A stretch of DNA of 64,000 nucleotides from Erwinia sp. E602. GTDB lineage: Bacteria; Pseudomonadota; Gammaproteobacteria; Enterobacterales; Enterobacteriaceae. A program made the translations under genes and the position numbers. The notes under the pieces were generated by a model that had not been told where the DNA came from, did no database searches, and worked only from the letters and a program-made list of their open reading frames with translations. The stretch is from NCBI RefSeq assembly GCF_018141005.1, contig NZ_CP046582.1:682001-746000 (forward strand), read 5' to 3'. Shown here piece by piece: positions 1 through 64,000 of this stretch; within the stretch, counting starts at the first letter, position 1, and every line of letters begins with the position of its first letter.

Positions 1-941
1 AAATTGTCATCACCAACGGAGCGATGGAAGCGCTGAATCTCAGCCTGCAGGCGCTGACCGAGCCGGGTGACTGGGTGGCAATTGAAAACCCGTCCTTTTA
101 TGGCGCGCTGCAGGCAATCGAGCGGCTGAAGCTGAAGAGCGTGGCGATCGCCACCGACCCGCAGAACGGCATCGATCTCGACGAACTGAGCCGCGCGCTG
201 CAGCGCTGGCCGATCAAGGCGTTATGGATGATGAGCAATCAGCAGAACCCGGTTGGCTGCACCCTGAGCAAAGCCCGCAAGCAGCAGCTGGTGGCGCTGC
301 TGGCGCAGCATAACGTGGCGCTGATTGAGGATGACGTCTACAGCGAGCTCTATTTCGGCGCGGAGAAGCCGCTGCCGGCCAAAGCCTTCGACCGCAATGA
401 CAACGTGCTGCACTGCTCGTCGTTTTCGAAAAACCTGGTGGCCGGCTTTCGCGTCGGCTGGGTGGCCGCCGGAAAACATGCCCAGCGCATCCAGCGGCTG
501 CAGCTGATGAGTACGCTGTCAACCAGCGCCCCGATGCAGCAGGCGCTGGCCACCTACCTCGGCACCCGCAGCTACGATCTGCATCTGCGCCGCCTGCGGC
601 AGGTGCTGGAACAGCGTAAAAATCTGGCGCTGCTGTCGCTGAAGCGCCATCTGCCCGACGGCGCGCGCATCAACGAGTCGCGGGGGGGCTACTTCTTATG
701 GATTGAGCTGCCGGGCGGGGTGAATACCACCCAGCTTTACTACCGGGCGTTAGAGCAGAACATCAGCATTGCGCCGGGTAAGATGTTCTCATCCAGCGAG
801 CAGTACGCGAACTACTTCCGCTTTAACACCGCCTGGTGGCAGGAGCCACACGATGCGGCGGTCGCGACGCTGGGCCGGCTGATCGTCGAACTGATCGCCG
901 GGCCGGCGGCGTTACCGCCCGGCACGCGGGCAGGGGGTTAG
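1..941 (+). CDS. MocR-type (GntR + aminotransferase) regulator, YdcR-like, 5' truncated by window
   Basis: The frame is open from base 3, so the gene begins upstream of the window; only the aminotransferase-fold (class I/II) part is visible. The opening residues (VITNGAMEALN) are the usual entry into the large domain of MocR proteins, and the text resembles E. coli YdcR closely. The PLP-binding lysine is seen in SSFSKNLVAGFR, and the conserved Arg that binds the carboxylate is in FFRFN near the C-terminus. In this family the PLP domain senses an amino compound or PLP and an N-terminal winged helix (not visible here) binds DNA. The stop codon shares bases with the stop of the convergent ylaC-like gene. 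It could be a plain aminotransferase if the missing part lacks a GntR domain. Confidence 0.8.
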   Translation, partial: IVITNGAMEALNLSLQALTEPGDWVAIENPSFYGALQAIERLKLKSVAIATDPQNGIDLDELSRALQRWPIKALWMMSNQQNPVGCTLSKARKQQLVALLAQHNVALIEDDVYSELYFGAEKPLPAKAFDRNDNVLHCSSFSKNLVAGFRVGWVAAGKHAQRIQRLQLMSTLSTSAPMQQALATYLGTRSYDLHLRRLRQVLEQRKNLALLSLKRHLPDGARINESRGGYFLWIELPGGVNTTQLYYRALEQNISIAPGKMFSSSEQYANYFRFNTAWWQEPHDAAVATLGRLIVELIAGPAALPPGTRAGG

Positions 942-1423
942 ACCGCGGCGGCGCTCTTCTGGCCCCAGGTCAGGCGGAACACGTCGTAAAAGTCGACTTC
1001 GCCCTTTTTGGTCAGCAGTTTATCCACGCCCTGTTTGATCTCGTCCGGCACCTTGTCGTTGTTAAGAATATCGTTGATCGCCTGCGGCGACAGGGTGCGA
1101 ATGTAGTACCACTCGCCGTAATAGCAGACGCGAATATCGCTGACGTTGTCGATATCCTCGAAGCGGTATTTCGGCGTCACGTCCAGCAGCATCAGGCCGC
1201 TCATCAGTACGATAAACAGCGTCGCGCCCCAGAAGGCCGGCCAGCCGAGAAAGTCGGTGGTAAAGATCAGCGCGACGGTCAGAATGTAGCAACCGTACAT
1301 CGATGCCCACAGGCCCGGGTGTTTTTTCAAAAAGCTGAAGCTGAAGCGCGGTTTGTTATCGCGTTGCTCGGCGCGATTCAGGCTATCAATCTCGCGCAGC
1401 AGAATTTTTTTGACTTCTTCCAT
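938..1423 (-). CDS. ylaC: YlaC family inner-membrane protein
   Basis: A 161-residue protein that matches the YlaC family through its whole length: a polar N-terminal helix with RDNKPRFSFSFLKKHPGL, two membrane segments at about residues 37-58 and 63-83, then a cytoplasmic tail with the family landmarks YRFEDIDN and CYYGEWYYIR. Function is unknown in E. coli. The ATG at 1423 has an AGAGG ribosome site. It stands alone and converges on the MocR gene, the two stop codons overlapping by a few bases. Confidence 0.88.
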   Translation of the reverse strand: MEEVKKILLREIDSLNRAEQRDNKPRFSFSFLKKHPGLWASMYGCYILTVALIFTTDFLGWPAFWGATLFIVLMSGLMLLDVTPKYRFEDIDNVSDIRVCYYGEWYYIRTLSPQAINDILNNDKVPDEIKQGVDKLLTKKGEVDFYDVFRLTWGQKSAAAV

Positions 1424-1622
1424 GGATTACCTCTGTTATGGAATGCGGACAGAGTGATAGTAAACGCTATTTTTGCCGGTAACAGCAGACACAGTTCACG
1501 TTTATCAGGCTATAACAGTTTGGTGAACGGGTGAAAGAGTAGCTGTAAAAGTGCCCGGCGTGTAAACTTGGCTGCCCCGCAGCACCGCGGTGTGGTTCGG
1601 GATAATGGAGGCGTGAGCATAC

Positions 1623-2612
1623 ATGATGTTGAAATTTCTCCCCTTGCTTGCAGGCAGCCTGTTACTCGGATCGGGGCTGCCGGTGCAGGTGCTGGACTGC
1701 GGACGAGCGGCCAGCCTGATGGAAAATACCGTCTGCGATGTGCCGGAGCTAAGCTGGCTGGATCGCGTATTTAGCAACGCATTTAATGATGAAGTGCTGC
1801 GGGATCCCCCCGGTGCCACGCAACGGATCGCGGCGTGGGCGGCAACGCGTGATGCCTGCCGCAACGCAGGCTGCCTGCGGGGAGTCTACCTGAGCGGTAT
1901 TGGCCAGCTGCATCAGACCCCGCAAACCTTCGACTGGGAAGGCCAGTGGTGGAACACCAGCGCTACGGCGGGCAACGGCGGGCGGATTAATATCAAGCAT
2001 CCGGCAAAATGGCAGTACCGCATGGATGTGGAAGCCTGGGGCGGCAGTCATCGTTATGACTTCACCAGCAGCCTCGATTTTTATGGCGGCCTGGCGCTGA
2101 GTTATAACCCTGTATGGGGAGGTGATTGTGGCCTGATCCTGATCCCCCTGCCGGATGGCCGGTTAAAGGTGAGCAGCGATCAGCAGGGAAAGTGTGATGT
2201 GCTGCTACCCGGCATCATGGCCTTCGACGGCATCTATATGAAAGCAGAGGCCGATCCGCGGCCGGACGCGACGTTACTGAGCCTCGGTATCTTCCCGGAT
2301 AAAGCCACGGATGAGCGCTTCCGACAGCTGGTGGGCAGTGATTATGCGCACTATCTGGCCACGGCCACCCGCTTTGTCTACGGTGATGACCAGGATAACC
2401 TCGGGGCCACCGTGGTCACGATGTGGTACGAAGGGATGGCCAACCGGCGGGCGGCGATAGTGATGTACACGCCTGACGGCAACATCTGGGCGATGCGCGT
2501 GGAACCGGGCGGAAAACAGGGGGTCAGCGTCCATTATGCCACCACCGCGCAGGATAAGCAGGCGCTGCCTGAAACGCTGAAGGCGTGGCGGGCGCGTTTT
2601 GCCGATCGCTAA
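1623..2612 (+). CDS. exported protein with LprI/DUF1311-like N-terminal region, function unknown
   Basis: A 329-residue protein with a signal peptide (residues 1 to about 22) and a GGAGG site upstream of 1623. Residues about 25-95 carry the pattern of the lysozyme-inhibitor LprI / DUF1311 group: paired cysteines (LDCGRA, NTVCDVPEL, RDACRNAGCLR), a short acidic helix and a W-x-x-xRDxC segment. The rest is rich in aromatic residues and looks like a beta-rich periplasmic domain that I do not recognise. Lysozyme inhibition should not be assumed, because only the cysteine-rich module resembles that family. The gene is monocistronic and ends at a strong palindrome shared with the convergent gene. 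Confidence 0.6.
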   Translation: MMLKFLPLLAGSLLLGSGLPVQVLDCGRAASLMENTVCDVPELSWLDRVFSNAFNDEVLRDPPGATQRIAAWAATRDACRNAGCLRGVYLSGIGQLHQTPQTFDWEGQWWNTSATAGNGGRINIKHPAKWQYRMDVEAWGGSHRYDFTSSLDFYGGLALSYNPVWGGDCGLILIPLPDGRLKVSSDQQGKCDVLLPGIMAFDGIYMKAEADPRPDATLLSLGIFPDKATDERFRQLVGSDYAHYLATATRFVYGDDQDNLGATVVTMWYEGMANRRAAIVMYTPDGNIWAMRVEPGGKQGVSVHYATTAQDKQALPETLKAWRARFADR

Positions 2613-2618
2613 CGCTGG

Positions 2619-2636
2619 CGGGGCAGCGCTGCCCCG
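2619..2636. terminator. perfect 18-bp palindrome between convergent genes
   Basis: CGGGGCAGCGCTGCCCCG is self-complementary and lies between the stops of the exported protein and the small membrane protein. It could end transcription from both sides, but it has no T-tract, so a factor-independent role is uncertain. Confidence 0.45.
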
Positions 2637-2649
2637 TCAGCCTGACGTA

Positions 2650-3105
2650 TCAGTTGACCAGTAAAATTTGCCCTGACGGCGTAATGGCCAGCAGGTCTTT
2701 GCCAAAATGTACCGCATCAAAGCGCACGCCGTTCTGCTCCGCGTTACCCAAAATATTTTTGATCATTCTGGCGTTGCCGCTGTCCGCATAGTGGATCGGG
2801 CGATAGCGCCAGGTGACGCCTTCACCGTCGGCCTGGGGTTGTTCAAGGCTGACTTTCGCCATAAACCGGTTGTCATTGGGGCTGGTCAGGGTGAGCACCA
2901 GGCTGTTGTCGCGCCGATCGAAGTGGGTGTCGTAAATTTCCCGCTGGCTGGCCAGCAGATCGTAATAGCCCAGCTGTAGATCTTCCCCGGTGAAGGTGTC
3001 AAAAAGTAGCGCACCACCCTTATCGGAGGGCCGGTGAATCAGCCCGGCGGCTAAAAGCAGCACTGTAATCAGCAGTACACTAACGAGCGCAATTGGCCAT
3101 TTCAT
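2650..3105 (-). CDS. small membrane-anchored partner of ToxR-like regulator (ToxS-like position)
   Basis: About 151 residues from the ATG at 3105 (an upstream ATG at 3126 is possible). One N-terminal membrane segment (WPIALVSVLLITVLLLAAGL) is followed by about 125 periplasmic residues with no cysteine. The start lies inside the 3' end of the upstream ToxR-like gene, so translation is probably coupled. In ToxRS and TcpPH systems a gene placed like this encodes a periplasmic effector that stabilises the regulator. I infer the same role from size, topology and position only; I recognise no sequence family. Confidence 0.6.
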   Translation of the reverse strand: MKWPIALVSVLLITVLLLAAGLIHRPSDKGGALLFDTFTGEDLQLGYYDLLASQREIYDTHFDRRDNSLVLTLTSPNDNRFMAKVSLEQPQADGEGVTWRYRPIHYADSGNARMIKNILGNAEQNGVRFDAVHFGKDLLAITPSGQILLVN

Positions 3106-3991
3106 TGATTTTTCTCTGTGTTTCACGGGAAATCAGTGTGTTCAGCTGTACTTCATCCGTGCGCCAGTTACTGATATTCATCGCCAGCTGTTTCGCACCG
3201 CAGGCATTTTTCAGCGACAGGGTGTAATTGAGTGATGAGCCATAGGCATAGAAGTAAACGTCCATCGTCATTTTACTGCTCGCCAGCTGCTGGTTAAGGG
3301 TGAACAATACCGGCCCCAGCTGGCTGCTTAAATCTTCCGCTGCAGAGAAGACCTCCCAGCCGCGATACAGCTCGACCAGGCGAATATTGCTGTAGACCCC
3401 TGCACTGACTTCCGTCATTTCAGACCCCTCGGTGGCGATCTGTCTGCCGAACAGCCAGCCGGCCACCACCAGCAACACCATGCACTGGCACGCCACCAGC
3501 CGTCGCCAGAAACGGCTGGGGCGGGGAGGCGTGCTGACGGGCTCTGGCAGTATGGCGGGGGGCCCGGCCTCTGACGGCGCAGGCTCCTCGTCCACCGGTA
3601 GCTCCTCGTTCACCGGTAGTTCATCGGCGCGGGTGCTGGTGCTGGGGGCTACCGTCTCTGCTGACGGGCCAGAATGGCAAAAGTCGGCGTCAAGGATATA
3701 GCCCTTGCGGGGCAGCGTGCGGATGATACGCTGCTCTTTGCCATTATCATCCAGCGCCACGCGCAGTGCGTGAATCGCATTCGGCAGGCTGTTATTACCG
3801 ATGACCCGGCGTTCCCACACCAGGCTGGTCAGCTCATCGCGTGAGAGCGGTTGCCCGACATGCTCAATCAGCACCTGTAACAGCTTAAACTGGAACTCGC
3901 CGAGCCGCCGCTGCTCGCCGGTTTGCTGATGTATAAGCGAGCCGGACGCGGAGTCAACCAGCCAGTGATGAATAATAAAATCCGTGTTCAT
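3080..3991 (-). CDS. ToxR/CadC-like transmembrane winged-helix regulator
   Basis: A 303-residue protein. Residues about 1-105 form an OmpR/PhoB-type winged helix (LGEFQFKLLQVLIEH, ELTSLVWERRVIGNNSLPNAIHALR, IIRTLPRKGYIL), the layout of ToxR, CadC and PsaE. A Pro/Glu-rich linker (about 115-155) leads to one membrane helix (about 163-185) and a periplasmic domain of about 115 residues with two cysteines (NACGAK and the C-terminal NCAR) that could form a disulfide, as in ToxR. It probably binds DNA from the membrane and senses a periplasmic signal. Its target is unknown; the overlapping downstream membrane gene is the likely co-sensor. Confidence 0.78.
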   Translation of the reverse strand: MNTDFIIHHWLVDSASGSLIHQQTGEQRRLGEFQFKLLQVLIEHVGQPLSRDELTSLVWERRVIGNNSLPNAIHALRVALDDNGKEQRIIRTLPRKGYILDADFCHSGPSAETVAPSTSTRADELPVNEELPVDEEPAPSEAGPPAILPEPVSTPPRPSRFWRRLVACQCMVLLVVAGWLFGRQIATEGSEMTEVSAGVYSNIRLVELYRGWEVFSAAEDLSSQLGPVLFTLNQQLASSKMTMDVYFYAYGSSLNYTLSLKNACGAKQLAMNISNWRTDEVQLNTLISRETQRKINEMANCAR

Positions 3992-4155
3992 AATTCATTT
4001 TTCGTTAAATCCGGGGAGATATTTTTACCTGTAACGGAGCGTTTTACCATCAAATTATCCGATTAGTTATCAGTTGAAACTATCTTTTCAGCTGAGGTGT
4101 GACTGCCCGAAGGGGAGCCGATACCCGGCAGGCGGACGGGATACCGCCCTGAGTG

Positions 4156-4173
4156 CTGTCTTATTCCGGTCAT
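4156..4173 (+). promoter_or_regulatory. candidate Pho box upstream of olsF-like gene
   Basis: Two seven-base repeats, CTGTCTT and CGGTCAT, each one mismatch from the PhoB half-site CTGTCAT, are separated by four bases, the standard 11-bp pitch. A weak -10 (CATAAG) follows 8 bases later at 4182-4187, about 50 bases before the chosen GTG start. Induction of ornithine lipids by phosphate limitation is known in other bacteria, which supports the reading. Confidence 0.6.
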
Positions 4174-4237
4174 TTTTTTGCCATAAGCGGTTCATCCACG
4201 CTGGGTAGTGTCGGCTAAAACGCCCGGAGATCCGCCT

Positions 4238-6043
4238 GTGTTTACTATCGAAACCGTACTGGAAGAACTCAGCCCTCAGCATCGTACCCCCTCATGGCAA
4301 AAATCCCTGCTGCGCGTGTTGCTGCACGAAAAAGAGTTTCAGCAGTTCAACCAGAAATACCGCCACCTGAAGGGGCTGGATATGGTGGAACAGGTGCTGG
4401 AGTACCTCGACGTCAGCTGCGAACTCAGCGAACGCGATCTGGAGCAGATCCCCAGCCAGGGGCCGGTGGTGATCGTTGCCAACCATCCGCTGGGCACGCT
4501 GGACGGCCTGGCGCTGCTGCACGCCGTCTCACAGGTACGTCGCGATGTGAAAATCGTCACCAATCGTCTGCTCAACTGCCTGGAGTCGCTGAGCAGCCTG
4601 ATGCTGCCGGTGGACAATATGGGCAACCGCACCAGCCGCCAGCAGCTGGCGACGATGCAGGAGCAGATGGAGAACCAGGGCGTGCTGATCTTCTTCCCGG
4701 CCGGCGAAGTGTCACGCTTCGGCAGCAAAGGGGTGAAGGATGGCAAATGGAGCCACGGCTTCCTTAAGCTGGCGGCCCGCTACCGCGCGCCGGTGGTGCC
4801 GATCCACGTCAGCGGCCGCAACAGCGCGCTGTTCTACCTCACCTCGAAAATCTACCGGCCGCTGTCGATGCTGCTGCTGGTCAAAGAGATGTTCCATAAC
4901 CGCGGCGCGCGGCTGAAGCTGAAGATTGGCAAACGCATCCCTTACGCCAGCTGGCACGACGGCCACACGCCGGCCAAAGCGCTGGCGGCACGCTTTCGCC
5001 GTCACCTGTATCGGGTCGGTGCAGGCAAGCCGGCGCTGTTCCAGACCGAAGCGGCCATCGCCCGTGCGGAAGACCGCGCGGTGCTGAAGCGCGCGCTGGC
5101 CGGCTGCGAAGTGCTTGGCCAGCTGCCGGACGGCAAAATGATTTACCTCTACCGCCGCAACGGCGAAGACTACGTGCCGATCCTGCGCGAGCTGGGGCGG
5201 CTGCGTGAAATTGCCTTCCGCGCGGTGGGCGAGGGCAGCGGCACCCGTCGCGACCTCGATGACTATGATGATGACTACTATCACCTGATCCTGTGGGACG
5301 AAGAGGCGCTGGATATCGTCGGTGCCTACCGCTTTATCCCTACCGCCGAACAGTTAGAGCGCAAGGGCGTCGAGGGGATCTACAGCCACAGCCTGTTCCA
5401 CTACGACCATCAGATGAACCCGATTCTGATGCAGGGCATCGAGCTTGGGCGCAGCTTTATCCAGCCCGCTTACTGGGGCAAACGCGGCCTTGACTATCTG
5501 TGGCTGGGGATCGGCGCATATCTGGCCAAATACCCGCAGTATCGCTACCTGTTCGGTCCGGTTTCCATCTCCGGCGGCCTGCCGCTGGCGGCGCGCGATC
5601 TGCTGGTCGCGTTCTACCGCCTGTGGTTTGCCCCGGCGCTGCCGCTGGCCGCCTCCCGCCGCCCGTATCCGGCCTCGCTGCCGGACGTGCTGGCGCAGTT
5701 TCACGGCGTAAGCTACGGCGAAGATCTGAAGACGCTGAAGCGGCTGCTGACCAACCTCGGCACCGGCATTCCGCCGCTCTACAAGCAGTATTCAGAGTTG
5801 TGTGAAACCGGCGGCGTGCAGTTTATCGATTTCGGCAGCGACCCGGACTTTAACCACTGCATCGACGGGCTGGTGCTGGTGGATCTTACCCGGCTGAAAG
5901 AGAGCCGCTACCAGCGTTATATTGCGGTGCATCAGCAGGGAGAAGAGACGGGGACGGCGCAGCAGGGAACCCGTGCGGAGATGGCCGAAATGGCCGGGGT
6001 TTCGCAGCATCCTGCCAGCGCGGAACACCACGCCACAGCCTGA
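4238..6043 (+). CDS. olsF: bifunctional ornithine lipid synthase OlsF-like (acyltransferase + GNAT)
   Basis: About 601 residues from the GTG at 4238, chosen because GGAGA lies 8 bases upstream; an earlier GTG at 4208 is possible. The N-terminal part (about 60-265) is a PlsC-like acyltransferase with the acceptor motif NHPLGTLDG and the later FFPAGEVSR. The C-terminal part (about 310-570) is an OlsB-like N-acyltransferase of GNAT type (LWDEEALDIVGAYRF, LELGRSFI-like, YLFGPVSIS). In OlsF proteins the GNAT half makes lyso-ornithine lipid and the PlsC half adds the second acyl chain, giving a phosphorus-free membrane lipid. The gene is monocistronic, has a candidate Pho box and ends at a strong terminator. 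Annotation pipelines may call it a hemolysin-like acyltransferase. Confidence 0.75.
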   Translation: MFTIETVLEELSPQHRTPSWQKSLLRVLLHEKEFQQFNQKYRHLKGLDMVEQVLEYLDVSCELSERDLEQIPSQGPVVIVANHPLGTLDGLALLHAVSQVRRDVKIVTNRLLNCLESLSSLMLPVDNMGNRTSRQQLATMQEQMENQGVLIFFPAGEVSRFGSKGVKDGKWSHGFLKLAARYRAPVVPIHVSGRNSALFYLTSKIYRPLSMLLLVKEMFHNRGARLKLKIGKRIPYASWHDGHTPAKALAARFRRHLYRVGAGKPALFQTEAAIARAEDRAVLKRALAGCEVLGQLPDGKMIYLYRRNGEDYVPILRELGRLREIAFRAVGEGSGTRRDLDDYDDDYYHLILWDEEALDIVGAYRFIPTAEQLERKGVEGIYSHSLFHYDHQMNPILMQGIELGRSFIQPAYWGKRGLDYLWLGIGAYLAKYPQYRYLFGPVSISGGLPLAARDLLVAFYRLWFAPALPLAASRRPYPASLPDVLAQFHGVSYGEDLKTLKRLLTNLGTGIPPLYKQYSELCETGGVQFIDFGSDPDFNHCIDGLVLVDLTRLKESRYQRYIAVHQQGEETGTAQQGTRAEMAEMAGVSQHPASAEHHATA

Positions 6044-6061
6044 CCGCTAAACTGCACGCAT

Positions 6062-6099
6062 AAAAAAAGAACCCGTCCGTGAGGAGGGTTCTTTTTTTT
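6062..6099. terminator. bidirectional rho-independent terminator
   Basis: A stem made of AAAAGAACCC and GGGTTCTTTT with an A-run before and a T-run after works in both directions: for the olsF-like gene on + and for any leftward transcript from the toxin-like locus. Confidence 0.85.
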
Positions 6100-6164
6100 G
6101 TTCCTGCAACAGTTGGTTGCTGAGCAGAGAACCTTAGCAGTAAGCCCGTACCCGCTTAATGCCG

Positions 6165-6188
6165 ATCATCGTTGTGATACTGCAACTG
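6165..6188 (+). repeat. partial duplicate of the toxin-like coding sequence
   Basis: These 24 bases match 6606-6629, inside the 28-codon hydrophobic ORF, at 23 of 24 positions. The copy sits in a short open frame (ATG at 6159) that soon leaves the hydrophobic pattern, so it looks like a remnant of a second toxin gene or part of an antisense RNA target region. Confidence 0.6.
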
Positions 6189-6325
6189 CCTGAGATTAAC
6201 CTTCCCGGAATGAGTCACCGCTCGCGCCGGGGGATGCTGTCAGTGAGGCTGTAACTTACCGGACCACAGCAGATCAGACAGGTCTACGGTAGATGAACAG
6301 GGCTTCAACGTCAAGATTCAACTGA

Positions 6326-6355
6326 TTGTTTTTTGATCTGAGCGAAATGTATACT
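6326..6355 (+). promoter_or_regulatory. candidate sigma-70 promoter of toxin-like mRNA
   Basis: TTGTTT (6326-6331) and TATACT (6350-6355) are 18 bases apart. Transcription would start near 6362 and give a leader of about 195 bases before the small ORF and a total RNA of about 330 bases. I see no LexA box here, unlike E. coli tisAB. Confidence 0.5.
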
Positions 6356-6535
6356 GATGCACGGTGAGCAGGGATGCCGTTGCGAGAGCTGTGGGTGTTC
6401 AGTCAGTGAGGGTTTATCCCGATCGGTAACAGATGGTGCTGCCCGGTTTGCCCCCACCCGCAGAGTGTCGCATGTCCCTGTTACCGGGTACAAACCGTGA
6501 AGGGAAGCTCAAGGGCATTCATGGCGCTGTGCGCA

Positions 6536-6551
6536 CTCCCGTAACAGGGAG
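6536..6551 (+). promoter_or_regulatory. ribosome site sequestered in a hairpin
   Basis: CTCCC (6536-6540) and GGGAG (6547-6551) pair around a six-base loop, and GGGAG is the only Shine-Dalgarno sequence for the ATG at 6558. Masking of the ribosome site by structure is typical of type I toxin mRNAs such as tisB. Confidence 0.55.
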
Positions 6552-6557
6552 AAAGTG

Positions 6558-6644
6558 ATGGAAATTGCCTTGCTGGTGCTTGAGTTAATCAACGCCGTGC
6601 TGCAAATCATCGTTGCGATACTGCAACTGACCGGCCGTCTGTAA
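6558..6644 (+). CDS. 28-residue hydrophobic peptide, candidate type I toxin (TisB/ZorO-like)
   Basis: The reading frame encodes one amphipathic helix starting MEIALLVLELINAVLQIIVA, with a C-terminal LQLTGRL. Length, the repeated Leu/Ile/Val pattern and the segment AVLQ/LQL recall TisB and ZorO, which insert in the inner membrane and dissipate its potential. A long structured leader, an occluded ribosome site and a strong terminator just after the stop fit a type I toxin mRNA. A caveat is that the peptide is slightly acidic (E2, E9, R27), whereas known toxins are usually neutral or basic. It could instead be an ordinary small membrane protein. Confidence 0.5.
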   Translation: MEIALLVLELINAVLQIIVAILQLTGRL

Positions 6645-6663
6645 TGGCCGGAACTTGAATAAG

Positions 6664-6691
6664 GGACAGCCTCACCGGGCTGTCCTTTTTT
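6664..6691 (+). terminator. rho-independent terminator of toxin-like gene
   Basis: GGACAGC and GCTGTCC form a seven-pair stem around eight bases, followed by six T residues, 20 bases after the small ORF. Confidence 0.85.
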
Positions 6692-6886
6692 CGTATTTAT
6701 ATGACTTTATGTGACGCTTATCTGATTCTGTTATCTGTAACGCGCTGATCTACTTCATTTCTCTTCTTTCATTACTCCCAGCCTAACGACCCAGCGCCGT
6801 GCGTAATTGTGGCGTCATGACTCTGCGCGCACACTGACAGGTCTGAGTGCGGCAACGCACGCCCACCGCCTGCCGGAGGTCACACC

Positions 6887-8539
6887 ATGCATTCCCCTGC
6901 CACACCCCGCGCCTGGGATACGCGTCGCCGCGAAAAGCAGCGGCGTATCGCCAGCCTCGGCCTGCCCGATAAAGTCCTGCCCACCGACGCGCTGGTCGCA
7001 ATGCTGGAGGCGCTGATCGCCCCCGGCGACCGGGTAGTGATGGAGGGCAATAACCAGAAGCAGGCCGACTTCCTCTCGCGCTCGCTGGCGCAGGTGGATC
7101 CGCAGAAGCTGCACGATCTGCATATGATCATGCCCAGCGTCGGCCGCAGCGAACATCTCGATCTGTTTGAAAAGGGCATCGCCCGCCGGCTGGACTTCTC
7201 CTTCTCCGGGCCGCAGAGCCTGCGCATCTCTCAGCTGCTGGAAGACGGGCTGCTGGAGATCGGCGCGATCCACACCTATATCGAGCTCTACGCCCGCCTG
7301 TTTGTCGATCTGACCCCCAACGTGGCGCTGGTGGCCGGCTTTAAGGCCGATCGCAAGGGTAACCTCTACACTGGCCCCAGCACCGAAGATACCCCGGCGC
7401 TGGTTGAGGCCGCCGCCTTTCACGACGGTATCGTCATCGCGCAGATCAACGAGCTGGTGGATGACGAAAGCGACCTGCCGCGGGTGGATATCCCCGGCTC
7501 CTGGATCGACTTTGTGGTGGTGGCCGATCGGCCGTTCTTTATCGAGCCGCTGTTCACCCGCGATCCGCGGCTGATCAAGCCGGAACAGATCCTGATGGCA
7601 ATGATGGCGATCAAAGGGATCTACGCCGAACATCAGGTGCAGTCGCTGAATCACGGTATCGGCTTTAATACCGCCGCCATTGAGCTGCTGCTGCCGACCT
7701 GGGGCGAACGGCTCGGCCTGAAGGGCAAAATCTGCCGCCACTGGGCGCTCAACCCGCACCCGACACTGATCCCGGCGATCGAAAGCGGCTGGGTGGAGAG
7801 CGTGCACTGCTTCGGCGGCGAGCTGGGCATGGAGAAATACGTGGCCGCGCGGCCTGACGTGTTCTTCACCGGTGCCGACGGATCGATGCGTTCTAACCGC
7901 GCCTTCTGCCAGCTGGCCGGTCAGTACGCCACCGACATGTTTATCGGCTCCACGCTGCAGATCGACGGGCTTGCCAACTCCTCAACGGTGACCCGCGGGC
8001 GGCTGGCCGGCTTTGGCGGCGCGCCGAATATGGGCCACGACCCGCACGGGCGGCGCCATGCCAGCCCGGCGTGGCTGGCGATGATCGAAGAGCCGGATCC
8101 GCTGGCGCGCGGCCGCAAGCTGGTGGTGCAGATGGTCGAGACCTTCCAGGCCGGGGCGAAACCGAGCTTTGTGGAAAAACTGGATGCTGTTGAAGTGGCG
8201 AAAGCCGCCGGGATGCCGCTGGCACCGGTGATGATCTACGGCGATGACGTCACCCACGTGCTGACCGAAGAGGGCATCGCCTACCTGTACCGCGCGCGCT
8301 CGCTGGAGGAGCGGCGGGCGATGGTGGCGGCGGTAGCGGGTATTACCGATATCGGCCTCGGCGTTAGCGCGCAGCGGGTGGCACAGCTGCGGCGCGAAGG
8401 CAAAGTGGCCTTCCCGGAAGATCTCGGCATTCGCCGTACTGACGCCAGCCGCTCGCTGCTGGCGGCGGGCAGCGTGGCCGAGCTGGTCGACTGGTCCGGC
8501 GGGCTGTATCAGCCGCCGGCCAGATTCCGGAGCTGGTAA
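6887..8539 (+). CDS. mdcA: malonate decarboxylase alpha subunit (acetyl-S-ACP:malonate ACP transferase)
   Basis: A 550-residue protein that matches MdcA from end to end (NNQKQADFLSRSL, HMIMPSVGRSEHLDLFEKG, LVAGFKADRKGNLYTGPSTEDTP, GGAPNMGHDPHGRRH). It swaps acetate on the acyl carrier subunit for malonate, forming malonyl-S-ACP, in the cytoplasm. The start has GGAGG seven bases upstream. It is the first gene of a seven-gene operon and its stop overlaps the start of mdcB (TAATG). The upstream 195 bases should hold the operon promoter, but I see no convincing regulator site there. Confidence 0.95.
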   Translation: MHSPATPRAWDTRRREKQRRIASLGLPDKVLPTDALVAMLEALIAPGDRVVMEGNNQKQADFLSRSLAQVDPQKLHDLHMIMPSVGRSEHLDLFEKGIARRLDFSFSGPQSLRISQLLEDGLLEIGAIHTYIELYARLFVDLTPNVALVAGFKADRKGNLYTGPSTEDTPALVEAAAFHDGIVIAQINELVDDESDLPRVDIPGSWIDFVVVADRPFFIEPLFTRDPRLIKPEQILMAMMAIKGIYAEHQVQSLNHGIGFNTAAIELLLPTWGERLGLKGKICRHWALNPHPTLIPAIESGWVESVHCFGGELGMEKYVAARPDVFFTGADGSMRSNRAFCQLAGQYATDMFIGSTLQIDGLANSSTVTRGRLAGFGGAPNMGHDPHGRRHASPAWLAMIEEPDPLARGRKLVVQMVETFQAGAKPSFVEKLDAVEVAKAAGMPLAPVMIYGDDVTHVLTEEGIAYLYRARSLEERRAMVAAVAGITDIGLGVSAQRVAQLRREGKVAFPEDLGIRRTDASRSLLAAGSVAELVDWSGGLYQPPARFRSW

Positions 8540-9420
8540 TGACGTTGCTGCGGCAGTACGCCGCGACGGAAGCGGAAACACGGGCACGGCGGCTGGCGGC
8601 GCTGGCCACCGGCTGCCTGCTGGATGAAGTGCGGCTGACGCCGAAACCGGGGCTGGTCGACCGGCGCGGCAGCGGCGCGCATCAGGATCTGACGCTGGCG
8701 CTGATGGAGCGGTCTGCCCACAGCCTGACGCCCGCCTTTCAGGCGCTGGCGCTGGCCTGCTGGCAGCAACCGGCGGATGTCGCGCTGCGCCAGCGGGTCG
8801 GCCAGCTCGGCCGCGAGGCCGAAGCGTGCATGTTGCAGGCTACCGGCGGCGTTAACACCCATCGCGGCGCGATCTGGGCGCTGGGGCTACTGGTGTGCGG
8901 CGCGGCGATGACGGCTGATTCACAAGATGCCGTCGGCAGCGGTGCAGAGGCGCTGACGCGGATGGTAGACGCTGCCGCCCGCCTGGCGCGGCTGCCGGAC
9001 GCGCAGATGCCCCGCCAGTTCAGCAACGGCCAGTGCGCCAGCGCGCGCTACCGGCTGCCCGGCGCGCGCGAAGAAGCGCAGCAGGGTTTCCCACATATCA
9101 CCGATTTTGCGCTGCCACAGCTGCACGCCAGCCGCCGGCAGGGAGCAACAGAAGAGCAGGCGCAGCTGGACGCGCTGCTGGCGATGATGACCACCCTTAG
9201 CGACACCTGCGTACTGTCACGCGCCGGAATGGCCGGTCTGACGGCCATGCAGCAGGGGGCACGCGCGGTGCTGGCGGCGGGAGGCGTCAGCCAGCCCGCA
9301 GGCTGGACGGCGCTGGTGCAGCTTGACCGGCAGATGCTGGCCGCTAACGCCTCACCCGGCGGTGCCGCCGATCTGCTGGCGGCGACCCTGTTTCTCGATC
9401 GACTTTCACGCGGTGGCTGA
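8539..9420 (+). CDS. mdcB: triphosphoribosyl-dephospho-CoA synthase
   Basis: A 293-residue CitG/MdcB-family enzyme that makes the precursor of the 2'-(5''-phosphoribosyl)-3'-dephospho-CoA prosthetic group from ATP and dephospho-CoA. Family motifs seen are TPKPGLVDRRGSGAHQDL, ATGGVNTHRGAIWALGLL, REEAQQGFPHI and LSDTCVLSRAGM. It overlaps mdcA at its start and mdcC's open frame at its stop (TGATG). In citrate lyase loci the same reaction is done by CitG; the neighbours here settle the malonate assignment. Confidence 0.93.
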   Translation: MTLLRQYAATEAETRARRLAALATGCLLDEVRLTPKPGLVDRRGSGAHQDLTLALMERSAHSLTPAFQALALACWQQPADVALRQRVGQLGREAEACMLQATGGVNTHRGAIWALGLLVCGAAMTADSQDAVGSGAEALTRMVDAAARLARLPDAQMPRQFSNGQCASARYRLPGAREEAQQGFPHITDFALPQLHASRRQGATEEQAQLDALLAMMTTLSDTCVLSRAGMAGLTAMQQGARAVLAAGGVSQPAGWTALVQLDRQMLAANASPGGAADLLAATLFLDRLSRGG

Positions 9421-9449
9421 TGCTGCCGCAGCAGGATAAAGAGGATGTT

Positions 9450-9749
9450 ATGCAACAGATAACCTTAACGGTTCCCGCCACCCGCAGCCTGAACGGCAGG
9501 GCGCTGGCCGGCGTGGTCGGCTCCGGCGATATGGAAGTGCTGTTTGTTGCCGGGCCCGGCACCACGCTCGGCGTCACCATTACCACCTCGGTGGACAACA
9601 GCGAACGCCGCTGGCAGGCGCTGTTCGACCGGCTGGCGGAATTCGGCGTGCTGGCCGCCGGGCAGATGACCATTCACGACTTTGCCGCCACGCCCGGCGT
9701 GGCGCGGATCCGCATTGAGCAGGTATTTGAGGAGGTGGCCGGTGCGTAA
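9450..9749 (+). CDS. mdcC: malonate decarboxylase acyl carrier protein (delta subunit)
   Basis: A 99-residue carrier subunit. I choose the ATG at 9450, preceded by AGAGG, over the ATG at 9420, because it gives the family length and begins MQQITLTVPATRSL. The serine in VVGSGDMEVL is the residue to which phosphoribosyl-dephospho-CoA is attached; acetyl and malonyl groups ride on its thiol. It lies between mdcB and mdcD in one operon. Confidence 0.93.
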   Translation: MQQITLTVPATRSLNGRALAGVVGSGDMEVLFVAGPGTTLGVTITTSVDNSERRWQALFDRLAEFGVLAAGQMTIHDFAATPGVARIRIEQVFEEVAGA

Positions 9750-10578
9750 CGACAGCAGCTTTATTGAACTGAACGCCCGCCAGCGCGCGCGCCTGCTGCT
9801 GGACGCCGGCAGCTTTCGCGAACTGCTTGACCCGTTCGACGGCGTGATGTCGCCGTGGCTGGCCGGGCAGGGCATCGTGCCGCAGGCGGATGACGGCATG
9901 GTGGTGGCGAAGGGCACCATCGACGGCGAACCGGCGGTGGTCATCGCCATCGAAGGGGCGTTTCAGGGGGGCAGCATGGGGGAAGTCTCCGGCGCGAAGA
10001 TGGCGGCGGCGCTGGAGCTGGCGGCGGACGATCACCGCAACGGCACGCCAACCCGTGCCGTGCTGTGCCTGGAGACCGGCGGCGTGCGCCTGCAGGAGGC
10101 CAACCTCGGGCTGGCGGCGATTGCCGATATCCACGCGGCGATCGTTGACCTGCGCCGTTATACCCCGGTGGTGGGGATCATCGCCGGCACCGTCGGCTGC
10201 TTCGGCGGCATGTCGATCGCCGCCGGGCTGTGCAGCCAGCTGATCGTCACCCGCGAGGCGCGGCTGGGGCTGAACGGCCCGCAGGTGATCGAGCAGGAGG
10301 CGGGCATTGAAGAGTATGACTCGCGCGACCGGCCGTTTATCTGGAGCCTGAGCGGCGGTGAGGTTCGCAGCCGCAGCGGGCTGGCGGATGTGATGGTGGC
10401 GGACGGCCAGCAGGCGGTGCGCCAGGCAATGCGCGACGCGCTGGATCGCGGCGTGCCCCTGCCGCATCGCTCGCAGCGTGATGACTATTATCTGCCGCGC
10501 CTGGCAGAGGCAGACACGCGGCAGCAGGCGGATGCACGGCAGGTGACGGCACTGTTTAACGGGGAGGAACGGCCATGA
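9742..10578 (+). CDS. mdcD: malonate decarboxylase beta subunit
   Basis: About 278 residues from the GTG at 9742 (GGAGG seven bases upstream, eight-base overlap with mdcC). Carboxyltransferase (crotonase-like) fold with LETGGVRLQEANLGL, GTVGCFGGMSIAAGL and LGLNGPQVIEQEAGIEEYD. With MdcE it decarboxylates malonyl-S-ACP to acetyl-S-ACP and CO2. The ATGA overlap with mdcE indicates coupled synthesis of the two subunits. Confidence 0.93.
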   Translation: MRNDSSFIELNARQRARLLLDAGSFRELLDPFDGVMSPWLAGQGIVPQADDGMVVAKGTIDGEPAVVIAIEGAFQGGSMGEVSGAKMAAALELAADDHRNGTPTRAVLCLETGGVRLQEANLGLAAIADIHAAIVDLRRYTPVVGIIAGTVGCFGGMSIAAGLCSQLIVTREARLGLNGPQVIEQEAGIEEYDSRDRPFIWSLSGGEVRSRSGLADVMVADGQQAVRQAMRDALDRGVPLPHRSQRDDYYLPRLAEADTRQQADARQVTALFNGEERP

Positions 10579-11375
10579 ATCAGCCAACGGGGCGTGGTGA
10601 AATCTGGTTGCAGCAGCTGACCGGCGGTGCGACGCGCATGCCAGGGCTGTGCGCATCGGTGCAGGTTGCGGAGGGTGAGGTGGGCGCCGAACCCGCGCGT
10701 TTTATCGCCGTGGTGGCGGACGCACAGAACCACTATCCGCGCGCGGCGGGCGGTGAGGTCGGCCTGCTGGAAGGCTGGACGCTGGCGAAGGTGGTCAGCG
10801 GGACCGTGGCGGCCGATCGCCAGCGGACGCTGAAGCGGCCGATCGTGGCGGTGATCGACGTGCCTAGCCAGGCCTACGGCCGCCGCGAGGAGGCGTTTGG
10901 CATCCACCAGTCGCTGGCCGCCGCCGCCGGAGCTTACGCCGAAGCGCGGCTGGCCGGCCACCCGGTGATCGGGCTGATCGTCGGCAGGGCGATGTCCGGC
11001 GCGTTTCTGGCGCACGGTTACCAGGCCAACCGGCTGATCGCCTTCAACGATCCCGGCGTGCAGATCCACGCAATGGGCAAGGCGGCGGCGGCGCGCATCA
11101 CCCTGCGCAGCGTAGAGGCGCTGGAAAAACTGGCGCAGAGCGTGCCGCCGATGGCCTACGACATTGGCAGCTACCACAGCCTGGGCCTGCTGGAAGCGCT
11201 GCTGGATATTCGCCAGCCGGACGCGCCAGGCGCCGAAGACGTGGCGCAGGTGCAGCAGGCGCTGGCCGCCGCGGTGGCCGCCGCGCGGCGTGACCCCGGC
11301 CTGCAGTGCCGCCTGGGAGCGGAGAACCGCCGCAGTTCGTTGCGGGTGCGGGAGATGATGCGCAGCCAGTGGTAG
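10575..11375 (+). CDS. mdcE: malonate decarboxylase gamma subunit
   Basis: A 266-residue partner of MdcD in the decarboxylase core. Typical MdcE stretches are GEIWLQQLTGG, VPSQAYGRREEAFGI, VGRAMSGAFLAHGYQANR and FNDPGVQIHAMGK. It starts inside the last codon of mdcD and is followed by a 73-base gap before mdcG, the only sizeable gap in the operon. Confidence 0.93.
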   Translation: MNQPTGRGEIWLQQLTGGATRMPGLCASVQVAEGEVGAEPARFIAVVADAQNHYPRAAGGEVGLLEGWTLAKVVSGTVAADRQRTLKRPIVAVIDVPSQAYGRREEAFGIHQSLAAAAGAYAEARLAGHPVIGLIVGRAMSGAFLAHGYQANRLIAFNDPGVQIHAMGKAAAARITLRSVEALEKLAQSVPPMAYDIGSYHSLGLLEALLDIRQPDAPGAEDVAQVQQALAAAVAAARRDPGLQCRLGAENRRSSLRVREMMRSQW

Positions 11376-11448
11376 CGGTGAACGAGAAGCGTAATAATGG
11401 ACGGCATCGCCGTCAGGTGACGTTGCGGCCAAACATCAGGAGGCGAGA

Positions 11449-12063
11449 ATGATTTTTCAGCCACACGATCTGCTCTGGGTACGAGCGCCTGGCGCGCTAT
11501 CGGGCGAGCTGCCCGACTGGGTGGCAAGCCAGTGGCGCAGTGCGCTGCCGCTGGTGGTGCGCCGCGACAGCGATCCACAGCAGGGGCGTATTCCGGTGGG
11601 CATTCGCGGGCTGAAGCGTGAGCAGCGGGCGGCGGCCTGGGTAGACCCTGCGCAGGTGTTGCGGGTACTGGCCCCGGAAGCGCTCAGCACCCCGCAGCAG
11701 CTGCTGGCTTCACCGTTTGTCTCGCAGCAGCCGCTGCAGGCGGCGATTCAGCTGGCGCAGCAGCGCTGGCCCTGGATCTGGGGCATCACCGGTAGCGCCG
11801 GCTACGCGCTGGCGACCGAAGTGCCGGTGATGCATCATCAGAGCGACCTCGACCTGCTGATCCGCTGCCCGCAGCCGGTGGCGGAGCAGGCGCTGCGCGC
11901 CTGGCAGCAGTTTGTCAGCCAGCTACCCTGCCGGGTGGATACCCAGGTCGAGACGCCGTATGGCGGCTTTGCCCTCGCTGAGTGGCTGCGCGACGGGCAG
12001 GTGCTGCTGAAAACGGCCCGCGGCCCGCTGCTGACCCGCCAGCCGTGGGGCCCGCAGCCGTGA
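11449..12063 (+). CDS. mdcG: phosphoribosyl-dephospho-CoA transferase (holo-ACP synthase)
   Basis: A 204-residue nucleotidyltransferase-type enzyme that attaches the prosthetic group to MdcC. The catalytic signature is visible as ITGSAGYALAT followed by HHQSDLDLLIRCP (two acidic residues for metal). Its AGGAGG ribosome site is strong, and its stop overlaps the GTG start of mdcH. The mdcF transporter gene, found between mdcE and mdcG in Klebsiella, is absent; only the 73-base gap is there. Confidence 0.92.
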   Translation: MIFQPHDLLWVRAPGALSGELPDWVASQWRSALPLVVRRDSDPQQGRIPVGIRGLKREQRAAAWVDPAQVLRVLAPEALSTPQQLLASPFVSQQPLQAAIQLAQQRWPWIWGITGSAGYALATEVPVMHHQSDLDLLIRCPQPVAEQALRAWQQFVSQLPCRVDTQVETPYGGFALAEWLRDGQVLLKTARGPLLTRQPWGPQP

Positions 12064-12968
12064 ACATCCTGTTTACCTTTCCCGGCCAGGGCAGCCAGCG
12101 CCCTGGCATGCTGCAACAGCTTCCGGGCGGTGACGAGCTGCTGGACGAGGCCAGTACGGCGCTGGGGGAAGACGTCAGGCAGCTGGATCGGGCGTCAGCG
12201 CTGCAACAGACCCGTGCGGTGCAGCTGTGCCTGCTGATCGCCGGGGTGGCGCACGCCCGCAGCCTGCGGCAGCAGAGCGTGCAGCCTGACTTTTGCTGCG
12301 GCCTGTCGATCGGCGCGTTTGCCGCAGCGGTGATTGCCGGGGCGCTGAGTTTTGCTGACGCACTGCGGCTGGTGGCGCTGCGCGGCACGCTGATGGAGCG
12401 GGCCTGTCCGCAGGGGTACGGCATGACCGCGATAATCGGGCTGGATGAGGCACGGCTGCAGCCGCTGCTGGGCGACGCCTGCTGGCTGGCGAACATCAAC
12501 GCGCCGCAGCAGCTGGTCATCGCCGGCAGCGATGTGGCGATGGCGGAGGTGGCCGCACAGGCACGGGCTGCCGGAGCGCAGAAGGTGCACCGGCTGGCGG
12601 TTAACGCACCGTCGCACTGCCCGCTGCTGGGCACGCAGGCTGAGCAGCTGGCAGAGGCGTTTCAGTCGGTGTCGCTGGCGCGGCCGCAGGCCGCTTACCT
12701 GAGCGGCAGCACGGCGCGGGTGCTGTGGCAGCCGCAGCAGATTGCCGCCGACCTGGCGCAGAACATGGCCCGCCCGGTGCGCTGGTATGATGCGATGGTT
12801 GCCGCAACAGAACGTGAAGTTGGGCTGGCGGTGGAGATGCCGCCGGGCGCGGTGCTGACCGGTTTAACCCGGCCGGTGCTGAACGGTGGAGAAGCGGTGG
12901 CGCTGGAGCAGGGCAGCGTGGCGCTGATTAAACGGCTGGCCGAACGGGCGGCACAACGGCGCGGGTAG
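12060..12968 (+). CDS. mdcH: malonyl-CoA:ACP acyltransferase of malonate decarboxylase
   Basis: About 302 residues from the GTG at 12060, which overlaps the mdcG stop. FabD-like fold: oxyanion motif FPGQGSQRPGM, nucleophile serine in CGLSIGAFAAAV and catalytic histidine in NAPSHCPLL. It charges the acetylated or thiol form of MdcC with malonyl from malonyl-CoA to start the cycle. It is the last gene of the operon; no clear terminator follows before the convergent LysR gene. Confidence 0.92.
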   Translation: MNILFTFPGQGSQRPGMLQQLPGGDELLDEASTALGEDVRQLDRASALQQTRAVQLCLLIAGVAHARSLRQQSVQPDFCCGLSIGAFAAAVIAGALSFADALRLVALRGTLMERACPQGYGMTAIIGLDEARLQPLLGDACWLANINAPQQLVIAGSDVAMAEVAAQARAAGAQKVHRLAVNAPSHCPLLGTQAEQLAEAFQSVSLARPQAAYLSGSTARVLWQPQQIAADLAQNMARPVRWYDAMVAATEREVGLAVEMPPGAVLTGLTRPVLNGGEAVALEQGSVALIKRLAERAAQRRG

Positions 12969-13129
12969 CGGGTCCGGCTTACCCTGGTCTGCCCGTCATG
13001 CTCCCGTTACCCTGTTGCTCGCAGCGGGCCGGGCGGCGATCCCTGTCCCTTTCCGCTACCCTGCGGCGGCCGGTCTGCAGGTAGCATCGCGATACTGTGG
13101 TCCCGCGGGAGCCTCTGACCGGCGTGGCA

Positions 13130-14068
13130 TCAGCCGGCCTGCCGTTCGGCCCCCTCACGCTGCCGCCGGTACATGCGGCCCTCTGCCGCCAGCGCCAGCA
13201 GGTTCGGATCGTGTTCGCGGTTGCGTTCAAAGACGATGGAGATGGTCTGGCGACGCTGGTAGGGCGCGGCCAGCTTAAGCAGCTGCACTGAATTTTCATA
13301 CACCCGTTTCATGCGGCCGGGCAGCAGGGTGTAGCCGACCCCGGCCTGCACCAGGCTGAGCATCGAGAAGATATCCTTTACCCGGGTAACGATCTCCGGC
13401 TGGTAGCCCGCCACGGCGAAGGCATCATAAAAGCCCTGCGAGGTGGCAAAGCCGTCGGCCAGCGAGACAAACTTCTGCTCTGAAAAATCACGCAGGTCGG
13501 CGGTCTGGCCGCTCTCCAGCCCCGAGTTGGCCGGTGCCGCCAGAAAAATATCATCGTCAAACAGCGGCAGCATCTCGAAGCGATTCAGGTCAATGACGGC
13601 GTCAGAGGTGACGATGAGGATCGCATCCAGCAGCCCGTCCTCAAGCCGCGCCTGCAGCGTTTCGTTGGAGTCCATGGTCAGCTCCATCTCCAGGTCCGGG
13701 CGGCGCATTTTCATCCCCATAATCAGCTGCGGCACGGTTTCCAGCGTCAGCGAATAGAGGGTTCCCAGCCGGATACGCCCCTGGCCGATCCCGGCGGTCT
13801 TGCGCGCCTCCTCGACGCCGCGCGACAGCATATCCAGCGCCTCCTGGCCGTATTCCCACAGCGTATGCGCGGCGGGTAGCGGCACCAGGCTGCGCCCCTG
13901 GTGGGCAAACAGCGGGCAGCGAACGCTCTGCTCAAGGCTGTGCAGCGCCCGGTGTACGCTGACGTTGCTGATCCCCAGCGCGTCGGCGGTGCGCGTCAGG
14001 TTGCCGCGGTTCATAAAGGCGATAAAAATTTCCAGCTTACGCAGGGTAAATTCCGCATCCAGATTCAT
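13130..14068 (-). CDS. mdcR: LysR-family regulator, probable malonate utilisation regulator MdcR
   Basis: A 312-residue LysR protein: winged helix at about residues 8-67 (TLRKLEIFIAFMNRGNLTRTADALGIS) and a substrate domain to the end (GVGYTLLPGRMKRVYENSVQLL). The text resembles proteins annotated as malonate utilisation regulators, and the gene faces the end of the mdc operon. It is also divergent from the ABC importer at 14262, so control of that operon is the alternative. The start has AAGGGA upstream, and an inverted repeat that may be its own operator lies 31 bases before the ATG. Confidence 0.65.
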   Translation of the reverse strand: MNLDAEFTLRKLEIFIAFMNRGNLTRTADALGISNVSVHRALHSLEQSVRCPLFAHQGRSLVPLPAAHTLWEYGQEALDMLSRGVEEARKTAGIGQGRIRLGTLYSLTLETVPQLIMGMKMRRPDLEMELTMDSNETLQARLEDGLLDAILIVTSDAVIDLNRFEMLPLFDDDIFLAAPANSGLESGQTADLRDFSEQKFVSLADGFATSQGFYDAFAVAGYQPEIVTRVKDIFSMLSLVQAGVGYTLLPGRMKRVYENSVQLLKLAAPYQRRQTISIVFERNREHDPNLLALAAEGRMYRRQREGAERQAG

Positions 14069-14098
14069 AGTGTCCCTTCCTGGCAGGCGTCAGAATGC

Positions 14099-14131
14099 TA
14101 AGACTAGCGTCTGCGTGACGCCCGGGTCTTA
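14099..14131. promoter_or_regulatory. nested inverted repeat, candidate LysR operator
   Basis: TAAGAC (14099-14104) pairs with GTCTTA (14126-14131), and inside it GCGTC (14107-14111) pairs with GACGC (14117-14121). The place, just upstream of the LysR gene, is usual for an autoregulatory site. Confidence 0.4.
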
Positions 14132-14188
14132 CGCAATAATGCGATGATGCCGGACGGCCGCCGTTTAATCCACTCCCCCGAGCTGCGC

Positions 14189-14206
14189 CTGTCACCCCAC
14201 TGTCAT
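14189..14206 (+). promoter_or_regulatory. near-perfect Pho box upstream of ABC importer
   Basis: CTGTCAC, four bases (CCCA), then CTGTCAT: both half-sites match the PhoB consensus fully. A -10-like TATGTT begins 10 bases after the box (14217-14222), the normal PhoB-promoter spacing. This places the importer operon in the phosphate-starvation regulon. Confidence 0.75.
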
Positions 14207-14261
14207 CTTCCCTCAGTATGTTTTAGCCGTTGCTATAACTGACTGGCAGGAGAAACCCGCT

Positions 14262-15329
14262 ATGTCCGCGATCCTGATTGAAAAATTGTGCAAGTCGTTC
14301 GGCGGCCAGCCGGTGCTGCGTGACGTCTCGCTGCAGATTGAGCACGGAGAATTTATCGCGGTGCTCGGCCCCTCCGGCTGTGGAAAAACCACGCTGCTGC
14401 GTACGCTGGCCGGGTTTGAAGTGCCGGAAAGCGGCACCATCACCGTCGGTGACCGCTGCTACAGCGCCCCCGGTCAGCACCTTGCCCCCGAGCAGCGCGA
14501 CCTGAGCATCGTCTTCCAGAATTATGCCCTGTGGCCGCATATGTCGGTGGCAGAAAACGTCGAATACAGCCTGAAAATAAAAGGGATGGATCGCGCCATC
14601 CGCCAGCAGCGCGTCGACGCCGCGCTGGAGCTGGTCGGCCTGCACGGCATGGGCGCACGTAAGCCCGCCGACCTTTCCGGTGGTCAGCGGCAGCGGGTGG
14701 CTTTGGCGCGCTGCCTGGTCACACGGCCGCAGCTGGTGCTGCTGGATGAGCCGCTGGCTAACCTTGACGTGCACCTGCGCGCGGCGATGGAGGAGGAGTT
14801 TACCCGCTTCCATCAGCACGCCGGAGCCACCCTGATCTACATCACCCACGACCAGCATGAAGCGATGGCGCTGGCCGATCGCATCGTGGTGATGCACGCC
14901 GGGGAGGTAATGCAGTTCGCCACCCCGCAAACCCTGTATCGCCAGCCGGCCAACGAGATGGTGGCACGCTTTATCGACGATGGCCGGGTGGTACCGGTCA
15001 GCGACATTGAGCCGGACGGCGCAGGCCAGGCGTGGGTCACGCTGTTCGGCCAGCGCCATCGCCTGCGTGCCTCCCCCGATCAGCGCGTACGTCCGGACGG
15101 CAACGTCTGCCTGCACGCGCCGGATCTGCAGCCGGTGGCTGAAGACCAGCCTGGCTTCTGTGCCGACGTGCGGCGGGTGGTTTACCGCGGCAGTTATCGT
15201 CAGCTGGAGATGGCACCGGTAGCCGATCCGCACAGCCGCCTGGCGCTGTTCCTTTCTCCCGATCGGCTGGTCAGCACCGGCGATCGTTTACGGCTGTCGG
15301 TCTCCGACGGCTGGGTTATTCCCTCTTAA
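14262..15329 (+). CDS. ABC importer ATPase (phosphonate/hexose-phosphate/Fe3+ type)
   Basis: A 355-residue ATPase of the CUT1/FbpC-like group: Walker A GPSGCGKTTLLR, Q-loop VFQNYALWPHM, signature LSGGQRQRVALARCL, Walker B LVLLDEPLANLD and switch H in ITHDQHEAMAL, followed by a TOBE-like C-terminal domain. It energises import by the following binding protein and permease. The Pho box before it suggests a phosphorus-containing substrate such as 2-aminoethylphosphonate or a sugar phosphate rather than iron. Confidence 0.85.
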   Translation: MSAILIEKLCKSFGGQPVLRDVSLQIEHGEFIAVLGPSGCGKTTLLRTLAGFEVPESGTITVGDRCYSAPGQHLAPEQRDLSIVFQNYALWPHMSVAENVEYSLKIKGMDRAIRQQRVDAALELVGLHGMGARKPADLSGGQRQRVALARCLVTRPQLVLLDEPLANLDVHLRAAMEEEFTRFHQHAGATLIYITHDQHEAMALADRIVVMHAGEVMQFATPQTLYRQPANEMVARFIDDGRVVPVSDIEPDGAGQAWVTLFGQRHRLRASPDQRVRPDGNVCLHAPDLQPVAEDQPGFCADVRRVVYRGSYRQLEMAPVADPHSRLALFLSPDRLVSTGDRLRLSVSDGWVIPS

Positions 15330-15356
15330 CGGCTCACACTCAAGGATCTCAGCACT

Positions 15357-16337
15357 ATGCGTAGCAAGGTAAACACTCTGGTACTGACCGGCCTGCTCTC
15401 TCTGTCTGCCACCGCCGTTGCCGCCGACGGCAGGCTGGTGGTCTACACCTCGCAGGCACCGGAAATCGCGCAGCAGACCATCGATGCGTTTAAGGCCGCC
15501 AATCCGGGGATAGAGGTGTCGTGGACGCGCAACGGCACCACCCAGCTGATGAACGTGCTGCGCACCGAGATGATGAGCGGTGATGTGAAGGCTGACGTGC
15601 TGCTGGTGGCCGATGCGATTAACCTCGGGGCGCTGAAGAAAGAGGGCCAGCTGATGGCCTACGCCGGTGCGCCGGTCAGCCACATCAGCCCGGACTTTTA
15701 CGACAAGGACAAAACCTGGTTTGGCACCAAAATTATCGCCACGGTGATCGGCTACAACACGCAGAAGGCCAAACCGGTTAACAGCTGGATGGCGCTGACC
15801 GACGCCGACAACCGTGGCCAGGTGGCGGTACCCAGCCCGCTTTACTCCGGTGCCGCGCTGTACCATCTGCACACCGCGATTAACACCCCGTCAATTGGCT
15901 GGGCGTTTTACCAGAAGCTGGCGGCCAACGGCATCACCCCGGAAGGCGGTAACGGCCCGGCGCTGAAGGCGGTAGCCAGCGGTATCGCTAAATATGGCGT
16001 GATTACCGACGCCGACCTGATCCGCGCGAAGAAGCAGGGCAGCCCGGTCGACCTGGTCTATCCGCAGGAGGGGGCCTCCTTTGTCACCGAGCCGGTGGCG
16101 ATCCTGAAGGGGGCGCACAACGTGCCGGCGGCGAAGGCCTTTGTCGACTTTATGCTGTCCGAAAAAGGCCAGCAGCTGGTGGCTGAACAGGGGAACCGTC
16201 CGATTGATAAACGTGTGGCTGCCCCGGAGGGCTTTGCGCCGGTTGACACCATTAAGCTGCTGACGCTGGATACCGACAAAGCGGTGGCCGACGATAAGCA
16301 GGTACGCGAAAAATTCAGCGACATCTTCGGCGGCTGA
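15357..16337 (+). CDS. periplasmic binding protein of Pho-boxed ABC importer
   Basis: A 326-residue family 1-type binding protein with a signal peptide (cleavage near AVAADG, residue 23). LVVYTSQAPEIAQQTIDAFKAANPGIEVSW is the usual start of the FbpA/AfuA/PhnS group, a family that includes Fe3+, hexose-phosphate and aminoethylphosphonate binders. I cannot tell the substrate from the sequence. I do not see the paired tyrosines typical of FbpA, and the Pho box favours an organophosphorus ligand. It lies 27 bases after the ATPase and overlaps the permease start. Confidence 0.8.
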   Translation: MRSKVNTLVLTGLLSLSATAVAADGRLVVYTSQAPEIAQQTIDAFKAANPGIEVSWTRNGTTQLMNVLRTEMMSGDVKADVLLVADAINLGALKKEGQLMAYAGAPVSHISPDFYDKDKTWFGTKIIATVIGYNTQKAKPVNSWMALTDADNRGQVAVPSPLYSGAALYHLHTAINTPSIGWAFYQKLAANGITPEGGNGPALKAVASGIAKYGVITDADLIRAKKQGSPVDLVYPQEGASFVTEPVAILKGAHNVPAAKAFVDFMLSEKGQQLVAEQGNRPIDKRVAAPEGFAPVDTIKLLTLDTDKAVADDKQVREKFSDIFGG

Positions 16338-18079
16338 TGATGAGCGTGTTGCCTTCTCTGCTGCGCGGCGCTGCCGCCCGACCAACATCCCGCTGGCCGG
16401 GCAGCGAGCGCTGGGTGCTGTGGCTGCTGGCGCTGGCGATCGGCCTGCTCTCCATCGCGCCGCTGGCGCGGCTGATCTGGGCGGCGATCGCCCCCGCCGG
16501 CGTGCCGGACAGCGAGCGCCTGCTGCAGCTGCTGGCGACGCCGCGGGTGCTGAGCGCCACCGGTAACACGCTGATTATCGCGCTGGCCTCGACCGGGCTG
16601 GCGCTGCTGCTCGGCACCCTGGCCGCCTGGCTGGTGGCGCTGAGCGATATGCGGGCGAAGGCCGCCTGGGTATTCGCCTTTATCCTGCCGCTGATGATCC
16701 CACCGCAGGTCACCGCGCTGGCCTGGGTGCAGGCGATGTCGCCGTCCAGCCTGCTGGTGCAGGGGCTGGCGGCGGCAGGCCTGTCGCCCGGTGATGGCGG
16801 CAGGCCGCCGCTCTATTCTCTGTCGGGCATTATTGTGCTGCTCGGCCTGCATAACGCGCCGCTGGTGTTTCTGACGGTGCGCGCCGGTCTGCAACGGCTG
16901 CCTGCCGATCTGGTCGAGGCGGCACGCATCACCGGTGCCTCGCCGTACCGGGTGCTGCTGGACGTGATCCTGCCGCTGGCCCGCCCGGCGATCTTCGCCG
17001 GGGCGGCGCTGTCGTTTGTCTCTGCCGCCGGTAACTTTGGTATCCAGGCGATGCTGGGCATTCCGGCGCGGGTGCCGACGCTGATCACCCTGATCTATCA
17101 GCAGCTCAACAACAGCGGCCCCGGCGCGCTGCCGGATATGGCGGTGCTGTCGCTGCTGCTGGCGGCGATTACGCTGATCGGCATGATCGCCAGCAGCCTG
17201 CTCGGCGGGCGGCGCGACGTGCGCGTCAACGGCAGCACCCACGGACTGAAGCAGTCGCTGGGGCGCTGGCGCCTGCCGGTGGAGATCGCCGTCTGGCTGA
17301 TGATGGCGCTGATCCTGCTGCTGCCGCTTTCAGCGCTGCTGACCACCTCGCTGACCCAGGGCTTTGGCCAGGCGCTTGACTGGCAGTCGCTGACGCTGGC
17401 CAACTACCGCAACGCGCTGTTCGACTACCCGGCGGTGCGCCATGCGTTTGTGACCAGCCTCGGGCTGACGCTGCTGGCGGCGGCGATCCTGACGCTGATG
17501 GCGCTGTTTATGGCCTGTTACCTGAGCTGGCGGCGCACGCGGCTGGTGCGGGTGCTGCATCTCTCCAGCGAACTGGCGTACGCGCTGCCCGGCGTGGTTA
17601 CCGGCATCGCCGCGCTGCTGTTCTTCCTTAAGCCGATCCCGCTGCTCAACGTCAGCCTGTACGGTACGGTGTGGATTATCCTTGCCGCCTACCTGTCGAA
17701 CTTTCTCGCGCTGGTGCTGCGGCCGACGCTGGCCGGCTTTGCCCGCGTTGAACGATCGCTGGACGAGGCCGCGCAGCTGGCCGGGGCCGGTTTCCTGCGC
17801 CGCATGCGCGATATCCTGCTGCCGCTGGTGGCACCTTCGGTGATTGCCGGCGCGATTCTGGTGTTCCTCACCGCGCTGAATGAAATCCAGGTATCGATCC
17901 TGCTGGTGACGTCCGCCACGCAAACCATCGGCCCGACCATCGTCTTCCTCGACGAGGGCGGCTCATCCACGCTGGCGGCAGCGGTCGGCTGCCTGATGAT
18001 CCTGCTGGTGGTGCTGCTGATGCTGCTGGCATCGCTGCTCGGCCGTAAGCACCGTGGCGTGCTGCCGTGGCAGGTGTGA
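16337..18079 (+). CDS. fused two-domain ABC permease
   Basis: A 580-residue permease with about 12 membrane helices made of two homologous halves. Each half has the EAA loop that contacts the ATPase: EAARITGASPYRVLLDVILP near residue 195 and DEAAQLAGAGFLRRMRDILLP near residue 475. This fused form occurs in FbpB, AfuB and related importers. Its start overlaps the stop of the binding-protein gene. Confidence 0.87.
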   Translation: MMSVLPSLLRGAAARPTSRWPGSERWVLWLLALAIGLLSIAPLARLIWAAIAPAGVPDSERLLQLLATPRVLSATGNTLIIALASTGLALLLGTLAAWLVALSDMRAKAAWVFAFILPLMIPPQVTALAWVQAMSPSSLLVQGLAAAGLSPGDGGRPPLYSLSGIIVLLGLHNAPLVFLTVRAGLQRLPADLVEAARITGASPYRVLLDVILPLARPAIFAGAALSFVSAAGNFGIQAMLGIPARVPTLITLIYQQLNNSGPGALPDMAVLSLLLAAITLIGMIASSLLGGRRDVRVNGSTHGLKQSLGRWRLPVEIAVWLMMALILLLPLSALLTTSLTQGFGQALDWQSLTLANYRNALFDYPAVRHAFVTSLGLTLLAAAILTLMALFMACYLSWRRTRLVRVLHLSSELAYALPGVVTGIAALLFFLKPIPLLNVSLYGTVWIILAAYLSNFLALVLRPTLAGFARVERSLDEAAQLAGAGFLRRMRDILLPLVAPSVIAGAILVFLTALNEIQVSILLVTSATQTIGPTIVFLDEGGSSTLAAAVGCLMILLVVLLMLLASLLGRKHRGVLPWQV

Positions 18080-18123
18080 AGGGGGCAGGCGACGGGGAAA
18101 TCCGGAGTGTATCCGGATGTGAC

Positions 18124-18141
18124 TTGTCAAAAAAGCGTCAT
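18124..18141 (+). promoter_or_regulatory. candidate second Pho box, upstream of acid phosphatase
   Basis: TTGTCAA, four bases, GCGTCAT: ten of fourteen half-site positions match the PhoB consensus with the 11-bp pitch. A weaker box than the one at 14189, but the position fits a promoter for the phosphatase alone. Confidence 0.45.
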
Positions 18142-18201
18142 ATTGCGGCGTTAACCTGCTGGCGGCAAGGTTAACCGACTGATGATTCTAAGGATAAAAA
18201 C

Positions 18202-19461
18202 ATGCGCTTTCGTCTCACCCTTATGACCGCCGCGCTGCTGACCGGTCCGCTGGCGCACGCCGCCGCCACCACGCTGCCGCAGGCAGCCGCTATCGCCAGT
18301 ACCACCACCCCGGCCAGCACCAGCCAGCCCTACGTAGCGCTGGAGAGCGCGGCACGGAACGCGCTGATCGCCAGCATCAAAGGGGACTACGCCAGCGTGA
18401 TGCGCAGCCAGCTGGAGTCGGCAAAGCAGGGCGGTAAACAGGTGGATAAAGCCTGGCTTAAGGCCAGCGGCTACGATTTCGCTAAAAAGGCCAACCAGCA
18501 GGCGGGCATCGCGCTGCTGAGCGGTTTTACCGCGCTGCCGCAGGCGACGCTGAAGCAGAACCTCGACACCGTGGAAAACATTAACCTCAACGCTTCTGAC
18601 GCCACCCGCCGCCAGGCGCTGGTGGAGGCGGAAGGGCAGAACTACCTCTATTTCCTCGCCGACGCGCTGGGGCCGAAGCTGGGCGAAGCGTTTATTCGCG
18701 CCTACGACAAGGGTGAACTGGGCCGCGCCGCCGCGCTGCTGAAGGCCAGCGAGGTCAGCACCGGTGAGGCGAAAAAGCATTTCGACTATAAACGCCCGTT
18801 CCTGATCGCCGGCAACACCATTCATCGGGTGCCGGACACGGCGGTGGTGAAAGATGGCCACCCGTACACCGCCGACGGCGGCTCCTTCCCGAGCGGCCAC
18901 ACCAACACCGGCTACACCGACGCGCTGCTGCTGGCGCAGATGATCCCGGAACGCTTCGTGCCGCTGGTCGATCGCGGGGCGCGCTACGGCTACTCGCGCA
19001 TCGTGCTCGGCGTTCACTATCCGCTGGACGTGATGGGATCCCGCATGGTGGCGCAGCGCAACGTGGCGCATTACCTTAACGATCCGTCGTACCGCAAGCT
19101 GTTCGATGAGGCGAAGCAGCAGCTGCGTGCGGCGCTGGAGAAAGAGTGCGGTTCATCGCTGGCGGCCTGCGCGAGGGTGGCGGCGAAAGACGATCCGTTC
19201 GCGGCCCCGGCCATGCGCACTTTCTACCGCTTCACCATGACTTACAACCTGCCGCGCGCCAGCGTGAAAGCCGCGCCGGTGGTGGTGCCGGAAGGGGCAG
19301 AAGTGCTGCTGGAAGCGGCGCTGCCAGCACTCAGCGCCGCACAGCGTCGTCAGCTGATGGTGCGCACCGCGCTGGAAGCCGGTTACCCGCTCTCTGGCGA
19401 CGCACAGCAGAGCTTCTGGCAGCGCCTGAACCTGCATGACGCGGCCGTAGCCGGGCGTTAA
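18202..19461 (+). CDS. periplasmic PAP2-type acid phosphatase
   Basis: A 419-residue exported enzyme with a signal peptide (cleavage near AHAAA). All three PAP2/class A acid-phosphatase motifs are seen: K-x6-RP in KKHFDYKRPF, PSGH in SFPSGHTNTGY and SR-x5-H-x3-D in SRIVLGVHYPLD. It would release phosphate from organic esters in the periplasm. It follows the Pho-boxed importer by 122 bases with its own candidate Pho box, and ends at a terminator. The protein is longer than PhoN (about 250 residues) at both ends, and the extra C-terminal 120 residues are unassigned. Confidence 0.85.
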   Translation: MRFRLTLMTAALLTGPLAHAAATTLPQAAAIASTTTPASTSQPYVALESAARNALIASIKGDYASVMRSQLESAKQGGKQVDKAWLKASGYDFAKKANQQAGIALLSGFTALPQATLKQNLDTVENINLNASDATRRQALVEAEGQNYLYFLADALGPKLGEAFIRAYDKGELGRAAALLKASEVSTGEAKKHFDYKRPFLIAGNTIHRVPDTAVVKDGHPYTADGGSFPSGHTNTGYTDALLLAQMIPERFVPLVDRGARYGYSRIVLGVHYPLDVMGSRMVAQRNVAHYLNDPSYRKLFDEAKQQLRAALEKECGSSLAACARVAAKDDPFAAPAMRTFYRFTMTYNLPRASVKAAPVVVPEGAEVLLEAALPALSAAQRRQLMVRTALEAGYPLSGDAQQSFWQRLNLHDAAVAGR

Positions 19462-19510
19462 CATTCTGGCGTACAGGCAGCGACGCTTTCGTTAACGAGA
19501 ATGTCTGGCG

Positions 19511-19541
19511 AAAAAAACCGGTCCCTGAGACCGGTTTTTTG
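19511..19541. terminator. rho-independent terminator
   Basis: AAAACCGGTC and GACCGGTTTT form a stem with flanking A and T tracts, 50 bases after the phosphatase stop. Confidence 0.85.
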
Positions 19542-19622
19542 TTGCCGCCTGAAAGGATTAACCGGCTCAGGATATGAACGTGCTAGATTGATGATCCTTC
19601 AAGGCTCTTTTAAGGAACAATC

Positions 19623-20060
19623 ATGCCCCATACTGCTTACGCCAGCCGTACCATTGCCGCCGCGCCCGCCGTAATCTGGTCGCTGCTGGCCGATTTTAAC
19701 GGCCTGCCGGCGATCCACCCGGCCATCTCCCACAGTGAACTGGAAAACGGTGCCAGCCACACCGAGCCGGGCGTGGTGCGTCGGCTGACGGTACCGGACG
19801 GCATCGTGCGGGAAAAGCTGCTGAAACTGGACACCGACGCCTTTGAGCTGCATTACGCGATTGTTGAAGGGCCAATGCCGGTTAAGGATTATGTGGCGGT
19901 GATTAAGCTCACCCCGCAGGGCAGCAATCAGACGCTGGCCGAATGGTGGGCTGACTTTACCGTCACCGGTGACGCTGACCCTGACGCGGTCGCGCGGGGA
20001 GTCAGCGAAGACGTATTTGCCACCTGCCTGCTGCACGTTGAACGTGCGCTGGCCGTATAA
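19623..20060 (+). CDS. SRPBCC (START/Bet v1-like) family protein
   Basis: A 145-residue protein of the polyketide cyclase/SRPBCC group: a beta-alpha-alpha start (SRTIAAAPAVIWSLLADFNGLPAIHPAI), central strands, and a long C-terminal helix. Members form a hydrophobic pocket for a small ligand; the ligand here is unknown. AAGGA precedes the ATG. It is only 11 bases from the next gene, so the two are probably co-transcribed. Confidence 0.72.
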   Translation: MPHTAYASRTIAAAPAVIWSLLADFNGLPAIHPAISHSELENGASHTEPGVVRRLTVPDGIVREKLLKLDTDAFELHYAIVEGPMPVKDYVAVIKLTPQGSNQTLAEWWADFTVTGDADPDAVARGVSEDVFATCLLHVERALAV

Positions 20061-20071
20061 AGGAGGCGGTG

Positions 20072-20566
20072 ATGTCCGGTGAATCGATAGTGATTGAGTC
20101 TTACCAGGCGCAGCATCAGGAGGCGGTGATCGCGCTGATCCTTGGCATCCAGAACCAGGAGTTCGGCATTGATATCACCGCCGATCAGCAGCCGGATCTG
20201 CGTGACGTGCAGCATTTTTACCAGCAGGGTAACGGCGGCTTCTGGATAGCGCGCAGCGGTGACGTCATTGTTGGCTGCATCGGCCTGAAGGACATTGGCG
20301 ATCGCCAGGCGGCGCTGCGCAAAATGTTTGTCGCCGCAGAGTACCGCGGCCGTCAGTTCGGCACCGGTGCCGCGCTGCTGAACACGCTGCTGGAGCATGC
20401 CCGGGCACGCCGGCTACAGGATGTTTACCTGGGCACCACGGCGAAATTCCTTGCTGCGCACCGCTTTTATGAGAAGAACGGTTTTGACGAGATTGCGGTC
20501 AGCGCACTGCCGGAGAGCTTTCCGGTAATGAAGGTGGACAGCAAATTTTACCGGCTATCGTTCTGA
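20072..20566 (+). CDS. GNAT family N-acetyltransferase
   Basis: 164 residues from the ATG at 20072, behind an AGGAGG site (the preceding codon is GTG, an alternative start). Acetyl-CoA loop seen as LRKMFVAAEYRGRQFGTGAALL, with the C-terminal AHRFYEKNGFDEI motif. The acceptor substrate cannot be predicted. It lies in an operon with the SRPBCC gene. Confidence 0.8.
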   Translation: MSGESIVIESYQAQHQEAVIALILGIQNQEFGIDITADQQPDLRDVQHFYQQGNGGFWIARSGDVIVGCIGLKDIGDRQAALRKMFVAAEYRGRQFGTGAALLNTLLEHARARRLQDVYLGTTAKFLAAHRFYEKNGFDEIAVSALPESFPVMKVDSKFYRLSF

Positions 20567-20610
20567 GTTTCACGCCTGGTGCGGACTTACGTTCGCGCTG
20601 CTTTTGGTAC

Positions 20611-20628
20611 CCCTGCCTTTCGGCAGGG
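20611..20628. terminator. hairpin after GNAT gene
   Basis: CCCTGCC-TTTC-GGCAGGG is a perfect seven-pair stem with a tetraloop about 45 bases after the stop. No T-tract follows, so its role as terminator is uncertain. Confidence 0.4.
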
Positions 20629-20709
20629 TGACTGTCACCCGACGAAATTTCTTCCGCGATATTGTTTTCATTTTCACCTGCACGTAGCATGCCGGGGCAC
20701 GATTTTTCT

Positions 20710-20728
20710 GAGAATAATAATCATTGTC
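20710..20728. promoter_or_regulatory. Fur box
   Basis: GAGAATAATAATCATTGTC matches the 19-base Fur consensus at 16 positions and lies 14 bases before the start of the binding-protein gene. Iron repression of that gene is expected. Confidence 0.8.
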
Positions 20729-20742
20729 CTTGTGGGGTAGCT

Positions 20743-21870
20743 ATGACGATCTGGGGTAAAGCGTTAATTCTGGTGGCGGGGCTGTGCGCCTCTGCTTCAC
20801 TGCTGGCGGCACCGTTTACGGTGGAAGACGTCAGCGGGCGTAAGGTTGAAATCAAATCCGAAGTGAAGCGGGTGATCCTCGGCGAAGGGCGGCAGATCTA
20901 TCTGCTGGCCGCTTTTGATACCGACGCGCCGTTCCAGCGCGTGGTCGGCTGGCGCGACGATCTGCCGAAGGCGGATTTCGACAGCTATGAGATCTACGCT
21001 AAAAAGTATCCGCAGATTAAAAAGCTGCCGACCTTCGGCGGTGCCAAAGACGGCACCTTTAACGTGGAACAGGCGCTGACCCTGAAGCCGGACCTGGTGT
21101 TGATGAACCTGGAGTCCAAAGCGGCCACCGACGAGTCTAAGCTGACCGAGAAGCTCGACAAGCTCGGCATTCCGGTGGTGTTTATCGACTTCCGCGAAAA
21201 GCCGTTTGAGAACGCGGAGAAAAGCATCCGCATTATGGGCCAGCTGGTGGGCAAACCGCAGCGGGCGGAAGAGATTATCGCCTTCCGCAAAAAGCAGATC
21301 GACATCGTCACCGACCGCCTGAAGGATTTCCACGGCAAGCGTCCGAAGGTGATGCTCGATCGCGCCGGTGGCTACACCGAAGAGTGCTGCATGTCGTTTG
21401 GCGACGAAAACTTTGGCCGCATGGTGGAAGTAGCCGGCGGCATCAACATCGCAAAGGGTCTGATCCCCGGCACCTTTGGCACCCTGAACCCGGAGCAGAT
21501 TATCGCCGCCCGTCCTGACGTGGCGATCGTCACCGGCGCTAACTGGAAGAACTACAACACCGCCGGCGGCTGGGTGGGCGTAGGGCCAGGTGCCGATCTG
21601 ACCGTTGCCACCCAGCGTCTGACCGCGCTGATGGCCCGTCCGGCCTTCAGCACGCTGCCGGTTGCCACTAACGGCAACGCGCACGCCATCTGGCACCAGT
21701 TCTACGACAGCCCGTACCAGTTTGTCGCTATCCAGGCGATCGCCAAATGGCTGCACCCGGAGCTGTTTAAGGATATCGATCCGGACGCCACCTTCCGCGA
21801 GTTCCACGAGAAGTTCCTGCCGATCGCTTATCAGCCGGGATACTGGGTGACGCTGAAGCCAACAAAGTAA
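20743..21870 (+). CDS. solitary Fe-complex ABC substrate-binding protein
   Basis: 375 residues from the ATG at 20743, the start that directly follows the Fur box and gives a signal peptide (MTIWGKALILVAGLCASAS, cleavage near LLAAP). The body is a FecB/BtuF-type periplasmic binding protein (FTVEDVSGRKVEIKSEVKRVI, LTLKPDLVLMNLESKA, GTLNPEQIIAARPDVAIVTG). It should carry a ferric siderophore or haem-like ligand to an inner-membrane importer, but no permease or ATPase is next to it; it may feed the FecCDE-type system at 26.1 kb or one elsewhere. A longer open frame from 20662 would hide the signal peptide and run across the Fur box. Confidence 0.8.
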   Translation: MTIWGKALILVAGLCASASLLAAPFTVEDVSGRKVEIKSEVKRVILGEGRQIYLLAAFDTDAPFQRVVGWRDDLPKADFDSYEIYAKKYPQIKKLPTFGGAKDGTFNVEQALTLKPDLVLMNLESKAATDESKLTEKLDKLGIPVVFIDFREKPFENAEKSIRIMGQLVGKPQRAEEIIAFRKKQIDIVTDRLKDFHGKRPKVMLDRAGGYTEECCMSFGDENFGRMVEVAGGINIAKGLIPGTFGTLNPEQIIAARPDVAIVTGANWKNYNTAGGWVGVGPGADLTVATQRLTALMARPAFSTLPVATNGNAHAIWHQFYDSPYQFVAIQAIAKWLHPELFKDIDPDATFREFHEKFLPIAYQPGYWVTLKPTK

Positions 21871-21926
21871 GCGTATAAGGGGAGCCCTGTGCATTTTCTG
21901 CAGCAGCGCTCTCCGTTTTCAGCCAT

Positions 21927-21963
21927 AAAAAAACGCCTGATGCAGCACATCAGGCGTTTTTTT
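21927..21963. terminator. bidirectional rho-independent terminator
   Basis: ACGCCTGATG and CATCAGGCGT form a ten-pair stem flanked by A and T runs. It serves both the binding-protein gene and the convergent ftnA. Confidence 0.9.
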
Positions 21964-21981
21964 CAGCGATCGGGCGGGAGA

Positions 21982-22494
21982 TTACGCCTGGTGGCTGTGG
22001 GTATTGGCGCTCAGATCTTTCAGATCTTTGTCGACAAAGAACAGCGCCTGGCCACTGTTACCGACCAGCGCCAGCTTATCCAGCACCGATTTAAACAGCT
22101 TCTCTTCTTCATGCTGTTCGGCAACATACCACTGCAGGAAGTTGAAGGTGGAGTAGTCCTGGGTGGTAATGGCAGCATGAGCCAGTTCGTTAATTTTTCC
22201 GGTGATCAGCTGTTCGTGCTGATAGGCCAGGTCCAGTACTTCGTGCAGCGAGTTGAAGGTCACCGGTGGGGCGTCGATGGTGCCCAGTACCGGCATTGCG
22301 CCAGTGTCGCTCAGGTAGCCGAACAGACGCTGCATATGCTGCATCTCTTCACGGGAGTGTTCACGCATAAAGGCGGCGGCACCGTCAAAGCCTTTATCGG
22401 TGCACCAGGCGCTCATCTGCAGGTAGAGGTTGGCAGAGTAGAATTCGAGGTTCAGCTGGTCGTTCAGTTTTGCGGTCATTTCATTGGTCAGCAT
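21982..22494 (-). CDS. ftnA: non-haem ferritin FtnA
   Basis: A 170-residue ferritin (FtnA family, 165 in E. coli). Diiron ligands are visible in [22 protein letters not shown] and [11 protein letters not shown]. It oxidises and stores iron in a 24-subunit cytoplasmic shell. The ATG at 22494 has an AAGGAG site. It converges on the Fur-boxed binding protein, so uptake and storage genes sit side by side. A weak Fur-like stretch (22682-22700) about 190 bases upstream might belong to it. Confidence 0.95.
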
Positions 22495-22879
22495 AATGAC
22501 TCCTTAATTTATTTTTGGCTGTTGGTCACAGGTGATTTCTGCGCATTATGCACGCATCTTTTTAAAATAAAAACCCTGTAAGTATAGCAAAGGCTATTTT
22601 TCTTTAACTAATTTTCAATTAACTGATTTTGTTAGGTTAATTTTTATTTAAATATAAATCTTTCTGTTTTTTAAATAGGTTTGATAATTATTCTTATTAC
22701 GAATTGGTTATCTCTTTTTCGACTAAATCCGGCATTAATTGCCGATAGGATAATGTTTAGTTATGACTGATTATAGCAGAAGGGGGCTAAGGGCTAAGGG
22801 CATAGTCGCTTTGAAGACAGGGACGGGCTTATCGGGGAGTGGCTTTGGGCCGGGTCGCTTCAGGTGCCGGTGCCTGGCT

Positions 22880-22981
22880 AATCGGGGTTTATCCGGAACG
22901 CGGACACGCCAATAACGTCCCTGGGCTCTGCCGGGCACGTCCGTGTGCCCGAAGGTCCGCTTATCCGGATAAACCCCGATT
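22880..22981. repeat. long inverted repeat with perfect 18-bp arms
   Basis: AATCGGGGTTTATCCGGA (22880-22897) is repeated exactly in inverted form at 22964-22981, with 66 bases between that can themselves fold (GGACACG / CGTGTGCC). It could be a REP/MITE-like element or a structured RNA. Confidence 0.75.
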
Positions 22982-23072
22982 GCCTGCTATTTTTTTGCGT
23001 CGCTGTTTTAAGACCAAATCAGACCAAACCAGACCAGACAGTAACCACTTTTCAGACTTCAGTACCCAGGCG

Positions 23073-23320
23073 AAAAGCGATGTCCTTAACAGCTACGCAA
23101 TTGCTGGCAGGGAGGCCGTTGGCGGGCAGGTTAGCCGGGCGTACGGCGCAAGGATGCGCCGTCCGAGCCTCCATGGATGGATTATTTTTTAAAGCCCGGA
23201 TTTTGGGGCTTTAAAAAATTAACGGCGTCCCGGCGTTCTGTCGCCAACGGCCGAACCCGGCACCAATTCAAAAAGCGATGCCCTTAAAGCAGCAACGCAG
23301 GTGCCAGAACGGGAGGCCGT
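23073..23320. repeat. pair of imperfect direct repeats (~50 bases)
   Basis: The stretch from 23073 (AAAAGCGATGTCCTTAA to GGGAGGCCGT) recurs from 23269 (AAAAAGCGATGCCCTTAA to GGGAGGCCGT) with several changes in the middle. GGCCGTTGGC in the first copy also occurs inverted at 23243-23252. It looks like a dispersed intergenic element ending right at the TonB-receptor stop. Confidence 0.6.
23184..23220. terminator. bidirectional terminator-like stem-loop
   Basis: TTTTTTAAAGCCC and GGGGCTTTAAAAAA form a long stem. It lies about 100 bases beyond the TonB-receptor stop on the - strand and may end that transcript. Confidence 0.6.
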
Positions 23321-25641
23321 CAGAAGTCCATCTTCACCGTAAACTGTACCTCACGCGGGTCGCCAATCTGGTTAGAGAGGTTATTGGTGGCGATCGATGA
23401 GGTGTAGTAGGTCTTGTCGAACAGATTCTTCACGTTCACCTGCAGCGTCACCGGATACTGCGTCTTGATCTTGTAAGCGGCGAAGGCATCCGCTACCGCG
23501 TAACCCTGCAACGAATAGTCCTCGCCGTTGTTGCCGGAGCGACGGCTCACCGCATGGCCGCCACCACCGACGGTCAGCGTATTGCCGTCCCAGACGTTGT
23601 TGAAGTCATAGGTCATGAACAGTGAACCGGTGTGGCGCGGCACGTTGGGCAGCATCTTGCCCTGGTAATCCGGGTCTTCCATCACTTTGGCATCGGTATA
23701 GCCGTAGCTGGCGATCAGATTGACGTTATCGGTCAGCCGCCCGGCGAGATCAACTTCCACGCCGCGGGAACGCACCTTACCGGCGGTTTTTGCCACCGTT
23801 TCGCCGTTTACCGTGTCGTTATACAACACGTGGTTTTTATCGATGTTGAACAGCGTGATATTGCCGGTCACGCCATCAAACAGATCGAACTTGGCACCGG
23901 CCTCATAGGCGGTAGCGGTCTCCGGCGGTAGCTCGCCGATGTAGCTGGCAATCGAATACTGCGGCATAAACGAGCGCGAGACGTTGGCAAACAGCGATAC
24001 GTTTGGCGTCGCTTTATACACCAGCCCCAGCTTTGGCACCCACTGGCTGTCGCTGCTGTCGGTATTGGTATTGAACGGGCGGCCCTTGCCGGCGAACTCG
24101 GTAAAGTACTGGTAGCGCATCGCCGCCACCGCAATCCACTGATCGGTCAGGTACAGCGCGTCCTGCACGTAGCCGGAGTAGCTCACCTGGCGGATGCGCT
24201 GATCGCTGTCGGCGGCGGAGACGCTGGTGCATTTGCCGGTGGAGCCGTAAGACGGGTGGTAGATATTGAAATCTTTCACGTTCTTACAGCGGATCATATC
24301 GGTGCGCAGCAGGTCGTAGTACTCGTAGGCCACTCCGGTGAGGATCTCGTTATACAGCCCGCCGATCACCACGTTGCCCTGCAGATCGAAGCGTGCGGCG
24401 TGCTGCTGCTGGGTGGAGCTTTGCGTGGCATCCACGCGGCGGGTCAGGTTGCCGGTGGCGGCGTCATAGGCCATTACCCGCGCCTGATTATCGCCGTACT
24501 TATCCTGGCTGAAGCTGTAGTCAAACTTCGCCGTCCACTGGTTGTTGAGGCGGTATTCGCCGTTCAGCTGGGCCAGGTGCGATTCGCCGGTGGTGATGTT
24601 GTATGCCTCATCAAAGCGCGTTTCGCGGCTGACGTTGACCGCGTGACCGGTGTTCAGATCGAAGATGGTGCCGCGATCGAACGGCGTGCTGTAGTTGCGG
24701 TGCGAGTAAGCAACGTTGATGGTGGCGTCATCGCCAAACCAGGTCAGCGACGGCGCGAAGAAGCTGCTGCGCTCCTTGCCGAAGTTGCGCCAGTAGTCCT
24801 CATCCTGCACCGAGCCGATCAGCCGGTAGGCCAGGCTGGTGCCGGCGATCGGGCCGGTGACGTCCAGCGCGCCGTTGCCGCCGCCAAAGCTGGTCGAGGT
24901 GCCCTGGATCGAACCGCTGAAAGTCTGCTGCGGGCGTTTGGTGATCACGTTGATCAGCCCGCCGGGGTCGAGAATACCGTACAGCGTTGAGGCCGGTCCT
25001 TTCAGGACTTCCACACGCTCTACCGAGGCGTTAAAGCTGCGCGGCAGCACGGTTTTCAGGCCGTTGGTCAGCACCGAACCGTCGCGGTTGCTGCCGAAAC
25101 CACGGCGTACAAAGGCGTCCTGGGTGCCGCCCAGCGTGTTGGTCTGTACCACGTTGCTGACGTTGTTTAACACCTCGTCAAGCGTAGTGGCGTGCTGGTC
25201 GGCAATCACCCGGTCGCTGACGGTATTGACCACCTGCGGCACGTCGAGCAGCGGCATCGTGGTCAGCGTGGCTGTGCTGGTATTCAGCGGCTGATAGCCA
25301 CTGGTCATCGTGCGGCTGGCGTCAGCGGTTTTGGCTGTTACGGTGATGCTGCCGGTTTCACTGCTGCTGTTGCTGTTGCTGTTGCCGGCTTTGTTGGCGT
25401 TGCCGGTATCGCTGTCGCTGGTCTTGCCGCCGCCGGTTTTGCTGGTGTCACCGGTATTGCTGGCGTTGCTGGTAGTGTTGATGCTTGTGCTGGCATTACT
25501 GGCATTACTGGCATTGAGGATGGCCGCCGCATCCGCAGTCTGTGCTGCACCTGCAGCCGGCACGCTTAGTGCGCCAATAAACAGCGCTGAAAACAGCGCA
25601 CGCCCTTTTTTCCCCGAAATAGCAGATGTTAACTCTGTCAT
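23320..25641 (-). CDS. TonB-dependent siderophore receptor with Asn/Ser/Thr-rich N-terminus
   Basis: A 773-residue outer-membrane receptor of the FhuE/FoxA class. A signal peptide (to about residue 33, GAAQTADA) is followed by an unusual low-complexity stretch of about 60 residues (NASNASNAS, then N/S/T/G-rich, about 42-98), then the plug (MPLLDVPQVVNTVSDRVI, VERVEVLKGPASTLYG, GGLINVITKRPQ) and a beta-barrel ending VQFTVKMDF with a terminal Phe. It imports a ferric siderophore with TonB energy. A Fur-like site precedes it, and it is divergent from a matching ABC importer. Ligand unknown; ferrioxamine, coprogen or ferrichrome types are typical of the class. Confidence 0.88.
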   Translation of the reverse strand: MTELTSAISGKKGRALFSALFIGALSVPAAGAAQTADAAAILNASNASNASTSINTTSNASNTGDTSKTGGGKTSDSDTGNANKAGNSNSNSSSETGSITVTAKTADASRTMTSGYQPLNTSTATLTTMPLLDVPQVVNTVSDRVIADQHATTLDEVLNNVSNVVQTNTLGGTQDAFVRRGFGSNRDGSVLTNGLKTVLPRSFNASVERVEVLKGPASTLYGILDPGGLINVITKRPQQTFSGSIQGTSTSFGGGNGALDVTGPIAGTSLAYRLIGSVQDEDYWRNFGKERSSFFAPSLTWFGDDATINVAYSHRNYSTPFDRGTIFDLNTGHAVNVSRETRFDEAYNITTGESHLAQLNGEYRLNNQWTAKFDYSFSQDKYGDNQARVMAYDAATGNLTRRVDATQSSTQQQHAARFDLQGNVVIGGLYNEILTGVAYEYYDLLRTDMIRCKNVKDFNIYHPSYGSTGKCTSVSAADSDQRIRQVSYSGYVQDALYLTDQWIAVAAMRYQYFTEFAGKGRPFNTNTDSSDSQWVPKLGLVYKATPNVSLFANVSRSFMPQYSIASYIGELPPETATAYEAGAKFDLFDGVTGNITLFNIDKNHVLYNDTVNGETVAKTAGKVRSRGVEVDLAGRLTDNVNLIASYGYTDAKVMEDPDYQGKMLPNVPRHTGSLFMTYDFNNVWDGNTLTVGGGGHAVSRRSGNNGEDYSLQGYAVADAFAAYKIKTQYPVTLQVNVKNLFDKTYYTSSIATNNLSNQIGDPREVQFTVKMDF
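25497..25523. repeat. 9-bp tandem repeats encoding (Asn-Ala-Ser)n
   Basis: The + strand reads ACTGGCATT-type nine-base units in tandem, coding NAS repeats on the - strand. The neighbouring bases carry further GCTGTT-like trinucleotide-rich repeats, so the length of the receptor linker may vary between strains. Confidence 0.55.
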
Positions 25642-25760
25642 TATTTTGATTCCCGCAAACTGTCCGATCCTGCCCGCAGAGGCAGAGCTAAAGTCATCAT
25701 TGCCCGGTTAGCGGCGTGGCCGCTGCTCTGTCCGTTAACGCGACGGGTGCCGCCAGACAT

Positions 25761-25779
25761 GTAATTGAGAATCATTCAA
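25761..25779. promoter_or_regulatory. candidate Fur box between receptor and importer
   Basis: The core TTGAGAATCATT matches the Fur core well; 12 of 19 positions agree overall. It lies 120 bases upstream of the receptor start on the - strand. Confidence 0.5.
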
Positions 25780-25781
25780 AC

Positions 25782-25988
25782 ATGTAGCTATGTAGTAGTA
25801 AACGTAAAATACGCAAAAATTTTAGCGGTTGACTACGTCGCAAAATAGCCCGGATTTGAAATTAATGTTTTGTATTTAAGATTATGATTTTTATATATTT
25901 AATATGATTAAGTCCTTTGCTTTTTTAGGGTTTTTTGCATCGAAATAATCGCGATGTAGTAAAACAATACGCCGCTTGACTACTACAT
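25782..25988. promoter_or_regulatory. repeated GTAGT/ACTAC motifs, candidate RpiR-type operators
   Basis: ATGTAGT occurs at 25790-25796 and 25954-25960; ACTAC in inverted sense at 25832-25836 and ACTACAT at 25982-25988. Both units share the order GTAGTA, AAAC, TACGC, TTGACTAC, so the block looks duplicated. TGTAGT/ACTACA is close to sites of the RpiR-family regulator HexR, and an RpiR gene closes the operon to the right. Confidence 0.45.
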
Positions 25989-26088
25989 GTTAACTCCGCA
26001 TGATCGTGAAGACGAATGAGAGTTATTTTTATTTAATGTGCGGGCGGTCAGGCTGAGTTAATGGCCGAAGCCGGTGCAGGAGCGGGTC

Positions 26089-26934
26089 ATGTTACAACGG
26101 CAGGAAAACGGAGCAGGTCACGCGGCGCTGCCGTCAGAGCAGGGGATCGTTGTCGATCGCCTGTCCGTCGGCTATGGCCGCCAGGTGGTGGTGGATGGCG
26201 TCAGCCTGACCATTCCGCAGGGGAAAATGACCGTGCTGGCCGGGGCCAACGGCTGTGGCAAGTCCACCCTGCTGAGCACCATCGCGCGCATGCTGCTGCC
26301 GCTGGGCGGCAGCGTGCGGCTGGACGGTAAAGCCATTCATCAGCAGCCGACCCGTGAGATCGCCCGCCGGCTCGGCATGCTGCCGCAGACGCCGCTGCTG
26401 CCGGACGGGCTGACGGTGTTTGAGCTGGTCTCCCGTGGGCGCTATCCGTGGCAGGGCTTTATGCGCCAGTGGTCGGACGCCGACCAGCAGGCGGTGGCCG
26501 AAGCGCTGCGCCTGACCGACACCGACGCGCTGGCGCACCTGCCGGTCGAGAGTCTCTCCGGCGGGCAGCGCCAGCGCTGCTGGATTGCCATGGCGCTGGC
26601 GCAGCAGACCGATACCATCCTGCTTGATGAACCGACCACGTACCTCGATCTGCGCTATCAGGTGGAGATCCTCGAACTGTTGCAGACGCTGACCCGTGAG
26701 CATGGCCGCACGGTGGTGGTGGTGCTGCACGATATGAACTTTGCGGTTAACTATGCCGATCGGCTGGTGTTTCTGAAAGCCGGGCGGCTGCATGCCGTGG
26801 TGGCCGAAGGTGAGACCTGCAGTGCCGAACTGATTGAGGCGGTGTTTGACGTGCAGGTGCAGACGGCGATTAACCCGCTGACGCAGAAACCGTTCTTTAT
26901 TCCGTTCCCGCAGCGCCAGGGTAGCGCCGGATGA
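26089..26934 (+). CDS. Fe-siderophore ABC importer ATPase (FecE/FhuC-like)
   Basis: 281 residues from the ATG at 26089, preceded by an AGGAG site. Walker A GANGCGKSTLL, Q-loop MLPQTP, signature LSGGQRQRCWIAMAL, Walker B TILLDEPTTYLDL and H-loop VLHDMNFAV are those of the FecE/FhuC/FepC group. It is the first gene of a five-gene operon whose members overlap. The divergent receptor presumably delivers its ferric siderophore. Confidence 0.87.
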   Translation: MLQRQENGAGHAALPSEQGIVVDRLSVGYGRQVVVDGVSLTIPQGKMTVLAGANGCGKSTLLSTIARMLLPLGGSVRLDGKAIHQQPTREIARRLGMLPQTPLLPDGLTVFELVSRGRYPWQGFMRQWSDADQQAVAEALRLTDTDALAHLPVESLSGGQRQRCWIAMALAQQTDTILLDEPTTYLDLRYQVEILELLQTLTREHGRTVVVVLHDMNFAVNYADRLVFLKAGRLHAVVAEGETCSAELIEAVFDVQVQTAINPLTQKPFFIPFPQRQGSAG

Positions 26935-27956
26935 ACCCGCTGCAGACGGCGCAGCTGCGCCGCCGGGCGCGCGCGGCGCTGAGCACCCTGAGCCTGCTCG
27001 GCCTGCTGCTGCTGGCAGTGGTTTTCCATCTCGGTATCGGTGCCCGCAGCATCGGCCCCGCGACGGTGCTGCAGGCGCTGTTCGACTATCAGCCGCGTAA
27101 CTTTGATCATCGGGTCATCGTCGATCTGCGCCTGCTGCGGCTGGTGGCCGCGCTGTTGACCGGCGCGGCGCTCGGCGTGGCCGGCGTGCTGCTGCAGGCG
27201 GTGGTGCGCAATCCGCTGGGTGAACCGCACCTGCTGGGGCTGAACGCCGGGGCGGCGCTGGCGGTGGTGCTGAGCAGCGCGCTCGGTCTCAGCGGCAGCG
27301 GGCTGTTCGGCCTGCGGCCGCTGGTGGCCGCCGCCGGGGGCGGTGCGCTGTTTGCGCTGGTGATGCTGCTGGCCTCCGCCGGGCGCAGCGGGCTGACGCC
27401 GCTCAAGGTCACGCTGTGCGGGGTGGCGCTGTCGGCCTTTGCCTCGGCGATCGCCGCGGCGGTGCTGATCCTCGATGAGCAGACGCTGCTGGCGATGCGC
27501 ACCTGGCTGGCTGGCGACCTCGCCGGCCAGCGCTGGCCCGCCGCCGCTGCGGCCGCTATCCCTGCGCTGACCGGCGTGCTGCTGGCGCTGGCGATCGCCC
27601 CGCGGCTGAATATGCTGGCACTGGGCGATCGCGCCGCCAGTGGCCTGGGGGTGCCGGTGGCGCGCACCCGTTTTATCGCGCTGCTGGCCGCCGCGCTGCT
27701 GTGCGGTGCCGCAGTATCGCTGGCCGGGCCGGTGGGCTTTATCGGCCTGGTGGTGCCGCAGCTGGTGCGGCGTGCGGTGGGCAACGATCTGCGCGTGGTG
27801 CTGCCCCTCTCGGCGCTGGCCGGGGCGCTGCTGCTGCTGCTGGCGGATATCGCCGCACGCACGCTGCTGGCCCCGCAGGAGCTGGCCACCGGGATTATGA
27901 CCGCGCTGGTGGGCGCGCCGGTGTTTATCCTGATCGCCGCAAGGACTTTTAAATGA
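26931..27956 (+). CDS. FecCD-type siderophore permease, first subunit
   Basis: A 341-residue permease with about nine or ten membrane helices. RLLRLVAALLTGAALGVAGVLLQ and RNPLGEPHLLGLNAGAALAV are signature stretches of FecCD/BtuC permeases; GPVGFIGLVVPQLVRR is the ATPase-contact region. It overlaps the ATPase gene by four bases (ATGA) and the next permease likewise. Confidence 0.87.
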   Translation: MNPLQTAQLRRRARAALSTLSLLGLLLLAVVFHLGIGARSIGPATVLQALFDYQPRNFDHRVIVDLRLLRLVAALLTGAALGVAGVLLQAVVRNPLGEPHLLGLNAGAALAVVLSSALGLSGSGLFGLRPLVAAAGGGALFALVMLLASAGRSGLTPLKVTLCGVALSAFASAIAAAVLILDEQTLLAMRTWLAGDLAGQRWPAAAAAAIPALTGVLLALAIAPRLNMLALGDRAASGLGVPVARTRFIALLAAALLCGAAVSLAGPVGFIGLVVPQLVRRAVGNDLRVVLPLSALAGALLLLLADIAARTLLAPQELATGIMTALVGAPVFILIAARTFK

Positions 27957-29005
27957 TCGCCTCTGAACGTCGGGCCGGGTTCCATCACCTGCGGCTGGGC
28001 CGCTACAGCCTGCTGCTGCGCCCGCGTCTGCTGCTGGCGGGCGCAGGGCTGGCCGGGCTGGCGCTGATGCTGCTGGCGGCCAGCCTGACCCAGGGATCGC
28101 TGCCGGTGCCCGCCTCCGCCATCGGCCGGGCGCTGTTTTATCCGCAGTCGCTGGCCGCAGAGCAGCACTATATTGTGTGGGACATCCGCCTGCCGCGCCT
28201 GCTGATGGCGCTGCTGTGTGGCGCGATGCTGGGCATGGCCGGGGCGGCGATGCAGTCGATCGCCCGTAACGGGCTGGCCGACCCGGGACTGATCGGCGTT
28301 AAGGAGGGCACCAGCGCGGTGGTGCTGACGCTGGTGCTGCTGTTTCCGGCCGCCAGCCTGCTGTGGCGGCCGCTGGCGGGGATGGCCGGCGGGCTGCTGG
28401 TGGCGCTGCTGGTGGTGGCGCTGGCGCGGGATATCTCGCGGCCGCGCTTTATCCTGATCGGCATTGGCGTCTCGTGGCTGTTTGCCGCCGCCACCGGGGT
28501 GTTTATCACCACCGCCGACGTGCGTGACGTGCAGACCGCGCTGATGTGGCTGGCGGGCAGCCTGCACGCGGCCACCTGGCCACTGCTGGGGCTGGCCGCC
28601 GGCTGGGCGCTGCCGGCGGCGGCGATCCTGTTTTTCACCGCCCGCGCGGCCGATGTGGCGCTGCTCGGCGATAGTGCGGCCAGCGGGCTGGGCGTGCGGC
28701 TGCGCCGGCTGGCGTGGGTGCGCTTTACTGCCCCGGTGCTGCTCACTGCCGCCAGCGTCTCCTGCGTCGGCAGCCTGGGTTTTGTCGGGCTGATCGCCCC
28801 GCATATCGCCCGTCTGCTGCTGCGCGGTGGCCAGGTGGCGCTGCTGTGCGGCAGCGCGCTGATCGGGGCGCTGCTGGTGCTGCTGGCCGACAGCGTCGGG
28901 CGGCTGGCGTTTGCGCCGTTACAAATCCCGGCCGGTATTGTGATGGCGCTGATCGGCGCGCCCTTTTTCCTGCTGCTGCTCTGGCGTCGCCGTGACGCAC
29001 TCTGA
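27953..29005 (+). CDS. FecCD-type siderophore permease, second subunit
   Basis: A 350-residue FecCD-family permease (RLPRLLMALLCGAMLGMAGAAMQ, RNGLADPGLIGVKEG, GSLGFVGLIAPHIARLL). It probably forms a heterodimer with the preceding subunit. ATGA overlap with that gene; 16 bases before the binding-protein start. Confidence 0.87.
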   Translation: MIASERRAGFHHLRLGRYSLLLRPRLLLAGAGLAGLALMLLAASLTQGSLPVPASAIGRALFYPQSLAAEQHYIVWDIRLPRLLMALLCGAMLGMAGAAMQSIARNGLADPGLIGVKEGTSAVVLTLVLLFPAASLLWRPLAGMAGGLLVALLVVALARDISRPRFILIGIGVSWLFAAATGVFITTADVRDVQTALMWLAGSLHAATWPLLGLAAGWALPAAAILFFTARAADVALLGDSAASGLGVRLRRLAWVRFTAPVLLTAASVSCVGSLGFVGLIAPHIARLLLRGGQVALLCGSALIGALLVLLADSVGRLAFAPLQIPAGIVMALIGAPFFLLLLWRRRDAL

Positions 29006-29021
29006 TGTGATAAGGAACCCT

Positions 29022-30155
29022 ATGCGAACTCTGTTAACCGCGCTGCTGCTGAGCGGCGCTGCCACGATCGCCACGGCGGCAGTTGCTGCGCAGGCCACAG
29101 CACCCGGTGTGGATGCCTCTGCGGCTGCGAACGTGCCAGCGGCCAACGCGCCAGCCTCTGCTGCGGGCGAATCAGCGGGCAAAACACCAGCTCAGGCCGC
29201 TTCTGCCCCCGCTACCGATGCCGGCGCGGCGCGGGCTGACCGCGCCCCGGGCCAGGCCACCCGCGCCTTTACCGACGATCTGGGCCGCACGGTGCAGGTG
29301 CCGCTGCATCCGCTGCGCATCGTGTCGCTGCACGATCTGGATATCACCATTCCGCTGATTGAGCTGGGGGTGATGCCGGTGGCCAGCCACGGCCGCACCC
29401 GTCCGGACGGCAGCCATTTTTTGCGCTCCAGCGGATTACTGACCGGCGTTGATTTTGATAACTCGTCGATCCGCTTTATCGGCACCGCCGATATCGATAT
29501 TGAGGCGGTGGCGGCGGCCAGACCCGACCTGATCATCACCGAACCGGGGCGCAACACGCCGATCGAACAGCTGGAGAAGATCGCACCGACGGTCAGCATC
29601 GATCACCTGCTCGGCGGTGCGCCGCGCATCTACGCGAAGCTGGCGGAACTGACCGACACCCGGGCGCGGCTGGCGATCCTTGAACGCCGCTATCAGGAGC
29701 AGATTAAGCAGCTGCGCCACGTGGTGGACACGCAAAAGATGACCGTGTCGGTGATCCAGGCCAACAATGGCAAGATTACCGTGCACCACAGCTACCATTC
29801 GCTGGGGCGGGTGCTGCGCGACGCCGGCTTCCGCTTCCCGCCGCTGGTTGATGCGATCCCCGACGGCGGCCGCATCGACGTCAGCGCCGAGCAGCTGCCG
29901 GAGCTGGACGCCGACTACGTGTTTGACACCTGGCGGGCGGATACCGGCGGTAAGCCGGCGGACGAAATTGCCGATATGAACCGGGTGATGCCGGGCTTCT
30001 GCGAGTTCCTGCAGGCCTGCCGCCAGGGGCATTACGTCCTGCTGTCGCGCGATGAAGTGATTTCCAACTCGTTTGCCGCGCTGGGGCTGCTGGTGGCCCA
30101 GGTGCAGTCCCATCTGTCCGGCCGCACGCTGCCGGAAAGGCAGGGGGAACCATGA
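29022..30155 (+). CDS. Fe-siderophore binding protein with Ala/Pro-rich linker
   Basis: 377 residues from the ATG at 29022 (AAGGA upstream; the earlier in-frame ATG at 28992 lies in the permease gene). A signal peptide (to about residue 23) is followed by about 55 residues rich in Ala, Pro, Ser and Gly, then a FecB-like binding domain (RAFTDDLGRTVQVPLHPLRIVSLHD, VAAARPDLIITEPG, VFDTWRADTGG). The linker is unusual for a soluble periplasmic binding protein and might tether or extend it. A cysteine pair is seen near FCEFLQACRQ. It overlaps the RpiR gene by four bases. Confidence 0.8.
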   Translation: MRTLLTALLLSGAATIATAAVAAQATAPGVDASAAANVPAANAPASAAGESAGKTPAQAASAPATDAGAARADRAPGQATRAFTDDLGRTVQVPLHPLRIVSLHDLDITIPLIELGVMPVASHGRTRPDGSHFLRSSGLLTGVDFDNSSIRFIGTADIDIEAVAAARPDLIITEPGRNTPIEQLEKIAPTVSIDHLLGGAPRIYAKLAELTDTRARLAILERRYQEQIKQLRHVVDTQKMTVSVIQANNGKITVHHSYHSLGRVLRDAGFRFPPLVDAIPDGGRIDVSAEQLPELDADYVFDTWRADTGGKPADEIADMNRVMPGFCEFLQACRQGHYVLLSRDEVISNSFAALGLLVAQVQSHLSGRTLPERQGEP

Positions 30156-31048
30156 GCCTGCCGCACGCCTCACGCCGCCGCGTCGATCTGTTTGGCGAAC
30201 GCTTTCGCGCCCGCGCGCACCTGCTGACGCCGCGCCTGTACGCGGTGGTCAGCTACATCAATGAGCATCGTGAGGTGGTGCTGGAGCACACCGCGATGGA
30301 GATTGCGGCGGCCACCCGGTGTTCGGACGCCACGGTGATCCGCGCCATTCAGACGCTCGGCTTTGCCGGACTGCGTGACCTGAAACAGACCATCGAGCGC
30401 TGGCTGGGCCCGGCGGTCAACTCGGCGGAAAAGATGGATACCACCCTCGGCGCGCTGGCCAGCGACGTTAATGCCAGCATTGAGTTCGTAGTGGAAGGGC
30501 ACCTGCGCGCCTGCGAAGCGCTAAGCGAACCGCGCAACCGCGCGGCGATGGCACAGGCGGTGGCGCTGCTGGCCGAGGCGCGCCAGGTGGCGGTGTTTGG
30601 CATCGGGGCTTCCGGCGTCCTCGCGGACTATACGGCGCGGCTGTTTACCCGCATCGGCACGCCGGCCTTTTCACTTAACCGCACCGGTATTCTGCTGGCC
30701 GAGCAGCTGCTCTACCTGCAACGCGGTGACGTGCTGATCATGATGGGGCAGAAATCGGCGCACCGCGAAGGGCTGACCACCCTGGCCGAAGCGCGACGGC
30801 TGGGCATTCCGGCGATCCTGCTGACCAACGCCCCGGACTCGCGCTTCAGCCGCGAGGCGCACACGGTGATCGCCGTGCCGCGCGGCGGTGAAAACGGCAA
30901 GGTGCCGCTGCACGGCACGGTGCTGCTGTGCCTGGAGATGCTGGTGATGTCGGTGGCCTCCGGCGCACCGCAGAAAACCATGAAGTCGATGAAGCGCATC
31001 CAGGATCTGCACCGCTCAATTGGGAAATCGGCGGGGAAAAAGGGGTGA
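30152..31048 (+). CDS. RpiR/MurR-family regulator with SIS domain
   Basis: A 298-residue regulator: an N-terminal RpiR helix-turn-helix (residues about 18-90, TAMEIAAATRCSDATVIRAIQTLGF) and a SIS phosphosugar domain (about 130-260, VAVFGIGASGVLADYTARLF, IMMGQKSAHREG). Such proteins usually sense sugar phosphates, so its tight coupling (ATGA) to an iron-siderophore importer is unexpected. It could control this operon and the divergent receptor through the repeated GTAGT/ACTAC motifs at 25.8-26.0 kb. Confidence 0.82.
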   Translation: MSLPHASRRRVDLFGERFRARAHLLTPRLYAVVSYINEHREVVLEHTAMEIAAATRCSDATVIRAIQTLGFAGLRDLKQTIERWLGPAVNSAEKMDTTLGALASDVNASIEFVVEGHLRACEALSEPRNRAAMAQAVALLAEARQVAVFGIGASGVLADYTARLFTRIGTPAFSLNRTGILLAEQLLYLQRGDVLIMMGQKSAHREGLTTLAEARRLGIPAILLTNAPDSRFSREAHTVIAVPRGGENGKVPLHGTVLLCLEMLVMSVASGAPQKTMKSMKRIQDLHRSIGKSAGKKG

Positions 31049-31182
31049 GATGTCGCGCGGGTTGAATATACGCATGATTGGCATAACGGTCTGTTTCTCT
31101 GGCTGGCAAGCTGTTTGGTGCTCACGATGAGGGACAAGCTCATCTAATCATTCGGAATTTACTGGTCAAAGAAAAGGTAATC

Positions 31183-31680
31183 ATGGCCAGAGCCATCAGT
31201 CATTTGCCCACCTTTAAAGAGCTGATGCTGCCCGACCTCAGGGAACTTATCAGTGAAAATCGACGGGATCCCCTACCTGAAATCCAGGCCGCTAATAGTG
31301 TCGAAGGGGCCGTCGCATTACTCGAGTTTCACATGGGTTTTGTTGATCCCAGCATGCAGGTTGTCTCTAAAAGCACGCCAATTGGCAGCATGAATATTGC
31401 CAGAAGCAACCTGAGGCATATCGTGGAAAAGAGGCTGGATGCCCGTGAGCGTTCTGTTTTGCTCGCCCTGGATACGTTAGAGCATCCCTTTGATATTTGG
31501 AAAACTTTTTATGATGATGAGATGGCAAGGTACATGTTCATCGGAACATATCGGCAGAAACAGCAAATGCTCGCCGTCGTTGCTTCCTGGGAGGGGAAAG
31601 TGTTGTGGAATTTCCTTCACACCAGCGCTAAAAGCCTGAACAAGCACCGACAGGGGCAGCTGCTGTATAAAAGGCATTAA
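31183..31680 (+). CDS. orphan protein with PBECR2-like nuclease domain
   Basis: A 165-residue protein with no signal peptide or membrane segment. Residues about 60-165 carry the pattern of the phage-Barnase-EndoU-ColicinE5/D-RelE-like nuclease 2 domain: STPIGSMNIARSNLRHIVEKR, then LEHPFDIWKTFYDDE, YMFIGTYRQKQQMLAVV, VLWNFLHTS and LNKHRQGQLLYKR. The domain usually ends phage head-morphogenesis or polymorphic-toxin proteins; here it stands almost alone with an 85-residue N-terminal part I do not recognise. No immunity gene is evident. AAAGG precedes the ATG and a terminator follows at once. The family call rests on recalled pattern only. Confidence 0.55.
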   Translation: MARAISHLPTFKELMLPDLRELISENRRDPLPEIQAANSVEGAVALLEFHMGFVDPSMQVVSKSTPIGSMNIARSNLRHIVEKRLDARERSVLLALDTLEHPFDIWKTFYDDEMARYMFIGTYRQKQQMLAVVASWEGKVLWNFLHTSAKSLNKHRQGQLLYKRH

Positions 31681-31711
31681 AAAACCGCCCTGTTCAGAAG
31701 GCGGTTTTTTT
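31679..31711 (+). terminator. rho-independent terminator
   Basis: AAAACCGCC and GGCGGTTTT form a nine-pair stem followed by T residues, at the stop of the PBECR2-like gene. Confidence 0.85.
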
Positions 31712-32073
31712 AATGCCTGTATGTTTTACACCACCAGGCTATGGTGTTGAGGTTTCACCCTGACACAGAATTTAGGGATACTGTGGGGTTCTTCCACTAA
31801 CTATTGCATCCTAATGCAGTTAGCTTCTCGCTCACTCCTCATCCTACTGGAATGCGTTCCAGTGTCAATTCGTGGCTGGAGCAGATGGCAGAGCGTGCGG
31901 CTGGTGCAGCAGCATCTGGCTGAAGTGATATGTTCTACACAAAAAATATTAAAGTAATGCAGAGTTTTTCATTTTCATTCAATTGACCTTCAACAAGGAT
32001 CGTTCTCGAATTAAAGTTTTTATTGAATTAATTGTGTTAATTCTACAGCGCTGCGAGTTAAAAATAGTCGAAT
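31712..32073. other. 362-base intergenic region at left edge of AT-rich island
   Basis: I see no gene. It contains a perfect hairpin, ACTGGAATGCGTTCCAGT (31846-31863), and a weaker one around TTGCAT/ATGCAG (31804-31822). Composition turns AT-rich from about 31930, marking the island edge. No clear attachment site or insertion-sequence end was found. Confidence 0.5.
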
Positions 32074-32886
32074 TTATGACAATGGCACCTTCATAGCCAA
32101 TTGCTCATCAATTTTCAGCTCATCAATTAATAACTCTAGCTGTTGTCGATGATTTAGTTGTTGACGAATTTCAGCCCCATCGTTTCTGCGAGTTATCTTT
32201 TCTCCTTTAACTAAACCTACGATTGAATCTTTACGTGCGACTCTGATTATTGTTGCTGAATTGAAACGACTTGTGTCCCGACTTTTTTTATGATGATAGA
32301 TAAACTCACGGGAAGATGCATTTATATTTAGCAGGCGACAATCAACGTATGGCCTTCCAAGTGGCTTCCAGTTAACACACCAAAAATCATTTTTATAGTG
32401 CACTCGTGTTTTCCAAACGGGATGATCATTAGTATAATCGAGTAATGGCAACGGATTAGCATGCAGCATCGTTGGGTCGATAATAAATTTAGCATTCCCA
32501 AAGTTAACCATAATGGAGCCGTGGCCAGGAGTTATACTATTCTCATTTCCTGATGAGAGCATTGTCGATAAGACATAGTTGGCCGGAAATCTTAATTTAT
32601 CAAGTAGTGACTTCAAAGCTCCCTGACTAGCCCAGCAAGTTCCACCAATACCGTACTTAAGCCAGCTATTGAAGAAGTCTTCAGATAACAAACCGGGGAG
32701 TTCATTATTCGAGTTCTCTACCATCATTATTCTTTTCAGGATGTTATCAAAAGGAATTTTTTCACACCATGCCTGATAAAGCATGGTTAGTCCTTGTAAG
32801 TTGGGTTCAAGAGTACGAGGAAGACCAAGTCTTTCAAGTACCCTATCACAGCAATGTTCAGTTAGTGTTGATTTTACTGAGTCCAT
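32074..32886 (-). CDS. arylamine N-acetyltransferase-like acyltransferase (AT-rich island copy)
   Basis: A 270-residue member of the NAT fold. The catalytic triad is intact: Cys in GIGGTCWASQ, His in PGHGSIMV and Asp in FIIDPTML. NATs transfer an acyl group from CoA to an amine; some in antibiotic clusters close or release amides. It is the last gene of the AT-rich operon, 37 bases after the exporter, with an AAGGAAA site. It is clearly homologous to the gene at 37195-38010 (shared KPLGRPxVDCRL-type and GGTCW motifs) but very different in codon use. The acceptor could be the product of the upstream enzymes. Confidence 0.75.
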   Translation of the reverse strand: MDSVKSTLTEHCCDRVLERLGLPRTLEPNLQGLTMLYQAWCEKIPFDNILKRIMMVENSNNELPGLLSEDFFNSWLKYGIGGTCWASQGALKSLLDKLRFPANYVLSTMLSSGNENSITPGHGSIMVNFGNAKFIIDPTMLHANPLPLLDYTNDHPVWKTRVHYKNDFWCVNWKPLGRPYVDCRLLNINASSREFIYHHKKSRDTSRFNSATIIRVARKDSIVGLVKGEKITRRNDGAEIRQQLNHRQQLELLIDELKIDEQLAMKVPLS

Positions 32887-32923
32887 CTTTATTTCCTTTT
32901 AGTTGCATTCTGCTATTAACTGG

Positions 32924-34147
32924 TTATATTCTAACTGCCTTTCTATTTAACAATAATATATACGCTGATGTGCTTATTAATAATGATCCTGTGCATAAAA
33001 AAGAAGATTGAATGTTGAGTAAACTTGCTATTCTACCCCAGGTAATACTTCCTAGTGTTAAAGCTCCATAAAAAAACATGCTATAAATAGATAATGCCCG
33101 AGACCTTATCTCTTTATTAAAACAAGATTGTGCAATAGAGTTTGATGTTGAAACGATACCTGCCCATACAAAGCCGGCAATAAATACAGTGGGGATAATG
33201 AACATCAAAGGAGGTTTGAAGGATAGTACAATAAAGCACCAGCCTAAGGTTAATGAGAATAATGTAAGTATGTTATGTCTTAACAGTCTCGACCTGATTG
33301 AAGGCATAAAGAACGCTGAAATTACAGCGCCTGATCCGAAGTTACACATAAGGTATCCTAAAAAAACGCTTCCTCTAGACAAAGTGTTTGTGACATAAAT
33401 TGGTAAAAGAGATTGGAATGCAGAAATAGGGAAGAAAAGAAATATGATGATGATGGTTAGGTGACGGAATGATTTGTTTTTATAACATTCACTGATGCCT
33501 TGTGTCAATGAGTCAATTATTTGCATGTTGTATGCTTTAGTCTTATGGGTTTTTATTTTTTTCATATTGTAATATATGAATATAAGGGATAGTAAACAAG
33601 CTGCGTTAGCTAAGTAAAGGACCCCTGGTTGAGATAGTAATAATATTAATGTTCCGATAAGAGGTCCAATTATGGATGCTAAGTTGTAACTTAATCCGTT
33701 TAAAGTAGCGGAACTTTCAATTTCATCAGAGTTGACCAAAGTAGACATCGAGGCTTGCCATGATGACGTTTTTAGTGCAGTTCCGGATGCAATCAAAAAG
33801 GTAAAAATCAATATATAATTAACTTGTGGAGAGTAAAACATTGTTACTAACCCCAGTATTAAAACAAGAATGAAAATGGATATGTTTATCATATAAAGGT
33901 ATCGAAAATGGTTCATTCTGTCAGATATTACACCTCCAATCATTGAAAAAATAAAAATGGGGATTTGGGTCATTGTTTGTGACATGACTGAGATAGATGG
34001 ATCTTTAGTTTGAGAAGCAATTAGCCAACCGCTTGCGAATATTTGTATCCATGCACCTATATTTGCAATGAAATTTGCAATGCAAAGATTTCTGTAGTCA
34101 GGATATCTAAAAGGTGAAAATAATGGTACTTTCTTTTTAGTTATCAT
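32924..34147 (-). CDS. MFS exporter (DHA3/EntS-like)
   Basis: A 407-residue transporter with 12 predicted helices. NIGAWIQIFASGWLI near the N-terminus and GGVISDRMNHFRYLYMIN after helix 2 are typical of the MFS_3 group that includes the enterobactin exporter EntS. AAGGG precedes the ATG and it starts 11 bases after the ATP-grasp stop. In a small biosynthetic operon it most likely exports the product or gives self-resistance. Codon use is strongly AT-rich like its neighbours. Confidence 0.82.
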   Translation of the reverse strand: MITKKKVPLFSPFRYPDYRNLCIANFIANIGAWIQIFASGWLIASQTKDPSISVMSQTMTQIPIFIFSMIGGVISDRMNHFRYLYMINISIFILVLILGLVTMFYSPQVNYILIFTFLIASGTALKTSSWQASMSTLVNSDEIESSATLNGLSYNLASIIGPLIGTLILLLSQPGVLYLANAACLLSLIFIYYNMKKIKTHKTKAYNMQIIDSLTQGISECYKNKSFRHLTIIIIFLFFPISAFQSLLPIYVTNTLSRGSVFLGYLMCNFGSGAVISAFFMPSIRSRLLRHNILTLFSLTLGWCFIVLSFKPPLMFIIPTVFIAGFVWAGIVSTSNSIAQSCFNKEIRSRALSIYSMFFYGALTLGSITWGRIASLLNIQSSFLCTGSLLISTSAYILLLNRKAVRI

Positions 34148-34158
34148 TTTTTTACCCT

Positions 34159-35394
34159 TTATGATGGAATGACTGTTATTGCTTCAAATTTAAATGTGAA
34201 AAATTCATAAGCATCCATCACCCTTTCAACAGAATTGCATTTAACAAAGAAAATCGCAGCATAATCGATATTTGTAGTTGTTGCATTTATGACCTCTCCT
34301 TCTTTAACCTTCCAGGATTCTTCAATATCATCTTCTGTTTTAGGTGAGTTTGTACATTTAACCAATCCGTTCCTTTTAGGGTAAACGACAAAAAAAGCAG
34401 GCTTTGGAGTAATCGAGGTTATCAATTTACCTTTGTCAATTTTCATTTTGCATTGTAAAAGCAATTCCAAATCATACATGTTTACACCTTCCCAGCTATA
34501 ATATGCTGGAACTGTCATTAATCCCGGCGATCTTGCAGCGACCTCCAGAAATATCAGCTCATCATCAATAGAATGAAAAATTTCCATGTGAAAACAGCCA
34601 TGTTTAACTTGAAACTTCGCGATGCATTTTTTTCCAAAATTGCTAATTCGAGTATGCATTTCATCTTTACGATCTAACATAATGGAAGATAATGTTTCTC
34701 CATTCTGTAGTTCCATCATCGGGCAGCTATATCGGCTTACATTATGATAAATTATTTCATGGTTTTGTATGACAACATCGAATTGATATAACTTTCCATC
34801 AATGAACTCTTCTGCATGATACTTACACTTGTCATTAAATGTAATATCTTTGAACCTTAAGAAATCAACCTCCGACTTTATAACATGAATTCCACGACTC
34901 CCTACGGAGGATTTTGGTTTTATGATAAATACATTACCTAAATGACTTTTTAATTCATCAAAGATAATATTTTCAATGTTTATATCGAAATCTAAGTATT
35001 TAGGGGTTTTTATTTCAGTGTTTGAGAGTGTTTTTTTCATTTTTACTTTATCTAGAAATATACTGGTTTTCCCGTACATATGATCATAAATACCAAAGTG
35101 TAATCTTATTTTTTCTGCCACTCTGAGATTGCTTTCCTGGTTGCAAAAAATTTTAACATCATCTTTAAATGTTATAATGTTTTTTAAAATTGAAATGCAC
35201 TCTTCAAAGTTTAGTTTTTTTGTTTTTAGATCATGGTCTAATTTTTCACTTACATAAAAAACTTGGTCTCCAGTCATTGTTTTTATTATTTGAGTATCAC
35301 CCTCAGAAAGTAAAAAAACTTTTTCGAATTTATTCAATAGTTCTTCTGAGAAAAATTTTATGTTCTTAATGCCTAAAAATATAATTTTCATTAT
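34159..35394 (-). CDS. ATP-grasp carboxylate-amine ligase
   Basis: 411 residues from the ATG at 35394, which overlaps the flavoprotein stop (TAATG); an open frame extends upstream but lies inside the flavoprotein gene. ATP-grasp features are seen: DKVKMKKTL, the nucleotide-binding FIIKPKSSVGSRGIHVI, HAEEFIDGKLYQFDVVI and the metal-binding LEVAARSPG. Enzymes of this type join a carboxylate to an amine through an acyl phosphate, for example L-amino-acid ligases in dipeptide antibiotic pathways. The N-terminal 90 residues look like a Rossmann-type pre-ATP-grasp domain. The substrates cannot be read from the sequence. Confidence 0.82.
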   Translation of the reverse strand: MMKIIFLGIKNIKFFSEELLNKFEKVFLLSEGDTQIIKTMTGDQVFYVSEKLDHDLKTKKLNFEECISILKNIITFKDDVKIFCNQESNLRVAEKIRLHFGIYDHMYGKTSIFLDKVKMKKTLSNTEIKTPKYLDFDINIENIIFDELKSHLGNVFIIKPKSSVGSRGIHVIKSEVDFLRFKDITFNDKCKYHAEEFIDGKLYQFDVVIQNHEIIYHNVSRYSCPMMELQNGETLSSIMLDRKDEMHTRISNFGKKCIAKFQVKHGCFHMEIFHSIDDELIFLEVAARSPGLMTVPAYYSWEGVNMYDLELLLQCKMKIDKGKLITSITPKPAFFVVYPKRNGLVKCTNSPKTEDDIEESWKVKEGEVINATTTNIDYAAIFFVKCNSVERVMDAYEFFTFKFEAITVIPS

Positions 35395-36818
35395 TCTGTT
35401 TCTCCAAGTGATTGAATAAGATTTTCCGCCAAAGATTTTGCACATTCACGAAGTAATTCTATAGAGTTAGGAATGATTATTGAATTGTAAGTAGGGTAAC
35501 CAATCGAATAAAAACCTCTATAGGGCATTCCTTTTTTATTCAATACCCTCATGTTTTTGCAATCTACGTCCATACCTCTCATCTTGTTGAGTTTTAAATT
35601 CCCAGAGCTAATTTCATCTGTAAAAATTTCATTGAGACCATATGGCCTTAAACCAGATGCATTTATGACATAATCAAAATATAGTAATGAATCACATTTT
35701 TTTACCTTGAATTTATTTTTTTGATGTATGATAGAGTATGACCCCCACGTTAATTCAACTCTTCCAGTATTGACTATTTTAAGAAATCGTTTAGCACTTG
35801 GTTGTATTATAGTGTTTCTTAAATAATGAAATGTGTTGTAATGCTTTTCGTAAAACAGAATCTTTTCACAAGAGTTAAGACCTTGCCAGGATTTATTAAT
35901 GCAGGGAGTCAATTGTGCCATTATCCTTTGCCATTCAGGGTATTTTTCTGTTTCTAATTTATTTATATCATCAATCATAATTTCCAAAGAGTTGAATGGA
36001 GTTACTACGGGAGGTTTTTTTTTGATTTTTTTTGTGAGTGCTAGTTGTATGATTTTAGTTAGCTCTGCGAAAGGTAAAATACTAGTGTTATAACTATCCA
36101 CTGTCTTTGCTGAGTTTTCATGATACATGCTTTTAACCCCTGGCAATATTCCTCCTCTGGAAAGGAGAGTGTAGTTTCCTCTGACATTGAAATACTCAAG
36201 CATTATGCATGCATCTATTGCACTTTGCCCTGATCCTAATATACATATTTTTTTATTTTTACTGATTTTTGAGATTTCCTTCTCGTTAAATATAGTCATG
36301 AACTCATCGTTAATGAGATGAACTGGGTTGTTAACTTGTGCGCCAGTGGCTAGTATACAATAATCAAAATCTTTTCTCTGGCTATGTGTTATTATTTTGT
36401 ATTTTTCTGATATGATTATTTTTATCACCTCTTCATTATGTATTCTGATTTTTTTCTTGTTTTCTCTCATTATTTTAATGCAATCATTTAGTTTTTCTTC
36501 CAGATAATCTCCATAAATACGTCTAGGTACACCATGCTGGGAGTGTATACCCCTACCCTGCAGCCAGTTAATGAAATCATTTTTGTCTTCATAGTTAACA
36601 CTCATTGTTTCAGGTGCGGTATTAATAATTAAATTTCTAATTTTCGTGTCATATGCCATTCCCCTACCTAAGTACGATTTCTTTTCAAATATGTGAATTT
36701 CAATATTTCTAGTAATATTTTTTATTCTGATCTTTATAGCCTCAAGAACAAGAACTGTTGATGCACCGCAACCAATCAATGCTAAACTTTTAGTGCTTCT
36801 ATTTTTTTCGCCTTCCAT
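35391..36818 (-). CDS. FAD/NAD(P)-binding flavoprotein
   Basis: 475 residues from the ATG at 36818, preferred because GAGGAAT lies 8 bases before it; an ATG at 36848 has no ribosome site. The FAD motif is LALIGCGASTVLVLEAIK at the N-terminus, the second (NAD(P)) Rossmann motif is KICILGSGQSAIDACIML near residue 195, and CILATGAQ and VINASGLRPYG mark the usual third FAD contacts. It resembles the FAD-NAD(P)-binding (PF13454-like) group, some of which are N-hydroxylases or oxidases. It is the first gene of the AT-rich operon and is translationally coupled to the ATP-grasp gene. Confidence 0.78.
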   Translation of the reverse strand: MEGEKNRSTKSLALIGCGASTVLVLEAIKIRIKNITRNIEIHIFEKKSYLGRGMAYDTKIRNLIINTAPETMSVNYEDKNDFINWLQGRGIHSQHGVPRRIYGDYLEEKLNDCIKIMRENKKKIRIHNEEVIKIIISEKYKIITHSQRKDFDYCILATGAQVNNPVHLINDEFMTIFNEKEISKISKNKKICILGSGQSAIDACIMLEYFNVRGNYTLLSRGGILPGVKSMYHENSAKTVDSYNTSILPFAELTKIIQLALTKKIKKKPPVVTPFNSLEIMIDDINKLETEKYPEWQRIMAQLTPCINKSWQGLNSCEKILFYEKHYNTFHYLRNTIIQPSAKRFLKIVNTGRVELTWGSYSIIHQKNKFKVKKCDSLLYFDYVINASGLRPYGLNEIFTDEISSGNLKLNKMRGMDVDCKNMRVLNKKGMPYRGFYSIGYPTYNSIIIPNSIELLRECAKSLAENLIQSLGETE

Positions 36819-36906
36819 GATATCATTCCTCAGATCTTTAATTGTCATTTTTCATTAGTGTTAAACATTCCCTGTGAAAAACTTAAATTAGATTTAAATC
36901 ACAATT

Positions 36907-36922
36907 TGTGACGAATTTCACA
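36907..36922. promoter_or_regulatory. perfect CRP-type site
   Basis: TGTGA-CGAATT-TCACA has both CRP half-sites intact with the six-base spacer, in an AT-rich flank. Its centre is 97 bases upstream of the chosen flavoprotein start and about 280 bases from the NAT gene on its right, which is transcribed away from it. Carbon-status control of the island operon is likely. Confidence 0.7.
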
Positions 36923-37152
36923 ATTTAAAAATGATGTAAGAACTGGTGCTTTTGAGTGGTTAGTTAATTTACATAAAATCAATGTGATAAATTAGAAACA
37001 CATTTCTTGCACATGTAATTATGGATTTTTTACCATTAATTTTTTGATGGTTTTATCTGAAGGAAAGCCATAAAGAGCATTTTGTTATGTTGTTGAGTAT
37101 TTATGTCATGAGTCGTTTTTACAGATATTCCCAGTGGGTTTTTTGTCGTATA

Positions 37153-37192
37153 AAAATGACCAGCATCTTCATATCAGATGCTGGCCATTTTT
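37153..37192. terminator. terminator of second NAT-like gene
   Basis: GACCAGCATC and GATGCTGGCC form a nine- to ten-pair stem with A residues to the left and T residues to the right. It starts 2 bases past the NAT stop on the - strand. Confidence 0.85.
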
Positions 37193-37194
37193 GC

Positions 37195-38010
37195 TCACCC
37201 CGCCGGTACCTGCACCGCCAGCCGTTCGCTGATGCCGAACTCTTCGGTGAGCAGACGCTGCTGCTGGCTGTGGGATAGCGGGCGACGGGTTTCATGGCCG
37301 TCCGCGTGGCGCACGATATACTCGCCTTTAACAATGCCGCTAATCGAGTCGGCATGCAGCGCGCGGATCAGCGTTGAGGCGAAAAAGTGGCTGTAGTCGA
37401 GGTGGCGCAGGGTCTCACGCTGGTCCAGCACCTCCTCGGCGGAGGCGTTCAGGTGGTACAGGCGGCAGTCGACCGGCGGGCGGCCCAGCGGTCGCCAGGT
37501 GATGCACCAGCTGCCGTCGCTAAAATGTACGCCGCTTTGCCACAGCGGATGCTCCAGCGAGTGAGGCTTTAACGGCAGCGGCTCACCGAGCATCAGCGGC
37601 GGGTCAAAAATTAGCGGCTGGTCGTCCACGTCGGCAATCAGCGTGCCGTGATAATAGAGCGATCCTTCCTGCCCCGGCATCTGCACCGTCGACATCGCGT
37701 AGCGCAGGGTAAAGCCACAGTCGCTGAGCAGGGCGTGCAGCGCGACCTGGAACTCCCAGCAGGTGCCGCCCACGCCGTCGCTCAGCCAGTCGGTAAAAAA
37801 ACGCTCGGGAGCAATCAGCGGCGGCAGCTCGGCCGGCCGTGCGGCAAGCTGGATGCGCCGGCGCAGATTATCGTAGGGAATATGGCGGCTACAGACCTGA
37901 TACAGAGCGTCAAGACTCTGGCGATCTGCTGCCGGGTAATGGGTCATACCCAGTTTTTCCAGCACCTTTTCGCTCAGGGCCGTGGGCAGGACGGGGGGGC
38001 TGATGCGCAT
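37195..38010 (-). CDS. arylamine N-acetyltransferase-like acyltransferase (host-composition copy)
   Basis: A 271-residue NAT-fold protein with triad Cys in GVGGTCWEF, His in YYHGTLIAD and Asp in IFDPPLM. It belongs to the same divergent NAT branch as the AT-rich copy at 32074 (GGTCW in place of the GGYCFE of NhoA). It is monocistronic with its own terminator and GC-rich codon use like the chromosome. Substrate unknown. Confidence 0.75.
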   Translation of the reverse strand: MRISPPVLPTALSEKVLEKLGMTHYPAADRQSLDALYQVCSRHIPYDNLRRRIQLAARPAELPPLIAPERFFTDWLSDGVGGTCWEFQVALHALLSDCGFTLRYAMSTVQMPGQEGSLYYHGTLIADVDDQPLIFDPPLMLGEPLPLKPHSLEHPLWQSGVHFSDGSWCITWRPLGRPPVDCRLYHLNASAEEVLDQRETLRHLDYSHFFASTLIRALHADSISGIVKGEYIVRHADGHETRRPLSHSQQQRLLTEEFGISERLAVQVPAG

Positions 38011-38171
38011 TCTGCATGCTCCTTTGGGCTAATGTTCAGGGGTTGCTGTTTTTATGTACGGTTCCATTAATTAACCCGTTCGCATCTGGGGGACAATCGT
38101 AAACGCCTGAATTTCTGCCGGCTCTGCGGCCGCGTCGCTCTCCGGTGAGCAGCACCGGAGAGCATCAATGC

Positions 38172-38205
38172 AAAAAAGACAGCCGCAGGATGCGGCTGTC
38201 TTTTT
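38172..38205. terminator. bidirectional terminator
   Basis: AAAAGACAGCCGC and GCGGCTGTCTTTTT form a long stem. On the - strand it lies upstream of the bglA stop side and can end leftover + transcripts as well; the glucosidase operon ends about 45 bases to its right. Confidence 0.8.
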
Positions 38206-38249
38206 AGTTAACCGGCGGTAAAACGTACCGGTGCAGATGGGGGAATGGC

Positions 38250-41683
<3,434 letters not shown>

Positions 41684-41686
41684 GCT

Positions 41687-43015
41687 TCAGCCCTCCACGG
41701 CTTTCAGGTCGCCATCTTCTTTCGCGGGTGCAGGCTGTTCCTGCTCCAGCAGCTGGCGTTCGTACATTTTAAAGAACGGGTAGTAAATCAGCGTTGAGAC
41801 GGCGATCAGCACGCCGACCAGAATCACCGCGCGGAAGTCCCAGCCGGTTGACCAGGCGGCACCGATCGGGCCGGGGGTGGTCCACGGCGCTAACGACACC
41901 ACGTGATTGACCATGTTGGTGCGGGTGGCGATCCACGCAATGGTGGCGTTAACCAGCGGCGCGGTGATAAACGGGATAAACAGCAGCGGGTTCATGACGA
42001 TCGGAGAACCAAAGATAATCGGCTCGTTGATGTTGAACATGCTCGGCACCAGCCCCAGCTTGCCAATCGAACGCAGGTGCGCCGAACGGCTGCGCAGGTA
42101 GAGGAACACCAGCCCCATGGTGGCCCCCGAGCCGCCGACCACGATAAAGAACTGCCAGAACGGCTCGATAAACACCTGGGTAATCGGCGCGCCGGCGTTG
42201 AGTTCCTGCTGGTTAATGCCGAGGTTGGTCAGCCAGAACGCCTGCAGAATACCGCCGACGATCACCGCACCGTGAATACCGGCGAACCACAGCAGATGGC
42301 ACAGCAGTACGGCGATCAGCACGGCGGGCAGCGAGTCAGAGGCGGAGATGATCGGCTTGAAGATCGCCATAATCGCCTGCGGCAGCAGCATGCCGAACTG
42401 ATCCTGCACCCACAGGCTGAGCGGGAACAGGGTAATGAAGATCGCCATGATCGGGATCAGCAGGTCAAACGACTGGCGGATTTTCGGCGGCACCTGTTCG
42501 GGCAGCTTAAAGCCAATATTGTGCTTCTGCAGGAAGTGCATCAGCTCGGTGGCATACAGGCTGACGATAATCGCGGTAAAGATCCCTTCGCCGCCCAGCG
42601 ATCCCACCGGCAGCGCGCCGTTGCTCTGCGGCGCGGCGACCAGCAGGAATGACATCAGCGACAGGCAGGCGGCCATAAAGCCGTTCATCCTGTAGCTGAT
42701 GGCAAGGTTATAGGCGATGGCGGCGCAGATGTAGACCGCCATAATGCCCATGGTCATGTTGTAGGGCATCATGATCTGCGTGGAGTGGCGTTCCACCATA
42801 CCCAGCCACCACCGGGCGAACGCCCACTGGCTGTCGGCGCCAAACGGCGGGTGCGCAAACAGCAGCATAAAGGATCCGACGATCAGGAACGGCATCGAGG
42901 AGATAAAGCCGTCCTTGATTGCCACCACGTGGCGCTGGCCTGATAACCGCGCCGCGATCGGACTGATGCGGTTTTCGATCACCCCAAACAGGGTCTCGCT
43001 GAAGCGGCTCATCAC
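41687..43015 (-). CDS. PTS EIIC, cellobiose family permease
   Basis: A 442-residue membrane component with about ten helices; GDGFISSMPFLIVGSFMLLFAHPPF-like opening, WFAGIHGAVIVGGIL and FNINEPIIFGSPIVMNPLL are diagnostic of the ChbC/LacE EIIC family (the NEPIIFG segment lines the sugar site). It overlaps the EIIB stop by four bases. Confidence 0.92.
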   Translation of the reverse strand: MMSRFSETLFGVIENRISPIAARLSGQRHVVAIKDGFISSMPFLIVGSFMLLFAHPPFGADSQWAFARWWLGMVERHSTQIMMPYNMTMGIMAVYICAAIAYNLAISYRMNGFMAACLSLMSFLLVAAPQSNGALPVGSLGGEGIFTAIIVSLYATELMHFLQKHNIGFKLPEQVPPKIRQSFDLLIPIMAIFITLFPLSLWVQDQFGMLLPQAIMAIFKPIISASDSLPAVLIAVLLCHLLWFAGIHGAVIVGGILQAFWLTNLGINQQELNAGAPITQVFIEPFWQFFIVVGGSGATMGLVFLYLRSRSAHLRSIGKLGLVPSMFNINEPIIFGSPIVMNPLLFIPFITAPLVNATIAWIATRTNMVNHVVSLAPWTTPGPIGAAWSTGWDFRAVILVGVLIAVSTLIYYPFFKMYERQLLEQEQPAPAKEDGDLKAVEG

Positions 43016-43332
43016 GCGGCCCTGCCGTTGTTGATCATCGCCAGCGCTTCGGTGAGGATCTTGTCGCCGTTCATCATGCCGTAATCCATGGTGTTGATCA
43101 CCGCGATCGGCTTGTTCAGCTCATCCGCCAGCGGCTTAAAGTCCGCCAGCTTGTACTTGATCTGCGGGCCCAGCAGGCAGCAGTCGTAATGGCCGATCTG
43201 CTCGTTGAATTCGTCGAGTCCTACCGCGTTGATCTCCACGTCGATGTTCTTCTCTTTTGCGGCCTTTTCCATCCGCTGGACCACCATGCTGGTGGACATA
43301 CCTGCAGCACAACAGAGTAAAATTTTATTCAT
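43012..43332 (-). CDS. PTS EIIB, lactose/cellobiose family
   Basis: A 106-residue EIIB. The phosphocysteine loop is KILLCCAAGMSTSMVVQRM at the N-terminus. It is the first gene of the five-gene beta-glucoside operon, whose promoter region holds an AscG-type operator and a CRP-like site. Confidence 0.92.
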   Translation of the reverse strand: MNKILLCCAAGMSTSMVVQRMEKAAKEKNIDVEINAVGLDEFNEQIGHYDCCLLGPQIKYKLADFKPLADELNKPIAVINTMDYGMMNGDKILTEALAMINNGRAA

Positions 43333-43385
43333 GGCTGTTCTCCGGTCTGGTTTTTCTTAATTGATAGCGGAAAGAACCCTGTTTC

Positions 43386-43399
43386 TGCAACCGGTTTCA
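43386..43399. promoter_or_regulatory. AscG-type operator
   Basis: TGCAACCGGTTTCA differs by one base from the E. coli AscG site TGAAACCGGTTTCA. It lies 54 bases before the EIIB start, between the operon and the divergent AscG-like gene. Confidence 0.75.
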
Positions 43400-43416
43400 G
43401 ATTCAGTGTAACGATT

Positions 43417-43432
43417 TGTGATTCGGATCGCA
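43417..43432. promoter_or_regulatory. CRP-like site
   Basis: TGTGA-TTCGGA-TCGCA has one perfect and one single-mismatch half-site, 85-100 bases upstream of the EIIB start. Catabolite control of the PTS operon is expected. Confidence 0.55.
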
Positions 43433-43722
43433 AACGCCGTTGATGACCACAAAAAAACAGTGTAATTGGCAGGGTTAACTTCTATATCAGAAGCAGGTTA
43501 AGCAGCGGTTAACGAGCGGTTTAAATTATTTTTTAAAATAATGGCGTAAGGTATAAGGGCGTTGCTGGCATGCCAGGCAGAGTCGAAAAAGTGTGATTTG
43601 TAGCAAGGTTTAGTTGTAACTTGTTAATGTGTATAGTTTTTTATAATCGTCTTATCAGCAATGTTCCACGATTTAAAATCGGGTTATTATAGCGGCAAGA
43701 ATTTACATCGCAGGATATATTT

Positions 43723-44742
43723 ATGGTTACCATGCTGGATGTGGCAAATAAAGCGGGCGTGTCAAAAGCGACGGTGTCCCGGGTATTAGCAGGCAATAGT
43801 TATGTCAGTAAAACCACCCAGGATAAGGTATTTAAAGCGGTAGAAGAGACCGGTTACCGGCCTAATTTACTGGCGAGGAATCTGGCAACCAATAAATCCA
43901 ATAATATTGGCCTGGTGGTAACCAACACACTGTATAACGGCCCCTATTTTAGCGAGCTGTTATTCCAGGCGGCCACCGTCACCGAACAGCATGGCCGCCA
44001 GCTGCTGCTGGCCGACGGCAAGCACAACGCCCGTGAGGAGCGCCAGGCGATTGAGTTTCTGCTCGATTTGCGCTGCGATGCGGTGATTATCTACCCGCGC
44101 TTTCTCACCACGCGCGAGCTGGATGAGATTATCGAACAAACCAGCAAGCCGATTATTGTGGTTAACCGCCGGCTGGAGAAATACCCCGAACGCTGCGTGT
44201 TTGCCTGCCACGAACAGAATACCTTTGACGCCGTCAATTATCTGTTCAGCCAGGGGCACCGTGATATTGCGTTTATTGCCGGTGCGGCCGATTCCCCCAC
44301 CGGTATCAGCCGCCTTGAGGGATACCGGCGGGCGCTGCGGTCGCATCATATTGCCTGGGACGAGCGTCGCATTGCCCACGGAGCCTGGACGCCGCAAACC
44401 GGCTACGAGGCCGGGCTACAGCTGCTGTCGCGGGAAGTTACCTTTACCGCCCTGGTGGCGAGTAACGATGATATGGCCATCGGCGCGGCGCGGGCGTTTT
44501 ACGCCGCCGGCAAGCGCATTCCCGAGGATATCTCGTTGCTGAGCTTCGATGATATTCCCATGGCGGCCTTCTTTGTGCCGCCGCTGACCACCGTTCACGT
44601 GCCGGTAGGCGAGATGATCAGGCATACCTTTGTCAAACTGCTGGAGCTGCTTGATGACCAGCCCGCCGTGGTGGTACCGCAGTTCAGCGGTCAGCTGGTG
44701 GTGCGGGATTCGGTAGTCCCTGGGCCGTACCACGGCGGTTGA
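43723..44742 (+). CDS. ascG: LacI-family repressor, AscG-like
   Basis: A 339-residue LacI-type protein with the HTH MLDVANKAGVSKATVSRVLAGNSYVS and hinge ATN-KSNNIGLVVTNTLYNGPYFSELLF, closely like E. coli AscG. The effector domain shows RRLEKYP, SPTGISRLEGY, LVASNDDMAIGA and DISLLSFDDIPMA. It should repress the divergent PTS operon and itself through TGCAACCGGTTTCA at 43386, with release by a (phospho-)beta-glucoside. In E. coli AscG controls ascFB; here the linked genes are cellobiose-type. Confidence 0.88.
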   Translation: MVTMLDVANKAGVSKATVSRVLAGNSYVSKTTQDKVFKAVEETGYRPNLLARNLATNKSNNIGLVVTNTLYNGPYFSELLFQAATVTEQHGRQLLLADGKHNAREERQAIEFLLDLRCDAVIIYPRFLTTRELDEIIEQTSKPIIVVNRRLEKYPERCVFACHEQNTFDAVNYLFSQGHRDIAFIAGAADSPTGISRLEGYRRALRSHHIAWDERRIAHGAWTPQTGYEAGLQLLSREVTFTALVASNDDMAIGAARAFYAAGKRIPEDISLLSFDDIPMAAFFVPPLTTVHVPVGEMIRHTFVKLLELLDDQPAVVVPQFSGQLVVRDSVVPGPYHGG

Positions 44743-44782
44743 TCGCAGGCGTGCGGGCCTGTCGACGGCGTTAGCTGCCGAT

Positions 44783-44801
44783 TGAAATGATAACCATTAT
44801 C
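44783..44801. promoter_or_regulatory. Fur box upstream of fecI
   Basis: TGAAATGATAACCATTATC matches the 19-base Fur consensus at 15 positions, 47 bases before the chosen fecI start. It makes the sigma/anti-sigma pair iron-repressed as in E. coli. Confidence 0.8.
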
Positions 44802-44847
44802 AACTATCCTGCCCGGGTAAATTTTAACCCGGGTTGTGTCTCATTGT

Positions 44848-45375
44848 ATGCCAACACCAGTAAATCCGGCCGTTGCCGACCCTTTCGCCGATCTCTATCA
44901 GTCGCATCACCGCTGGCTGCAGCGCTGGCTGGCGCAGCGGTTAGGGTCGATGGCCGATGCCGACGATCTGGCGCAGGATACCTTTCTCCGCGTGCTGAGC
45001 GGCGGCAACGCGCCGTCCGTTCGTCAGCCAAAGTCGTTCCTCGTCACTATCGCCCGCCGGGTGATGGTCGATTTTTTCCGGCGCAACGCGCTGGAGCGCG
45101 CGTGGCTGGACCTGCTGGAGCAACTGCCGGAAGCGCATATGCCCTCGCCGGAGCTGCAGCACGGCCTGCTGGAGACCCTGCAGCAGATTGACACCATGCT
45201 CGACGGGCTGGGTGAAAAGGTGCGCCAGGCGTTTCTGCTGTCGCAGCTGGAAGGACTGACCTACCCGCAGATCGCCGAACGGATGCAGGTTTCGGTCAGC
45301 TCGGTGAAAAAGTATATGGCGAAGGCCACCGAGCACTGCCTGCTGTTCCGACTGGGTCTGGAGCTGAACGGGTGA
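44848..45375 (+). CDS. fecI: ECF sigma factor FecI
   Basis: About 175 residues from the ATG at 44848; a GTG at 44836 is an alternative, and neither has a good ribosome site. Sigma-2 (DPFADLYQSHHRWLQRWLAQRLGSMADADDLAQDTFLRV) and sigma-4 (LEGLTYPQIAERMQVSVSSVKKYMAKATEHC) regions are those of FecI. It directs transcription of fecA onward when ferric citrate binds FecA. It overlaps fecR by four bases. Confidence 0.92.
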   Translation: MPTPVNPAVADPFADLYQSHHRWLQRWLAQRLGSMADADDLAQDTFLRVLSGGNAPSVRQPKSFLVTIARRVMVDFFRRNALERAWLDLLEQLPEAHMPSPELQHGLLETLQQIDTMLDGLGEKVRQAFLLSQLEGLTYPQIAERMQVSVSSVKKYMAKATEHCLLFRLGLELNG

Positions 45376-46337
45376 ACCTGCAGATTAGCGACGGGCAGCG
45401 GCTGGCGCTGAAGATGGCCGCACAGTGGTACGCCACGCTGTGCGCCGGTGAAATCAGCCCGCAGCTGAGCAGTAAATGGCAGCAGTGGTATCAGCAACAT
45501 GAGGACCACCGCTGGGCCTGGCAGCGCGTCGAGTCGCTGCAGGGCCAGCTGCAGACTCTGCCCGGCCATCTCGGCTACCAGGTACTGCATCAGTCCCACC
45601 GCGAGGTACAGCAGACCCGCCGGCGGGTGCTTAAAAGCCTGCTGCTGCTGCTCGGCGTTGGCGGCAGCTGGCAGCTGTGGCGCTCGCCGGTCGGCGTCGG
45701 TCTGCGCGCCGACTATCACACCGCCACCGGCGAGCAGCGGCGGGTGCGGCTGCAGGACGGCTCTGAGCTGCAGCTGAATACCGCCAGCGCGGTGCGGCTG
45801 GACTTTACGCCGTCACAGCGGCTGGTGGCCCTCAGCCAGGGCGAGATCGCCATCACCACCGCCGCTGACCCCGGACGGCGGCCGTTTCTGGTCAGCACCC
45901 GCGAAGGGCGGCTGCGCGCGCTGGGCACCGAATTCAGCGTGCGCCAGTGGGATGATGCCACCACGCTCAGCGTGCAGCGTCACGCGGTTGAGGTGACGCT
46001 GCAGGCCGATCCGCAGGCGAGCCTGCGGGTGCCCGCCGGGCAGACGCTGCGTTTTACCGCTCGCCGTTTTGAAGCCCTGCAGCCGCTGAACGCCGCCGAT
46101 CTCGGCTGGCAGCGCGGCCTGCTTAGCGTCAGCAACCGGCGGCTGGAGGAGGTGCTGGCTGAGGTGGCGCGCTGGCGTCACGGCATGCTGATCTGCGATC
46201 CGAGCGTGGCGGATTTACGGGTCAGCGGCACCTTCCCGCTGGCGGATACCGACCGGCTGCTGGCGGTGCTGGTACAGACGCTACCGGTGAAAATTCAGAC
46301 GGTTAGCCGTTACTGGGTGAAGGTCAGCGCCGCCTGA
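45372..46337 (+). CDS. fecR: FecR anti-sigma/sigma regulator
   Basis: A 321-residue inner-membrane protein with a GTG start overlapping the fecI stop. A cytoplasmic domain of the DUF4880 type (AAQWYATLCAGEISPQLSSKWQQWYQQHEDHRWAWQRVE) is followed by one membrane helix (about residues 80-98) and a periplasmic FecR domain with DGSELQLNTASAVRLDF and the C-terminal STN-binding part. It carries the signal from FecA to FecI. Confidence 0.92.
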   Translation: MNLQISDGQRLALKMAAQWYATLCAGEISPQLSSKWQQWYQQHEDHRWAWQRVESLQGQLQTLPGHLGYQVLHQSHREVQQTRRRVLKSLLLLLGVGGSWQLWRSPVGVGLRADYHTATGEQRRVRLQDGSELQLNTASAVRLDFTPSQRLVALSQGEIAITTAADPGRRPFLVSTREGRLRALGTEFSVRQWDDATTLSVQRHAVEVTLQADPQASLRVPAGQTLRFTARRFEALQPLNAADLGWQRGLLSVSNRRLEEVLAEVARWRHGMLICDPSVADLRVSGTFPLADTDRLLAVLVQTLPVKIQTVSRYWVKVSAA

Positions 46338-46439
46338 CTGACTGATAAGAAAAATAATTCGCATTTGCATTGTCCCTTTTGCCCGCCTCATTCGACTTAT
46401 CTGCAGAGAGTATAAAAACATCCCTTTTCGGAGACGGTC

Positions 46440-48806
46440 ATGTCTGATTCTTCTGCCCGCGTGCTGTGGGTTTTACGCAATACTTCCCCTCTGGCCTTTG
46501 CCGTTCACTGTGCGCTGGTGCCGCTGGCGCTGGCGGCACCGGCCCTGGCCACCGCCGCCGTCAGCCAGCCTGCCGCGGCCCACTACCAGATAGCCGCCGG
46601 CGATCTCGACGCCGCGCTTAACCAGTTTGCGGCCACCGCCGGCCTCACCCTGTCGGTGGATGCGGCGCTGACCCGCGGCAAAACCAGCCCGGGGCTGAAC
46701 GGCAGCTACGCGCCGGAGCAGGGCCTGCAGGCTCTGCTGGCGGGCAGCGGCCTGCAGCTGAAGGCGCTGGGGGGCAATACCTTTACCCTGACGCCGCAGC
46801 CGCAGCCGGCCGCCGCTGGCGCGCTGACCGTGGTCGGCGACTGGCTGGCGGACGCGCGGGAAAACGACGTGTTTGAACATGCGGGCGCGCGTGACGTGAT
46901 CCGCCGCGAGGAGTTTGCCCGCAGCGGCGCGACCACCCTGCGTGAAGCGCTGAACCGCATTCCCGGCGTTAACGCACCGGAGAATAACGGCACCGGCAGC
47001 CATGATATGGCGATGAACTTCGGCATCCGCGGCCTCAACCCGCGCCTGGCCAGCCGCACCACGGTGCTGATGGACGGCATCCCGGTGCCGTTCGCCCCTT
47101 ACGGTCAGCCGCAGCTGTCGCTGGCCCCGGTGTCGCTGGGCAATATGGACGCGGTGGACGTGGTGCGCGGCGGCGGCGCGGTGCGCTACGGGCCGCAGAG
47201 CGTCGGCGGCGTGGTCAATTTTGTCACCCGCGCCATTCCAAACGAGTTTGCCGTTGAGGGCGGCATGCAGGGCATGCTGACGCCGACCTCGTCGCAGAAC
47301 GATCCGAAGGGCAGCGGAAACCTGCTGATCGGCGGTACCGCGGACAACGGTTTCGGCGCGGCGCTGCTCTACTCCGGCACGCGAGGCAGCGACTGGCGCG
47401 AACACAGCGCGACCAAAATCGACGACGTGATGCTGAAGACCCGCTACGCGCCGAACGAGGAGCACACCTTTACCAGCCTGCTGCAGTACTACGAAGGCCG
47501 GGCGCAGATGCCGGGCGGCCTGTCGCGCGCCAACTATAACGCTGACCGTTTTCAGTCCACCCGCCCGTACGATGAGTTCTGGGGCCGCCGCCAGCTGGCC
47601 AGCCTTGGCTATCAGTACCAGCCGGACGCGCAGCACAGGTTCAATATCCTGACCTTCTGGACCAACACGCTGCGCAGCGGCTACCTCGACCAGGGCAAGA
47701 ACATCACCCTGTCGCCGCGCGAGTACTGGGTGCGCGGCGTGGAACCGCGCTACAGCCAGAGCTTTAACCTTGGCGACAGCGCGCACGAAGTTGGCATCGG
47801 CTACCGCTACGTCAGCGAGTCGACCCACGAGCTGCGCTACACCAGCCTGGCGACCAGCCGGCTACTGCCAACCGGCAGCAGCCCGTACGATCGCGACACC
47901 CAGTCCGGCACCGAAGCGCACGCCTGGTACATTGACGATCGCATCGATATCGGTGACTGGACGCTGACGCCGGGCATGCGCTACGAGCATATCCAGTCCT
48001 ACCAGAACAACTTTATTAAGGGCGAAAAGCAGGAGATCGGTTACAACGCGCCGCTGCCGGCGCTGAACGTGCTGTATCACCTCAACGACGAGTGGAACCT
48101 CTACGCCAATACCGAAGGCTCGTTCGGTACCGTGCAGTACAGCCAGATCGGCAAAGCGGTCAGCAGCGGCAGCGTCGAACCGGAAAAAGCGCGTACCTGG
48201 GAGCTGGGCACCCGCTTTGATAACCAGGTGCTGCAGGCGGAAGCCGGGCTGTTCCTGATCAACTTCAGCAACCAGTACGACTCGAACCAGGTGACCGACA
48301 GCGTGACCGCGCGTGGTAAAACCCGCCACACCGGGCTGGAGAGCAAGCTGCGCTACGACCTCGGCGACCTGTCACCGACGCTGGAAAACCTGTCGTTCTC
48401 CGCCAGCTATGCCTACGTCAACGCGGTGATCCGCGAACAGGGTGACTACCACGGCAACCAGGTGCCGTTCTCGCCGAAGCACAAGGGCACGCTGGGGCTG
48501 GATTACCAGACCGGTAGCTGGACCTTTAACGTCAACAGCGAGTACCAGTCCGGCCAGTATGCGGATAACGCCAACACCCGCGCTGAGAGCGCCGACGGCA
48601 GCACCGGCCGCATCCCCGGCTTTATGCTGTGGGGCGCGCGTGCCGGCTACGACTTCGGCCCGCAGTACGCCAACCTCAACCTTGCCGTCGGCGTGAAGAA
48701 CCTGTTTGACCATGAGTACTTCACCCGCGCCTTTGATGACAACAATAAAGGCCTGTACGCCGGGCAGCCGCGCACGATCTATATGCAGGGCGCGGTGAAG
48801 TTCTGA
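46440..48806 (+). CDS. fecA: ferric citrate outer-membrane receptor FecA
   Basis: A 788-residue TonB-dependent receptor nearly collinear with E. coli FecA (774). After a long signal sequence comes the signalling STN domain ([30 protein letters not shown], about 48-125), the TonB box region (DALTV-like GALTVVGDW), plug ([27 protein letters not shown]) and a barrel ending YMQGAVKF. It imports ferric dicitrate and signals its presence to FecR. The 102-base gap before it should hold the FecI-dependent promoter. Confidence 0.96.
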
Positions 48807-48907
48807 TGCTTCACGCCGCAGGGTCCGGCAATGTGCGGAGCCATCATTTCACCGGCGGCCGGATGAGGTGTGGATGTTCTGCGGCGTGGCGTCTGTATAG
48901 TCCCCAA

Positions 48908-48929
48908 CGGGCCGCCTTCTGGCGGTCCG
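48908..48929 (+). promoter_or_regulatory. stem-loop between fecA and fecB
   Basis: CGGGCCGCC and GGCGGTCCG pair (one G-T) around TTCT. It may lower transcription or stabilise fecA mRNA, so that the receptor is made in excess over the importer. Confidence 0.5.
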
Positions 48930-48959
48930 CTTTGTCGTTATAAAACCGGAGAAATGGCC

Positions 48960-49865
48960 ATGATTCGCACCCTTCTGACGCTGCTCGGCGGCGTGCTCTT
49001 GCTGCTGACCAGCACCGTACAGGCGGTGACCGTCACCGACAGCAACGGCGAATTTACCCTGAACGGCGTGCCGCAGCGGGTGGTGGTGCTGGAGCTGTCT
49101 TTCGTTGACGCGCTGGCGGCGGTGGGCGTCAGCCCGATCGGCGTGGCCGATGACGGCGACGCGGCGCGAATTCTGCCGGCGGTGCGCCAGCGCATCCAGC
49201 CGTGGCAGTCGGTGGGCAGCCGGGCGCAGCCGAGCCTCGAAGCGATCGCCGCGCTGAAGCCGGACCTGATAATCGCCGACGCCGCCCGCCACGGCGGCAT
49301 TCTCGGCCAGCTGAAGCGCATCGCGCCGACGCTGATGCTGAAGTCGCGCAATGAGACCTGGGCGGAGAACCTGCAGTCGGCGGCGACCATTGGCCAGGTG
49401 CTGGGTAAGGACGCTGCAATGCAGCAGCGGCTGGCGCAGCACCGCCAGCGGATGCAGGCGTTTGCCGCCCGGTTGCCGAAAGGCATCACGGTGGCGTTTG
49501 GTACCTCGCGCGAACAGCAGTTTAACCTGCACAGCAGCGACGCTTACACCGGCAGCGTGCTGACCGCGCTGGGGGTTAAGGTGCCGCCGCCGGTCGGCCA
49601 GGCGGCACTGGCCAGCCTGACGCTGGAGCAGCTGCTGGCGCTCGATCCCGACTGGCTGATCGTCGCCCACTACCGCCAGCAGAGCATCGTGCGCGACTGG
49701 CAGCAGGACCCGCTGTGGCAGGTGCTGAAGGCGGCGCAGCAGCATCAGGTGGCGTCAGTGGACAGTAACGTCTGGGCGCGGATGCGCGGGCTGTTTGCCG
49801 CCGAGCAGATCGCCGCCGAGCTGGTGGCGATCCTGCATCACCGGCCGCTGGATAGCACGCCTTGA
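48960..49865 (+). CDS. fecB: ferric citrate periplasmic binding protein FecB
   Basis: About 301 residues from the ATG at 48960, which has GGAG at proper distance (an ATG at 48954 is too close to it). Signal peptide to about residue 22 (VQA). The mature domain shows LNGVPQRVVVLELSFVDALAAVGVSPIGVADD and LEAIAALKPDLIIAD, as in FecB. It delivers iron citrate to FecCD. Confidence 0.92.
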   Translation: MIRTLLTLLGGVLLLLTSTVQAVTVTDSNGEFTLNGVPQRVVVLELSFVDALAAVGVSPIGVADDGDAARILPAVRQRIQPWQSVGSRAQPSLEAIAALKPDLIIADAARHGGILGQLKRIAPTLMLKSRNETWAENLQSAATIGQVLGKDAAMQQRLAQHRQRMQAFAARLPKGITVAFGTSREQQFNLHSSDAYTGSVLTALGVKVPPPVGQAALASLTLEQLLALDPDWLIVAHYRQQSIVRDWQQDPLWQVLKAAQQHQVASVDSNVWARMRGLFAAEQIAAELVAILHHRPLDSTP

Positions 49866-50854
49866 GGGATCGCACGTTGCCGCGCATCTGTCTGCTGCTG
49901 GCCGCGCTGGCGCTGACCTTCTGGCTGTCGCTGTTCTGCTGGTCACCGATCGCCATCGGCCCCGGCCAGGCGCTGGCGGCGCTGCTGCCCGGCCCGCCTG
50001 CGGGTATCGCCCAGGCGCTGGTGTTTAACCTGCGCCTGCCGCGCAGCCTGGTAGCGATGCTGCTGGGGGCCAGCCTGGCGCTGGCCGGCGCGCTGCTACA
50101 GACCCTGACCCGCAACCCGCTGGCGTCGCCGTCGCTGCTCGGCATCAACGCCGGGGCGGCGCTGGCGATGGTGCTGGCCACCGCCTTCAATCCGGCGTGG
50201 GTGGCCGGTTATTCGATCGCGCTGCTGGCAGCGGTGGGCGGCGGCATCAGCTGGGGACTGGTGATGCTGTTGGGGCGCGGCTGGCAGCAGGCCGGCGATC
50301 GCAGCCGGCTAATCCTTGCCGGGGTGGCGGTGTCGGCGCTGTGCGCGGCGCTGACCCGCGCCACGCTGCTGCTGGCGGAAGATCACGCGTACGGCGTGCT
50401 GCACTGGCTGGCGGGGGGCGTCTCAAGCGTGCGCTGGCGCGAGTTCTGGCAGCTGCTGCCGTTTACCCTGCTGCTGGCCCCGCTGGCCTGCCTGCTGGCC
50501 GGGCGGCTCAACCTGCTGCGGCTGGGCGATGACGGTGCCAGCACGCTGGGCATTCACCCCGGCCGCCTGCGGCTGCTGATCAACCTGCTGGTGGTGCTGC
50601 TGGTCGGTAGCTGCGTCAGCGTGGCCGGGCCGCTGGCGTTTCTCGGCCTGCTGGTACCGCATATGGCACGGGCGCTGTTTGGCCACGATCTGCGCCGCCT
50701 GCTGCCCGCCGCGCTGCTGCTCGGCGCACTGCTGATGCTGCTGGCCGATCTGCTGGCGCGCGGGCTGGCCTTCCCCGGTGAGCTGCCTGCCGGTGCGGTG
50801 CTGGCGCTGGTGGGCGCACCGTTTTTTGTCTGGCTGGTGCGGAGGCGGGCATGA
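49862..50854 (+). CDS. fecC: ferric citrate permease FecC
   Basis: About 330 residues with a TTG start overlapping the fecB stop (a second TTG at 49877 is possible). Closely follows E. coli FecC (LVFNLRLPRSLVAMLLGASLALAGALLQTLTRNPLASPSLLGINAGAALAM-type opening seen in parts; end FVWLVRRRA). It forms the membrane channel with FecD. Confidence 0.92.
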   Translation: MRDRTLPRICLLLAALALTFWLSLFCWSPIAIGPGQALAALLPGPPAGIAQALVFNLRLPRSLVAMLLGASLALAGALLQTLTRNPLASPSLLGINAGAALAMVLATAFNPAWVAGYSIALLAAVGGGISWGLVMLLGRGWQQAGDRSRLILAGVAVSALCAALTRATLLLAEDHAYGVLHWLAGGVSSVRWREFWQLLPFTLLLAPLACLLAGRLNLLRLGDDGASTLGIHPGRLRLLINLLVVLLVGSCVSVAGPLAFLGLLVPHMARALFGHDLRRLLPAALLLGALLMLLADLLARGLAFPGELPAGAVLALVGAPFFVWLVRRRA

Positions 50855-50927
50855 GGCTGATAGCGATACTGACGCAGGGGACCCTGTCTGCCGGTAGGTC
50901 ATCTGCAGCCGGGGACGGAACGCTGAG

Positions 50928-51890
50928 ATGAAAAGAGTTTCTCTGGTCACACCCTTATTACTGTTGCTGCTGGCCACCGGCGCGCTGCTGTCGCTGCGTT
51001 ACGGCAGCGAAACGCTGAGCCTCAGCCAGCTGCGTCAGGCGCTGGACCCGGCCAGCGACCGCCACTTTGCGCTGATCGAATATCGCCTGCCGCGCCTGCT
51101 GCTGGCGCTGCTGGTCGGCGCGGCGCTGGCGGCCTCCGGCGTGCTGGTGCAGGGGGCGATCCGCAACCCGCTGGCCTCGCCGGAGATCCTCGGCGTCAAT
51201 CACGCCGCCGGTCTCTGCTCGGTGGCCGGGCTGCTGCTGTTTCCGGCGCTGCCGGTGGTGTGGCTGCCGCTGCTGGCGTTGGCCGGAGCGCTGCTGGCTT
51301 TCTGGCTGCTGCAGCGGCTGGCCGGCGGCGGCGCGCCGCTGCGGCTGGCGCTGCTCGGCGTGGCGCTGACCGCGCTGTATGCCAGCCTGACCGATTACCT
51401 GCTGCTGACCCGTCCGCTGGAGGTGGGCCAGGCGCTGCTGTGGCTGACCGGCAGCCTGTGGGGGCGTGGCTGGCCGTTTGTGCAGATCGCCGCGCCGTGG
51501 CTGCTGCTGCTGTTGCCGCTGAGCCTGTTGCTGTGCCGCGATCTCGATCTGCTGGCGCTGGGCGAGGAGCAGGCGGCCACACTCGGCGTCAGCCCGCCCG
51601 CCGCCCGCCGGCGCATCCTGCTGCTGGCGCTGGCGCTGGCGGCGATTAGCGTGGCGCTGTGCGGCCCGCTGAGCTTTATCGGCCTGGTGGCCCCGCACCT
51701 GACCCGGCGTCTGGTCGGCGGCCGCCACCGGCTGCTGCTGCCCGCCGCGATGGCGGTGGGGGCGCTGCTGCTGCTGCTGGCCGACCTGCTGGCGCGCACC
51801 CTGCACCCGCCGCTGGAGTTGCCCGCCGGTGTGCTGACCGCGATTATCGGTACGCCCTGGTTTTTCTGGCTGTTAATGAGGACTCGCTGA
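50928..51890 (+). CDS. fecD: ferric citrate permease FecD
   Basis: A 320-residue permease matching FecD (RHFALIEYRLPRLLLALLVGAAL, RNPLASPEILGVNHAAG, LLWLTGSLWGRGW). A 73-base gap separates it from fecC. Its stop overlaps the ATG of fecE. Confidence 0.92.
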   Translation: MKRVSLVTPLLLLLLATGALLSLRYGSETLSLSQLRQALDPASDRHFALIEYRLPRLLLALLVGAALAASGVLVQGAIRNPLASPEILGVNHAAGLCSVAGLLLFPALPVVWLPLLALAGALLAFWLLQRLAGGGAPLRLALLGVALTALYASLTDYLLLTRPLEVGQALLWLTGSLWGRGWPFVQIAAPWLLLLLPLSLLLCRDLDLLALGEEQAATLGVSPPAARRRILLLALALAAISVALCGPLSFIGLVAPHLTRRLVGGRHRLLLPAAMAVGALLLLLADLLARTLHPPLELPAGVLTAIIGTPWFFWLLMRTR

Positions 51891-52660
51891 TGACGCAACT
51901 GACCGTTTCCGGGCTGCGCGCGGGCTACGGCAGCACGCCGATCCTGCACGATCTCTCCCTGACCCTGCCCGCAGGGCGGATTACCGCGCTGCTCGGCCCG
52001 AACGGCTGTGGCAAATCCACGCTGCTGCGCTGCCTGGCCGGATTGCTTACCCCGCGTGCCGGGGAGATCCGTCTGAACGACACGCCGTTAAGCCACATTA
52101 CGCCGCGCCAGCTCGGCCGCCAGCTGGCGCTGCTGCCGCAGCAGCCGGTGACCCCGGAAGGCATCACCGTGGCTGAGCTGGTCGGCTACGGCCGCAGCCC
52201 GTGGCTGAACCTGTTTGGCCGGCTCAGCGGGCTGGATCGCCAGCAGGTAGCGGCGGCGATTGCGGAAACCCAGGTCGACGGGCTGGCCGACCGGCAGGTC
52301 AGCGAACTCTCCGGCGGCCAGCGGCAGCGGGTGTTTCTGGCGATGGCGCTGGCGCAGCAGACGCCGCTGCTGCTGCTCGACGAACCGACCACTTATCTGG
52401 ATATCAATCACCAGGTGGAGCTGATGGCGCTGCTCCACCGTCAGCAGCAGCAGGGCAAAACGGTGGTCACCGTGCTGCACGATCTCAACCAGGCCAGCCG
52501 CTACTGCGACCATCTGGTGCTGATGGCCGCCGGGCGTATCGTCGCCAGCGGCAGCCCACGGCAGGTGATGACACCCGACCTGCTGCGATCGGTATTCAGC
52601 ATCGACGCCGAAATCCATCCCGACCCGATCAGCGCCCGGCCGATGTGCGTGGTGCGATGA
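51890..52660 (+). CDS. fecE: ferric citrate importer ATPase FecE
   Basis: 256 residues from the ATG at 51890 (FecE of E. coli has 255); the longer open frame from 51659 is inside fecD. Walker A GPNGCGKSTLLR, signature LSGGQRQRVFLAMAL, Walker B LLLLDEPTTYLDI and VLHDLNQASRYCDHL. Last gene of the fec operon. Confidence 0.95.
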   Translation: MTQLTVSGLRAGYGSTPILHDLSLTLPAGRITALLGPNGCGKSTLLRCLAGLLTPRAGEIRLNDTPLSHITPRQLGRQLALLPQQPVTPEGITVAELVGYGRSPWLNLFGRLSGLDRQQVAAAIAETQVDGLADRQVSELSGGQRQRVFLAMALAQQTPLLLLDEPTTYLDINHQVELMALLHRQQQQGKTVVTVLHDLNQASRYCDHLVLMAAGRIVASGSPRQVMTPDLLRSVFSIDAEIHPDPISARPMCVVR

Positions 52661-52809
52661 CGCAATCCGCCCTTTTTGCGCATGTTTTGTCCCGACAGGG
52701 GGATAGAGTGTGGCGGCGTTATCGCAGGCAGGATAGACATTTTCGGTGACTATCTTTTAATCGATGCTGTGGCTACAATGTGACTACAACGTCGTATATG
52801 GAGAGAGTT

Positions 52810-53088
52810 ATGCAAGCAATCGTCAGGGCTCGTATCGATAATGCGCTTAAAAGCGATGCAACGCAGGTGTTAAGTGACTGTGGTCTGACGCTGAGCACCG
52901 CAATCCGTCTGTTTCTGGAGCAGGTGGTAATAAAGGAAGGACTGCCATTTGAAGTCAACCGCACGCCTAACGCCACCACGCTGGCGGCGATGGCTGAGGC
53001 TGATGAGATGGAAGCCCGCCATCGTCAAAATGAAGCTGACGGGTACAGCACAATCAACGAGATGATGGATAAACTTAACCGTGAATAA
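52810..53088 (+). CDS. dinJ: RelB/DinJ-family antitoxin
   Basis: 92 residues from the ATG at 52810 (GGAGAG upstream). The N-terminal ribbon-helix-helix (VRARIDNALKSDATQVLSDCGLTLSTAIRLFLEQVV) binds DNA, and the C-terminal acidic tail should wrap the toxin. CTACAA direct repeats at 52772-52777 and 52785-52790, just before the gene, may be part of its operator. It overlaps the toxin gene by eight bases. Confidence 0.87.
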   Translation: MQAIVRARIDNALKSDATQVLSDCGLTLSTAIRLFLEQVVIKEGLPFEVNRTPNATTLAAMAEADEMEARHRQNEADGYSTINEMMDKLNRE

Positions 53089-53389
53089 ACGTACCCGGCT
53101 GTTGCCTGCCGTTGAAAATACTAAGCAATTCCAAAAGGACTGGGACAGCTGCAGGCGCGCCGGTCGTTATGATATGAATAAAGTGGCTGTCGCCATGACG
53201 CTGGTTTATTCGGGTAATCCCATTCCCGCTGATTATCTGGACCATCCTCTCAAAGGAAAGGATTATCAGAAAGGTGAGCGCGAGCTTCATGTTGGCGGCG
53301 ATCACCTGCTAATTTACCGCTTTAACGCTGAAAGAACGCTGCTCACCTGGATTCGTTTCGGCACCCACAGCGAGCTGTTTGGCCGCTAA
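53081..53389 (+). CDS. yafQ: YafQ-family mRNA interferase toxin
   Basis: A 102-residue RelE-superfamily toxin of the YafQ branch: KQFQKDWDSCRRAGRYDMNKVAVAM, LDHPLKGKDY, RELHVGGDHLLIYR and the C-terminal catalytic His in FGTHSELFG. YafQ cuts mRNA on the ribosome at Lys codons. The residues expected for activity are present, so the pair looks intact. It lies between the fec operon and an opposed porin gene. Confidence 0.87.
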   Translation: MNKRTRLLPAVENTKQFQKDWDSCRRAGRYDMNKVAVAMTLVYSGNPIPADYLDHPLKGKDYQKGERELHVGGDHLLIYRFNAERTLLTWIRFGTHSELFGR

Positions 53390-53417
53390 GCATACCGTTA
53401 GTCACCAACCTCTGACG

Positions 53418-54704
53418 TTACAAATTCACCACCATCTGCGTTTCCAGGTTCCAGGCATCGTCCTCGTGCGGGGTGATGGCCGGATGGTGCGTCCAGGAGA
53501 GCTGATTGGTCCAGTAGATGCCGTGCATCACCCGTAACGTATAGGCGACCGAGCCGGTGGTGCTGAAGCCGTCGGCGGACTGGCCCTTGCGCTGAAAGTA
53601 GTGCTTCGCGTCATCGCTGAATTTATTGTAAGACACCCCGAATGAGACCATATCCGCCGGGCGCTGTTTAAACGGGCCGATGCTGAACAGCGTTAGCGAG
53701 GCGTCGGCCATATAGAGGTTACGGTTCTCCGGCGCGTAGTTGGTTTTGCCGTCGATATACCAGCCGCGATCGGGCTGGCTGGGATCGGGCTGGGTCAGCT
53801 GGTGGGTGGCGGCGAGATAGTGCGACCAGGTTTCGCTGTTGTACCGGCCTGAGTTGTAGTTGAGGTACGGGGTTTTGTTATATACCGATCCGCCCCTGAT
53901 CCACGTCATCCTGTCGCTGTTGGCGGCGTTAACCCGATAACCCACTTCATTGATCAACAGGGTACCTGCGTGCGGCTCCTTCCAGCGCAGGCCGTAGAGG
54001 TTGTAATGCGAATCGGCCTGCAGCCCGTCTGAACTCTGGCTGCGCGCCACGCCAATATGATCGTACCAGCGACGATCGGCGCTAAGAACCCGCACGTCGA
54101 GCCCCGGGCTGGGCTTGAGGCTGGTCAGTCCGGCCTGATTGAGCATCACGCTGGTCGGGCCGAGCGCGGAGGAGGCGGTGCTGGCACCCAGATAGAGGCC
54201 GTAAAAGTGGTTCAGCCAGTCGGAATAGCCGTAATGCAGGATCACCCGCTGATTGAACAGCGGCTGGTACACCGACAGGTCCATCACCGAGGGGTGGCCG
54301 TCCTGGCCGTTGCCACGGTAATTGTTATACGAATAGCCGAGTTGCAGGTGCAGCTGGCTCCGATCCGGCAGCCCCAGCCGGTCCAGATCGTAGGTCATAT
54401 CAAACTGGATAAAGTTACCGGTGGTCGGCCGCTGCCCGACGTAATTGGGTTTGTGACGGCGGTTGCCCGCCACGTCATAGGTCAGATTGGTCAGCAGCTG
54501 GGCCTGGGCGTAGAAACCGTAGTCGGCCATTTTACGCCGTGCGCCGCCCCACTCGGGAAACAGCGTGTCGCAGGCGGAGCCAATTGACGGCGTTTCAGGG
54601 CCCCTCGGCAACAGGCGGTCATAGGCGTTGCAGCCGCTGTCGGCCAGCGCCAGCGGGCTGCCGAGCAGCAGCAGTGTGCCGGGCAGCAGGTGTTTAAGTT
54701 TCAT
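53418..54704 (-). CDS. OprB-like carbohydrate porin
   Basis: 428 residues from the ATG at 54704 (AGGAGAG upstream; an extended frame to 54758 lies in the permease gene). Signal peptide to about residue 22 (LALADS). The mature part shows the OprB pattern: two early cysteines (SGCNAYD, SACDTLFPEW), YGFYAQAQLLTNLTYDVAG and alternating beta-strands ending LETQMVVNL. It should let beta-glucosides cross the outer membrane. It overlaps the EIIBC gene by 11 bases. Confidence 0.8.
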   Translation of the reverse strand: MKLKHLLPGTLLLLGSPLALADSGCNAYDRLLPRGPETPSIGSACDTLFPEWGGARRKMADYGFYAQAQLLTNLTYDVAGNRRHKPNYVGQRPTTGNFIQFDMTYDLDRLGLPDRSQLHLQLGYSYNNYRGNGQDGHPSVMDLSVYQPLFNQRVILHYGYSDWLNHFYGLYLGASTASSALGPTSVMLNQAGLTSLKPSPGLDVRVLSADRRWYDHIGVARSQSSDGLQADSHYNLYGLRWKEPHAGTLLINEVGYRVNAANSDRMTWIRGGSVYNKTPYLNYNSGRYNSETWSHYLAATHQLTQPDPSQPDRGWYIDGKTNYAPENRNLYMADASLTLFSIGPFKQRPADMVSFGVSYNKFSDDAKHYFQRKGQSADGFSTTGSVAYTLRVMHGIYWTNQLSWTHHPAITPHEDDAWNLETQMVVNL

Positions 54705-56115
54705 GATTGCTCTCCTTGCGGTCGGGGTGAGGAATGCCAAACAGCCAGCTGCTGACAAACGCGCAGCCGAAAGCCACGATGCAGCCGGTCAGCGTGCCCC
54801 AGAAGGCGCGATCGAGCCCCGCCGGCGATAAAAAGGCCGGAAAGGCGAAGATGCCCAGTGCACCGATGTTATGTGCCATGCCGTGAAACCAGCCGACGAC
54901 CATGCCGCCCAGTGCGCCACAGATGCAGCCGATGACAAACGGCCGGCGCAGCGGCAGGTTGACACCGTAGATGGCCGGTTCGGTAATGCCGAACACGCTG
55001 GAGACAAACGCCGGTGCAGCGAGCGTTTTGAGCCGCGGGTCGCGGGTGCGCAGCAGAATGCCGAGGGTAGCCGCGGACTGCGCCCAGACGGCGGCGCTGG
55101 TGATCGGCGAGATAGTGTCAAAGCCCAGCGTGGCAACGTTGTTCAGCATCAGCGGAACCAGCCCCCAGTGCAGGCCGAAGATCACCAGGACCTGCCAGGC
55201 GGCACCAAGAATGGCCCCGGCGGCGACCGGGCTAAGCAGCCAAAGCTGGTTGTAGCCGTTGCCGATGGCGTTACTGAGCCAGGTAGCCAGCGGGCCAATC
55301 AGCAGACAGGTAACGGGCAGGGCGATCAGCAGGCAGAGGAACGGAGTGAAGAAAGCGCGTATCGATACGTGTAGCCAGCGGTTCAGCCGTTTTTCCAGCC
55401 AGCAGCAAAAGGCAGCCGCGAGGATCACCGGGATCACCGTCGAACTGTAGTTAATCAGGGTCAGCGGCAGCAGCATAAAGCGCACGTGCAGCATTGGGTT
55501 GTGCTGGCTGGCATGGAACAGCGCAATCAGCGACGGATGCACCATCGCCGCCCCCAGCACCATGGTGAGCAGCGGGTTACCGCCAAAGCGGCCGCCGGCG
55601 GTGTAGCCGAGCAGCACCGGCATAAAGAAAAACATCGCGTCGCTGGCGGCATACAGCAGGGTCCAGGTTCCGCTGCCCTTATCCAGCCAGTGCTGCAGGG
55701 TGGCGATCGTTAGTACCCCTTTCATCAGCCCTGAGGCGATCAGCAGCGGCAGCAGCGGTGCGAAGATGGCGGAAATAATATCGATTGCGCTGTTGACCAG
55801 CGCTCTGCCACAGCCAGCGGCGCGTGGTGCTGATTGACCCTTTTCACCGGTGACCGGCGGTGGCGGATCGCCCAACCCCTCCGCGATCAGCTGTTGACAG
55901 ACCTCGCCGACGTGGGTGCCAATCACCACCTGATACTGGCCACCGCTTTCCACCACGGTGATGATCCCGGCGGTCTGTTTCAGCGCGGCCGAATCGGCAC
56001 GCTGGTTCTCTTTCAGCGTAAAGCGCAGGCGCGTGGCGCAGTGAAACACCTTGATAACGTTATCCTGCCCGCCTACCCCCTGAATAATGGCGGCACAGAG
56101 TGCGCTGTAATCCAT
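54694..56115 (-). CDS. PTS EIIBC of the beta-glucoside/AscF type, no EIIA domain
   Basis: 473 residues from the ATG at 56115 (GGGAGGG upstream). EIIB domain with phosphocysteine in VFHCATRLRF (Cys near residue 26), then an EIIC domain with about ten helices (APLLPLLIASGLMKG, FFFMPVLLGYTAGGRFGGNP, GITEPAIYGVNLPLRRPF). BglF (about 625 residues) has an extra C-terminal EIIA; here it is missing, as in AscF, so EIIA-Glc (Crr) would have to supply phosphate. It lies downstream of bglB and upstream of the porin. Confidence 0.85.
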   Translation of the reverse strand: MDYSALCAAIIQGVGGQDNVIKVFHCATRLRFTLKENQRADSAALKQTAGIITVVESGGQYQVVIGTHVGEVCQQLIAEGLGDPPPPVTGEKGQSAPRAAGCGRALVNSAIDIISAIFAPLLPLLIASGLMKGVLTIATLQHWLDKGSGTWTLLYAASDAMFFFMPVLLGYTAGGRFGGNPLLTMVLGAAMVHPSLIALFHASQHNPMLHVRFMLLPLTLINYSSTVIPVILAAAFCCWLEKRLNRWLHVSIRAFFTPFLCLLIALPVTCLLIGPLATWLSNAIGNGYNQLWLLSPVAAGAILGAAWQVLVIFGLHWGLVPLMLNNVATLGFDTISPITSAAVWAQSAATLGILLRTRDPRLKTLAAPAFVSSVFGITEPAIYGVNLPLRRPFVIGCICGALGGMVVGWFHGMAHNIGALGIFAFPAFLSPAGLDRAFWGTLTGCIVAFGCAFVSSWLFGIPHPDRKESNHET

Positions 56116-56510
56116 GGTTCCCTCCCGTGCTGGCAAACTGACCTGCTACGTAATAACAGGTGACGTACCGACGTACTGATGTTCAACATGCTGACGTGCT
56201 GACGTGCTGACGTGCTGACGTGCTGACGTGCTGACGTGCAGCGGAAAGTCTGTCAGGTCGTTGCGGGGTATCTTCCGGCCGGGGAGGAGGCAGGCTCAAG
56301 GCTTGTTAATGCGGTGTCTGTTTTTTGTTCGTTTTTTGAGCCGGGGGTCACGAAAGCGCACAGCAGGCTACGCCGTGCGGCAAGAGAGGCAGTAAATCTC
56401 CGCCGCTGATGAGCGGAAAATCGGCGGGGAACACGGCTGAGCCAGTGCGGCTTAACTTTATCGTCACGGCTCTGCCAGGGTTCTGTCGTTCGTGCGGAAT
56501 TCAGATGCCC
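56116..56510. other. 395-base region between EIIBC and bglB genes, with tandem repeat
   Basis: Holds the octanucleotide repeat at 56159-56240 next to the EIIBC start and otherwise no gene, operator or terminator that I recognise. The EIIBC promoter, if separate, must lie here. Confidence 0.5.
56159..56240. repeat. octanucleotide tandem repeat (GCTGACGT)n
   Basis: Six perfect copies of GCTGACGT run from 56190 to 56237, preceded by three degraded eight-base copies from 56159. The array ends about 43 bases upstream of the EIIBC start, so copy number could affect its expression. Confidence 0.92.
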
Positions 56511-58131
<1,621 letters not shown>

Positions 58132-58136
<5 letters not shown>

Positions 58137-58174
58137 TGCTCTGCACGCGATAATTAGCGTGAAGATCACAATCC
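58132..58174 (-). promoter_or_regulatory. RAT (ribonucleic antiterminator) for BglG
   Basis: Read on the - strand it begins GGATTGTGATCTTCACGC and ends GTGCAGAGCAAAACC, the conserved borders of RAT sequences (GGATTGT ... GCAAAACC). At about 43 bases it is longer than the usual 29-30. Position between bglG and bglF'/bglB is as in the E. coli bgl operon. Confidence 0.72.
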
Positions 58175-58244
58175 TGCTATGGCGTATATCTATAAGCCTA
58201 ATGTCGGGCGCACTCAAGCGTTGTTTTTGGATTGTCTGTAATCT

Positions 58245-58258
58245 GTGAAGCGCTTCAC
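58245..58258. promoter_or_regulatory. perfect palindrome, LacI-family-type operator
   Basis: GTGAAGCGCTTCAC is fully symmetric, with the GCGC centre and GAA/TTC flanks of LacI-family operators. It lies between the bglG stop and the RAT. It differs from the AscG site (CCGG centre), so another repressor may act here. Confidence 0.5.
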
Positions 58259-58296
58259 GTATCGTAATCTGTCCATAGCCGTGCGCGCGGCAACGG

Positions 58297-59121
58297 TTAC
58301 TTTCTTAGCTGCTCAATATGAATGGTCAGGAACATGCGTTCATCCTGAGTGAGGCTGTGATCGTGATGTAATTCCGTATACTGGTTGATTTTATCGGTAC
58401 AGCGTCGCGCCGCCGGATACTGCTGCTGCACCAGCTGTGCCAGCGCAGGATCGTCCCCGTCGATATGCTGATGGTCGAGCACCCGGCAGGCAAAAAATTT
58501 CAGGTGGGTGACAAAACGCTGGTAGCGTAGCCCCTCTTCCTCATAAACCAGGTCAAAGTGATACTGTACCAGGCTCAGAATGTCCTGCATAAAACGGGTG
58601 ATCTGCACGGTGTTTTGCATATTGTCGTTAAGCTGGGCATTCACCAGGTGCAGCGCAATAAAGCCGGCTTCATCTTCCGGCAGTTGCGAACCGGTATGTT
58701 CGGCAATAATCTGCAGCGCCTGCATGCCCAGCGCAAACTCCTGCGGGTAAAGTTTTTTAATCTCCCACTGCAGGGCGTTAGGGATATGAATATTCTGCGA
58801 AAAGCGCTGCAGCGCATAATACAGATGGTCGACCAGGGAGATTAACAGGCTGTGGTGTAATTTACCGGGCAGGTTGTCGTTAGCCAGAGCGATAATCGCT
58901 TCGGTAGCGCTAATACAGCTTGCCGGAACCAGATTAAGTAATGCTTTAAACTGTTCAGTGAAAGGCGTGTTGAGGGAAAAGATTTTCTCTACTTTGTCGG
59001 GGTCGGTAGTATCACCGATCTTTTTATTGAAGGCGATGCCTTTACCCATGACCACCATTTCCTGACGGTGGTCGTCGAGGCTAATAACCACGTTATTATT
59101 CAGTATTCGCTCGATTATCAT
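58297..59121 (-). CDS. bglG: BglG/LicT-type transcriptional antiterminator
   Basis: A 274-residue antiterminator: RNA-binding CAT domain (MIIERILNNNVVISLDDHRQEMVVMGKGIAFNKKIGD), then PRD1 (about 70-170, with His in SLVDHLYYAL) and PRD2 (about 175-274, DEAGFIALHLVNAQ, then a conserved His in FLTIHIEQLRK). Phosphorylation of the PRDs by the PTS controls dimerisation and binding to RAT. With bglF deleted next to it, its usual partner EII is gone, so control must come from another EII or be constitutive. Confidence 0.92.
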   Translation of the reverse strand: MIIERILNNNVVISLDDHRQEMVVMGKGIAFNKKIGDTTDPDKVEKIFSLNTPFTEQFKALLNLVPASCISATEAIIALANDNLPGKLHHSLLISLVDHLYYALQRFSQNIHIPNALQWEIKKLYPQEFALGMQALQIIAEHTGSQLPEDEAGFIALHLVNAQLNDNMQNTVQITRFMQDILSLVQYHFDLVYEEEGLRYQRFVTHLKFFACRVLDHQHIDGDDPALAQLVQQQYPAARRCTDKINQYTELHHDHSLTQDERMFLTIHIEQLRK

Positions 59122-59427
59122 TATTAATTCCTGTTATCACAGCAATAACCGCAGGCCTGCCGGCCAGAAATTAGGCCAGTACAAAGCATGCTGTCAATTG
59201 CTGCTGGTGCGTAGTAACGGAATATAACCAATAATTTTTACGGAACTGCCTGCATAATCACATTTTGCCGACAAACAAGCAGGAGGGTTGCAGAGTAACC
59301 GGCCCGGCGACACAGTTCGCCGGGCGACGAGCGTTAAAAATACGTCCTGTTTATGACCGGAGACCGGCTGGCCGCGCCTGTCCCGTCGCGCCGTCGATAG
59401 AGTGCGGTACCGACTGTCTGTGTAGCC
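59122..59427. other. 306-base region between bglG and aminotransferase genes
   Basis: Contains the bglG promoter region and, at 59302-59325, a nine-pair hairpin (GCCCGGCGA / TCGCCGGGC) about 100 bases past the aminotransferase stop, without T-tract. No gene or clear RAT seen here. Confidence 0.45.
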
Positions 59428-60759
59428 TCAGTCAGTGTGATGCAGGGCGTCGCCCACGGCGTTAAACAGACGGTCGAGATCGTCCGGCTGCGCGTTAAAC
59501 ATCGGACCAAACTGCAGGCAGTCGCCGCCGAAACGCACGTAGAAACCGGCGCGCCACAGCGCCATTCCGGCTTCAAATGGCCGGATGCTCGGGTCGGCAC
59601 CGCGCGGTGCCAGCTGGATCGCACCGACCAGGCCGCAGTTGCGGATATCCACCACGTGCGGGCTGCCTTTCAGGCCGTGCAGCGCCTGCTCAAAGTGCGG
59701 TGCCAGGCTGGCGGACTGCTCAATCAGCTGCTCGTTTTCCAGAATATCCAGCGTTGCCAGCGCGGCGGCACAGGCCACCGGGTGGGCAGAATACGTATAG
59801 CCATGGCCGAACTCCACCGCGTGCTGTGGCAGGTTCTGTGCCATAAAGGTGTGATAGATCTCGCTGGTTGCCACCACGCCGCCCAGCGGGATCGCGCCGT
59901 TGGTAATCTGCTTGGCAAAGTTGAGGATATCCGGCGTTACGCCAAAGTATTCAGCACCGCTCCAGCGGCCCATGCGGCCGAAGCCGGTGATCACCTCATC
60001 AAAGATCAGCAGAATATCGTGCCGATCGCAGATCTCGCGCAACCGCTGCAGATAACCCACCGGTGGAATTATCGCCCCGGCCGATCCGGAGAGCGGCTCG
60101 ACGATCAGCGCGGCGATATTCGAGGCGTCGTGCAGCTCAATCAGCTTAAGCATCTCGTCGGCCAGCGCCACGCCGCCGGTTTCCGCCATGCCTCTGGTAA
60201 AGGCCATGCCCGGCTGCAGGGTGTGCGGCAGGTGGTCAACGTCCATCAGCTGGCCAAACATCTTGCGATTAGCGCCGATGCCGCCAAGGCTGGTACCGGC
60301 AACATTGACGCCGTGGTAGCCACGCGCACGGCCAATCAGTCTGGTTTTGGTCGGCTGACCTTTGGCGCGCCAGTAGGCGCGGGCCATCTTCACTGCCGTA
60401 TCGGCGGATTCAGAGCCGGAGCCGGTAAAGAACACGTGACTGAGGTCGCCCGGCAGATGCCCGGCAATGCGTTCCGCCAGCTTAAATGACAGCGGATGGC
60501 CGTACTGGAAGCCCGGCGAGTAGTCGAGGGTGCCCAGCTGGCGTGATACCGCCTGCTGGATCCCGCTGCGGGTGTGGCCTGCGCCACAGGTCCACAGTGC
60601 GGAGAGGCTGTCGTAGATACGGCGTCCTTTATCGTCCACCAGCCACTGGCCTTCGGCCGCCACGATAAAGCGCGGGTCCTGGTGGAAGTTACGGTTGGCA
60701 CTGAACGGCATCCAGTGGCTTTGCAGATTAAGCTGGCTGATTTCATCGGCGACAGACAT
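59428..60759 (-). CDS. class III omega-aminotransferase (beta-alanine/omega-amino acid-pyruvate type)
   Basis: 443 residues from the ATG at 60759 (GGAG upstream). Class III fold: FFTGSGSESADTAVKMARAYW, RARGYHGVNVAGTSLGG, LLIFDEVITGFGRMG and the PLP lysine in ILNFAKQITNGAIPLGG. The text is typical of omega-amino acid-pyruvate aminotransferases (BauA-like), which move the amino group of beta-alanine or a polyamine product to pyruvate. It is divergent from a LysR gene with an inverted repeat between them. Confidence 0.85.
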   Translation of the reverse strand: MSVADEISQLNLQSHWMPFSANRNFHQDPRFIVAAEGQWLVDDKGRRIYDSLSALWTCGAGHTRSGIQQAVSRQLGTLDYSPGFQYGHPLSFKLAERIAGHLPGDLSHVFFTGSGSESADTAVKMARAYWRAKGQPTKTRLIGRARGYHGVNVAGTSLGGIGANRKMFGQLMDVDHLPHTLQPGMAFTRGMAETGGVALADEMLKLIELHDASNIAALIVEPLSGSAGAIIPPVGYLQRLREICDRHDILLIFDEVITGFGRMGRWSGAEYFGVTPDILNFAKQITNGAIPLGGVVATSEIYHTFMAQNLPQHAVEFGHGYTYSAHPVACAAALATLDILENEQLIEQSASLAPHFEQALHGLKGSPHVVDIRNCGLVGAIQLAPRGADPSIRPFEAGMALWRAGFYVRFGGDCLQFGPMFNAQPDDLDRLFNAVGDALHHTD

Positions 60760-60808
60760 GGCACATCTCCGGGTAACAGGGGGTAAAACAGTTTGCACCG
60801 AAGTAATG

Positions 60809-60857
60809 GGTGAGTTAAATACTGATTAACTCATCATCAGTTAAGGAATTACTCACC
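60809..60857. promoter_or_regulatory. divergent LysR operator region
   Basis: GAGTTAA (60812-60818) and TTAACTC (60826-60832) form a perfect inverted repeat of LysR-box size. An outer pair GGTGAGT (60809) and ACTCACC (60851) may be a second half-site set. It lies in the 100-base gap between the aminotransferase and LysR starts. Confidence 0.55.
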
Positions 60858-60859
60858 TA

Positions 60860-61810
60860 ATGAGCGGCAAATCTCTTGGTCAGGTCAGCGATTTTGATCT
60901 GAAACTATTGCGTGTGTTTAAGACAGTGGCAGAGTGCGGCAGTTTCTCGGCGGCAGAAAGCCTGCTGGGGATCACCCGCTCGGCGATCAGCCTGCACATG
61001 AGCGATCTGGAAAAGCGTCTCGGCATGCGACTGTGCCAGCGTGGCCGTGCCGGTTTTTCGCTGACCGATGAGGGGCGGGAGATCCTGCGGCTCAGCGACA
61101 CGCTGCTGGCGTCGATGGAATCCTTCCGTCAGCAGGTCAATCAGCTGCATAAACAGCTGCGCGGTGAGTTCAGCATCGCGCTGATCAATAATCTGGTGAC
61201 CACCCCGCAGATGCAGATTACCGACGCGCTGGCGGAGATGCGCCGCCGGGCGCCGGAGGTACGCATCAATCTGAGTATGAGCACCCCGGCCGATATTGAG
61301 CGCGGGCTGCTGGACGGGCGTATCCAGGTGGGGGCGCTGCCGCTGACCGTGCCGCTCTCCGGGCTGGACTATCAGCCGCTGTACACCGAGCGATCGTCGC
61401 TGTACTGCAGCCATACGCATCCGCTGTTCGGCAGCGCTACCCTGCCGGACGACGCGCAGCTGCAGACGCTGGATGCGGTGGCGCCCGGCTCGCGCATGAC
61501 CGCCGAAACCATCGGCCTGCACCAGCTGTTTAACTGCAGCGCCAGCGCCAGCGACCGGGAAGGCATCGCGTTTCTGATCCTCACCGGCCAGTTCGTGGGT
61601 TTTCTGCCGGATCACTACGCCAGCCACTGGGTGACGCGGGGCATGATGCGCGCGCTGGCCCCGCAGCGCTTCTGCTTTGACTCACGGATCGCGCTGGTGA
61701 CCCGTAAAGGCCGCCGGCCTAACGCGATTCTGGAACTGTTTCTGCAGGGCATAGAGCAGGCAGGCGCTGACCAGGGCGTTGAGCGTCGGCACGCCCCATT
61801 CACAGAGTAG
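60860..61810 (+). CDS. LysR-family regulator
   Basis: A 316-residue LysR protein: HTH at about residues 8-68 (DLKLLRVFKTVAECGSFSAAESLLGITRSAISLHMSDLE) and a co-inducer domain. It probably controls the divergent aminotransferase gene, and perhaps the permease. Its last 129 bases lie antisense to the end of the NCS1 permease gene, an unusual tail-to-tail overlap. Confidence 0.85.
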   Translation: MSGKSLGQVSDFDLKLLRVFKTVAECGSFSAAESLLGITRSAISLHMSDLEKRLGMRLCQRGRAGFSLTDEGREILRLSDTLLASMESFRQQVNQLHKQLRGEFSIALINNLVTTPQMQITDALAEMRRRAPEVRINLSMSTPADIERGLLDGRIQVGALPLTVPLSGLDYQPLYTERSSLYCSHTHPLFGSATLPDDAQLQTLDAVAPGSRMTAETIGLHQLFNCSASASDREGIAFLILTGQFVGFLPDHYASHWVTRGMMRALAPQRFCFDSRIALVTRKGRRPNAILELFLQGIEQAGADQGVERRHAPFTE

Positions 61811-62992
61811 GCCCACCGTACTGCCGGCCAGCGTCGCGGCGATGGCTGGCCAGCCGCAGGTGGGTGTTTCAGCATCGCCGGGTAACGTACCCTGCCGGCG
61901 GCTGCTTTCCAGCACCGCCCGCTGGCTGCGCAGCAGGAAATAGTCCACCAGCATAATGCCGAGGATCGGCGGGAACACCACGCCCAGCAGGGTCAGGAAA
62001 TCAACGAAACGATCGAGGATCCCCAGCACCGACAGCAGCGTGCCCAGCACGCCAATAGCCAGCGTGGTGCTGCGATAGCGCAGCTTTTTACCGCAGAGGC
62101 CTTCCACCGCGTTAATCACCCCCAGCGTGGACGAATAGAGGTTGAGATCGTTAATGCGCAGGGTGGAGAACACCACCAGCAGCAGCCCGATGCCGCCCGT
62201 CGCCTGCGACATAATGGTGACCACATCCGCGGTGTGCAGCGTATGGGAAATCATGATTGCCAGGCCGTTAATCACGAACTCTCCGGCGATAATGGTGAGC
62301 AGCACCGTTCCCGCCACGTGCCTTGTACTGCGCGAGTAGCGCGTCAGGTCCGGCGTCATCAGGCTGGCGACGATGGCCCCGCCGACCACCAGGGTGACCG
62401 CGGCGCTGATGGTCAGGGGCGTGACGCTGTCTGCCACGTTGAGCAGCGGCGGCACCTGCTGGCCGGACAGCGTTTGCCAGGCAATCAGCGCGACCAGGCC
62501 AACAAACAGCGGCACGGCAATGCGCGCGGTAAAGCGTAACGCCTTAAAGCCAAACGCTACCAGCAGTGTCAGCAGCAGCCCGGAGAGGGTGGCCGATAGC
62601 GCGAAGCCCGGGCCGCCGCCCAGCGCGAAGTTCAGCGAGCGGGCAAAGATCGCATTTTGCACGCCGAACCAGCCGAGCAGGCTGATGGCGACGATCAGAC
62701 CAATCAGGATCGATCCCACGCGGCCAAAACCACACCAGCGCGCCAGCAGGCTGCCGGACAACCCCTCTTTCATCCCGGCGTAACCCAGCCCGAAGGTGAT
62801 CGCGCCAAAAATAACGCTGCCGGCCAGGATCGCCATCAGCGCACTGATAATGCTCATGCCGTTGCCCAGCACCGCGCCGAGCATAAACTGGTCCAGCGCG
62901 GTGAGCATACCCATATGCACCACCGCCACGCTGAGAAAAGAGACGCGCCGGTCAGGCGGCACACGGCTGAGGGGATAATCTTCGATCTGCAT
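61682..62992 (-). CDS. NCS1-family (CodB-like) permease
   Basis: A 436-residue transporter with about 12 helices. MLTALDQFMLGAVLGNGMS at the N-terminus, FGLGYAGMKEGLSGSLLARWCGFGRVGS and LTPDLTRYSRS-type MTPDLTRYSRSTRHV loops mark the cytosine/purine NCS1 family. Substrate may be a nucleobase or a breakdown product; the neighbouring omega-aminotransferase would suit a beta-alanine route. AAGGAG precedes the ATG. It lies 17 bases after the LuxR-type gene, and the 3' end overlaps the LysR gene. Confidence 0.85.
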   Translation of the reverse strand: MQIEDYPLSRVPPDRRVSFLSVAVVHMGMLTALDQFMLGAVLGNGMSIISALMAILAGSVIFGAITFGLGYAGMKEGLSGSLLARWCGFGRVGSILIGLIVAISLLGWFGVQNAIFARSLNFALGGGPGFALSATLSGLLLTLLVAFGFKALRFTARIAVPLFVGLVALIAWQTLSGQQVPPLLNVADSVTPLTISAAVTLVVGGAIVASLMTPDLTRYSRSTRHVAGTVLLTIIAGEFVINGLAIMISHTLHTADVVTIMSQATGGIGLLLVVFSTLRINDLNLYSSTLGVINAVEGLCGKKLRYRSTTLAIGVLGTLLSVLGILDRFVDFLTLLGVVFPPILGIMLVDYFLLRSQRAVLESSRRQGTLPGDAETPTCGWPAIAATLAGSTVGLLCEWGVPTLNALVSACLLYALQKQFQNRVRPAAFTGHQRDP

Positions 62993-63009
62993 CAGAGGGC
63001 TCCTTGTGG

Positions 63010-63705
63010 TCAGATAAACTGAATTCCTTTTTCCAGCAGGCGCGGGGGGATGTAGTTATCCAGGCCCATCGTCCGGCAATACTCTTCAAATTGCCTGAAG
63101 CTGTGTACGCCTGCTTTCTGATACAGGGTATAAATATGGTGCTCTACGCTACGAGGACTCAGGTTGTAAATCCGGGCGATTTCTTTGGTGGTGTGGCGCT
63201 GCAGTAAAAGAAAGAGCGTATTTAACTCTACGCGGCTGAACATCGAGGAGGTGGCTTCTGTCGTCAGAACGCTGGGTTTCTGTTTGTTGATGTATTTTAG
63301 CGGTGTCAGGGTATCCAGCCCGCGGGCACTCCAGATAACGCCAGTGAATTGCCGATCGGGGCCGAATAGCGGGATTTTTTCGCAAAGGTAAGGCTGTAAG
63401 TCGGGCCGTCCAAACCAGTAGTGGGTTTCGATTACCGCCACGCGATCCTGAGCTGACTCTGTTAGTCGATCGTGCTCGACCATTTCGTCAGCATACTCGG
63501 CCCAGCAGGCGGGAAAATCACCGTCGAGTTTGCCCTCCAGACTGAAATGAAGGGGGGTGTTGGTATAAGAATACGCCGCTCTGTTCATATACAGATGGCG
63601 CGATTTTGCATCTTTAATTCCCCACGGAGCGTTGAGGTGTTCAAACAGGCCGATCAGTACGCTGAGCTGAGAGGGGGCGGCAGGCATGTTGTCACTGATA
63701 TGCAT
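63010..63705 (-). CDS. PAS-LuxR family transcriptional regulator
   Basis: A 231-residue protein. Residues about 12-125 are PAS-like (VLIGLFEHLNAPWGIKDAKSRHLYMNRAA, FTGVIWSARGL) and about 160-225 form a LuxR/FixJ-type HTH (LNTLFLLLQRHTTKEIARIYNLSPRSVEHHIYTLYQKAGVHSFRQFEEY). It probably senses a small ligand. It is likely co-transcribed with the NCS1 permease, 17 bases downstream. Confidence 0.82.
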   Translation of the reverse strand: MHISDNMPAAPSQLSVLIGLFEHLNAPWGIKDAKSRHLYMNRAAYSYTNTPLHFSLEGKLDGDFPACWAEYADEMVEHDRLTESAQDRVAVIETHYWFGRPDLQPYLCEKIPLFGPDRQFTGVIWSARGLDTLTPLKYINKQKPSVLTTEATSSMFSRVELNTLFLLLQRHTTKEIARIYNLSPRSVEHHIYTLYQKAGVHSFRQFEEYCRTMGLDNYIPPRLLEKGIQFI

Positions 63706-64000
63706 TGCATGTCCTTTGCGGTTGATAAAAGGGGCAATGCAAAAGCGTACCGGAGATAGCGCGGGCGATCACTCCGCTAAATCTTGATAAATGACATTAT
63801 CGGCCCACCGGCCGCCTCACCGTGTAGTTTTGCGGATCACCACCTTGCCGCAGTGCTGCTGGCAGTCAACATAATAGCGGCGACAACTCCGCGGTTGAGA
63901 AGCTTGTTATCAACTGAACAGGGGTCGCAACTCGACAGAGGGTGAGTTAGCCAGCGGGGGGGGAAGAGGCTCACCCGGTAAAGCGTACCGGAGGCGTTTC
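63706..64000. other. terminal 295 bases, nothing recognised
   Basis: Upstream of the PAS-LuxR gene; presumably holds its promoter. No gene, terminator or clear operator seen before the window ends. Confidence 0.4.

Follow-up and report, generated by a model that had tools for sequence, protein, structure and literature searches.

The closest described system that we found to the locus reported here is PNP-2, an antibacterial cluster of Pantoea agglomerans TX10. It comprises six genes with a published length of 5,784 bp and a GC content of 41.89%, and the available excerpt of its description presents its structure as little known. According to the available excerpt of PMC7744662, antiSMASH missed the cluster in TX10. 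One of its components belongs to the NATs, which the excerpted part of PMC11213898 treats as classic xenobiotic enzymes; the same excerpt tabulates cluster-borne NATs with proposed acyltransferase roles, such as BezG, for which O-acetylation of p-hydroxyaminobenzoic acid has been proposed.

We analysed 64,000 nt of Erwinia sp. E602 (NZ_CP046582.1, forward-strand positions 682,001 to 746,000), hereafter the window, in which a first-pass annotation, made from the sequence alone, had marked four adjacent genes as a possible acquired pathway.

An AT-rich operon within a lineage-specific insertion

Re-reading of the open reading frames and their junctions bore out the tight packing described before, with four intact, open genes on the minus strand (Table 1) joined by one TAATG coupling and then by gaps of 11 and 37 bases. 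The strongly AT-rich composition was likewise recovered: GC is 0.392 in NAT1, 0.335 in the MFS gene, 0.306 in the ATP-grasp gene and 0.320 in the flavoprotein gene, whereas the window as a whole has 0.594. Over the 4.8-kb block GC is 0.333, compared with a median of 0.60 and a minimum of 0.328 for sliding segments of the same length, and in a 1-kb profile values below 0.38 occur at 32001-37000 only.

Table 1. Features of the operon and of the surrounding insertion (positions within the window).
Feature	Position	Strand	Description
Flavoprotein	35391..36848	-	485 aa, PF13454 (FAD-NAD(P)-binding); proposed N-oxygenase
ATP-grasp ligase	34159..35391	-	410 aa from Met19; predicted L-amino acid ligase-like; PF13535
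MFS exporter	32924..34147	-	407 aa, MFS_3 family, EntS-like; PF05977
NAT1, NAT-fold acyltransferase	32074..32886	-	270 aa; triad Cys84-His122-Asp137
NAT2, second NAT-family gene	37195..38010	-	GC 0.637; 41% identical to NAT1
Spacer NAT2/operon	36849..37194	-	346 bases; probable operon promoter region
PBECR2-family nuclease-like ORF	31183..31680	+	PF18810 E=1.4e-11; inside the same insertion
Lineage-specific insertion	31049..38249	.	between rpiR-type regulator gene and GH1 gene

The extent of the block had to be revised. The span of the four genes stands, but they lie inside a larger insertion of ~7.2 kb, which also holds a second NAT gene (NAT2), missed in the first pass, on the same strand upstream of the operon. 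The insertion is missing from three related Erwinia genomes (G837, G821 and G838), where the rpiR-type and GH1 genes stand 319, 148 and 230 bases apart, respectively, with no insertion genes between them, and this empty site agrees with the earlier proposal of a compact, acquired unit. No flanking repeats that would mark a mobile element were recognised around the insertion, and its PBECR2 ORF had no PHROG match at 1e-3. The idea that NAT2 belongs to an ancient core of the genus was rejected, a NAT of that clade being found in 2 of 37 genomes with the window's own counted. By eye, the neighbouring genes at 23-30 kb look like a metal or haem uptake system, and they are still present in G837, G821 and G838.

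Within the spacer, a hairpin lies at 37160-37184 (the scan lists the plus strand only); read by eye, the minus strand continues from it into a run of T, and the two together probably form the end of the NAT2 transcript. The terminator scan returned 12 sites with 5.6 expected; the promoter scan showed no excess, with 22 sites against 21.4 expected from shuffles.

Predicted functions of the encoded proteins

The flavoprotein, whose true start may be Met11 (36818), contains both dinucleotide-binding motifs of class B flavin N-hydroxylases, an FAD motif (GCGAST at residue 26) and an NADPH-type motif (GSGQSAID at residue 205), and matches PF13454 at E=4.4e-25, with PF13434 below its cut-off. A nine-row profile compared with the PDB retrieved the FMO 7d4k (4.5e-13), ornithine N5-monooxygenases (~1e-5) and 8cp2 (0.0012), an FAD protein that is an aspartate N-hydroxylase; a single-sequence PDB search gave no match at E<=0.1. 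The motifs and the profile similarity are shared with the flavin N-monooxygenases, whereas the matches are confined to the first 256 profile positions and the protein's own family is PF13454. A structure prediction from two sequences reached a pLDDT of 36 and was unusable for judging a SidA-like whole-length fold. Since the nearest solved relatives are general FMOs, the enzyme may perform S- or C-oxygenation, or act as a dehydrogenase, instead of oxygenating nitrogen.

The longest ATP-grasp reading frame starts at 35445, and because Met19 of this frame is where the two nearest relatives start, the true start is likely to be 35391, the ATG of the TAATG. The protein belongs to PF13535 (29 bits against a cut-off of 27), and a three-row profile retrieved the L-amino acid ligase 4wd3 (3.7e-20) and the Ala-anticapsin ligase BacD (~8e-6), which have the ATP-grasp family in common with it but are distant. 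We therefore predict an L-amino acid ligase-like enzyme. The MFS protein matches PF05977 at E=5.7e-70, and TIGR00900 (3e-34) and the EntS model NF007792 (6e-23) under their curated cut-offs. In the NCBIfam comparison, none of the four operon proteins scored above the curated cut-off of a housekeeping family; a clearly housekeeping member would have spoken against the pathway proposed in the first-pass annotation.

NAT1 has the NAT fold, and C84, H122 and D137 of its Cys-His-Asp triad are kept in 17 of 17 aligned NAT sequences. Fold and triad are shared with the cluster NATs RifF, GdmF and BezG, from which NAT1 differs by a weak Pfam score and by the lack of any PKS seen. In a single-sequence PDB search the sole match was unrelated (0.12), and the best PDB sequence match of a six-row profile was the amide synthase GdmF (2.1e-10). 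This match, together with the proposed acyltransferase roles of cluster NATs including BezG in the excerpt of PMC11213898, favours an operon of the same kind in which the NAT would form an amide or transfer an acyl group during biosynthesis, the role proposed for the amide synthases RifF and GdmF; we regard this as possible, with the balance leaning against it. In the larger NAT tree the window's clade lies on a branch apart from the four canonical NATs compared. The grouping of NAT1 with NAT2 is weak, with support of 81/77 in one tree and 94/96 in the larger one, and the two were not joined in the smaller tree.

Recurrence of the gene set

The four-gene neighbourhood was then sought in other genomes. 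All four genes occur in identical order on plasmid pCN101 of a sugarcane-wilting strain, P. stewartii PSCN1 (WP_347449436-WP_049791813), with identities of 41% for the flavoprotein, 49% for the ATP-grasp enzyme, 49% for the MFS protein and 48% for the NAT; unlike the window's operon, this one is plasmid-borne and follows relaxase genes. We found no published study of it. Because the four genes recur in order at 41-49% amino acid identity, the cluster is more than chance. A metagenome-assembled genome from the lake Lac Pavin has a variant, flavoprotein (22%), an extra membrane protein, ATP-grasp (46%), MFS (47%) and NAT (41%), in which the ATP-grasp-MFS-NAT order is preserved, and genome G170 has a distant three-gene version, flavoprotein (23%), an EamA-like exporter and ATP-grasp (29%).

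Two loci look like relics: in E. rhapontici the MFS and NAT genes are open but the ATP-grasp gene beside them is reduced to a fragment, and G301 has an open NAT gene adjoining a piece of the MFS C-terminus. Seven genomes, belonging to two other genera, carry the NAT without the other operon genes; it is therefore not exclusive to the pathway. In a tree of solo, operon and relic NATs, a branch with the solo genes to one side of it appeared in 64% of 200 bootstrap trees; these genes may represent the ancestral state, with the NAT recruited to the pathway later. The expectation that the genes co-occur elsewhere thus held in part: the set recurs, but it is rare among the data searched, where the full flavoprotein-ATP-grasp-MFS-NAT order was seen, apart from the Pavin variant, in a single further record, and the NAT also stands alone.

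Other ATP-grasp matches were set aside. Three loci (L059-L061) in the genus of G097, from 2 of 61 genomes, adjoin radical-SAM genes judged by eye to resemble KamA, and L005 was rejected likewise. More distant class-level matches in 5 other genomes of 369 had no operon partners at E<=1e-4, one stretch being inspected in each. In G1223, both ATP-grasp matches contain internal stops, and one of the two was examined.

Proposed pathway

We consider it an even call that the genes form a compact, PNP-2-like specialised-metabolite operon combining N-oxygenation, ligation, export and acylation. The flavoprotein, as an FAD/NADPH monooxygenase of the PF13454 kind, would oxygenate an amino-acid nitrogen, yielding a hydroxylamine, an oxime or a nitro group; the ATP-grasp enzyme would couple the N-oxygenated amino acid to a second one through an amide bond; and the MFS protein would export the small peptide-like product. 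The NAT would acylate the N-oxygenated or an amino group, either as final tailoring or to keep the product inactive inside the producer, and we slightly favour the latter role. The retention of an open NAT in both relics, E. rhapontici and G301, was counted for the pathway. The product is probably a small amino-acid-based, antibiotic-like molecule.

The combination of an N-hydroxylase with an acyltransferase is also the logic of hydroxamate formation. An N-hydroxylated amino acid acylated by the NAT to a hydroxamate and exported by the EntS-like MFS protein would make a siderophore or metal chelator beside an iron or haem uptake operon, a reading that the below-cut-off EntS match and the uptake-like genes at 23-30 kb support. 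Those genes, however, remain in all three genomes that lack the insertion. Hydroxamate pathways use GNAT acyltransferases with IucA/IucC or NRPS synthetases, and the seven proteins scanned at and near the operon included neither these nor any other siderophore synthetase family. We judge this reading improbable.

A detoxification or catabolic island, in which an aromatic amine or hydroxylamine of external origin is modified and disposed of by the four proteins, appears very improbable. The xenobiotic role of NATs (excerpt of PMC11213898) fits it. So does the NAT found alone in seven genomes. To our knowledge, however, an L-amino acid ligase-type ATP-grasp protein is not a usual detoxification enzyme, and the conserved ligase-exporter-oxygenase set resembles biosynthesis.

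If the PNP-2-like reading is right, the locus is a small pathway of four genes and less than 5 kb, which a laboratory host could express in full. NATs, mostly known from drug metabolism, would then become possible self-protection genes of peptide-type antibiotics, a role for which the relics and the solo NATs offer natural tests.

Comparison with PNP-2

We take a locus in our data (L076) to be PNP-2, since its length of 5784 and GC of 41.87% agree with the published 5,784 and 41.89%; it carries ATP-grasp, NAT, MFS and AurF genes. Both it and the window's locus are compact, low-GC operons of Pantoea and other Enterobacterales that unite ATP-grasp, NAT and MFS genes, of the same superfamilies but not orthologous, with an oxygenase gene. 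The ATP-grasp proteins are 24% identical and the MFS proteins 25% over 119 residues (E 0.011), and the PNP-2 NAT is 21% identical to NAT2 over 122 residues and 26% to the P. stewartii NAT over 124, with no BLAST match to NAT1 listed. The window's operon is not PNP-2 itself: instead of the AurF-type diiron N-oxygenase with its ferredoxin-type (Fer2) reductase and the serine hydrolase it has the PF13454 flavoprotein, and the gene order differs. The earlier statement that no described pathway has exactly this set agrees with the open-access papers searched, but the part list of PNP-2 is nearly alike.

Standard mining software may miss such clusters, as the excerpt of PMC7744662 reports for antiSMASH and PNP-2 in TX10; more of them could be sought by a testable rule, a NAT gene adjoining genes for ATP-grasp ligation, export and N-oxygenation of any type. 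It is conceivable, if rather unlikely, that the two clusters, unrelated to each other but borne by related bacteria, converged independently on an N-oxygenase/ATP-grasp/MFS/NAT design in which the NAT is a portable self-protection gene that outlives the decayed pathway. The product would then be a new N-oxygenated dipeptide-type antibacterial, and the solo NATs of the clade would mark resistant bystanders. With its parts non-orthologous, PNP-2 offers an analogy only of logic, in which a flavin oxygenase would replace the diiron N-oxygenase and reductase.

Operon layout and neighbouring genes

The first-pass annotation had described four tightly packed minus-strand genes with AT-rich codon use, and both claims were borne out: a TAATG joins the first pair, gaps of 11 and 37 bases follow, and the GC content of the block is 0.333 versus 0.594 for the window. 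For the ATP-grasp gene, 35391 is the most likely start position, since its two closest relatives begin at Met19 of the longest reading frame. No description of this operon was found in the open-access papers searched. With NAT1 as query (E<=1e-3), only NAT1 and NAT2 were matched in the genome. A hairpin at 37160-37184, reported by the scan on the plus strand and followed by a T-run on the minus strand, lies between NAT2 and the operon, and NAT2 is therefore probably a separate transcription unit.

Features of the insertion and its flanks
Feature	Coordinates	Strand	Remarks
rpiR-type gene	30152-31048		flank of insertion
NAT1 ORF	32886-32074	-	open
MFS ORF	34147-32924	-	open
ATP-grasp ORF, longest form	35445-34159	-	open
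flavoprotein ORF	36848-35391	-	open
NAT2	38010-37195	-	GC 0.637; protein 41% identical to NAT1
GH1 gene	38250-39734		flank of insertion

Insertion site

In three relatives (G837, G821 and G838) the rpiR-type and GH1 genes are spaced by 319, 148 and 230 bases, respectively, with no island gene between them. Three others (G819, G836, G831) carry GH1 but have no rpiR in the fetched stretch, and these stretches gave no match to any island gene at 1e-10. A PBECR2 nuclease-like ORF inside the insertion (31183-31680, opposite strand) likewise had no match at 1e-10 in the stretches of all six. GH1 homologues (E<=1e-150, some of them paralogues) occur in 35 of the 37 genomes of the genus, and NATs of the NAT1/NAT2 clade in two (both counts include the genome studied). 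The second is Erwinia rhapontici H1 (G837), where this insertion site is empty and the NAT lies at another locus, L048. Adjoining the insertion, window positions 38250-43332 hold two GH1 genes and, by eye, PTS-like components, probably for beta-glucoside use.

Rarity and relatives of the four-gene unit

Our order, phylum, class and family samples overlap. The ATP-grasp ligase matched 26/247 genomes of the order sample at 1e-3, none above 31% identity apart from its own, and, own included, 5/398 of the phylum sample (1e-12) and 6/369 of the class sample (three-member profile, 1e-25); the five other class-sample genomes had no operon partners in the single stretch fetched from each. Among 246 family genomes, again including the own, 11 matched the flavoprotein (best other 28% identity) and five the NAT (three others clear, 41-49%; one weak, 24%). 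A search of 72,556 plasmid records returned 69 ATP-grasp matches (5 with at least 80% coverage), six for the flavoprotein and one for the NAT. Plasmid pCN101 of Pantoea stewartii PSCN1, a strain to which PMC11462666 ascribes sugarcane wilt, appeared in all three sets and, among the matches listed (for ATP-grasp, 15 of 69), was the only one with at least 40% identity. A genome-contig scan with just two short peptide patterns, which is no census, returned two loci.

All four genes are present on pCN101 in unchanged order (flavoprotein 41%, ATP-grasp 49%, MFS 49%, NAT 48% identity). A Lac Pavin MAG locus (L047) encodes, in order, a PF13454 protein (22%), an extra membrane protein with no Pfam match, ATP-grasp (46%), MFS (47%) and NAT (41%). 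L048 of E. rhapontici retains a C-terminal ATP-grasp fragment and open MFS (50%) and NAT (45%) genes, with no flavoprotein match at 1e-4 within the 16-kb locus. Close to a contig start in G301, a C-terminal MFS piece precedes an open NAT gene; by eye, the opening bases of that contig resemble the terminal part of an IS30-type transposase. G170 combines a flavoprotein (23%), an EamA-like exporter and an ATP-grasp (29%). Solo NATs occur in 4/10 genomes of genus g219 and 3/61 of the genus of G097, and at 1e-5 nothing in the surroundings of any of the seven matched the flavoprotein, the ATP-grasp or the MFS protein. Because the NAT survives in two relics and also occurs solo, we lean towards a self-protection role, although the solo NATs could instead be older than the operon.

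Other gene neighbourhoods were also observed. L073 (6632-12009), L074 (5394-14158), L075 (1849-10554) and L005 carry another cluster type, with a radical-SAM gene (KamA-like by eye), an ATP-grasp and a membrane exporter; L074 and L075 add a 650-aa flavoprotein (PF13454; Pfam run on L074 only). Plasmid loci of Pantoea sp. CCBC3-3-1 (L078, 2203-8251) and Burkholderia glumae (L043, 2978-9257) share the annotations iron-containing redox enzyme, aminotransferase, FAD oxidoreductase, TauD and ATP-grasp, by annotation a further pairing of an oxygenase with an ATP-grasp ligase of the operon's kind. On an Apilactobacillus kunkeei plasmid (L082, 5938-12276), an ATP-grasp match and a ddl-annotated gene adjoin thyA- and DNPH1-annotated genes, in what looks like a nucleoside-type cluster. 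In two other family genomes (L056, 7417-9951; L058, 8188-10827) a related flavoprotein adjoins a gene that is methyltransferase-like by eye.

Proposed chemistry and comparison with PNP-2

PMC11213898 ties a Pantoea agglomerans plasmid NAT to Pnp2A, which belongs to an antibiotic cluster of six genes. We take PNP-2 to be the locus on P. agglomerans pAR8b_A, where NAT, serine hydrolase, MFS, AurF, Fer2 reductase and ATP-grasp genes span exactly 5,784 bases (GC 41.87%). AurF, to which the PNP-2 oxygenase belongs, is an established N-oxygenase family. The operon's flavoprotein, of the FMO/N-hydroxylase superfamily, would supply N-oxygenation, a role suggested by its filling the slot that AurF has in PNP-2. 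A NAT adjoining an N-oxygenase would be a chemically sensible pairing, since aromatic amines and hydrazines are described as substrates of acylation by NATs, and in benzastatin biosynthesis the proposed role of one NAT is the O-acetylation of p-hydroxyaminobenzoic acid (PMC11213898).

In the NAT tree, one branch holds the pAR8b_A protein together with the other canonical NATs included, and a separate branch holds the NAT of the window (both 100/100); no PNP-2 protein was listed as matching NAT1. The two ATP-grasp ligases are 24% identical (E 3.7e-8), and the MFS proteins 25% over 119 residues (E 0.011). Judged by these sequence comparisons, the genes are non-orthologous, and what the operon and PNP-2 have in common is a part list.
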